NCBI GenBank assembly: GCA_005878095.1
Contig: VBNH01000052.1
Coordinates: 1-34,847 of the forward strand
Source: Gammaproteobacteria bacterium
Lineage (GTDB): Bacteria > Pseudomonadota > Gammaproteobacteria > Steroidobacterales > Steroidobacteraceae
Length of the DNA stretch: 34,847 nucleotides
Reading direction: 5' to 3'
Part shown: positions 1-34,847 of the stretch, one piece after another
Position numbering within the stretch: position 1 is the stretch's first letter
Layout: each line of letters begins with the position of its first letter
Translations under genes and position numbers: made by a program
Notes under the pieces: model-generated
Told to the model about the DNA's origin: nothing
Seen by the model: only the letters and a program-made list of their open reading frames with translations
Databases searched by the model: none

Positions 1-1116
<1,116 letters not shown>

Positions 1117-1230
1117 TATGGCCTGTCTTGGTCAAGTCGGGCATGGGCGCGGCTCGCGGGAGCGCGCAGAGAGATGAGGCCGCGTTGGACGGGACACCGC
1201 AGGAGTAACGCGACGTGCGGTTGGTTGGGG

Positions 1231-1506
1231 TCACCGATCCTCCCGTGCGTGAAAGATACGCAGTACGACAACGTCACTGTCCGTCAGCTCGTAGCGAATC
1301 TCGTACTTCGCGACGAGCACGCGCCTGACTTCTCGGGGCCCGAAGCGCGGCAGCCGCTCCCCCAGGCGCGGCTGGGGTGGAATGCGCTCGATGCGATTAA
1401 CGATGAGACGCACCGCGCGGATGGCTGCGCCGGGATTGACGGGCTCCAGGAAGTCGTAGAGCCGACGCAAATCCCCATAGGCTGATTGCGTCCAGCGAAG
1501 CGCCAC
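1231..1506 (-). CDS. parE: ParE/RelE-superfamily toxin
   Basis: A 91-aa protein of ParE-type length and pattern. It has an N-terminal WTQSAYGDLRRLYDFL helix region, a central arginine-rich stretch (GERLPRFGPREVRR) and a C-terminal YEIRYELTDSDVVVLRIFHAREDR-like strand, as in plasmid-stabilisation toxins. ParE toxins poison gyrase and RelE toxins cleave mRNA; the target cannot be decided here. The GTG at 1506 is chosen because it lies 4 nt after the antitoxin stop and gives a normal-sized toxin; upstream in-frame sequence overlaps the antitoxin and looks non-coding. It is the second gene of a two-gene operon and converges on pobA. The family call is firm; the symbol is by similarity only. Confidence 0.8.
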   Translation of the reverse strand: MALRWTQSAYGDLRRLYDFLEPVNPGAAIRAVRLIVNRIERIPPQPRLGERLPRFGPREVRRVLVAKYEIRYELTDSDVVVLRIFHAREDR

Positions 1507-1510
1507 GGAA

Positions 1511-1768
1511 TTAGCGCGGAGATTTGCGGCGCCGGGATGCCAGACTGCGGGCCCAAGCACGGACCTCGGCATGGTCGATGGTCGTACCACCATCGACTTC
1601 GGCGAGCGCGGCCAAGGTCTGCCGATGACGCTCTTCATCGAGGGCAAGGTAGCCCTCGATCGCCTCCTTGACGACCCAGCCCCGCGGACGCTCGAGGCGC
1701 TCGGCGAGGCTGTCTAGCTTGCGGGCGAGCTGATCCGGAATGTGGGCGGTCACGACGCGATTGCGCAT
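1511..1768 (-). CDS. parD: Ribbon-helix-helix (CopG/ParD-type) antitoxin
   Basis: An 85-aa protein beginning MRNRVVTAHIPDQLARKLD, the usual ribbon-helix-helix pattern of a beta strand with alternating polar residues followed by helix 1. ERPRGWVVKEAIEGYL then forms helix 2. The C-terminal half (EVDGGTTIDHAEVRAWARSL) resembles the toxin-wrapping tail of such antitoxins. It precedes the ParE-like toxin by 4 nt, the canonical antitoxin-first order. The ATG at 1768 lies just after an 11-bp-arm palindrome (1771-1793), which is a plausible autoregulatory operator. A TATACT hexamer on the same strand near 1798-1803 could be its -10 box. Confidence 0.83.
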   Translation of the reverse strand: MRNRVVTAHIPDQLARKLDSLAERLERPRGWVVKEAIEGYLALDEERHRQTLAALAEVDGGTTIDHAEVRAWARSLASRRRKSPR

Positions 1769-1770
1769 TT

Positions 1771-1793
1771 AATCATTCTGATTCAGATTGATT
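1771..1793. promoter_or_regulatory. Palindromic operator of the ParDE-type pair
   Basis: Two 11-bp arms (1771-1781 and 1783-1793) form an inverted repeat with a 1-nt spacer and a single mismatch. The repeat starts 3 bp upstream of the antitoxin ATG and overlaps the presumed promoter/leader. Ribbon-helix-helix antitoxins usually bind such a site as dimers to repress their own operon. The palindrome is seen; its use as an operator is inferred. Confidence 0.6.
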
Positions 1794-1959
1794 AAGAAGT
1801 ATACTGCCCCTCAATGCGAAAGTGCCAGATTCAGTTTGGGGTACGGCATGGGGTATCGGTAACGGAGCGACCCGGGAAGTCCCTTACAAACCAGCCACTT
1901 ACGCGCGACCTCGATCCCCTTCCGCTCCACCATCCCCTGCTACCGGTCCCCCGTGGCCG

Positions 1960-2730
1960 CTAGGCGATGAGGTCCCGGTAAGCATGCCAGGTCGCATAGC
2001 CGAGCAGCGGCGCGACAATCACCATGCCGACCAGCAGGGTGACGAAACCCAACACGGTGAGTGCGACGATGAGCACCGCCCACACGAGCATCGCCGGCAG
2101 GTTGGTCAGGGTAGCGCGCACACTGGCGCGGATGGCGTCGGAGGCGCTGGCGTGCCGGTCGATGATCAGCGGCACGGCTACGACCGACATCAGAAAAACA
2201 ATGACCGCGAGCACGGCGCCGCATCCCACGTAGCCCAGGATCTGTGCCGTGTCCACATTCGTCGATCCTCCCCACAGCGCCACCGCGAGACTCGGCACCG
2301 AGACATTGAGCACCGACTGCAGCAGCAAGGCGGACAGGACAAACCACGCGAGCGCGATGAGCGCCAGCACGCCCCCGAAGTGCATGAGGGCGTCCGGGTT
2401 GCGCGTCAGTCCCTGCAGCGACTCATCAAAACCCAACGGCTCGCGCGCCGCGCGCCGTCGCGCGAGTTCGCACAGCCCCGTGGTCATGACCGGCCCGACG
2501 AGCAGATAGCCGGTGACGGCGGCTGCGGTGAGGTACAGGTGGGTGCTGCCGAGCATCAGCAGAACTGCTCCCAGAATGGCTATCAGCGCCCCGTGGGCGA
2601 GGCCGGCCCGGCCGATCAGTTTCAGATCCTCCCACCCGCGGCTCAGCCACTCGAGAGGTTGCCACAGGGGCACGTGACGGATGTCGAGCGGCACGCTCGC
2701 AGGCTTCGCGACGCTGACGGACGTGGTCAT
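1960..2730 (-). CDS. DUF2189 family integral membrane protein
   Basis: A 256-aa protein with about six hydrophobic segments (roughly residues 45-75, 75-95, 120-145, 165-190, 215-235 and 235-250). The N-terminal WQPLEWLSRGWEDLKLIGR region and the closing YATWHAYRDLI match DUF2189, a family of inner-membrane proteins of unknown function, some annotated as cytochrome c oxidase subunit I-related. The start has a good Shine-Dalgarno (AGGAGA) 7-8 nt before the ATG. It appears to be a single-gene transcription unit, transcribed away from the tRNA gene. No function is assigned. Confidence 0.85.
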   Translation of the reverse strand: MTTSVSVAKPASVPLDIRHVPLWQPLEWLSRGWEDLKLIGRAGLAHGALIAILGAVLLMLGSTHLYLTAAAVTGYLLVGPVMTTGLCELARRRAAREPLGFDESLQGLTRNPDALMHFGGVLALIALAWFVLSALLLQSVLNVSVPSLAVALWGGSTNVDTAQILGYVGCGAVLAVIVFLMSVVAVPLIIDRHASASDAIRASVRATLTNLPAMLVWAVLIVALTVLGFVTLLVGMVIVAPLLGYATWHAYRDLIA

Positions 2731-2838
2731 AAAGGTCTCCTGCCACCCAGCCCGAGCCGAGTGCTCGTCTGCATAGTACGCTTCCGCCCGCGCCAGGGAT
2801 GGTGGCCGCGGGTGGCACGCCGGTACACTTAGCGTCGT

Positions 2839-2914
2839 GCCCCCGTAGCTCAGTGGATAGAGCGACCGCCTCCTAAGCGGTAGGTCGTCGGTTCAACTCC
2901 GGCCGGGGGCGCCA
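2839..2914 (+). tRNA. tRNA-Arg(CCT)
   Basis: A complete cloverleaf is visible. Acceptor 5' strand GCCCCCG (2839-2845) pairs with CGGGGGC (2905-2911 region), followed by a discriminator base and an encoded CCA. The D arm contains GCTC...GAGC. The anticodon stem ACCGC/GCGGT encloses loop CTCCTAA with anticodon CCT, which reads AGG. The T arm is GTCGG-TTCAACT-CCGGC. A TACACT hexamer at 2824-2829 is a possible -10 element. Its 3' end is the insertion site of the downstream element and remains intact, because the element restores the sequence. Confidence 0.95.
2892..2912 (+). repeat. attL core (3' end of tRNA-Arg)
   Basis: A 21-bp segment covering the tRNA T loop, T-stem 3' strand and acceptor 3' strand. 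It is repeated exactly at 12176-12196. The tRNA 3' end is the standard attachment core for P4-type tyrosine recombinases, one of which starts about 150 bp downstream. Confidence 0.88.
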
Positions 2915-3031
2915 CCGCCTCATCTCACCGCGTATCGCCCGGACTCACTGAGTCTCACGAAGTTCTGTAAAAATAGGTATTCCGTGAGAAATCTGCTGCT
3001 CACGAACGCTCAGCGCATAACGGCCAAAAAC

Positions 3032-3089
3032 GACGGGTACGGAAACCAAGACGGGTACAATGACGGGTACAGAGAACCCCGACGGGTAC
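3032..3089 (+). repeat. Four GACGGGTAC repeats, probable integrase arm sites
   Basis: GACGGGTAC occurs exactly at 3032-3040, 3050-3058, 3062-3070 and 3081-3089, all in the same orientation. They lie about 120-200 bp inside attL and overlap the integrase start. Related CGGGTAC/TGGGTAC copies lie just inside attR. Directly repeated short motifs flanking the core are what tyrosine recombinase N-terminal domains bind; that role is inferred. The overlap with the integrase start could also allow autoregulation. Confidence 0.6.
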
Positions 3090-4301
3090 GCATTGACCGC
3101 CACCGATTTTCTGACCGAGGCGCGTCTTCGAAGCGCCAGACCCAAGGCCCGGCCTTACAAGCTTCGGGACGGAGGCGGGCTCTACCTTCTCGTCACTCCT
3201 TCAGGCGCAAAGCAGTGGAGGCTTCGGTACACGCTTGAAGGCCGCGAATCGATGGTCAGCTTGGGCACATACCCTGCCACCTCGCTCAAGGCCGCACGCG
3301 CTAAGCGTGCCGGCATGCAGACCGCACTCGAGTCCGGCCGGGACCCAGCCGCGGAACGGCGGGCCGAGCGCGCCAGCAGCGCCAATACGTTTGAATCGAT
3401 CGCGCGGGAATGGCTCGGGAAGCAGCCGTTCGCGCCGAAGACGATGAAGAAGGCAGTGTGGACATTCGAGGATCTGCTCTTCCCGTATATAGGCTCGCGG
3501 CCCGTCTCGGCGCTGACGGCGCCCGAGCTCCTCGGAGTGTTCCGCAGGCTTGAGCGCCGCGGCAAGCACGAAACGGCACACCGAGCCAAGCAGCGCGTGG
3601 GCCAAGTGGTTCGCTACGCGATCGCAACCGGACGGGCGGAGCGCGACCCCACGGCCGATCTTCGGGGCGCCCTGGCTCCGGTGGTCGTGACGAATCGCGC
3701 AGCGATTACGGACCCGCGCGAGGTGGCGCAGCTCCTCCGGGCTCTGCACGGCTACCGTGGGCACCCGGTGGTCGAGGCTGCATTGAAGCTCGCTCCTCTG
3801 GTCTTCGTTCGCCCCGGCGAGCTTCGCGCCGCAGAGTGGGCCGAGATCGATCTGGACGCGGCTGAATGGCGGATCGCGGCCCATCGCATGAAGATGCGCC
3901 AGCAGCACCTCGTGCCCCTGGCGCGCCAGGCCGTGGCCCTTCTCCGCGACATCAAGCCACTAACGGGAAGAGGGCGCTATGTTTTCCCGTCTCCGCGGAG
4001 CGCCGAGCGGCCGCTGAGCGATAACGCCATCACCGCCGCCCTGCGCCGGATGGGTTACACGGGCGATCAGATGAGCTGGCATGGATTCCGCGCGATGGCG
4101 TCGACGCTGCTCAATGAGACGGGCTATCCGCCCGACGTCATCGAGCTGCAGCTTGCCCACCAGGAGCGCAACGAGGTGCGGGCGGCGTACAACCGGGCTC
4201 AGCGGCTCGAGGAGCGTCGGAAGATGATGCAATCCTGGGCTGACTATCTGGACGGATTGCGACTAGGCAATGCCGTCGTGCCATTTCGGCGCTCCGCTTA
4301 G
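3060..4301 (+). CDS. int: P4-type tyrosine recombinase (integrase)
   Basis: A 413-aa site-specific recombinase expected to integrate and excise the element at tRNA-Arg. The N-terminal DUF4102 arm-binding domain is seen as RPYKLRDGGGLYLLV (about residues 32-46), followed by a SAM-like core-binding region (about 110-200) and the catalytic domain. Catalytic residues are visible: Arg in FVRPGELRAAEW, His-x-x-Arg in SWHGFRAMAS, His in LAHQERNEV and the nucleophilic Tyr in AAYNRAQRL. Length fits the family. The ATG at 3060 lies among the arm-type repeats, and a TTG at 3093 is an alternative start. It reads away from the tRNA, the usual arrangement for elements of this type. Confidence 0.93.
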   Translation: MTGTENPDGYALTATDFLTEARLRSARPKARPYKLRDGGGLYLLVTPSGAKQWRLRYTLEGRESMVSLGTYPATSLKAARAKRAGMQTALESGRDPAAERRAERASSANTFESIAREWLGKQPFAPKTMKKAVWTFEDLLFPYIGSRPVSALTAPELLGVFRRLERRGKHETAHRAKQRVGQVVRYAIATGRAERDPTADLRGALAPVVVTNRAAITDPREVAQLLRALHGYRGHPVVEAALKLAPLVFVRPGELRAAEWAEIDLDAAEWRIAAHRMKMRQQHLVPLARQAVALLRDIKPLTGRGRYVFPSPRSAERPLSDNAITAALRRMGYTGDQMSWHGFRAMASTLLNETGYPPDVIELQLAHQERNEVRAAYNRAQRLEERRKMMQSWADYLDGLRLGNAVVPFRRSA

Positions 4302-4367
4302 AAGCACGCCTGTCGGCCGCTGCAACCGGACTGTCTTCCGATCCTCAGACCGGATGACGTGCGAGCC

Positions 4368-4547
4368 TTACTTTGTCGCCACCGCGATGCCGAGTAGCTT
4401 CAGCAAATCTGCATTGCGGGAGTCCAGTCGCATGGCAATTGCCGCCTGTTCGGCTTCCGCCATCCGACCCAATGGAAGTGCGTGGCGAAACTTGGCTTGA
4501 ACTCTCTCCGCATTCCCCACTACACGCCAATCCAGCGCAAAGACCAT
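4368..4547 (-). CDS. Small hypothetical protein (59 aa)
   Basis: A 59-aa reading frame beginning MVFALDWRVVGNAERVQAK and ending LLGIAVATK. It is rich in Ala, Arg and Leu and looks helical throughout, with one or two amphipathic helices and no signal peptide or membrane segment. It lies between the integrase and the RNase H-fold/kinase pair and is divergent from that pair. A perfect TGTGA-N6-TCACA palindrome sits 12 bp upstream of its ATG. No strong ribosome-binding site is visible. I do not recognise a family. It could be a remnant of a longer gene or a small regulator of its neighbours. Confidence 0.4.
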   Translation of the reverse strand: MVFALDWRVVGNAERVQAKFRHALPLGRMAEAEQAAIAMRLDSRNADLLKLLGIAVATK

Positions 4548-4559
4548 AAACAGCGGGAC

Positions 4560-4575
4560 TGTGAGCTATGTCACA
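4560..4575. promoter_or_regulatory. CRP/Vfr/Clp-type binding palindrome
   Basis: TGTGA (4560-4564), six bases, then TCACA (4571-4575) exactly match the core of the CRP-family recognition site (TGTGA-N6-TCACA). It lies between two divergent starts: 12 bp upstream of the 59-aa frame and about 104 bp upstream of the RNase H-fold gene. No other exact copy was noticed in the window, though I did not scan exhaustively. Regulation by a CRP-family protein is inferred from the motif and its intergenic position. Confidence 0.5.
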
Positions 4576-4678
4576 ACGCTAATGGCGTGCGAAGTTGAGC
4601 CCGTTCTCATCGCAAATGCCATGGCAAGCCTACAGTCTCCACTAGGCACTCGCTTTGCGCTCGACCGTGGACTGAGCC

Positions 4679-5155
4679 ATGACGGCCACAAGCTGCAACA
4701 GAATTCTCGGAATCCGTACGGCACCTCAACAGGTTCGGTACGCGTTGGTAGACGTAGATGGCGCGGCTTTTACACTTGTGAATCGATCTGCAGAGACTCT
4801 TCTCCGAAGACCAGCTGCATGTGAAGACACCCCAAGCCACTTACTTTGGGTCCACGCTGAGGTCGCCCGAATAATGCGCCAGAATCCAACCGTCGGAGTC
4901 GTGGCGATCAAGGTACCGGAGTTCGTCGGTACTCAAACTTCATCCTCTAGGCTCGGCAACTATTTAGATGCTGCGGTCCAGCTCGCCGCGGTGCAAGCGG
5001 ACAAAGTCGTCGTTGCGCGGCTTTACGGTCAGATGGCCACTCGGCGAGCGGACGTTAAGCGAGACGCGGAGCAGCGAGTCGGACGGACGGAGACGAATTG
5101 GGATGAGCAGATGGCGGACGCCGTCGCGGTCACTTGGGCCGCTGCTAAACTATGA
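4679..5155 (+). CDS. RNase H/RuvC-fold protein coupled to a kinase
   Basis: A 158-aa soluble protein whose pattern suggests an RNase H/RuvC-like (DUF3010-like) fold. The first strand is ILGIRTAPQQVRYALVDVDG (residues 9-28), a central strand is VGVVAIKVP (72-80), a helix is LGNYLDAAVQLA (92-103), and the C-terminal helix has MADAVAVTWAAA (145-156), resembling the ADALAVA element of RuvC. Against RuvC, the first Asp (GLDPG) is replaced by Arg13 and the second acidic residue by Lys78; Asp147 remains. Classical two-metal nuclease activity is therefore doubtful. Its stop overlaps the kinase start (ATGA), so the two are translationally coupled. No symbol is known to me. The fold call is an inference from motif pattern; operon membership is clear. 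Confidence 0.6.
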   Translation: MTATSCNRILGIRTAPQQVRYALVDVDGAAFTLVNRSAETLLRRPAACEDTPSHLLWVHAEVARIMRQNPTVGVVAIKVPEFVGTQTSSSRLGNYLDAAVQLAAVQADKVVVARLYGQMATRRADVKRDAEQRVGRTETNWDEQMADAVAVTWAAAKL

Positions 5156-6207
5156 CGACGCTGTCGCCAGGCGATCGCCTCTACAAATACGAGCTTGAAC
5201 GTAAGATCGGCGGTGGTCATTTTGGTGAAGTATGGCTGGCGCAGGACCTGGTGGTAAGTCGGCAGCTTGCCGTGAAGATTCTCGACGAGAGCATGGCTCC
5301 AGTCGCGGCAAGCCTTGATGAAGCGCGCCTCGGAAACAAATTGAATCACGGCAATGTCGTTCGAATTCACTACGCGGACGTGATTGCTCACGCCGGCGGC
5401 AAGCTGGTGGTGATCGCCATGGATCACCACGCCAAGGGTTCTATTCAGTCCCTGTTGAATGCAGGGAAGTTTCTAAACGCGCCGACTGCCGTGGCCGTCG
5501 TAGTCGACGTTCTTCGAGGGTTGGAGTACCTGCACGAACAGAACTTCCTGCACAACGACATCAAGCCGTCCAATATTCTCATTGGCGATGATTCGCGTGC
5601 GCTTCTCACCGACTACGGGATTTCTCGCGTGTTAGGCCCCTCCGGCTCCGCGACGTCAACGGTCGCATATACTCTGCATCGAGCACCTGAAACGACTGCG
5701 AGTGATCTCACATCTGTGCAGAGTGACATCTACCAGGTTGGCATGACTCTTTTGCGGCTTGTCAACGGCGTAGAGACACTGGAGAAACGCAGAGCTGCGC
5801 TGGGAGCGGTAGCATTCGAGCGCCTTAAGTCAACGGGTAGGCTTCTTGAGTTCGCTCTATTTGTGGATGCTCGTCTGAAGCGAGTGATTGTAAAAGCCAC
5901 TGCGGCAGCGCCTGCCAAACGTTTTCACAGTGCCCTGGAAATGCGGCGAGCCCTAGAGCGGATTCGATTTAAGGGCTACTGGGACGCCGACCCATCGGGG
6001 GACCTCTTCGGGATCGAAGGGTCGAACAAATTCACTTTTACGGTACGGTCAACAGGAAGTAATCATGAGATGCAGGCGTACCGGGAAAACCTGAAGTCGC
6101 GCCGGAAGACCAAGGTCTCGCGACACTGCCACAAAGGTCTGTCCGAAGCCCAACTCTCCGTAATGCAAAAGAAGTTGATGACTGACGTCATTAAGGGAGA
6201 GTTGTGA
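5152..6207 (+). CDS. Hanks-type Ser/Thr protein kinase with novel C-terminal region
   Basis: A 351-aa protein. Residues about 10-255 form a complete eukaryotic-like kinase domain: glycine loop IGGGHFGEV (19-27), ATP-anchoring Lys42 in LAVKIL, alpha-C Glu57, catalytic loop HNDIKPSN (134-141, Asp136 present, HND in place of HRD), DYG (154-156) in place of DFG, APE (178-180) and helix-F Asp192 in SDIYQVG. All essential residues are kept, so activity is likely. The HRD arginine is lost, suggesting control independent of activation-loop phosphorylation. Residues about 255-351 form a basic region (SRRKTKVSRHCHKG) that I cannot assign. There is no transmembrane segment or PASTA repeat, so it is cytoplasmic. 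It is coupled by ATGA overlap to the RNase H-fold gene. Substrate unknown. Confidence 0.88.
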   Translation: MTTLSPGDRLYKYELERKIGGGHFGEVWLAQDLVVSRQLAVKILDESMAPVAASLDEARLGNKLNHGNVVRIHYADVIAHAGGKLVVIAMDHHAKGSIQSLLNAGKFLNAPTAVAVVVDVLRGLEYLHEQNFLHNDIKPSNILIGDDSRALLTDYGISRVLGPSGSATSTVAYTLHRAPETTASDLTSVQSDIYQVGMTLLRLVNGVETLEKRRAALGAVAFERLKSTGRLLEFALFVDARLKRVIVKATAAAPAKRFHSALEMRRALERIRFKGYWDADPSGDLFGIEGSNKFTFTVRSTGSNHEMQAYRENLKSRRKTKVSRHCHKGLSEAQLSVMQKKLMTDVIKGEL

Positions 6208-6372
6208 CGTCTCGGTGATTTGCCGTTCTAAGGCGCATGCGACGGAAAAATTGACCGGATAGGGTGAAGTCTTGGCTTCCCCGGGTGCAGCCTAGCCGTG
6301 GGGTAACGCGTTGAGCGGAAAATGGACGCGGCTGAGTGCGCGACGGATCTATCCCTAAGTCTATCCCGCACA

Positions 6373-6609
6373 TCACGGTGTGCGGCGTTGTGTGTCTCCG
6401 CTCGGGCCTGGTGGTGCTGCTCTATGCGGCGTGCACCGCGCGACCGGCCGCGAGTCGGCCCAGCCTTCAACATCAGACTCAAGCCATGCCACGGAGTTCT
6501 TGCTTAGCTGGCGCCGCTTGGGGAACCTCCCCGCGAGCTCGAGTCGATAGATCGTCATCCGCGACAGCCCGGTGAGCTGCATCACGTGGCGAATGCGAAG
6601 AAATCTCAT
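6373..6609 (-). CDS. alpA: AlpA-family DNA-binding regulator/excisionase
   Basis: A 78-aa protein with the AlpA/MerR-like winged helix: MRFLRIRHVMQLTGLSRMTIYRLELAGRFPKRRQL-type start and SVAWLESDVEGWADSR. AlpA proteins activate integrase transcription or act as recombination directionality factors in P4-like elements. The ATG at 6609 has a good GAGGGA ribosome-binding site about 6 nt upstream and gives a typical length; the much longer open frame upstream is not AlpA-like and is probably non-coding. The C-terminal tail from about residue 55 is Pro/Arg-rich and unconserved. The gene is divergent from mobC, with the oriT candidate between them. Confidence 0.85.
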   Translation of the reverse strand: MRFLRIRHVMQLTGLSRMTIYRLELAGRFPKRRQLSKNSVAWLESDVEGWADSRPVARCTPHRAAPPGPSGDTQRRTP

Positions 6610-6829
6610 GGCGCGTCCCTCATAGGATCTCGGGCGGAGTTGAGACCGGTGCTCATAGTGTTCTTCGCGGAGCAGCAGGTAACGCTCCGTATCGAGCGAA
6701 GTTACCTCCTTGCGCAGGTTGCACGACAACGAGAGCTGCAACCGCCTGCAACATTGAACGAGGTGATACGCGCCGGGATGTTGCACACTCGATCGTTGGC
6801 CGAGGCCGTTCAGAGCGAGTCGGAGAGAC

Positions 6830-6943
6830 TTACAACCGGAGGCGGTAGACGGAGAACAACGGTCCACCGTGCACGCGGGACGGCACTTGTTCACCGGTGC
6901 CGACAAAACCCAGACGTGAATAGAATCCCTCGGCAGGCGGATC
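6830..6943 (-). pseudogene. C-terminal remnant of a GNAT acetyltransferase
   Basis: The minus-strand frame here reads AEGFYSRLGFVGTGEQVP then GGPLFSVYRLRL before a stop. This is the typical end of a GCN5-related N-acetyltransferase (FYxxLGF, then a final beta strand). I cannot find the acetyl-CoA-binding motif in any minus frame upstream, and the open frame turns non-GNAT-like before 6943. It is therefore most likely a decayed fragment, not a gene. Confidence is limited by the short match. Confidence 0.45.
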
Positions 6944-7037
6944 GGGCAAGCTGCGCTGCCGCCGGTGACGCTGTTGAACGGCGCTTTCGAGAACACCACA
7001 CCTGCAACGTGTGGGTCGGTGTCGTTGCGGGTGACAT

Positions 7038-7062
7038 GCAGGATTGGCAAAGTGACTTTGCC
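7038..7062 (-). other. oriT: Candidate origin of transfer (oriT) with nic site
   Basis: On the minus strand an inverted repeat with 8-bp arms (GGCAAAGT/ACTTTGCC; 7055-7062 and 7046-7053, 1-nt spacer) is followed after one base by ATCCTGC (7044-7038). This matches the RP4-type nic core YATCCTGY except at its first base, and the repeat-then-nic layout is that of MOBP relaxase substrates. The predicted nick lies between 7039 and 7038. Transfer 5'-to-3' from there would move the AlpA, kinase and integrase side first and the mob genes last, the usual polarity. It lies 18 bp upstream of mobC. Confidence 0.6.
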
Positions 7063-7079
7063 GTTTAACAATCACACCC

Positions 7080-7631
7080 GTGACCAAGGATGCTTTCATC
7101 GCGTGTCGCGTAACTCCTGAGACGAAGGCACGAATGCGTGCGCTCGCACAGCGCGAAGGGATCGCCGAGTCAGCACTCATCAAGCAGCTGCTTGATGTAG
7201 TGCTTCGCGCGTCGGCGCACGGGACGCTGCCGGCACCCGAGGCGCCGCAGAGCGTGAGCGGCGACGCACGGTTCAACGTTCGACTTGGGCCGGAGATCTC
7301 GAGGCTCCTCAGGGAGCGCGCGAAGGGCAGGGGCACGCCCTCGGCCACTTACATTGCGTCCCTTGTCCGCGCCCACTTTCTGGACGCCGCGCCGCTACCC
7401 AAGGCGGAGTACGTGGCGATCAAGCAGGCGGTGGGGGAGCTCTCCGCCATCGGGCGGAACCTCAACCAAATCGCGCGGGCGATCAACCAGGGTGGGAGAC
7501 CCGCCCCGCCTGGGGGAGAAGACGTCATGGCCATGCTGAAGGTCGCCGAGGCCTTGAGGGATCACATCAAGGCGTTAGTGAGCGCGAACACGCGCGCCTG
7601 GGGGACAGGACATGCCCAGAAACCTCATTAA
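7080..7631 (+). CDS. mobC: MobC-family relaxosome accessory protein
   Basis: A 183-aa protein with an N-terminal ribbon-helix-helix-like segment (FIACRVTPETKARMRALA, about residues 6-23), a second similar segment (ARFNVRLGPEISRLLRERA, about 62-80) and a C-terminal MobC signature (VGELSAIGRNLNQIARAINQGG, about 120-141). MobC proteins bind near oriT and help open the nic region for the relaxase. The start is GTG at 7080, just downstream of the oriT candidate. The end overlaps the relaxase start by 20 nt, indicating translational coupling. Confidence 0.86.
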   Translation: MTKDAFIACRVTPETKARMRALAQREGIAESALIKQLLDVVLRASAHGTLPAPEAPQSVSGDARFNVRLGPEISRLLRERAKGRGTPSATYIASLVRAHFLDAAPLPKAEYVAIKQAVGELSAIGRNLNQIARAINQGGRPAPPGGEDVMAMLKVAEALRDHIKALVSANTRAWGTGHAQKPH

Positions 7632-8745
7632 CGTCGGACCCCGCCCGTGGCTCGACATCGGCTCTTATGGCCGCTGGGGACCCGAGCGTCGCGATCGGTT
7701 GTCGCCGGCGCAGATTGCCACCATCGCCCGCACGGTGGCTCGGACTCCGGAGGTCATGATCAAGATGCTGAACCAGGGAGGGACGAGCCTCGGGGCTGTC
7801 CGCCGTCACATCAACTACCTGGACCGAGGCGGGAGGCTGGAGATCGAGACCGATGACGGTGAGCCTCTCAAGGGCAGAGGGGCGGCTATGGCGCTCCTCA
7901 GTGATTGGGATCTCGATATGGACGAGGAGCGGCCCACAGCGGATCTGAAGCCCTGGTGGGAGAACAAGAAGACTCCGAAGCTGGTTCAGAAGATCCTCTT
8001 CTCGATGCCGGCGGGGACCCCGCCAAAGAAGGTCCTGGCGGCGGTCAAGAATTTCGCCCGGGAGGAATTTGGCGCCAAGCACCGCTACGCCATGGTGCTG
8101 CACACCGATGAGCCCCATCCGCACGTGCACATGGTGGTCCGGGCGATGGGCTTCGACGGCCGGCGGCTGAACATCCGGAAAGACACGCTGCGGGGGTGGC
8201 GGCGGGAATTTGCCCGGCACCTGCGGGAGCAGGGCGTGGCGGCCAACGCGACGGATCGCCAGGTCCGTGGCGAGGTCAAGCCACAGAAGACCGACGGTAT
8301 CCACAGAGCGGCGATGCGGGGCGCTTCTACCCACCGGAGGCAACGGGCGGCAGCGGTTGCGCACGAGATGGCCACGGGCGGAGAGATCAAGGTCGAAGCG
8401 GGGAAGGCTCAGATGCTTCAGACGCGGCGTGAAGTCGTGCGGGGTTGGACCGAGGCTGCCGACAATCTGGTGCTCCAGGGTCAGGTGGAGCTTGCGCAGG
8501 CCGTGAGGGGTTTTGTGAAGCATTTGCCACCGGTACGCACAGAACGCGAATGGATCCGGGAGGAGCTCCTCCAACAAGCCACGGCGGAGCGCCATCGAGC
8601 CGTGGCCACTTGGCGGGCGTTCCGCGCACAGCAACAGGGAGCGGCGGAGCAGGCCAGACAGCCCGAACAGGATCGTGCGCGGGAGCGTAACCTCGAGCGA
8701 TCGCCCGGGCGTTCACGTGATCATGGCCATGACCGCGCGCGATGA
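7612..8745 (+). CDS. mobA: Relaxase/mobilization nuclease (VirD2-like, probably MOBP)
   Basis: A 377-aa relaxase expected to nick oriT, stay covalently bound to the 5' end and pilot the strand to the recipient. The metal-binding HUH motif is visible as HTDEPHPHVHMVV (residues 164-176). Tyr69 in RRHINYLDRGG is the probable catalytic tyrosine, followed by a region shared with related mobilization nucleases (LEIETDDGEPLKGRG). The C-terminal third is Arg/Gln-rich, probably coiled or unstructured, and may contact the coupling protein. It starts inside the end of mobC. The MOBP assignment agrees with the nic-like ATCCTGC upstream. Family is confident; exact subclass less so. Confidence 0.88.
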   Translation: MPRNLINVGPRPWLDIGSYGRWGPERRDRLSPAQIATIARTVARTPEVMIKMLNQGGTSLGAVRRHINYLDRGGRLEIETDDGEPLKGRGAAMALLSDWDLDMDEERPTADLKPWWENKKTPKLVQKILFSMPAGTPPKKVLAAVKNFAREEFGAKHRYAMVLHTDEPHPHVHMVVRAMGFDGRRLNIRKDTLRGWRREFARHLREQGVAANATDRQVRGEVKPQKTDGIHRAAMRGASTHRRQRAAAVAHEMATGGEIKVEAGKAQMLQTRREVVRGWTEAADNLVLQGQVELAQAVRGFVKHLPPVRTEREWIREELLQQATAERHRAVATWRAFRAQQQGAAEQARQPEQDRARERNLERSPGRSRDHGHDRAR

Positions 8746-8799
8746 GCTGCATCCAATACCAGACTCAACAGGTCCGATGTGTTCATGGACGGAGAAAGC

Positions 8800-9276
8800 G
8801 TGAAGCTCGGGCTGCTGATGGAGACCGCCCAGAGCCATCAGAAGATCCTCGAAGCGCTCTTCGAGAAGCTGAAAGAGCACACTCAGGGGCTGGATGCAGT
8901 GGTGAGAGATCAAATCCGCCACGTGTTAGTCGAGGAGTTGAAAGCCGTACGAGCGGAGACTCAAGGTGCGGTCGTGGCCCTGCAGGCCTTGAAGCGGGCG
9001 GCCAATGCCCGTGGGACGTTCTGGACACTCGGTGCCACCGCGATCGCCGCGGCGATCGCACTCTTCGTTGCGTGGCGGGTCTTGCCGACGCCGGCGGAGA
9101 TCACCGCGTTACGCACCGAGCGCGACACGCTCGCGAGCAACATTGCGGCCCTCAATCAGCGCGGTGCACGGGCAGATTTGCGTCGCTGCGGGACCGGGCA
9201 CCTGTGTGTTCGTGTGGACCTCAAAGCGCCCCGGTACGGCGAGAGTTACGACTACCTGGTAATCAGCGGGTACTGA
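8800..9276 (+). CDS. Mobilization-associated single-TM protein
   Basis: A 158-aa protein with an N-terminal helical, probably coiled-coil region (LLMETAQSHQKILEALFEKL, then LDAVVRDQIRHVLVEELKAV). One transmembrane segment follows at about residues 70-90 (TLGATAIAAAIALFVAW), then a C-terminal domain with two cysteines (RRCGTGHLCVRVD). Similar small membrane proteins follow relaxase genes on mobilizable plasmids, where they may link the relaxosome to the membrane; the role is inferred from position. The GTG at 8800 is chosen for the GGAGAA ribosome-binding site 4-5 nt upstream; ATG 8785 and GTG 8779 are in-frame alternatives. The 254 bp after it (9277-9530) show no gene. Confidence 0.7.
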   Translation: MKLGLLMETAQSHQKILEALFEKLKEHTQGLDAVVRDQIRHVLVEELKAVRAETQGAVVALQALKRAANARGTFWTLGATAIAAAIALFVAWRVLPTPAEITALRTERDTLASNIAALNQRGARADLRRCGTGHLCVRVDLKAPRYGESYDYLVISGY

Positions 9277-9530
9277 TGCGGCGGTAAGTTGGCTAGGCCC
9301 GCAAAGGCCTGCAATCTATTCTCGATAAAATAGGTACGATTGGCCGACGCGCTCAACCTAACGCAGGAATTGAGCCCGATCCTGTTGCCCTGCCAGCCGT
9401 GAAGCGATAGACACCGTGACGACGACAGGGGGCGAAGCTGCGGGGTCCAGCCGGAACATCGACTGCATAGGAAGCTCCAGGAGCAGCGATCGAGGGGTAC
9501 CCGCTACTCCGATACCCCCTTCTGCGGCAT

Positions 9531-10064
9531 CTATTGCGCTCCACTGGGGCCAAAGCTGCGGATCGTGTCAGGAGACAAATTCAGTCTGCGCGGTAAGTAG
9601 TGATCGAGGAGAACCGTCTTAGGGTGTGCCGGATTGTCTTTGAGGAGTTGTAGCGCTCGTCGGTATAGCTCCGGGTAAGCAGTGCCCCACCCGCAGAAGT
9701 CCGCGATCAGCACTTCCATACCCAAGAGCACAGTTGCGAGATGCCACCATGCCGCGCGTACGACCTTTCCACACCATATCGCGGCAAGCACACCGGCGGC
9801 GGCACCGATGAGCATCCACCATGTCACCGTGACGGCTAGCACGAGACAAACTGCTGCGACTGCCCATGCCGCGATCTGGTACCTGAAATGGGAGGACACC
9901 ACCTGCAATGCCTCGAACGTATCCGACATGCACGAGAGCGCCACCATGTGCTCGCCCGTTACAATCTTTGCCGGGAGCCCACGGAGTCCGTGTGTCTTGT
10001 GCGTCATCCGAACAAGCCCGCCGCATTTCTTCATTAGGTTCTCCGGCAGGAAGTTTGGATCCAT
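9531..10064 (-). CDS. Hypothetical two-TM membrane protein
   Basis: A 177-aa protein with a hydrophilic N-terminus of about 60 residues and two close transmembrane segments: AAWAVAAVCLVLAVTVTWWMLIGAAAGVLAA as a hairpin (about 64-95), possibly with a third near VLLGMEVLIADF. A hydrophilic C-terminus follows (about 125-177, with YPELYRRALQLLKDN). Translation is well supported by GGAGGAA five to six nt before the ATG. I do not recognise a family. It lies on the minus strand next to the cassette region of the mobile element. No attC flanks it, so it does not look like a cassette itself. The membrane hairpin with soluble flanks would suit an effector or entry-exclusion protein, but nothing shows this. 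Confidence 0.6.
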   Translation of the reverse strand: MDPNFLPENLMKKCGGLVRMTHKTHGLRGLPAKIVTGEHMVALSCMSDTFEALQVVSSHFRYQIAAWAVAAVCLVLAVTVTWWMLIGAAAGVLAAIWCGKVVRAAWWHLATVLLGMEVLIADFCGWGTAYPELYRRALQLLKDNPAHPKTVLLDHYLPRRLNLSPDTIRSFGPSGAQ

Positions 10065-10231
10065 TAGATTCCTCCGTCATTGCCGAGTGCTCAGGACCAT
10101 CGCTTACACGCAGTCAGCGTTCATTGCAACGACGGAACGGAGCGCTGCGATCTGGCCTGCCCGGTAGGGAGTGAACAACACGCCGCGGCCGCTCCTGGAC
10201 CCACTCCCGCACAGAGAAGGACGCGGAACTG

Positions 10232-10420
10232 TCATAAACCGCTCGACAGGAACGTCACCTTGCCGAATAGCCAATGACTTACTAACTGCAGCAAACACAC
10301 CGCCAGCAGCCCAATCGCGAGGATCCCGGTGTTGACCAGCAGCCGCTGCATCGCGTCCGCGACAGACTTTGACGGCACTCTAAGGTTTCGATATACCCAC
10401 ACGATAGGTAGAAACGACAC
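10232..10420 (-). CDS. Small two-helix membrane protein
   Basis: A 62-aa frame from GTG 10420. The open frame extends upstream to about 10456, and the added residues (SVLLLITAIVSFLPIVWVY) complete a first transmembrane segment. The second is ILAIGLLAVCLLQLVSHWLFG. The true start is unclear because no ATG, GTG or TTG precedes the first hydrophobic stretch, so the 5' end may have been lost at the junction with the DUF4926 stop codon (10457-10459). It may be a truncated gene. Function unknown. Confidence 0.4.
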   Translation of the reverse strand: MSFLPIVWVYRNLRVPSKSVADAMQRLLVNTGILAIGLLAVCLLQLVSHWLFGKVTFLSSGL

Positions 10421-10456
10421 GATCGCTGTTATGAGCAGCAGGACGCTCGTCAGCGA

Positions 10457-10687
10457 TTAGGCCGCGTCTAGCTGACGAACCGCAAGGAGATCTCGTGACC
10501 CGACAGGACGCAGCTGGTCAGTACCAAGCGTGACGACAGCCTGCGTGTGCCCAGAAGCGGTTACAAACTCAACCTCAACCGCTTCGGCCGAGTACACCTG
10601 CACCACAGCACCGACGTCTCCGCGTTTCAAGCCGTGGCTTGGCAGGTCAGTCGTAACAACCACCGTGTCGAGAATCTTGAAGGGCAT
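10457..10687 (-). CDS. DUF4926 domain protein
   Basis: A 76-aa protein with the DUF4926 pattern: ILDTVVVTTDLPSHGLKRGDVGAVVQVY, then VEVEFVTASGHTQAVVTLG. It is a small all-beta domain. DUF4926 genes often neighbour DUF6883 genes, as here, where its ATG follows the DUF6883 stop by 2 nt. The arrangement resembles a toxin-antitoxin or effector-immunity pair, but neither role is established and this is inference. The stop codon lies in GGCCTAA, which also resembles the expected R'' end of this cassette's attC. Confidence 0.72.
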   Translation of the reverse strand: MPFKILDTVVVTTDLPSHGLKRGDVGAVVQVYSAEAVEVEFVTASGHTQAVVTLGTDQLRPVGSRDLLAVRQLDAA

Positions 10688-10689
10688 GG

Positions 10690-11019
10690 CTATTCTTCGG
10701 GGTATGCAGTTACAAATCGAGGAGCCTTCTCCCCGACCAGTATAATCCAGATGCTCACGATTCCCGCGGAGCGCCCATTCGGGCCCGAAAGAGCGCCCCG
10801 GACAGTGAATTTTTGACCATATTTCGTGACGCCGGAGGGCTGGGCCTCATAGGAGAGGACCGCCCGCAAATCGCGTTCGAGCACCTGCCACTGCTCGGGC
10901 GCGTAGCCGAGCGATCGGAAGAACGTGCTCTTGTAGCGTCCGATCGGATGAGCTGAAGACAGCAGGTAATCGCGCAGCTTGTCAGCGGAAACGATAGCGG
11001 CGGCTGCGTCGAGGAACAT
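10690..11019 (-). CDS. DUF6883 domain protein
   Basis: A 109-aa protein matching the DUF6883 pattern: KLRDYLLSSAHPIGRYKSTFF (about residues 14-34), GYAPEQWQVLERDL, GQKFTVRGALSGPNGRSA and a closing WIILVGEKAPRFVTAYP. The conserved HPxGxxKxxFF and PRxVTAYP motifs are kept, so it should be functional. It is the first gene of an integron-cassette-like unit that begins at the R' of the attC at 11054-11178. It is followed immediately by the DUF4926 gene. Function unknown; a pairwise toxin-antitoxin-like role is inferred only from the repeated association of the two domains. Confidence 0.7.
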   Translation of the reverse strand: MFLDAAAAIVSADKLRDYLLSSAHPIGRYKSTFFRSLGYAPEQWQVLERDLRAVLSYEAQPSGVTKYGQKFTVRGALSGPNGRSAGIVSIWIILVGEKAPRFVTAYPEE

Positions 11020-11053
11020 GATGGAGCCAATCGTAACAGCGGCGCTACCCGTG

Positions 11054-11178
11054 GCCTAACGGTGAAGCTGAGCGGCCGGCCGACGCCGCCTGACAAGCGC
11101 CGCGGGCGCACACTGTCTTCCAGCGCCCGCGGCGCCAAACCACTTACGCATCACGGCCCGCTCCAGCGATTGTTAGCC
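11054..11178 (-). other. attC: Integron attC recombination site (between cassettes 2 and 3)
   Basis: A 125-bp site. Read on the minus strand: R'' GGCTAAC (11178-11172), L'' CTGGAGCGGGCCG (11166-11154), a hairpin with 13-bp perfect arms (11123-11135 and 11097-11109) and 13-nt loop, L' CGGCCGCTCAG (11078-11068), R' GTTAGGC (11060-11054). L'' and L' pair except for two unpaired G bases in L'', the extrahelical bases that set strand choice in true attC sites. R'' is complementary to the start of its own cassette (GTTAGCC at 11531). Confidence 0.82.
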
Positions 11179-11180
11179 GC

Positions 11181-11498
11181 CTAGCGCACAAGAGACTGCA
11201 TACCCTCATTCGTTATGGCTATCTGAGCTTGACGGGCTGTAGCCGATACCCAGGATCTGAGGGATTGATCAAACACTGCATCGCCCCACCAGTGATCTCC
11301 ATCGGAGCACTCGACACACAGCAGTCCCTTCTCTATTAGTCCGTTGACCGTTTCAACAAACGCAGTGGGGATATGTCCGGTGTCGCTTGGTCGTACTCCC
11401 AGGGTGTTGAGCACAGTTGCGAGGGATTCGGCACCCGCCTCTTCCAAAAGACGAAGTAGCCCGTTTTGCCGAGGCGATAGCTTAACCTTACGTGGCAT
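11181..11498 (-). CDS. Cassette-encoded hypothetical protein (winged-helix-like)
   Basis: A 105-aa protein beginning MPRKVKLSPRQNGLLRLLEE. The N-terminal pattern (RQNGLLRLLEEAGAESLATVLNTLGV, then FVETVNGLIEKGLLCVE) resembles a winged helix, with the final TARQAQIAITNEGMQSLV also common in such domains. The match is by pattern only. The ATG at 11498 is chosen because the cassette begins at about 11530, which rules out most of the longer open frame (to 11582) that runs into the attC. Its stop is 2 nt before the R'' of the next attC. It is the only gene of cassette 2. Confidence 0.55.
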   Translation of the reverse strand: MPRKVKLSPRQNGLLRLLEEAGAESLATVLNTLGVRPSDTGHIPTAFVETVNGLIEKGLLCVECSDGDHWWGDAVFDQSLRSWVSATARQAQIAITNEGMQSLVR

Positions 11499-11524
11499 GT
11501 TGGCACCGCGCTGGCCAGACAGTC

Positions 11525-11649
11525 GGCTAACGGTGAAGTTGAACGGCCGCGAAGAAGCGCCGGATCCGCGCCGCGGGCGCACACTGTCTTCTAGCGCCCG
11601 CGGCGCCCAACCACCTGCGCATCACGGCCCGTTCCAACGTTGGTTAGAG
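11525..11649 (-). other. attC: Integron attC recombination site (between cassettes 1 and 2)
   Basis: A 125-bp site with the same architecture as the one at 11054. On the minus strand: R'' CTCTAAC (11649-11643), L'' TTGGAACGGGCCG (11637-11625), hairpin arms 11594-11606 and 11568-11580 (13 bp, perfect), L' CGGCCGTTCAA (11549-11539), R' GTTAGCC (11531-11525). Two G bases of L'' are extrahelical. The 13 bp leading into R'' (top strand 11643-11655) are perfectly complementary to the first 13 bp of cassette 1 (11982-11994), as expected for a cassette that circularised. Confidence 0.84.
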
Positions 11650-11659
11650 GACGCCCGCA

Positions 11660-11965
11660 TCAGTCACCCACAAAGTGGAGATAAAGGTGGGAGCCTGACT
11701 CAACCCGCTCCGCCATCGGAATCAAAGCGTCAATGAGCGCACGAGTACGATCGTCAAGCCTGGGCCGGATGCCGGCGAGTTCGCCGAGAAGTACTGGAGC
11801 CTGCAGATAGTTGAACACCGTGTCTCCATATGGGTCCACGAACCGCAGGCATACCGTTCCCGACAGGTCGAAGTGACGCAGGAGTTTGGGGACTAGCCCC
11901 AACGGGTCCAAACAGGAGTCAAGCGTCTCGCCAGACTCTGAGCGGAGGTAGACATTAATACCCAT
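11660..11965 (-). CDS. Cassette-encoded hypothetical protein
   Basis: A 101-aa acidic protein beginning MGINVYLRSESGETLDSCLDP, with a strand-rich N-terminal half (GTVCLRFVDPYGDTVFNYLQ) and a helical C-terminal half (LDDRTRALIDALIPMAERVES, ending HLYLHFVGD). No signal peptide, membrane segment or recognisable family. It is the only gene of cassette 1, whose R' starts at 11994, and it ends about 10 bp before the R'' of that cassette's attC. Many integron cassette products are such small single-domain proteins of unknown role. Confidence 0.6.
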   Translation of the reverse strand: MGINVYLRSESGETLDSCLDPLGLVPKLLRHFDLSGTVCLRFVDPYGDTVFNYLQAPVLLGELAGIRPRLDDRTRALIDALIPMAERVESGSHLYLHFVGD

Positions 11966-12101
11966 ACCACTGCGCGTCTAAGGCGTCCTCTAACTGTAAT
12001 TCGACGACAAAATGCTACAGCGCGAGGCTGGGATCGAAACGGGATACACGCGTTCAATGGCCGCCCGCATACGTCCAATGTACCTGCGCGCTCGAGGCCG
12101 T

Positions 12102-12119
12102 GGGTACAGTCGCGGGTAC
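12102..12119 (+). repeat. GGGTAC repeats inside attR, probable arm sites
   Basis: GGGTAC occurs at 12102-12107 and 12114-12119, the second within CGCGGGTAC. This resembles the four GACGGGTAC copies near attL and has the same orientation. They lie 57-74 bp inside attR. The pairing of similar repeats at both element ends supports an integrase arm-site role, though the match here is shorter. Confidence 0.45.
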
Positions 12120-12175
12120 GGGTGGCACGCCGAGGTTAGGAAAATACTGGTGATTCAGATCGTTAGCGTCTGCTA

Positions 12176-12196
12176 TTCAACTCCGGCCGGGGGCGC
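12176..12196 (+). repeat. attR core (copy of tRNA-Arg 3' end)
   Basis: An exact 21-bp copy of 2892-2912 that lacks the rest of the tRNA gene. It marks the distal boundary of the element. Beyond it, chromosomal sequence resumes and the first gene is the MgtE-N/CBS protein, which ends at 12253. Confidence 0.88.
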
Positions 12197-12252
12197 TAGC
12201 CACCAAAATACCACGCTGCGGCCACGCGCACGATGCGACGCGCGGCAGAGCA

Positions 12253-13506
12253 TCACGCGAGCCGCGGCCTGAGACCGCGCATGTCGCGCGACGACACCGC
12301 GCCGAGCAGATGATGGTTCTCGTCCGTGATGGGCAGCGCGCGGAAATTGTAACGCTCGAAAAGCATCACCGCCTCCCGCAGCGTCGCATCCTTCGGCAGC
12401 GCGATCACGTGCTCGGTCATGATGTCTCCGAGGCTCTGCCCCGGCTCCGCGGCGACGATTCCCCGCAGATCGACCACCCCTTTCAACGTGCCCGCGGCGT
12501 CGGTGACGTAGACGTAGGTCACGACGTTCTTGCCGGTCGCTAGCTCGCGATAGCGATCAAGTACCTCTGCGGCCGGCGTCGTCGCCGGCAGTCTGATGAG
12601 CTCGGGCGACGCATACAGCAGTATCTGCTCGTCGTGCTGTCCGATGATGTGCTCGACCCTGGAGGACTTGTCCCGGTCGATCAGCTTCAGGATCGCGTCG
12701 GCCTCATCGCGAGGCAGAATGGCCAGAATGTCGGCGGCCTGCGCGGGACTCATCTCGTTGATCAGCATCGCCGCGCGCTCCTTCTCGATGGCATGTATCA
12801 ATTCCCGCTGTACCCGTGGTTCGACCTCTTCGAGCGTGTCGGATGCCTGTTCGGCGTCGAGCGCGTTGAACAGCGCTACGCGTTGACCACCCTCGAGTTC
12901 CTCCAGAATGTCCGCCAGATCCACCGGATGGATCTCGCGTAGATCCGCCTTGGGGACCTTGAGCTTGATACTGCCGGCGAAGCTACCCAGCTGCGCGGAA
13001 AGCGGCTGCACATAGAGCCAGGACACGCGGTCCTCCTTGTTACGGTCGGCCATGAGCTTTGCGAGCTTGTGAAGACCCAGCCGACGCAGGGCTCGGTAGC
13101 GGCTGAAGTCGACCTCGGCCGCGTACAACTTACCGTTCTGGAAGGCGAGCTTGACGTCGTAGACGACCTCGACCTCGTGGTCGTCCAGATCGAGAATCTT
13201 CTTGTCGAGTATGTGATCGTGCAGCAGGATCGCGTTCTCCTGGGGTGCCCGCTCGAATTGCGCCAGTTCCTCCTCACCCATGTCGAGCACGACCTCGTGA
13301 TTGGAGATGAGGAGTACCTTGTCCCAGGGAATCGTCAGCGCCGGGTACCCATAGGGCCGCGCGACACTCACGTGCGTGACTTCGGGAAGCTTTCCGGTCT
13401 CGACGATCGCCAGATCGCTCAAGCGCCCGATGCGATGTGTTCTCGCAAACACCCGCCGGCCGAGAATCTCACTCAGGAAGAATTCGGACTCAAGCACGGT
13501 CACCAC
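12253..13506 (-). CDS. PRC-barrel/MgtE-N/CBS domain protein without a channel domain
   Basis: A 417-aa soluble protein. Residues about 10-150 resemble two PRC-barrel segments (SEILGRRVFARTHRIGRLSDLAI; VEVVYDVKLAFQNGKLYAAEVDFSRYRALRRLG). About 190-285 is an MgtE intracellular N-domain (IHPVDLADILEELEGGQRVALFNALDAEQASDTLEE-like helices). About 290-415 is a CBS pair (PATTPAAEVLDRYREL; VIALPKDATLREAVMLFERYNFRALPI). No transmembrane part follows, so it is a sensor or regulatory module and not an MgtE channel. It is the last gene of a minus-strand operon behind an Nramp-like transporter, where it probably senses Mg2+ or nucleotides and controls transport. Function is inferred. Confidence 0.88.
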   Translation of the reverse strand: MVTVLESEFFLSEILGRRVFARTHRIGRLSDLAIVETGKLPEVTHVSVARPYGYPALTIPWDKVLLISNHEVVLDMGEEELAQFERAPQENAILLHDHILDKKILDLDDHEVEVVYDVKLAFQNGKLYAAEVDFSRYRALRRLGLHKLAKLMADRNKEDRVSWLYVQPLSAQLGSFAGSIKLKVPKADLREIHPVDLADILEELEGGQRVALFNALDAEQASDTLEEVEPRVQRELIHAIEKERAAMLINEMSPAQAADILAILPRDEADAILKLIDRDKSSRVEHIIGQHDEQILLYASPELIRLPATTPAAEVLDRYRELATGKNVVTYVYVTDAAGTLKGVVDLRGIVAAEPGQSLGDIMTEHVIALPKDATLREAVMLFERYNFRALPITDENHHLLGAVSSRDMRGLRPRLA

Positions 13507-13510
13507 GGGC

Positions 13511-13687
13511 TCAGCTCCCGGTCACCAGCAGAACGAACTTGTAGACCATCAAACCCACCAGCGCGAACAGGTACAGCCGCAGTGCCATCAGCGACAGCCG
13601 GACGGCAGCCGACATCTGGATGCGTGGCGCGCGGTAGCGGGAATTGATCTCGCGGATCCTGCTGATGAGACTGCGCAGGGCTTTCAT
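13511..13687 (-). CDS. Small membrane protein of the Nramp/MgtE-N operon
   Basis: A 58-aa frame from ATG 13687 to TGA 13511, beginning MKALRSLISRIREINSRYR and ending YKFVLLVTGS. It has a basic amphipathic N-terminus and one transmembrane helix (LMALRLYLFALVGLMVY, about residues 33-49). It lies 16 bp after the Nramp-like gene and 4 bp before the MgtE-N/CBS gene, in the same direction, so it is almost certainly part of that operon. No family is known to me. It could be a subunit that links the transporter and the soluble sensor. Confidence 0.68.
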   Translation of the reverse strand: MKALRSLISRIREINSRYRAPRIQMSAAVRLSLMALRLYLFALVGLMVYKFVLLVTGS

Positions 13688-13703
13688 GTGGCGATTGCCG
13701 GCT

Positions 13704-14972
13704 CTAGTGGATCAGGTTGGGAAACATCACGGTAATGCCGTACAGGGTGGACAGGATGACGATCGATACGACGATGCAGCCGCCGACGAGGTTCTGCGCC
13801 GGTGTGTTGCAGTATTCACCCACGGCGGTGCGATCATTGAGCAACAGTATCAGGAACACCAGCGCCGCCGGCAGCAACGTCACGGCGATCACCTGCACGA
13901 ACAAGGTGATGAGAACCAGCGGTGCGTGCGGAATGAGAACCACCAGGCCGGCGGTGACGAGCATGAGGAGGTACGTGGCGTAGAACCATGGCGCCTCGCG
14001 GATCCTGGTATTGAGCGAGTGTGCCCATCCGAAGATCTCGCCGAAGGCCCAGGAGCTCGCGAGCGAGATGCAGATTGCGCCCAGCAGGCCGGCATCGAAC
14101 AGGCCGATGGCCAGGAAGGCGCCAACGTAGCGGTCGGTCTTCATCAGCTCGGCGGCCGCCTGAGAGGCGCTGTCGATGTCGATGCCGGGAAGCACGGTCC
14201 CGGTCACGATTACGATGAAGACGGCGACGACCACGGTGACGATCGAGCCGAGCAATGTGTCGAAGCGACCCCACGGGATGTCCTTCTCGAGCATGCCCTT
14301 GTCGACGACCGCACTTTGCTGGAAGAACAGCATCCACGGAGCGATCGTGGTACCGATGTTGGCCATGAGGAAAAAGAACAGCTGGCCGTTGAGGCCGCCG
14401 GCCAGATTCGGAATCAGACCCTGGTGCACCACGTCCTGGACGGACGGGTGCACCAGAAAGGCACCCGGGATATAGATCAGGTTCAAGACGCAGAACAGCA
14501 GCGCCAGCTTCTCGAACGTCCAGTACCTGCCGTTCAGGACGATAACCGCCATCAGCAAGGTGACCGCGACGACGGTGAGCCAGGGGGGCACGCCGAATAT
14601 GGCGAGGGCCGCCGTCATGCCGACGAATTCGGTGACCAGCGTCAGCCAATCGACAATCATCAGGTCCAGGAGCGAGAACCAGCCCCAGAACGCTCCGAAA
14701 CCATCGAATATGGCCTCCGCGTGGCCACGCTTGGTAACGGCGCCCAGGCGTACGGTCATCTCCTGGACGTAGTAGGCGATCGGTATGAGGATCAGCAGGA
14801 ACCAGATCAGGTGGTAACCGTACTTCGCCCCGGTAGCGGCGTAGGTTGTGATGCCGCCCGCATCGTTATCCGCCACCATGACGACGATGCCCGGACCGGC
14901 GAGAACCAGATAGAGTCGAACCGCCTTCCAGGCCTTCCGAAAGAGATAGTAGAGCTTCGAAAAGAAATTCAC
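13704..14972 (-). CDS. Nramp-family divalent metal transporter, atypical metal site
   Basis: A 422-aa integral membrane protein with about eleven transmembrane segments and the Nramp layout. In TM1 the canonical DPGN is replaced by the DNDAGG context (VMVADNDAGGITTY). In TM6 the canonical MPH is replaced by APW (ANIGTTIAPWMLFFQQS). These changes remove the soft-metal ligand Met and resemble Nramp-related magnesium transporters more than Mn/Fe Nramps; that comparison rests on the motifs only. Co-transcription with an MgtE-N/CBS protein also favours Mg2+ or Mn2+. It acts in the inner membrane. The ATG at 14972 follows a 48-bp spacer from the DUF1348 gene. Family call is firm; substrate is inferred. 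Confidence 0.85.
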   Translation of the reverse strand: MNFFSKLYYLFRKAWKAVRLYLVLAGPGIVVMVADNDAGGITTYAATGAKYGYHLIWFLLILIPIAYYVQEMTVRLGAVTKRGHAEAIFDGFGAFWGWFSLLDLMIVDWLTLVTEFVGMTAALAIFGVPPWLTVVAVTLLMAVIVLNGRYWTFEKLALLFCVLNLIYIPGAFLVHPSVQDVVHQGLIPNLAGGLNGQLFFFLMANIGTTIAPWMLFFQQSAVVDKGMLEKDIPWGRFDTLLGSIVTVVVAVFIVIVTGTVLPGIDIDSASQAAAELMKTDRYVGAFLAIGLFDAGLLGAICISLASSWAFGEIFGWAHSLNTRIREAPWFYATYLLMLVTAGLVVLIPHAPLVLITLFVQVIAVTLLPAALVFLILLLNDRTAVGEYCNTPAQNLVGGCIVVSIVILSTLYGITVMFPNLIH

Positions 14973-15020
14973 GCCGCCGCCGTCGTGTCAGACCACGCCT
15001 ACGGGCCGCCGCGGCGATGC

Positions 15021-15518
15021 TCACAGGCCCAGGTCGCTCAGGCCGGGATGGTCCTGGGGTCTCGGGCCGGGGGCGCTCCAGCGGTACTTGCGATCCGCCG
15101 CGGCGATGGGAACGTCGTTGATGGAGGCGAAGCGCCGGCGCATCAGCCCGGCGGCGTCGAACTCCCAGTTCTCGTTGCCGTAGGAGCGGAACCAGTTTCC
15201 CGAGTCGTCGTGCCACTCGTAGGCGAAACGCACCGCGATGCGGTCCTCGCCGAACGCCCAGATTTCCTTGATGAGCCGGTAATCGAGCTCGCGGCCCCAC
15301 TTGCGGCGCAGGAACTCCTGGATGGCCGCGCGCCCGTGCAGAAACTCGGCACGGTTGCGCCACAGCGAGTCCTCGGTGTACGCGAGCGATACGCGCTGCG
15401 GATCGCGGCTGTTCCAGGCGTCCTCGGCCATCCGCACCTTGGCGACCGCGCTCGCCCACGTGAACGGCGGCTTGATGGGCGCGACCGCCGCCGGCGCGCC
15501 CGGTGTCCCGTCAGTCAT
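15021..15518 (-). CDS. DUF1348 / SnoaL-like (NTF2-fold) protein
   Basis: A 165-aa protein with the DUF1348 pattern: [84 protein letters not shown]-like segments and a final [12 protein letters not shown]. The NTF2-like cone fold often holds small hydrophobic ligands; the function of this subfamily is not known. The ATG at 15518 is fixed by a strong GGAGGAG Shine-Dalgarno and by ATGA overlap with the MFS stop, so it is translationally coupled to the exporter. The longer open frame upstream is a shadow of the MFS gene. Confidence 0.87.
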
Positions 15519-16912
15519 GTCGTCTCCTCCGTCGGGCGTGCGGTGAGCCGCACGACGCTGACCAGTGCGCCGGCGAGCGCCAGGAGCGCTGCCAGGCACA
15601 GTGCGAAGTTTGAACCTGCGGCGCCGTAGGCGCGAAACAAAATGGCGACGCCGGCAGCGCCCAGGGTCTGGCCGAGCAGGCGCGCCGCGCTCAGCATGCC
15701 GCCGGCGACGCCGCTGCGGGCGCGCGGCGCGGAGTTCATGATGGCGCGATTGTTGGGGGCCTGGAAGAAGCCGAAACCCGCCCCGCACAGCGCCATGCGC
15801 CACACGAATCCCGCGGGGGTGCTGCTCGCCGGAAGGAACGCCAGCAACATGAGCCCCGCGGCCACGGCCAGCAGCCCGAGTCCTCCGAGCACGCCCGCCG
15901 GATGGCGATCCGCGAGCCTGCCGGCGAGTGGCGCGGCCACCGCCAGCGCCAGCGGCCAGGGCGTCATGAACAGGCCCGTGGCAACTGCACTGTGGCCGAG
16001 GCGCTGGATCTCGAACGGCAGCGCGACCAGCGCCGCCATCTGCGCCATGAACGAACACACCGATGTCGCGAGTGACAGGGAAAGGACGCGGATGCGCAGC
16101 AGGTCGAAAGGAATGAGCGGCGCGGCGCGCGGCAACTCGTGCCGTGCCAGCAGCCATCCGAGCCCGCAGCCGCAGCCGATCTGCACGAGCGCGAGCGCTG
16201 TTGCGGCGTGATGCGCGAGGGACTGCAGCCCGCTCAGCAGCAGGCCAAATGTGCCGGCATAGAGGGCGGCGCCCGCAGGGTTCAGCGGGCGCCGTGTGCG
16301 CTCGGTCTCCGGAAGCGCACGGATCGCGATCAGGATGGTGATCACGCCCAGCGGCACGTTGATGCCGAACAGCCAGCGCCACTGCGCCACGGCCAGCACC
16401 GCCGAAGCGATGGTGGGACCGAGAGCGGCGCAGGTGGCGACTACGAACGCGTTGATGCCGACGGCGCGCCCGAGGTGACGCTGTGGGTAGGTGAAGCGCA
16501 CCAGCGCACCGCTCACGCTCACGATGCCGGCGGCCCCGAGGCCCTGGACGAGGCGCGCGATACTGAGGACGAGCAGGGTGGGCGCGTACGCGCACGCGAG
16601 CGAGGCGAGCGTGAACACTGCCAGTCCGGCTTGGGAGACGCGCCGGTAGCCCACGACCTCTCCGAGGGAGGACAGCGGCAGCAGTACCACCAGGATCGCC
16701 AGCTGGTAGGCGTTGACGACCCAGATCGAGGCGGCGGACGTGGCGCCAAAATCACGCGCGATGGAGGGCAGCGCGATGTTGACGATGGTGCTGTCGAGCA
16801 CCGACATCGCAATCGCGAGCAAGATGGCCGCGATAGCCCAGTAGCGGCGTGGCAGCGGCAGGCCGTCCGTTGGCGGGCCGGGGCTCGGGGGGCTGACGCT
16901 TGGAGCGGACAT
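15515..16912 (-). CDS. MFS drug exporter, DHA2 (EmrB/QacA-like)
   Basis: A 465-aa major-facilitator protein. After a 20-residue Pro/Ser-rich N-terminus, TM1 carries the DHA2 signature [18 protein letters not shown] (motif D1). Motif A-like sequence follows ([10 protein letters not shown]), motif C-like sequence lies in TM5 ([19 protein letters not shown]), and a [12 protein letters not shown] loop is typical of 14-TM exporters. It is predicted to extrude organic compounds using the proton gradient; substrate unknown. It precedes and overlaps the DUF1348 gene. No regulator is adjacent, and the start is divergent from the DUF5658 gene across about 205 bp without a clear gene. Confidence 0.88.
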
Positions 16913-17117
16913 CCGGCGTGATCATATAGAGGTGTGAGTGCGCAGGTGTCATAACGTGGTGCGACGTGGCGCGCGGGATATGGCGCGCAGGTCGCGCGCA
17001 CCGCAGGCGCTGCGGGATGTGAGCGGCGTCACGCTCTGCCGGAACCCGTTACACGCTGCGCGTCGCTACAATGTCGGCACTGACCGCTTCAGCACGCCAG
17101 AAATAACAAGAACAACC

Positions 17118-17576
17118 GTGAGCACCACCGGGCCCGGTCCGCAGGAGCGCCGCCGCACTGATCGGCGCATGCACGTGCTGCGCGCGCTGCTGCACGGGAG
17201 CTTCAGGCCGCGGCGGCACGGGCCGCGTCGCACCGACGAGCACGCGGTGAGCGCCGTGGATTGGCATCATCCGCAATGGCTCGCGATCGCGATGCTCATC
17301 GTGGTGTCTTCCTGCGCCGATGCGCTGCTGACACTGATGCTGGTCGAGCGGGGCGCCTATGAAGCCAACCCACTGATGGCCCCGCTGGTCGGGGGCTCCG
17401 CATTCGCCTTCGCGCTGGTGAAGATCGGGCTTACGGCAGCCGGGGTGGTGCTGCTGACACAGCTGGCGCGCCTGCGGGCCTTCGGCCGCATCCCCGTGGG
17501 CGTGCTGCTGTATACGGTGCTCGCGATCTATGGCACGCTGATTGTCTACGAATTCGGGCTGCTGAACGCCCTCTAG
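17118..17576 (+). CDS. DUF5658 family membrane protein
   Basis: A 152-aa protein with a basic, hydrophilic N-terminus (about 1-50, with RRRTDRR) and about three to four transmembrane helices. The first membrane segment has SSCADALLTLMLVERGAYEANPLMAPL, the D-x-x-x-T...E-x-NP motif typical of DUF5658. Function unknown. GTG at 17118 is chosen because it gives a family-like length; the open frame runs further upstream without conserved sequence. It is a separate unit before the sucA operon. Confidence 0.75.
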   Translation: MSTTGPGPQERRRTDRRMHVLRALLHGSFRPRRHGPRRTDEHAVSAVDWHHPQWLAIAMLIVVSSCADALLTLMLVERGAYEANPLMAPLVGGSAFAFALVKIGLTAAGVVLLTQLARLRAFGRIPVGVLLYTVLAIYGTLIVYEFGLLNAL

Positions 17577-17649
17577 AGGCGCCGCGGGCGCGTTTCCCTC
17601 GGCGGCCGGCTTTTACGCTAAACTATTGGCCTGCCGGTCGTTTTTCCCC

Positions 17650-20562
17650 ATGCTCGAACCAACACCCCTCTATGGCGGCAACGCCGCCTTTCTCGACGCG
17701 CTCTACGAGCAATATCTTCTCGACCCGGCGAGCGTAGACGAGCGGTGGCGGAACTATTTCGCGCAGCTCGCGCCTGCGGGCACCGAGCGGGCGCACGGAC
17801 CGATCCGGGCGGAGATCGCGCGGCGCGCTGTGCGGGGACCGGTAGCGGCGATGCCGGCGGCCGCCGCGGGGGCGAATGCTCAGCAGGCGGCGGTGTCGCG
17901 GCTGATTCAGGTGTGGGTCAACCGCGGGCACCTGCTGGCGAGCATCGACCCCCTGGGGCTGTCCCAGCGTCCCAGGCCACGGGTGCTCGAGCTGGACTAC
18001 TTCGGCCTCACGCCGGCGGATCTCGATACCGAGTTCTTCACCGGCAGCCGCACGGAGGCGGTGCCGAAGCGCATGAAGCTCAGGGACATCCTCGCACAGC
18101 TGCAGCACATCTACGCCGGCAACGTCGGCGCGGAGTTCGCGCACATGTCCGACTCCGAGGAGCGGCTGTGGCTGCAGGATGAGTTCCAGGAGGGGCGCCT
18201 CGAGCATCGCTTCAGCCCCGACGAGCAGCGCAACATCCTCTGGCAACTCACGGCCGCCGAGGGCCTCGAGCGCTACCTGCACACCAAGTACGTCGGCCAG
18301 AAGCGCTTCTCGCTCGAAGGCGCGGATGCGTTCATTGCCCTGCTCGATGACCTCATACAGGGAGGCGGCGCCGCCGGCATCGAGGAAGTGGTCATCGGCA
18401 TGGCGCACCGCGGCCGGCTGAACGTGCTGGTGAACCTGCTGGGCAAGTCGCCCGCGGCGTTGTTCTCGGAATTCGAGGGCGCCTACGACCCGGGCCGGCT
18501 CAAGGGCTCGGGAGACGTGAAGTACCACAAGGGCTTCTCGGCGGACCTGCGCACCGCGCACGGCAACGTGCACACGGCGCTGGCATTCAATCCCTCGCAT
18601 CTGGAGGTCGTGGATCCGGTGGTGGAGGGCTCGGTGCGCGCGCGCCAGGAGCGCCGCGGTGACGTGCGCGCCGCGCGCGTACTGCCGCTGCTGGTGCACG
18701 GCGACGCCGCGTTCGCGGGCCAGGGCGTGGTGATGGAGACGCTGCAGCTGTCGCAGGCGCGCGGCTTTTTCACCGGCGGCACCGTGCACGTGATCATCAA
18801 CAACCAGGTGGGTTTCACCACTTCGGAGCCCGCCGACCTGCGTTCCACCATCTACTGCAGCGACGTGGCCAAGATGCTGGAAGTGCCGATCTTCCACGTC
18901 AACGCCGACGACCCGGAAGCGGTGGTGTTTGTGGGACGCCTGGCGCTCAAGTACCGCATGCGCTTCCGCAAGGACGTAGTGATCGACCTGGTGTGCTACC
19001 GGCGTCACGGCCACAACGAGGCGGACGAGCCGGCGGCCACGCAACCAGGCATGTACCGCGTGATCCGCCAGCATCCTACCGCGCGCCGCCTGTACGCCGA
19101 CCGGCTCATCGCCGCGGGCGTGCTCACGGAGGCCGACGCGCAGGCGATGCTGGAGCAGTACCGCAGCGGACTGGATCAGGGGCGCCCGCAGGCGCGTGCC
19201 TCGCTCGGCATGATCGGCAACAAGTACACGGTGGACTGGAGCGCCTACGGGCAGGTCGACTGGACCGAACGGGTGCCCACGGCGGTGGAGCTGCCGCGGC
19301 TGCGCGCGCTCGGTGAGCGCATCACGAGCTATCCGCAGAATTTCAGCCTGCATCCGCGCGTCGCCCAGCTGATCGCCAACCGCAGGAAGATGCTGCAGGG
19401 CGAGCAACCGCTCGACTGGGGGTGCGCTGAGACCCTCGCCTGCGCGACGCTGGTCGAGGACGGCTTCGGCGTGCGCCTCACCGGGCAGGACAGCGGGCGG
19501 GGGACCTTCTTCCATCGGCACGCGGTGCTGCACGATCAGAACACCGACGCCACCTGGATTCCGCTGCAGCACATCGCCGACCCGCAGCCGCGCGTCCAGG
19601 TGATCGATTCGGTGCTGTCCGAAGAGGCGGTGATGGGCTTCGAGTACGGCTATGCCACCACCGAGCCTAACTCGCTGGTGCTGTGGGAGGCGCAGTACGG
19701 CGACTTCGCCAACGGTGCCCAGGTCATCATCGATCAGTTCATCAGCTCCGGCGAGGCCAAGTGGGAGCGCTTCTGCGGACTGGTGCTGCTGCTGCCCCAT
19801 GGCTACGAAGGGGCGGGGCCGGAACACTCCTCGGCGCGCCTCGAGCGTTTCCTGCAGCTGTGCGCGGAAAACAACATGCAGGTGTGCGTGCCGTCGACGC
19901 CGGCGCAGATGTTCCACATGCTGCGGCGGCAGATGCGCCAGTCGTTCCGCAAGCCGCTCATCGTCATGACGCCCAAGAGTCTGCTGCGGCACGAGCTGTC
20001 GGTGTCCTCGCTCGAGGATCTCAGCCGTGGCGGCTTCGCGCGTGTGATCGGCGAGGTCGACGATGTGCCGGCGCAGCAGGTGCGGCGGGTCGTGTTTTGC
20101 AGCGGCAAGGTGTATTTCGATCTGCTGAAGGAGCGCCGCAAGGAGGCCCGGCGCGAGGTGGCCCTGGTGCGCATCGAGCAGCTCTATCCCTTTCCGAGCG
20201 ACGAGTACCAGGCGATGCTCAACCGCTACCCCAACGCGCACGAGATCGTGTGGTGCCAGGAGGAACCGCAGAATCAGGGCGCCTGGTACCAGATCCGTCA
20301 TCGGCTGCAGGAACTGGTGCCGGGACGCCGACCGGTGTTGTACGCCGGCCGCGGGCCGGCCGCGGCGCCGGCGACGGGTATCCTCAAGATCCACGAAATC
20401 GAGCAGCAGACCCTGGTGGCGGCCGCGCTGCGCTCGACTACCACCGAGGAGTCCGCGCGCGAGACCACGCGTTTGACGGCCGCTCCGGCGGTGCCAGCGC
20501 CGTCTGCGCCGTCTGCGGCGCCGGCGGCGCCGGCGGCGACCCCCATGAGAAGGCGTTCATGA
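17650..20562 (+). CDS. sucA: 2-oxoglutarate dehydrogenase E1 component
   Basis: The thiamine-diphosphate-dependent E1 subunit that decarboxylates 2-oxoglutarate and transfers the succinyl group to lipoyl-E2 in the TCA cycle. This 970-aa protein (E. coli 933) has the N-terminal E2-binding segment [30 protein letters not shown], the ThDP region [15 protein letters not shown] with NNQVGFTT, and the C-terminal transketolase part ([12 protein letters not shown]). Its last 40 or so residues form an Ala/Pro-rich tail not usual for the family. ATG 17650 is preferred over an in-frame TTG at 17626 because TAAACT (17619-17624) looks like the -10 box. It overlaps sucB by ATGA. Confidence 0.96.
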
Positions 20563-21821
20563 CCACCGAAATCCGGGTTCCACAGCTGCCCGAGTCCATC
20601 GCCGACGCGACGCTCGTGGCGTGGCACAAGCAACCCGGGGACGCCATCCGTCGCGATGAGAATCTCGCCGATCTCGAGACCGACAAGGTGGTGCTGGAAG
20701 TTCCCGCGCCGGCCAACGGCGTGGTGCGCGAGATCCGTGTGCCGAGCGGCACGGTGGTGACCAGCGGCCAGGTTCTCGCGCTCATCGAGGAGGGCGCCGC
20801 GGCGGCCGCGGTAGCGAAGCCGGCCGGCGCTGCGGGCGCGGCAGCGGCCGCGGCTGCCAAGCCACCACCGGCTGCCAAGCCGCCACCGGCTGCCAAGCCA
20901 CCAGCGGCTGCGGACAGCGACGGCGGCAAGGATGCCGGCAAGTTGAGTCCCTCGGTACGGCGGCTGGTCGAGGAGAACCACCTCGACCCGTCCGCGATCC
21001 CGGCCTCGGGACGGGATGGCAGGCTGACCAAGTCCGACGTGGTGGGTTTTCTGAGCACTGCCGCCGCCCCGACACCGGCGGCCCGTGCACCCGCACCCCG
21101 GCCGCCGGCAGCGGCCGGCGCCCGCGCCGAGCAGCGCGTGCCCATGACGCGCCTGCGCGCCCGGATTGCACAGCGTCTCATCGAGGCGCAATCGACCCAG
21201 GCGCTGCTGACGACGTTCAACGAGGTCGATCTGAGCGCCACACAGGAACTGCGCGCGCGCTACAAGGAACGCTTCGAGAAAGAGCACGGCGTGAAGCTCG
21301 GCTTCATGTCGTTCTTCGTGAAGGCCTCGATCGAGGCGCTGAAGAGGTTTCCGGTGTTGAACGCTTCGGTGGACGGCAGCGACATCATCTATCACGAGTA
21401 CTACGATATCGGCGTCGCCGTCTCCACCGATCGCGGGCTGGTCGTGCCGATCGTGCGCGACGCCGACGCCAAGAGCTTCGCGGTGCTCGAGAAGCAGGTG
21501 GCCGACTACGCCCGCAAGGCGCGCGAGGGCTCACTCGCTCTCGAGGATCTCACCGGCGGCACCTTCACGATCACCAACGGCGGCGTGTTCGGCTCGCTCA
21601 TGTCGACGCCGATCGTCAACGCGCCGCAGAGCGCGATCCTCGGCATGCACAAGATCCAGGAGCGGCCGATGGCGGTCGGCGGGCAGATCGCCGCGCGGCC
21701 GATGATGTATCTGGCGGTGACCTACGATCACCGCATCATCGACGGCCGCGAAGCGGTGCAGTTCCTGGTCGCGATCAAGGAAGCACTGGAAGATCCGGGA
21801 CGGATGCTGCTGGGGATCTGA
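20559..21821 (+). CDS. sucB: Dihydrolipoyl succinyltransferase (E2)
   Basis: A 420-aa core of the 2-oxoglutarate dehydrogenase complex. It has an N-terminal lipoyl domain with the lipoylated lysine at ETDKVVLEV (Lys43), then a flexible Ala/Pro/Lys linker containing PPPAAK-type repeats (about 85-125). The peripheral-subunit-binding domain is [19 protein letters not shown] followed by [10 protein letters not shown] Pro/Ala second linker leads to the catalytic domain, which ends with the active-site [15 protein letters not shown] (His and Asp present). It is coupled to sucA and 7 nt from lpdA, so one operon makes the whole complex. Confidence 0.96.
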
Positions 21822-21828
21822 TGTGCAG

Positions 21829-23286
21829 ATGAAGAACGACGGCAAACGACCGTCCAAGGGAGCCGATCACTTCGACGTCGTGGTGATCGGCGGCGGCCCG
21901 GCGGGCTATCCGGCTGCGATCCGCGCCGCGCAGAACAAGCTCAGCGTCGCCTGTATAGATGAGTGGAAGAACCGCGACGGCAGCGCCGCCTTCGGCGGCA
22001 CCTGCCTGAACGCGGGCTGCATCCCGTCCAAGGCGCTGCTGGAATCCACCGAGCTCTACCATCGCGTGCACGAGGAGTTCGCCGTGCACGGCATCAAGGT
22101 GTCGGGCGCGACGCTCGATCTGGCGCAGATGCAGAAGCGCAAGGGCGGCATCGTGCGCGGCATGACCCAGGGGATCCTCGCGCTGTTCAAGGCTGCCGGC
22201 GTCACCCCGCTTCAGGGGCACGGCAGACTGCTCGCCGGGCGCCGGATCGAATTCACCGCGCATGACGGCAGCCGCCGCGAGCTGTCCGCGCGGCACGTGG
22301 TGCTCGCTTCGGGGTCCGTCCCGATCGAGTTGCGCTCCGCGCCGTTCGCGGCGCCGCACATCGTGGATTCCTGGGGGGCGCTCGACTTTGACGCCGTGCC
22401 CAAGCGTCTCGGCGTCATTGGCGCGGGTGTGATCGGACTGGAATTGGGGAGCGTGTGGCGGCGCCTGGGCGCCGAGGTGGTGGTGCTGGAGGCGCTGCCG
22501 GATTTCCTGGCGTTCGCCGACCAGCAGCTCGCCAAGGAAGCGCTGCGGCACCTGAGGAAACTTCGCCTCGACATTCGCCTGGGCGCCAAGGTCACGGGCG
22601 CCGCGGTGTCGGGCGCGACGGTCGCTGTCACCTACGAGGATGCGAAAGGCGCGCAGCGCCTCTCTGTCGAGCGGCTGGTGGTGGCGATCGGTCGCCGCCC
22701 CTACACCGGGGATCTGCTCGGGCCCGATACCGGCGTGCAGCTGGACGAGCGCGGCTTCATCAGCGTCGATCACGCCTGCCGCACCGGCGTGGAGGGCGTG
22801 TGGGCGATCGGGGACTGCGTACGCGGCCCGATGCTGGCGCACAAGGGCAAGGAGGAGGGCGTGATGGTCGCGGACCTGATCGCCGGCCGCTTCGGCGAGG
22901 TCAATTACAAGGTGATTCCAGCGGTCATTTACACCGCACCGGAGATCGCCTGGGTCGGCCTCACCGAGGAGCAGGTCAAGGCGAGCGGCCGCGAATACAA
23001 GACCGGCGTGTTCCCGTTCCTCGCCAGCGGCCGGGCGCGCGCCCTGGAGCAGGCCGCCGGCTTCGCGAAGATCGTGGCCGCGCGCGACGACGACGAGATC
23101 CTGGGCGTGCACATCGTAGGCCCCATGGCCGGGGAGTTGATCGCGGAGGCGGTGCTGGCGATGGAGTACTCGGCCAGCAGCGAGGATCTGCAGCGCACCA
23201 TCCACGCGCATCCGACGCTCGCCGAGGCGCTGCACGAGGCGGCGCTGGCCGCCGACGGGCGCTCCATCGACGCAATCAACCGTTGA
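21829..23286 (+). CDS. lpdA: Dihydrolipoyl dehydrogenase (E3)
   Basis: A 485-aa flavoenzyme that reoxidises the dihydrolipoyl group of E2 and passes electrons to NAD+. The FAD-binding motif is [14 protein letters not shown] (about residues 17-30). The redox-active disulfide is in [16 protein letters not shown] (Cys-x4-Cys), NAD-binding is [16 protein letters not shown], and the C-terminal active-site His-Glu is in [18 protein letters not shown] 21829 starts 7 nt after the sucB stop; an in-frame GTG at 21823 is possible. It is the last gene of the operon and converges on relA with a 10-bp gap, too small for a separate terminator. Confidence 0.96.
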
Positions 23287-23296
23287 CGGCCCCGCC

Positions 23297-25459
23297 CTAC
23301 AGCCGGCGTCGCGCCTCGATGACATTCGGCACGCCCGCGAGCCGCCGCAGCACGCGCGCGAACTGCTCGAGGTCGTTGACCGCGACGCTGACAGCGAAAT
23401 ACGCAATGCCGGAGTCGTGATCGATGCTGGATGTCAGCGCGTCGATGCTGAGGCGCTCGAGCGCCAGCACGTCGGTCAGATCACGCAGCAGCCCGCGACG
23501 ATCGTAGGCGCTGATGGACAGCTCCACGTTGAGCGCGGCGCTGTCCGCGCTGCTCCATTCTACCTTCAGCACGCGCTCGGGCTTGAGCGCGCTCATGCGC
23601 CGCAGGCTCGCACAGTCGCTGCGATGGACCGTGACGCCGCGGCCGAGGGTGACATAACCGCTGATCGGCTGCGGACGCAGCGGCGCACAGCAGCGCGCCA
23701 GCGTGGTCGGCAGATCGCCCACGCCCTCGATTTCCACCGGCGCGGCCCGGCGCCGCGCCGCGCCGGGTCGCGGCGGGCGTGCCACCGGCCGTGGCGGCTC
23801 GAACAGCCGGGTGGCGGCCTGCAGCAGCTGCGTAACGGTGATCTCGCCCTCGCCGAGCAGCTGATGCAGGTGCTCGGTGTCGCGGGCCTTGAGCTCCTGC
23901 ACCAGGGCGCTCAGCTGTTCGGGGCGCAGGCCGATGCGCGCCAGCTCGCGTTCGGCGATCCTTAAGCCGGCGCTGCGGTTCTCGCCCACGTCCTGCTTGC
24001 GGAACCAGGCGCGCACTTTGCCGCGGTTGCGCGCCGAAATCAGGTAGCCCTGCTCGGGTGCCAGCCAGTCGCGGCTGGGGGCATCGTGCCTGCCGGTGAT
24101 GATTTCGACGATCTCGCCGTTGGCGAGCACGTGGGTGAGGGGCACGATGCGCCCGTTCGCCTTGGCGCCGCGGCAGCGGTGGCCGAGCGAGGTGTGGACG
24201 CTGTAAGCGAAATCGAGCGGTGTCGCGCCGCGCGGCAGGTCGATCACCTCGCCTTTGGGCGTGAGCACGTAGACCCGGTCCGCGAACAGCTCGGTACGCA
24301 TGCCCTCGATCAGGTCGCGGTCCGCCTCGGCGCCGCCGGTGGCGCCGTCGTGCGGCTCCAGCAGGCGCCGCACCCATTCGATCTTGCGCTGATATTGCGC
24401 ATCACGCGCACCACCCTCCTTGTAGGTCCAGTGCGCCGCTACGCCGAGCTCGGCGTGCTCGTGCATCTGCGGCGTACGGATCTGCACCTCGACGCTGCGC
24501 CCCTGCGGTCCGATCACGGCGGTGTGGATGGAGCGGTAGCCGTTGCCCTTGGGGGTGGCGATGTAGTCGTCGAACTCACCTGGAATGTACGGCCATTGAC
24601 CGTGGACGATGCCGAGCGCGCCGTAGCACTCGGGAACCGAAGCGACCACCACGCGCACGGCGCGCACGTCGAACAGCTGCTCGAAGGCCAGCTGCTTGCG
24701 CTGCATCTTGCGGTAGATGCTGTAGATGTGCTTGGGGCGCCCGTAGACCTCGGCCTCGATGCCCGCCGCGCGCAGGCGCGCGTGCAGCTCCGCGCACAGG
24801 GTCTCGATGTAGCGCTCGCGGTCGGCGCGCCGCTCGTTGAGCGCGGCGGCGACGCGGCGATACTCCTGCGGCTCGAGGTAGCGGAACGCGAGATCCTCGA
24901 GCTCCCATTTCAACTGCCACACGCCCAGGCGGTTGGCGAGAGGAGCGTAGATGGCGCGCGCCTCGAGCGCGCACCGCTCGCGCTCCGGGCCCGGCAGCGC
25001 GCGCGCGTGACGCAGCGCGACCAGTTCCTCGGCGAGCCGCGCCAGCACCAGGCGCGGGTCGCTGACGACCGCGAGCAGCATCTTGCGCAGCGTTTCGGCC
25101 TGACGCGTGTTCAGGCCGTGCGCCGGCGACCAGTCACGGGGCAGTCCCAGCGTCCCCAGGCGCAGCAGTGCCGTGGCGATCTCGGTCGCAGGCCGGCCGA
25201 CGATGCCGGCGGTCTCATCGGGCGTGAGGGCGGCCCGCGCGAGCAGCGGTCGCGCGAGCAGCGCGTGCGCGAGCTCGGTGCTTTCGGTGAGGCGCCCCAT
25301 GATCTCGGCAGCTTCCGCGGCGTACGCCAGATCGGCCGGTGCGCGTGCGTTCGCCCGCTCGAGCGCCGCGCGTGCGGCGTTGATGGCCTCGCGGACCTGG
25401 GGCGGGCACAGTTGACTGGTTTCCACGGATAACGGTTCTTGAGCGAGCGGCGAGCGCAA
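23297..25459 (-). CDS. relA: (p)ppGpp synthetase, RelA type
   Basis: A 720-aa stringent-response enzyme that makes (p)ppGpp from ATP and GTP/GDP on stalled ribosomes. The N-terminal HD-hydrolase region lacks the HDxxED catalytic motif. The synthetase domain has GRPKHIYSIYRKM, the EFDDYIATPKGNGYRS loop and VQIRTPQMHEHAELGVAAHW. EFDD, not the RFKD of SpoT-type enzymes, marks a monofunctional synthetase. TGS (VYVLTPKGEVIDLPRGATPLDFAY), a Cys-rich zinc-finger-like region (ARCCAPLRPQPISGYV ... HRSDC) and a C-terminal ACT domain follow. Its 5' end faces the yebC-ruv unit across about 97 bp. Confidence 0.95.
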   Translation of the reverse strand: MRSPLAQEPLSVETSQLCPPQVREAINAARAALERANARAPADLAYAAEAAEIMGRLTESTELAHALLARPLLARAALTPDETAGIVGRPATEIATALLRLGTLGLPRDWSPAHGLNTRQAETLRKMLLAVVSDPRLVLARLAEELVALRHARALPGPERERCALEARAIYAPLANRLGVWQLKWELEDLAFRYLEPQEYRRVAAALNERRADRERYIETLCAELHARLRAAGIEAEVYGRPKHIYSIYRKMQRKQLAFEQLFDVRAVRVVVASVPECYGALGIVHGQWPYIPGEFDDYIATPKGNGYRSIHTAVIGPQGRSVEVQIRTPQMHEHAELGVAAHWTYKEGGARDAQYQRKIEWVRRLLEPHDGATGGAEADRDLIEGMRTELFADRVYVLTPKGEVIDLPRGATPLDFAYSVHTSLGHRCRGAKANGRIVPLTHVLANGEIVEIITGRHDAPSRDWLAPEQGYLISARNRGKVRAWFRKQDVGENRSAGLRIAERELARIGLRPEQLSALVQELKARDTEHLHQLLGEGEITVTQLLQAATRLFEPPRPVARPPRPGAARRRAAPVEIEGVGDLPTTLARCCAPLRPQPISGYVTLGRGVTVHRSDCASLRRMSALKPERVLKVEWSSADSAALNVELSISAYDRRGLLRDLTDVLALERLSIDALTSSIDHDSGIAYFAVSVAVNDLEQFARVLRRLAGVPNVIEARRRL

Positions 25460-25493
25460 AACGCGCCAGCGTGTCGTCCGCGAGGTTTACCGC

Positions 25494-25501
25494 TATCATA
25501 C
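25494..25501. promoter_or_regulatory. Possible overlapping -10 elements between relA and yebC
   Basis: The near-symmetrical TATCATA reads as TATCAT (25494-25499) on the plus strand and TATGAT on the minus strand. It is placed about 58 bp before the YebC-family ATG and 35 bp before relA. No good -35 box is seen on either side, so this is only a plausible divergent promoter. Confidence 0.3.
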
Positions 25502-25556
25502 GCGACTGTTTTTCCAGCGGTGCGCTTCGGCGGTGCCGCATCAGGCGGCGTTACCT

Positions 25557-26153
25557 ATGGCGGGGCACAGCAAGTGGGCTAACATCCGGCGCCGCGGGAG
25601 CGCCCGGGTACTGCGGCGTGACGAGCGCCTCGCACGCGCCGCGCCGGAAGGCTGGGAGACCGTGCGCTACGAAGGTTACGGCCCCGGTGGCGCTGCGGTC
25701 ATGGTCGAGTGCGTCACCGACGATCGCGGCCTGGTGGGCGCGAAGGTGCGCCGCGCATTCATGCAACACGGGGGCAGACTCGGGGCCGACGGCTCGGTGA
25801 GCTACCTGTTCAACACCGTGGGCCTCATGACCTACCCGCCGGGGACGGACGAGGAGCGGCTGATGCAGGTGGCGCTGGAAGCCGGCGCCGAAGACGTCGT
25901 ACCCAACGCCGACAGTTCCGTCGAGGTACTGGCCGATCCCCTGGAGTTCGATACCGTGTGCGCCGTACTCAAGCATCACGGCTTCACGCCCGCGACCGCG
26001 GAAGTCACGCAGCGCGCCGCGACCTCCCTGGAGCTGTCGGGCGAGACCGCGGTGTTGATGGTGCAGCTGCTGGAAGCGCTCGAAGAGCTGGACGAAGTAC
26101 GGGACGTGTACTCGAATGTCGAGATATCGGACGAGGTCCTGGCGCGCATTTGA
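25557..26153 (+). CDS. yebC: YebC/PmpR family protein with shortened N-terminal domain
   Basis: A 198-aa protein; family members are normally about 240-250 aa. It begins with the invariant MAGHSKWANI and from about residue 42 follows the family closely (VRYEGYGPGGAAVMVECVTD, HGGRLGADGSVSYLF, then a normal C-terminus). Between them lie only about 30 unrecognisable Arg/Ala-rich residues in place of the roughly 80 that form most of the helical domain I (KHRK...KR...LTR, then the NPRLRxAI segment). YebC proteins act as transcription regulators and are reported to help translation of proline-rich proteins. The shortened domain makes function uncertain. It is first in the ruv unit. Confidence 0.85.
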   Translation: MAGHSKWANIRRRGSARVLRRDERLARAAPEGWETVRYEGYGPGGAAVMVECVTDDRGLVGAKVRRAFMQHGGRLGADGSVSYLFNTVGLMTYPPGTDEERLMQVALEAGAEDVVPNADSSVEVLADPLEFDTVCAVLKHHGFTPATAEVTQRAATSLELSGETAVLMVQLLEALEELDEVRDVYSNVEISDEVLARI

Positions 26154-26193
26154 GCCCGCCGCCGCGCAGTTCAGCGCGGCGCTCACTGTACGC

Positions 26194-26700
26194 GTGCTGG
26201 GGCTCGACCCCGGTTCGCGGCGCACCGGCTTTGGCGTGATCGAGTGCCGCGGCGGTGAGCTCATTGCGGTCGCGCACGGCTGTCTCAACCTGGCCGCCGC
26301 GGCGCCCGCGGCGCGTCTGCGCATGATCTTCGAGGGTCTGCGGGCACTGATGTCCCAACACCAACCGGCGGAGGTGGCGGTGGAGCGCGTGTTCGTCAGC
26401 CGCAACGCCGACAGCGCCTTGAAGCTCGGGCAGGCACGCGGCGCGGCGCTGTGCGCCATCCCCGAGGCCGTGCCGGTGTTTGAATACGCGCCGCGCGCCA
26501 TCAAGCTGGCGGTGGTGGGCTCCGGAGCCGCGGAAAAGTTCCAGGTGGCGCATATGATCCGCACGCTGCTCGGGCTCGCCGAACGCCCGGGCGCAGACGC
26601 GGCGGATGCGCTCGCGGTGGCCGTGTGCCACGCGCACGCGCGCCGGCTCGGCACGCTGGCACAGCAAGGCGGCGCGCGCCTGAGGCACGCCGGGCGATGA
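26194..26700 (+). CDS. ruvC: Holliday-junction endonuclease RuvC
   Basis: Resolves Holliday junctions by paired nicking, together with RuvAB. The four RuvC acidic residues are seen: Asp in GLDPGSRRTGFGVIE, Glu in VAVERVFVSRN, and the two Asp residues of the C-terminal GADAADALAVAVCHA. GTG 26194 gives 168 aa, close to the family norm. An ATG at 26116 in the same frame would add 26 non-conserved residues and overlap yebC. No clear ribosome-binding site favours either start. It overlaps ruvA by ATGA. Confidence 0.92.
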   Translation: MLGLDPGSRRTGFGVIECRGGELIAVAHGCLNLAAAAPAARLRMIFEGLRALMSQHQPAEVAVERVFVSRNADSALKLGQARGAALCAIPEAVPVFEYAPRAIKLAVVGSGAAEKFQVAHMIRTLLGLAERPGADAADALAVAVCHAHARRLGTLAQQGGARLRHAGR

Positions 26701-27284
26701 TCGGCTCGCTGCGTGGCACGATCGCCTCCAAGACGCCCCCGCAACTCACGGTCGACGTCGGCGGGCTCGGATACGAGCTGGAGGCGCCCATGTCGACGTT
26801 CTTCCAGCTGCCGGCGGTGGGTGAGGAAGTGCGTCTGCTTACGCACCTGGTGGTGCGCGAAGACGCGCACGTACTGTACGCGTTTGCCACCGAGGACGAG
26901 CGGCGCCTGTTCCGCAGCCTGATCAAGGTGTCAGGCGTGGGGCCCAAGATCGCGCTCGCCCTGCTGTCGGGCATCAGCGTCAGCGCCTTTGCCCAGTGCG
27001 TGCTCGATGAGGACATCGGCACGCTCACGCGCGTGCCGGGCGTAGGTCGCAAGACCGCCGAGCGGCTGATCGTGGAAATGCGCGATCGCCTGGCGGCGCC
27101 CCAGGAGATGCCCGGTGCGCCGCCGGCGGCGACTGCGAGCGCCGCGGGGGAGGCGTACGGCGCCCTGGTGGCGCTCGGCTACCGGCCGGCGGAGGCGGCG
27201 CGCTTGCTCAAAGCGGTCGGTCCCGGTACACATTCGACTGAGGAACTGATCCGCCGCGCCCTGCAGGGCGCGGCGCGGGAGTAG
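26697..27284 (+). CDS. ruvA: Holliday-junction branch migration protein RuvA
   Basis: A 195-aa tetrameric junction-binding protein that loads RuvB. Domain I begins [20 protein letters not shown]. The helix-hairpin-helix motifs are visible as [18 protein letters not shown] and [19 protein letters not shown]. The C-terminal domain III (about 148-195) has [19 protein letters not shown] and contacts RuvB. It overlaps the ruvC stop and is followed by ruvB after 11 nt. Confidence 0.95.
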
Positions 27285-27295
27285 ATCTCGTACCC

Positions 27296-28336
27296 GTGAC
27301 AGCCGAACGCATCATCAGTGGCACGGCGGCCGCCGACGAGGAGGCGGTCGAGCGGGCCATCCGGCCGCGCCGGCTCGAGGAGTACGTCGGCCAGTTGCCG
27401 GTGAAAACACAGCTCGAGATCTTCATCCGCGCCGCCGGGCAGCGCGGCGAAGCGCTCGATCACGTGCTGATTTTCGGCCCTCCAGGCCTCGGTAAGACGA
27501 CGCTGGCGCACATTATCGCGGCCGAGCTCGGCGTGAATCTGCGCCAGACATCCGGCCCGGTGCTGGAGCGCCCGGGAGATCTCGCCGCGTTGCTTACCAA
27601 CCTGCAGGCCCGCGATGTGCTGTTCGTCGATGAGATCCACCGCCTGACGCCCGTGGTCGAGGAGGTGCTGTACCCGGCGATGGAGGACTACCAGCTCGAC
27701 CTCATGATCGGCGAGGGGCCGGCGGCGCGCTCCATCAGGCTGAGCCTTCCGCCGTTCACGCTGGTGGGAGCGACCACGCGCGCAGGACTCCTCACCTCGC
27801 CGCTGCGCGACCGCTTCGGCATCGTGCAGCGGCTCGAGTTCTACGGGGTCGCCGACCTGGAGCGCATCGTGAAGCGCTCTGCTTCGATCCTGGGTGTCGC
27901 CATCGACGAAGGCGGCGCCCGGCGCATCGCCCAGCGTTCGCGCGGCACGCCGCGCATCAGCAACCGCCTGCTGCGGCGGGTGCGCGATTATGCGCAGGTG
28001 CGCGCCGAGGGACGCATCGACGAAGCGGTCGCCGACGCCGCGCTCGACCTGCTCGAGGTGGATCGTCTGGGGTTCGACACCCTGGACCGCAAGCTCCTCA
28101 CGGCGATCATCGAGCGCTTCGACGGCGGCCCGGTCGGTATCGATAGTCTTGCGGCGGCGCTCGGCGAGGAGCGCGGCACGCTCGAGGACGTCACCGAGCC
28201 GTTCCTCATCCAGCAGGGATTCCTGGTGCGCACCGCGCGCGGGCGCATGGTCACGCGCGCTTGCTACCTGCATTTCGGTCTCAAGGCGCCCGAGCGGGGC
28301 GCCGCCACGCTGCCGCTGTTCGAGGATCCGCGATGA
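27296..28336 (+). CDS. ruvB: Holliday-junction helicase RuvB
   Basis: A 346-aa AAA+ motor that drives branch migration. Visible motifs: [11 protein letters not shown] at the start of the ATPase domain, Walker [12 protein letters not shown], Walker [11 protein letters not shown], sensor I ATTRAG and the arginine finger region [11 protein letters not shown]. Sensor [21 protein letters not shown] follows, then the C-terminal winged helix with [17 protein letters not shown]. The start is GTG 27296. Its stop overlaps ybgC by ATGA. Confidence 0.96.
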
Positions 28337-28767
28337 GCGCGTTTCGCTGGCCGGCGCGCGTCTACTGGGAGGACACCGACGGCGGCGGCATCGTCTATTA
28401 CGCCAACTACCTGCGTTTCCTTGAGCGCGCGCGCACCGAGTGGCTGCGCGCACGGGGACATTCGCAGCTGCAGCTCGCCCGTGATCGCGGCATTGTGTTC
28501 ACGGTGGTGAGTCTCTCGGTGGACTATCGGGCCCCGGCGCGGCTGGATGACGAGCTGCAGATCACCTGTGAGCCGCGCTCCGATGGAGCGGCGTCGCTGC
28601 GCTTCGCGCAGCGCATCTATCGCGCGCCCGCCGCCGGGCGCGCACCGCAGCTGCTGCTCGAAGCGAACGTGCGGGTGGCGTGCGTAGATGCGCGCACCAT
28701 GCGGCCGCAGCGCCTGCCGGAGTACCTGGCCAGTGCCCTGGCCGCGGAGGCCCCCGGCAGTGGGTGA
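28333..28767 (+). CDS. ybgC: Acyl-CoA thioesterase YbgC, Tol-Pal associated
   Basis: A 144-aa hot-dog-fold thioesterase. The signature [29 protein letters not shown]-type N-terminus holds the catalytic Asp of the 4-hydroxybenzoyl-CoA thioesterase family. YbgC is regularly the first gene of the tol-pal cluster and hydrolyses acyl-CoA or acyl-ACP linked to phospholipid metabolism. It overlaps ruvB by 4 nt and tolQ by 8 nt, so it bridges the ruv and tol units. Confidence 0.93.
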
Positions 28768-29449
28768 GCAGCTGTCGATCCTGCGCCTCATCGCCCAGGC
28801 GAGCGTGCCGGTGCAGATCGTCATTGGCATATTGCTGCTGGCGTCGCTCGGCTCCTGGGCGATCATTTTCCGCAAACGCCGCGTCATCGGGCGCGCGCGC
28901 CGCGAAGCCGACCGGTTCGAGAGCCGCTTCTGGTCGGGCGATGACCTGGCACAGCTGTACCGGGCGATCGAGTCGCGCGGCGGCGCGACCGGCATGGCCG
29001 GCATTTTCGAGTTCGGCTTCCGCGAGTTTGCGCGCCAGCGTCAGAGCGCCAGCGGGGGCGACCAGCTGCTCGAGGGCTCGCGGCGCGCGATGCGCGTCGC
29101 GCAGCTCAAGGAGATCGACCGGCTCGAGCACAGCCTCGCCACGCTCGCCACGGTCGGCAGCACGAGTCCATACGTCGGTCTGTTCGGCACGGTGTGGGGA
29201 ATCATGAGCGCGTTCTCATCGCTCGGCAATGTCCAGCAGGCGACGCTCGCCATGGTGGCACCGGGAATTTCCGAAGCCCTGGTGGCAACCGCCGTCGGAC
29301 TGTTCGCGGCGATCCCCGCGGTGGTGGCCTACAACCGCTTCGCCGACCAGGTGACGCGCCTGGAGATGCGCTTCGATGCCTTCATCGAGGAGTTCTCCAC
29401 CATTCTGCAGCGGCACGCGGCACGCAGCGCGGGCAGCCCCGCGACTTAA
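28760..29449 (+). CDS. tolQ: Tol-Pal system proton-channel subunit TolQ
   Basis: A 229-aa inner-membrane protein of the MotA/TolQ/ExbB family, which with TolR uses the proton motive force to energise TolA. TM1 is VIGILLLASLGSWAIIF. A large cytoplasmic loop follows. TM2 is in TSPYVGLFGTVWGIMSAF (the conserved GLxGTVxG motif) and TM3 in EALVATAVGLFAAIPAVVAYN. GTG 28760 is chosen for the family-like [15 protein letters not shown] start; longer frames run into ybgC out of register. Confidence 0.94.
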   Translation: MGEQLSILRLIAQASVPVQIVIGILLLASLGSWAIIFRKRRVIGRARREADRFESRFWSGDDLAQLYRAIESRGGATGMAGIFEFGFREFARQRQSASGGDQLLEGSRRAMRVAQLKEIDRLEHSLATLATVGSTSPYVGLFGTVWGIMSAFSSLGNVQQATLAMVAPGISEALVATAVGLFAAIPAVVAYNRFADQVTRLEMRFDAFIEEFSTILQRHAARSAGSPAT

Positions 29450-29461
29450 GGAGCGTTAGTC

Positions 29462-29905
29462 ATGGCACAGACCTCGCGCGGGCGGCGGCTGATGGGTGAG
29501 ATCAACGTCGTGCCGTACATCGACGTGATGCTGGTGCTGCTGATCATCTTCATGATCACCGCGCCGTTGCTCACACAGGGCGTGAAGGTGGATCTGCCCA
29601 AAGCCGGTGCGGAACCTCTGGAGGCACAACGGCTCCAACCACTGGTGTTGTCGGTGGATCGTGGGGGACGCCTGTACCTCAACATCGGCGGGGATCCGCA
29701 GGCGGCGCTCGATGAGGACACGGTGGAGGTGCGCGCCACCGCGGCGCTGCGCCGCAATCCGGACGTACAGGTGCTGGTGAAGGCCGACAGCGCGGTGGCC
29801 TACGGCCGCGTGGTACAGGCGATGGTCATCCTGCAGCGTGCCGGGGCGCGCAAGGTCGGCTTCATCACCGAGCCGCTGCCGCAACGTGCCCGGCGCGGGA
29901 GCTGA
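29462..29905 (+). CDS. tolR: Tol-Pal system protein TolR
   Basis: A 147-aa protein with one N-terminal transmembrane helix and a periplasmic domain. The ExbD/TolR signature NVVPYIDVMLVLLIIFMIT holds the proton-conducting Asp. The periplasmic part ends in VMILQRAGARKVGFITEP. A GGAG ribosome-binding site precedes the ATG. It is 12 nt after tolQ and its stop shares a base with the tolA start (TGATG). Confidence 0.95.
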   Translation: MAQTSRGRRLMGEINVVPYIDVMLVLLIIFMITAPLLTQGVKVDLPKAGAEPLEAQRLQPLVLSVDRGGRLYLNIGGDPQAALDEDTVEVRATAALRRNPDVQVLVKADSAVAYGRVVQAMVILQRAGARKVGFITEPLPQRARRGS

Positions 29906-30723
29906 TGCGCCTTCGCACGATGCAGCGAGCCAGTGATCGATGGGTTTCGATTGCGCTGTCGGTGCTGCTGCACGGGGCGCTGTTGGCCGCGCTGGTGTAC
30001 GGATGGTTGATGTTCCGGCGCCCGCCGCGGCCGGCGCCGACGCTGGCGATCGAAGCGACCGTGGTCGATGCGCGCGCCGTGAAAGGCGCGGTGAAGCCGC
30101 CGCCGCAACCCGCGCCGCCCGCCGCCCCGGCGCCGACCGAGCAGCCGCAGGAGCCGGTCGGACCACCGCCACCGACGCCGGAGGAAAGGGCGCGCCGCGA
30201 GCAGGAGCGGCAACAGGCGCAGGCCGCGGCAGCCGAAGAGCGCCGCGCCGCCGAGCAGAAGGCGGCGGAACTGCGGGCCGCGCAGGCAAAGCAGGCCGAG
30301 GAGCAGCGCAAGGCCGAGGAGCGCGCCGCGCAAAAACGTGCCGCGGCGGAACGGCAGAGGCAGGCGGAAGCGCAGGAGAGCACTGAGAGCGTGGCGGAGC
30401 TGCAGCGCAGTCTCGCCGCCGAGGAGCGTGCCAAGGTCGCACGCTCGGCAGCCGCGCTGGCGAGCTGGGAGTCGCAGATCGCCGCGAAGATCACGCGCGC
30501 GTGGCTGCGACCGCCGACGGCGCGGCCGGGGATACAATGCGTGTTGAATGTGACCCAGGTGCCGGGAGGGGAAGTGACGCAGGTGAGTATTGGCGAATGC
30601 AACGGCGACCAGGCGGTGCGTGAATCGATCGAAGCCGCGGTGTACCGCGCATCGCCCTTGCCCCCGCCGCCGGATCCGGCGCTGTTCGATCGCAACCTCA
30701 AGATCGACTTCAAGCCGGACTGA
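29905..30723 (+). CDS. tolA: Tol-Pal system protein TolA
   Basis: A 272-aa protein that spans from the inner membrane to the outer-membrane Pal/TolB. It has an N-terminal TM helix (SIALSVLLHGALLAALVYG, about residues 13-31), a Pro-rich segment (PPPQPAPPAAPAPTEQPQEP) and a long charged Ala/Glu/Lys/Arg coiled coil (about 90-180). The C-terminal domain III (about 185-272) begins with ASWESQIAAKITRAWLRPP and keeps a Cys pair (QCVLNV...IGECNG). The length is short for TolA but the order of domains is complete. Confidence 0.93.
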   Translation: MRLRTMQRASDRWVSIALSVLLHGALLAALVYGWLMFRRPPRPAPTLAIEATVVDARAVKGAVKPPPQPAPPAAPAPTEQPQEPVGPPPPTPEERARREQERQQAQAAAAEERRAAEQKAAELRAAQAKQAEEQRKAEERAAQKRAAAERQRQAEAQESTESVAELQRSLAAEERAKVARSAAALASWESQIAAKITRAWLRPPTARPGIQCVLNVTQVPGGEVTQVSIGECNGDQAVRESIEAAVYRASPLPPPPDPALFDRNLKIDFKPD

Positions 30724-30728
30724 CGCGC

Positions 30729-32069
30729 ATGCGGCCAATACCTGCCAGCCAACTCATGTCGGGGCGGCGTCGCCTCGCCGGGGCGCTCGCGCTGATCGTC
30801 GTCGGCCTGTGCGCCGCGCACAATGCCCGCGCGGCACTGCAGATCGAGATTACCTCCGGGGTGCGCGATCCGGTGCCGATCGCGATCGTGCCGTTCGCGC
30901 GTGCCGTAGCCGCGGACGGCGGCCTGGACGTGGCGGAGGTCGTGCAGCACGACCTGGAAGGCAGCGGGCGCTTTCGGGCGCTGCCGCGCGAGCGCATGCC
31001 GGCTGCGCCGACGCGCGCCGCTGAGATCGCGGCGGCTGTCTGGAAGGGGGCCGGCAGCGACTACGTGGTGGTCGGGCGCGTGACCGCCATCGACAACGGC
31101 CAGCTGGCGGTCGACTTCGAGCTGCTGAACACGCTGACCGGGGCACGGCTCGCCGCGCAGCGCTTCGTGGGGGCGGCGAGCGCGCTGCGCAACGCTGCCC
31201 ACCGGGTGAGCGACGTCATCTACCAGAAGATCCTCGGCGTGCGCGGTGCGTTCGCGACGCGCATCGCCTACGTGGCGGTCGACGGTAGCCCGCCGGCGCA
31301 GCACTACCAGCTCATCGTCGCCGATGCCGACGGAGCGAACCAGCACCTGATTCTCGACTCGCGCCTCCCTCTCATGTCGCCCTCGTGGTCGCCGGACGGG
31401 CAATGGCTGGCGTATGTGTCGTTCGAGACCAAGCACTCGGGGGTATACGTGCAGCTGGTGCGCAGCGGCGAGCGCCGCCAGGTGTCGGCGCGCGCCGGTG
31501 TCAACGGCGCCCCCGAGTGGTCGCCCGACGGCCGCAAGCTGGCGCTCACCCTGGGCGGCAGCGGTGGCAATCCTGACATCTACATCCTGGAACTCACCTC
31601 CCAGGAGCTGACACGCCTCACCGACGATCCGGCGATCGACACCGAGGCGGTGTGGGCACCGGATGGACACTCGCTGTACTTTACCTCCGACCGCGCCGGC
31701 TCGGCGCAGATCTACCGGATCGCCGCGCAGTCCGGAGCGCACCCCACGCGTATCACCTTCGGCGGCAGTTACAACGCCCGCCCGCGCCTATCGCCGGATG
31801 GCTCGCAGTTGGCGATGGTAACGCTCGACAACGGCGCGTACCGGATTGCCGTGCAGGATCTCGCCAGCGGAACGGTGCGCGTGTTGTCGCACGGGCGGCT
31901 GGACGAATCACCGAGTTTCGCGCCCAATGGCGCTACACTTCTCTATTCGGAGCGTGACGGCGAGCGCGGGGCGCTGGCGACGGTGTCGACCGACGGCCTG
32001 ACGGGCCTGCGCCTGAAGGCTCCCCAGGGCGAGGTCTGTGAGCCTGCGTGGGGGCCGTTCAGCCCCTGA
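30729..32069 (+). CDS. tolB: Tol-Pal system beta-propeller protein TolB
   Basis: A 446-aa periplasmic protein with a signal peptide (RRRLAGALALIVVGLC, cleavage near ARA-AL, about residue 36). The N-terminal alpha/beta domain begins LQIEITSGVRDPVPIAIVPF. A six-bladed propeller carries repeated SPDG-type WD40-like motifs (MSPSWSPDGQWLAYVS; PEWSPDGRKLALTL; LSPDGSQLAMVT; FAPNGATLLYS). It binds Pal and TolA. The ATG lies 5 nt after the tolA stop. Confidence 0.95.
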   Translation: MRPIPASQLMSGRRRLAGALALIVVGLCAAHNARAALQIEITSGVRDPVPIAIVPFARAVAADGGLDVAEVVQHDLEGSGRFRALPRERMPAAPTRAAEIAAAVWKGAGSDYVVVGRVTAIDNGQLAVDFELLNTLTGARLAAQRFVGAASALRNAAHRVSDVIYQKILGVRGAFATRIAYVAVDGSPPAQHYQLIVADADGANQHLILDSRLPLMSPSWSPDGQWLAYVSFETKHSGVYVQLVRSGERRQVSARAGVNGAPEWSPDGRKLALTLGGSGGNPDIYILELTSQELTRLTDDPAIDTEAVWAPDGHSLYFTSDRAGSAQIYRIAAQSGAHPTRITFGGSYNARPRLSPDGSQLAMVTLDNGAYRIAVQDLASGTVRVLSHGRLDESPSFAPNGATLLYSERDGERGALATVSTDGLTGLRLKAPQGEVCEPAWGPFSP

Positions 32070-32080
32070 GGAGAAGCGGA

Positions 32081-32635
32081 ATGACGGAGAAAGCCTCTAT
32101 GCGTCGAGTGATGATAGTGCTGCTGGTTGCGGCATCCGTGGCGCTCGGCGCCTGCGCTGCCAAGCGGCCGGTAGCCGCGCCGCCCGCGCCCGCCGCCAAC
32201 GAGGCTGTTCAAGGCTCCGGGGCCGGCAGTGCCAACGCCGCCGCGGGTGCGGACGAGGAGGCAGCGGGACCGCAGGCGGGACTGCTGGCGACGCACCTGG
32301 TGTACTTCGACTTCGACAGCAGCGAGATCAAGGGCACCGGCACCGACGTGGTGGCGGCACACGCGAAGTTTCTCGGCGGCCATGCGGGCACGCGCGTACG
32401 GCTCGAGGGGCACACCGATGAGCGCGGTTCGCGCGAGTACAACATCGGCCTCGGCGAGCGCCGCGCACAGTCGGTGCGCCGCGCACTGTTGCTGCAGGGC
32501 GCCGCGGACGCGCAGATCTCCACGGTGAGTTACGGCGAGGAACGCCCCGCGGTTCCCGGACACGATGAGGCGGCCTGGGCGAAAAACCGGCGCGTCGAGA
32601 TCGTGTACCTGGCGCAGCCGCTCCCGCCCAAGTGA
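32081..32635 (+). CDS. pal: Peptidoglycan-associated lipoprotein Pal
   Basis: A 184-aa outer-membrane lipoprotein that anchors the Tol system to peptidoglycan. The signal peptide MIVLLVAASVALGAC ends in a lipobox with Cys (LGAC). An Ala/Pro-rich linker leads to the OmpA-like domain: VYFDFDSSEIKG, the peptidoglycan-binding LEGHTDERGSREYNIGLGERRA (Asp and Arg present) and a closing KNRRVEIVY. ATG 32081 has GAGGAG upstream; ATG 32099 is an alternative that keeps the signal peptide. Confidence 0.94.
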   Translation: MTEKASMRRVMIVLLVAASVALGACAAKRPVAAPPAPAANEAVQGSGAGSANAAAGADEEAAGPQAGLLATHLVYFDFDSSEIKGTGTDVVAAHAKFLGGHAGTRVRLEGHTDERGSREYNIGLGERRAQSVRRALLLQGAADAQISTVSYGEERPAVPGHDEAAWAKNRRVEIVYLAQPLPPK

Positions 32636-32658
32636 GTGAGTGCCGCAAGGAGCATTCC

Positions 32659-33453
32659 ATGCGCCTGACCCTGCTTGGCCTGTCGGTGGCGGCGCTCGTT
32701 GCCGGCTGTGCCAGCACCCCGCCGGAGGCGGACCCGGTGCAGCTGAAGTTGAACGATCTCGATGCGCGCCTCACGCGCATCGAGCGCATCGTTGCGAACC
32801 AGGTCGAAGTCGCCCAGCGCCTGGACGAGGTGCAGAGTGCCGTGCGCCAGCTGCGCGGCCGTCTCGAGGAGCTCGAGCACGGCAACGAGGCGTTGGCGAG
32901 GCAGCAGCGCGATCTATACGCCGATCTGGACAAGCGCCTGGCGGCAGCGAGCGGGGCGGCGGGCGGCGCGGCGACCGGCAGCGCCACCGGAGAGACTGCC
33001 GCGCAGGGCGGCGCCACGACCCCGGGCGAAACGCCCGGGGCAGCTGCAGGCAACGCGCCGTCCTCGGTCGAGCAGGCGGTGTATACCCAGGCGTTTGACG
33101 CTCTGAAGGCCGGCAGTTACTCGGTCGCGATCACGGGCTTCAAGGACTTTCTGGGCACCTATCCTGCGAGCCCCTTGGCGGAGAATGCCCAGTACTGGCT
33201 GGGGGAAGCCTACTACGTGAACCACGATTACGAGGCGGCCGCCGGGGCATTCCGCGCGGTGCTCAAGAAATGGCCGGACTCGCGCAAGGCGCCCGATGCG
33301 CTGCTGAAGCTCGGTTACACGCAATCTGCGCAGAGGCAATATTCAGCCGCCCGGGCCACCCTGACCGAGGTCATGCAGAAATACCCGGGGAGCGCCTCCG
33401 CCAAGCTCGCGGCCGACCGGTTGCGCCGCATGGCCACCTCACCCTCCCAGTAA
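32659..33453 (+). CDS. cpoB: Cell division coordinator CpoB (YbgF)
   Basis: A 264-aa envelope protein that couples outer-membrane constriction by Tol-Pal to septal peptidoglycan synthesis. After the signal sequence comes a trimerising coiled coil (about residues 28-105, with LNDLDARLTRIERIV and LRGRLEELEHGNEAL). A Gly/Ala/Thr-rich linker leads to a TPR domain (about 140-264, AENAQYWLGEAYYVNHDYEAAAGAF). The signal ends in LVAGC, a lipobox, so this version is probably a lipoprotein. ATG 32659 is chosen for the AAGGAG site 8 nt upstream; the longer frame to 32632 lacks one. Confidence 0.93.
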   Translation: MRLTLLGLSVAALVAGCASTPPEADPVQLKLNDLDARLTRIERIVANQVEVAQRLDEVQSAVRQLRGRLEELEHGNEALARQQRDLYADLDKRLAAASGAAGGAATGSATGETAAQGGATTPGETPGAAAGNAPSSVEQAVYTQAFDALKAGSYSVAITGFKDFLGTYPASPLAENAQYWLGEAYYVNHDYEAAAGAFRAVLKKWPDSRKAPDALLKLGYTQSAQRQYSAARATLTEVMQKYPGSASAKLAADRLRRMATSPSQ

Positions 33454-33481
33454 GGCATCCCGCGCGGCCAGGGCGCATGCA

Positions 33482-34123
33482 GTGACGCGCCTCAAGATCA
33501 CCGAGATCTTCCACTCCCTGCAGGGCGAGGCGGACACCGCAGGCTGGCCCACGGTGTTCGTGCGCCTCACGGGCTGCCCGCTGCGCTGCCAGTATTGCGA
33601 CACCGCCTATGCCTTCCACGGCGGGGAGTGGTGGGAGCTGGATGCGATCGTGACGCGGGTACGCGAGTTCGGCACGTCGTACGTCTGTGTGACCGGAGGG
33701 GAGCCGCTCGCGCAGCAGGGCTGCGCGCAGCTGCTGACCATGCTGTGCGATGCCGGCCTGCGGGTGTCGCTGGAAACCAGCGGCGCGATGCCGCTCGCAG
33801 GCGTCGATGCGCGGGTGTCCAAAGTCGTCGACGTCAAGACGCCGGGTTCGGGCGAGGAACGCCGCAACCGCTATGAGGAGCTGGCGCGGCTGTGCTCGCG
33901 GGACCTGGTGAAATTCGTGATCTGCGGCCGCAGCGACTACGAGTGGAGTCGCGCCAAGCTGCGCGAGCTCGCCCTCCCGGCCGGCTGCACGGTGTTGTTT
34001 TCGCCGAGTCATGAGCAGCTCGCGGCGCGCGAGCTCGCTGACTGGATACTCGAGGACCGGCTGCCGGTGCGCCTGCAGATCCAGCTGCACAAATACCTGT
34101 GGGGCAATGTGCCGGGAAAGTAG
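33482..34123 (+). CDS. queE: 7-carboxy-7-deazaguanine synthase
   Basis: A 213-aa radical-SAM enzyme making 7-carboxy-7-deazaguanine in queuosine/preQ0 synthesis. The substrate-side [20 protein letters not shown] start is typical. The 4Fe-4S ligands are in [12 protein letters not shown] (Cys-x3-Cys-x2-Cys), and TGGEPLAQ is the SAM-binding GGE motif. GTG 33482 is used because no in-frame ATG is close. It lies 28 nt after cpoB and 1 nt before queC. Confidence 0.95.
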
Positions 34124-34124
34124 C

Positions 34125-34805
34125 GTGGACGGATCTGCCGCGGTGGTGTTGTTGTCCGGGGGCCTCGACTCGGCCACGGTGCTGGCGATTGCGCGCGAAC
34201 AGGGATTCGACTGTCACGCGCTCTCGGTCGACTACGGGCAGCGCCATGCCGCCGAGCTGGAGGCGGCGCGGCGCGTGGCGCGCGCCGGCGGCGCCCGCGA
34301 GCACCGGGTCATGGGCGTCGATCTCGCCGGCATCGGCGGCTCGGCGCTCACCGACTCACGTCTTGCGGTTCCGGAAACACCCACGACCGGCATACCGATC
34401 ACCTACGTTCCGGCGCGCAACACCATCATGCTGTCGCTCGCGCTCGCCTGGGCCGAGGTGCTCGGGGCGCGTGACGTGTTCATCGGCGTCAACGTGCTGG
34501 ATTCGAGCGGCTATCCGGACTGCAGGCCCGAATTCATCGCCGCCTTCGGCGCGCTCGCGGCGCTCGCCACCAGGGCGGGCGTCGAGGGGAGTCCCTGCCG
34601 CGTGCACACGCCGCTGATCACCCTCAGCAAGGCCGAGATCATCCGCGAAGGCACGCGACTCGGTGTCGATTACAGCCAGACGGTGTCGTGCTATCAGGCG
34701 GACGCACAAGGACGGGCCTGCGGGCGCTGTGACGCGTGCCGGCTGCGGCGCGCGGGGTTCGCGGCGGCGGGGCTGCCGGATCCGACCCGCTATCAACGCC
34801 CCTGA
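34125..34805 (+). CDS. queC: 7-cyano-7-deazaguanine synthase
   Basis: A 226-aa ATP-dependent enzyme that converts the QueE product to preQ0, the queuosine precursor. The PP-loop motif [13 protein letters not shown] is at the N-terminus, followed by [15 protein letters not shown] and [20 protein letters not shown]. The zinc-binding cysteines are in [24 protein letters not shown] (Cys-x8-Cys-x2-Cys-x2-Cys). GTG 34125 directly follows the queE stop. The last 42 bp of the window after it show no gene. Confidence 0.95.
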
Positions 34806-34847
34806 AGCTCAACTCGCTTCGCTGCCGACGGCCGGCGCGGCGCGGCG

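Follow-up and report, generated by a model that had tools for sequence, protein, structure and literature searches.

A small RuvC-like gene coupled to a phage Stk-type kinase gene on a mobilizable element: a probable two-gene phage-exclusion cassette

A 34,847-nucleotide contig from a gammaproteobacterium of the Steroidobacteraceae (VBNH01000052.1, assembly GCA_005878095.1; here the window) carries two overlapping genes that probably form a phage-exclusion (abortive-infection) cassette, with an Stk-type kinase as effector and a RuvC homologue as gate; we put the probability of this reading at roughly 60%. Within the pair, the kinase is the probable effector, and the small RuvC-fold protein is probably a non-cleaving partner, sensor or adaptor. 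Because the kinase is distantly related to Stk, the system cannot be called entirely new; we regard the pair as a stand-alone variant in which the RuvC-like partner appears to be the overlooked half. The comparison shows that Stk has a fixed partner, two of whose catalytic acids are replaced by basic residues in 44 of 44 distinct homologues, and it joins restriction operons, a mobilizable element and a prophage gene in one family. The evidence suggests an under-recognised two-part system against invading phages, and the pair offers a direct test of infection recognition by a bacterial kinase.

Table 1. Features of the gene pair and the surrounding element (positions in the window)
Feature	Position	Strand	Remarks
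tRNA-Arg(CCT)	2839..2914		ARAGORN
Left attachment repeat, 21 bp	2892..2912	+	inside 3' part of tRNA-Arg (2839-2914)
Tyrosine integrase	3060..4301	+	PF00589, PF22022, PF13356
Small RuvC-fold gene	4679..5155	+	158 aa; probably non-cleaving partner, sensor or adaptor
ATGA overlap	5152..5155	+	start of kinase gene and stop of small gene
Kinase gene, phage Stk type	5152..6207	+	351 aa; probable effector
ORF with AlpA-type regulator	6373..7071	-	PF05930 E 7.7e-18; HTH residues 155-204
NikA/MobC-like mobilisation protein	7080..7631	+	PF21983, PF05713
MobA/VirD2-like relaxase	7612..8745	+	PF03432 E 2e-13
Right attachment repeat, 21 bp	12176..12196	+	exact copy of left repeat

The two plus-strand ORFs overlapping by ATGA, from which the initial annotation set out, are present (Table 1), and the same 4-base overlap with a Met start occurs in loci L003, L009, L011 and L013; the start of the small gene is unsure in L010 and L013, where an ATG is absent at the usual place. 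Both ORFs are real genes, since homologues of the pair keep the same order in Pseudomonadota and Bacteroidota. Identity to the eight relatives of the window branch is 29–43% for the small protein and 37–42% for the kinase; the proteins of the distant locus L007 are 25% and 24% identical, respectively, to the window copies.

The small gene on its own, or an alignment built from it, served as query in the search for loci. This gave three plasmid records (the same three in a second search), six genome loci and a distant pair in genome G704, through which five plasmid records, 14 phage records and 51 viral contigs were reached; sequence was taken from two of the three and all five plasmid records and from two of the 14 phage records. 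In each of the 68 loci whose RuvC-like gene is intact (the window, L002, L003, L008-L013, L014, L016-L022 and L027-L077), a kinase gene directly follows; many of these loci are close copies from coliphages, and the set is not independent. The genes are thus coupled, as had been claimed, and in this search via the small gene they were not found apart. Among phage records, the small gene and a kinase match spanning 80% or more of the query pick out one and the same set of 14; 12 of them are near-identical coliphages, among which two pairs are the same phage. L007 and L014 are one place, and a second Methylocystis plasmid record (NZ_CP044332.1) lies outside the locus set. Residue counts are based on 44 small proteins and 42 kinases, after identical sequences had been merged and kinases no longer than 300 residues removed. 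Dropped before counting were L001, L005 and L025, which are copies of counted loci, L004, the first viral match and a chance one, and L026, which matched at E 5.6e-4 over about half the profile and in which no reference gene matched at 1e-5.

The pair recurs in unrelated elements (plasmids, phages and restriction operons), as the initial annotation had envisaged. The window's own small gene matched three plasmid records and none from phages, and a window-branch query (A3) matched none of 170 viral-contig stretches, the window branch not being credibly present in viral contigs. Among 196 relatives the pair was found in the window's own genome only; samples of the class and the phylum yielded one further genome each (of 369 and 398), and the class of G939 no new credible member among 289 genomes. 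By match counts, 223 of 5,426 complete E. coli genomes match the phage-branch pair, and in 221 of these 80% or more of the pair is present.

The small protein is predicted to adopt an RNase H fold of the RuvC kind, in agreement with the fold first proposed for it. Its profile matched Deinococcus radiodurans RuvC at E 4.3e-4, and the family aligned with 31 RuvC sequences in hhalign at E 5.2e-6 with a probability of 86%. The small proteins of the phage branch are 13–24% identical to that of the window and matched it at E 2e-7 (probability 93.6%); the phage-branch profile alone gave no RuvC match in the PDB up to E 10, all of its 12 matches lying at E 0.18 or worse. Of the RuvC/DUF3010-like pattern described initially, the RuvC relationship stood and DUF3010 membership fell: its Pfam profile gave no match at E values up to 1, a range in which the HMMER filters remove most matches above 0.1. 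Neither did PADLOC or NCBIfam hold a model matching the small protein up to E 1, so that the two-gene unit escapes those catalogues.

The acidic catalytic residues of RuvC are D7, E66, D138 and D141 in E. coli numbering. Profile alignment places Arg13 and Lys78 of the window protein at the first two of these positions, confirming the replacement of two acidic ligands noted at the outset; position 13 is Arg in all 44 distinct homologues and position 78 is Lys or Arg in all 44. At a further RuvC acid position the window protein has Gln144, and position 144 is non-acidic in all nine window-branch small proteins; Asp147 is kept. Among genuine RuvC proteins used as a control, the four catalytic positions are acidic in 30/30, 31/31, 28/28 and 28/28 sequences (gaps of 1, 0, 3 and 3 left out), and the host's genuine RuvC, encoded at 26194–26631 of the same window and also used as a control, has its acids. 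The family shares fold and sequence homology with the RuvC resolvases (Pfam PF02075; phrog_3875 for the phage branch) but differs from them in having a basic residue for each of the first two acids. The small protein probably still binds branched DNA or recombination proteins but without cutting.

As described initially, the kinase keeps its catalytic residues with HND and DYG motifs. Its kinase domain spans approximately residues 8–272, and all 42 distinct homologues retain K42, E57, H134, D136, K138, N141, D154 and G156. DYG is found in all nine window-branch kinases and HND in eight (HGD in L008), whereas in the phage branch the motifs are HFD (31 of 33) and DFG (33 of 33). The window kinase is 21–27% identical to the phage-branch kinases compared, which it matches in hhalign at E 2.9e-52 over 316 columns. 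Structure matches cover mainly residues 7–275; residues 275–348 are predicted to form a compact beta-rich domain ending in a helix, and this C-terminus alone matched the C-terminal domain of Stk at E 8.5e-6 and a probability of 83%, controls giving 0.2–0.4%.

Other defence kinases share the kinase domain. PADLOC profiles matched the window kinase at E 8.9e-41 and weaker over approximately residues 10–272 (PD-T4-6 test; profiles without a displayed cut-off), whereas NCBIfam scores were far below cut-off (MAD6, 116 of 460 bits; PglW, 28 of 990). The domain is common to PD-T4-6, MAD6 of MADS and PglW of BREX, but their matches hardly cover the C-terminus of the window kinase. Because profiles for the kinase domain of other defence kinases (mad6, PD-T4-6) reach almost the same scores, the specific link to Stk rests on the C-terminal domain, a modest match at 83%, together with the partner. 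PD-T4-6 is a stand-alone gene and MADS comprises the full mad gene set with MAD6; to our knowledge, neither these systems nor BREX has a RuvC-like partner. Membership in MADS was not supported: the kinase scored far below the MAD6 cut-off, five further ORFs of the element had no mad match and the AlpA ORF had only a weak mad1 match (E 2.1e-5).

In phage phi24B the pair is located between cI and OL, and the annotation of this region notes similarity to 933W; the phi24B record names the kinase stk, and the RuvC-like gene is the unannotated ORF just before it. The 933W record was absent from our matches. Elsewhere the pair lies behind a LexA-type repressor in a Providencia prophage, and in an E. 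coli plasmid record that also has replication genes of the lambda type it follows an HTH regulator; it is also found on Klebsiella and Mesorhizobium plasmids and in SPbeta-like Bacillus phages (L022, 5986–7538), where both genes are annotated as hypothetical. A repressor like one of two references was present in the fetched stretch of 29 of 51 viral loci (two repressor types tried). Across records the small gene is left unannotated or labelled 'hypothetical protein', 'RuvC family protein' or 'RuvC-like Holliday junction resolvase'. The window kinase has the same layout as Stk of 933W, phi24B and other lambdoid phages, the C-terminal domain included; in both, a RuvC-like gene lies just before the kinase gene, overlapping or abutting it, and both are cargo of mobile elements. 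In addition to its motifs and low identity, the window pair differs in lying on a tRNA-Arg mobilizable element and not beside cI or another phage repressor.

The upstream RuvC-like gene as a feature of Stk was found in this analysis and is not a published criterion. In their passages on Stk, two papers give it a role in HK97 exclusion and activation on infection, and name it as an exclusion factor on its own (PMC3681748, PMC6356687), and the words 'stk' and 'kinase' are absent from a paper on expressed genes of phi24B (PMC3342100). Among the matches listed in a search mostly outside subscription papers, we found no paper describing the pair. The initial statement that no named system has this pair consequently holds for the two-gene unit, uncaught by PADLOC and NCBIfam, but not for the kinase half, which belongs with the described Stk of 933W-like phages.

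Type I restriction operons house the pair in six of the nine window-branch loci (L002, L003, L008, L009, L011 and L012, from Methylocystis, Novosphingobium, Sinorhizobium and others), mostly between hsdS and hsdR, and this placement bears out the expectation that the pair recurs near defence genes. Four of the six operons have the order hsdS-hsdM-hsdS-small gene-kinase-hsdR-SprT protease, and in three of these a GIY-YIG/DUF4357 gene follows hsdM, which is the PADLOC candidate PDC-S14 in L009. Further neighbours include an AbiEii gene beside the pair in L008 and, behind the kinase, a DUF4917 gene (PADLOC PDC-S21, with a weak SIR2-like match) that occurs within the operon of L009 and without an operon in L010 and is a possible third component. 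The GIY-YIG/DUF4357 genes lie between hsdM and hsdS at 9909–10859 (L003), 7879–8847 (L009) and 2618–3583 (L011), the DUF4917 genes at 11532–12614 (L009) and 11529–12611 (L010), with a broken piece in L013 from 11529; the SprT-like protease gene lies behind hsdR in pair-holding operons. In the Bacteroidetes operon of L012, an AlbA_2/HATPase gene between kinase and hsdR (1756–3468) resembles short-Argonaute associated PADLOC models (E 8.5e-12).

The operon position, together with a decayed small gene behind the end of hsdS in G506, is what would be expected if the pair were a control module of type I restriction that tunes HsdR or protects the host from self-cleavage, the window copy being an operon orphan. 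The G506 remnant had no kinase match in a 12-kb stretch, of which only about 1.8 kb lies downstream. We consider such a module quite unlikely, since the window pair stands alone: hsdR, hsdM and hsdS queries gave no match in the window (tblastn, 1e-3), and remnant operon parts near the pair were rejected on the same result. Nor were hsd genes found in the stretches fetched for any of the 51 viral loci, which reach at most 4 kb to either side, or within 10 kb of L010 and L013; two queries of the window's own genome were also empty, an answer that is uninformative there. A role in element housekeeping, the RuvC-like protein binding junctions during transfer or excision of the element under regulation by the kinase, would suit the RuvC fold and the integrating, mobilizable element but is very improbable, given that restriction operons, phages and other kinds of plasmids carry the same pair and that the first two catalytic acids are lost throughout the family.

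The pair might instead be a toxin-antitoxin module serving mainly to maintain mobile elements, with the kinase as a growth-stopping toxin and the RuvC-like protein as antitoxin. That the first gene is small, overlaps the gene for a larger enzyme and sits on mobile elements is in keeping with this, as are four of the 68 loci (L020, L027, L039 and L045) in which the small gene is intact and the kinase frame is broken within approximately the first hundred codons, a state expected if only the kinase is costly. We nevertheless judge such a module unlikely: a kinase without its partner was found in none of 14 phage records and, with the kinase C-terminus as query, in none of three plasmids (a case under-sampled because loci were found through the small gene), and a place inside type I restriction operons or beside phage repressors fits defence better. 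The early breaks may reflect switching, selection against the kinase or sequencing error. The affected copies, at 8456 (L020), 4462 (L027), 2607 (L039) and 4456 (L045), all belong to the phage branch, and in L020, L039 and L045 the frame is broken near lysine-rich (A-rich) codons.

In a phage-exclusion cassette of the Stk type, the kinase would be quiet in healthy cells; an invading phage would trigger it, and the triggered kinase would phosphorylate cell proteins so that the infected cell is stopped. The RuvC homologue would most likely gate the kinase through the kinase's C-terminal domain. By inference, phages are excluded by the window copy and its two proteins interact; as to the trigger, the RuvC homologue may report phage recombination or replication intermediates, or the recombinase itself. 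Friedman and colleagues in 2011 reportedly named orf41 as the HK97 trigger of Stk. In the HK97 record, gp41, numbered by counting from Gp40 to Gp43, is the erf gene, and its product is an Erf annealing recombinase of the ERF superfamily (PF04404, E 2.1e-44), which would suit a RuvC-derived sensor. A dead Holliday-junction protein beside a kinase said to be set off by a recombinase hints that the small protein reads phage recombination. More tentatively, a resolvase, with basic residues where its metal-binding acids were, may have become a protein that reads recombination intermediates, or the recombinase, without cutting and switches the kinase on, as phosphorylation-based immunity portable across prophages, type I restriction operons and mobilizable elements; HK97 Erf would then be one natural trigger.

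In the window, the pair is cargo of a 9.3-kb mobilizable element, as first proposed: it sits between the integrase and AlpA ORFs, with a NikA/MobC-like protein and a relaxase encoded beyond them and 21-bp repeats on either flank (Table 1). The repeat copies are 9,284 bp apart, and the ends of the element are well supported because the tRNA-Arg 3' repeat recurs exactly on the right. The true start of the AlpA-type ORF is probably further in, and Pfam matches in the window to FimV_N, Homoserine_dh and Flavi_capsid were under their cut-offs and set aside. Two 126-nt repeats (11051–11176 and 11522–11647), 471 bp apart and with CTAAC / GTTAG ends on the minus strand, lie around small minus-strand ORFs at 10690–11019 (DUF6883), 11181–11582 and 11660–11965. 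These repeats resemble integron attC sites, and with the small ORFs they are perhaps a cassette array without an integrase, lodged within the mobilizable element.
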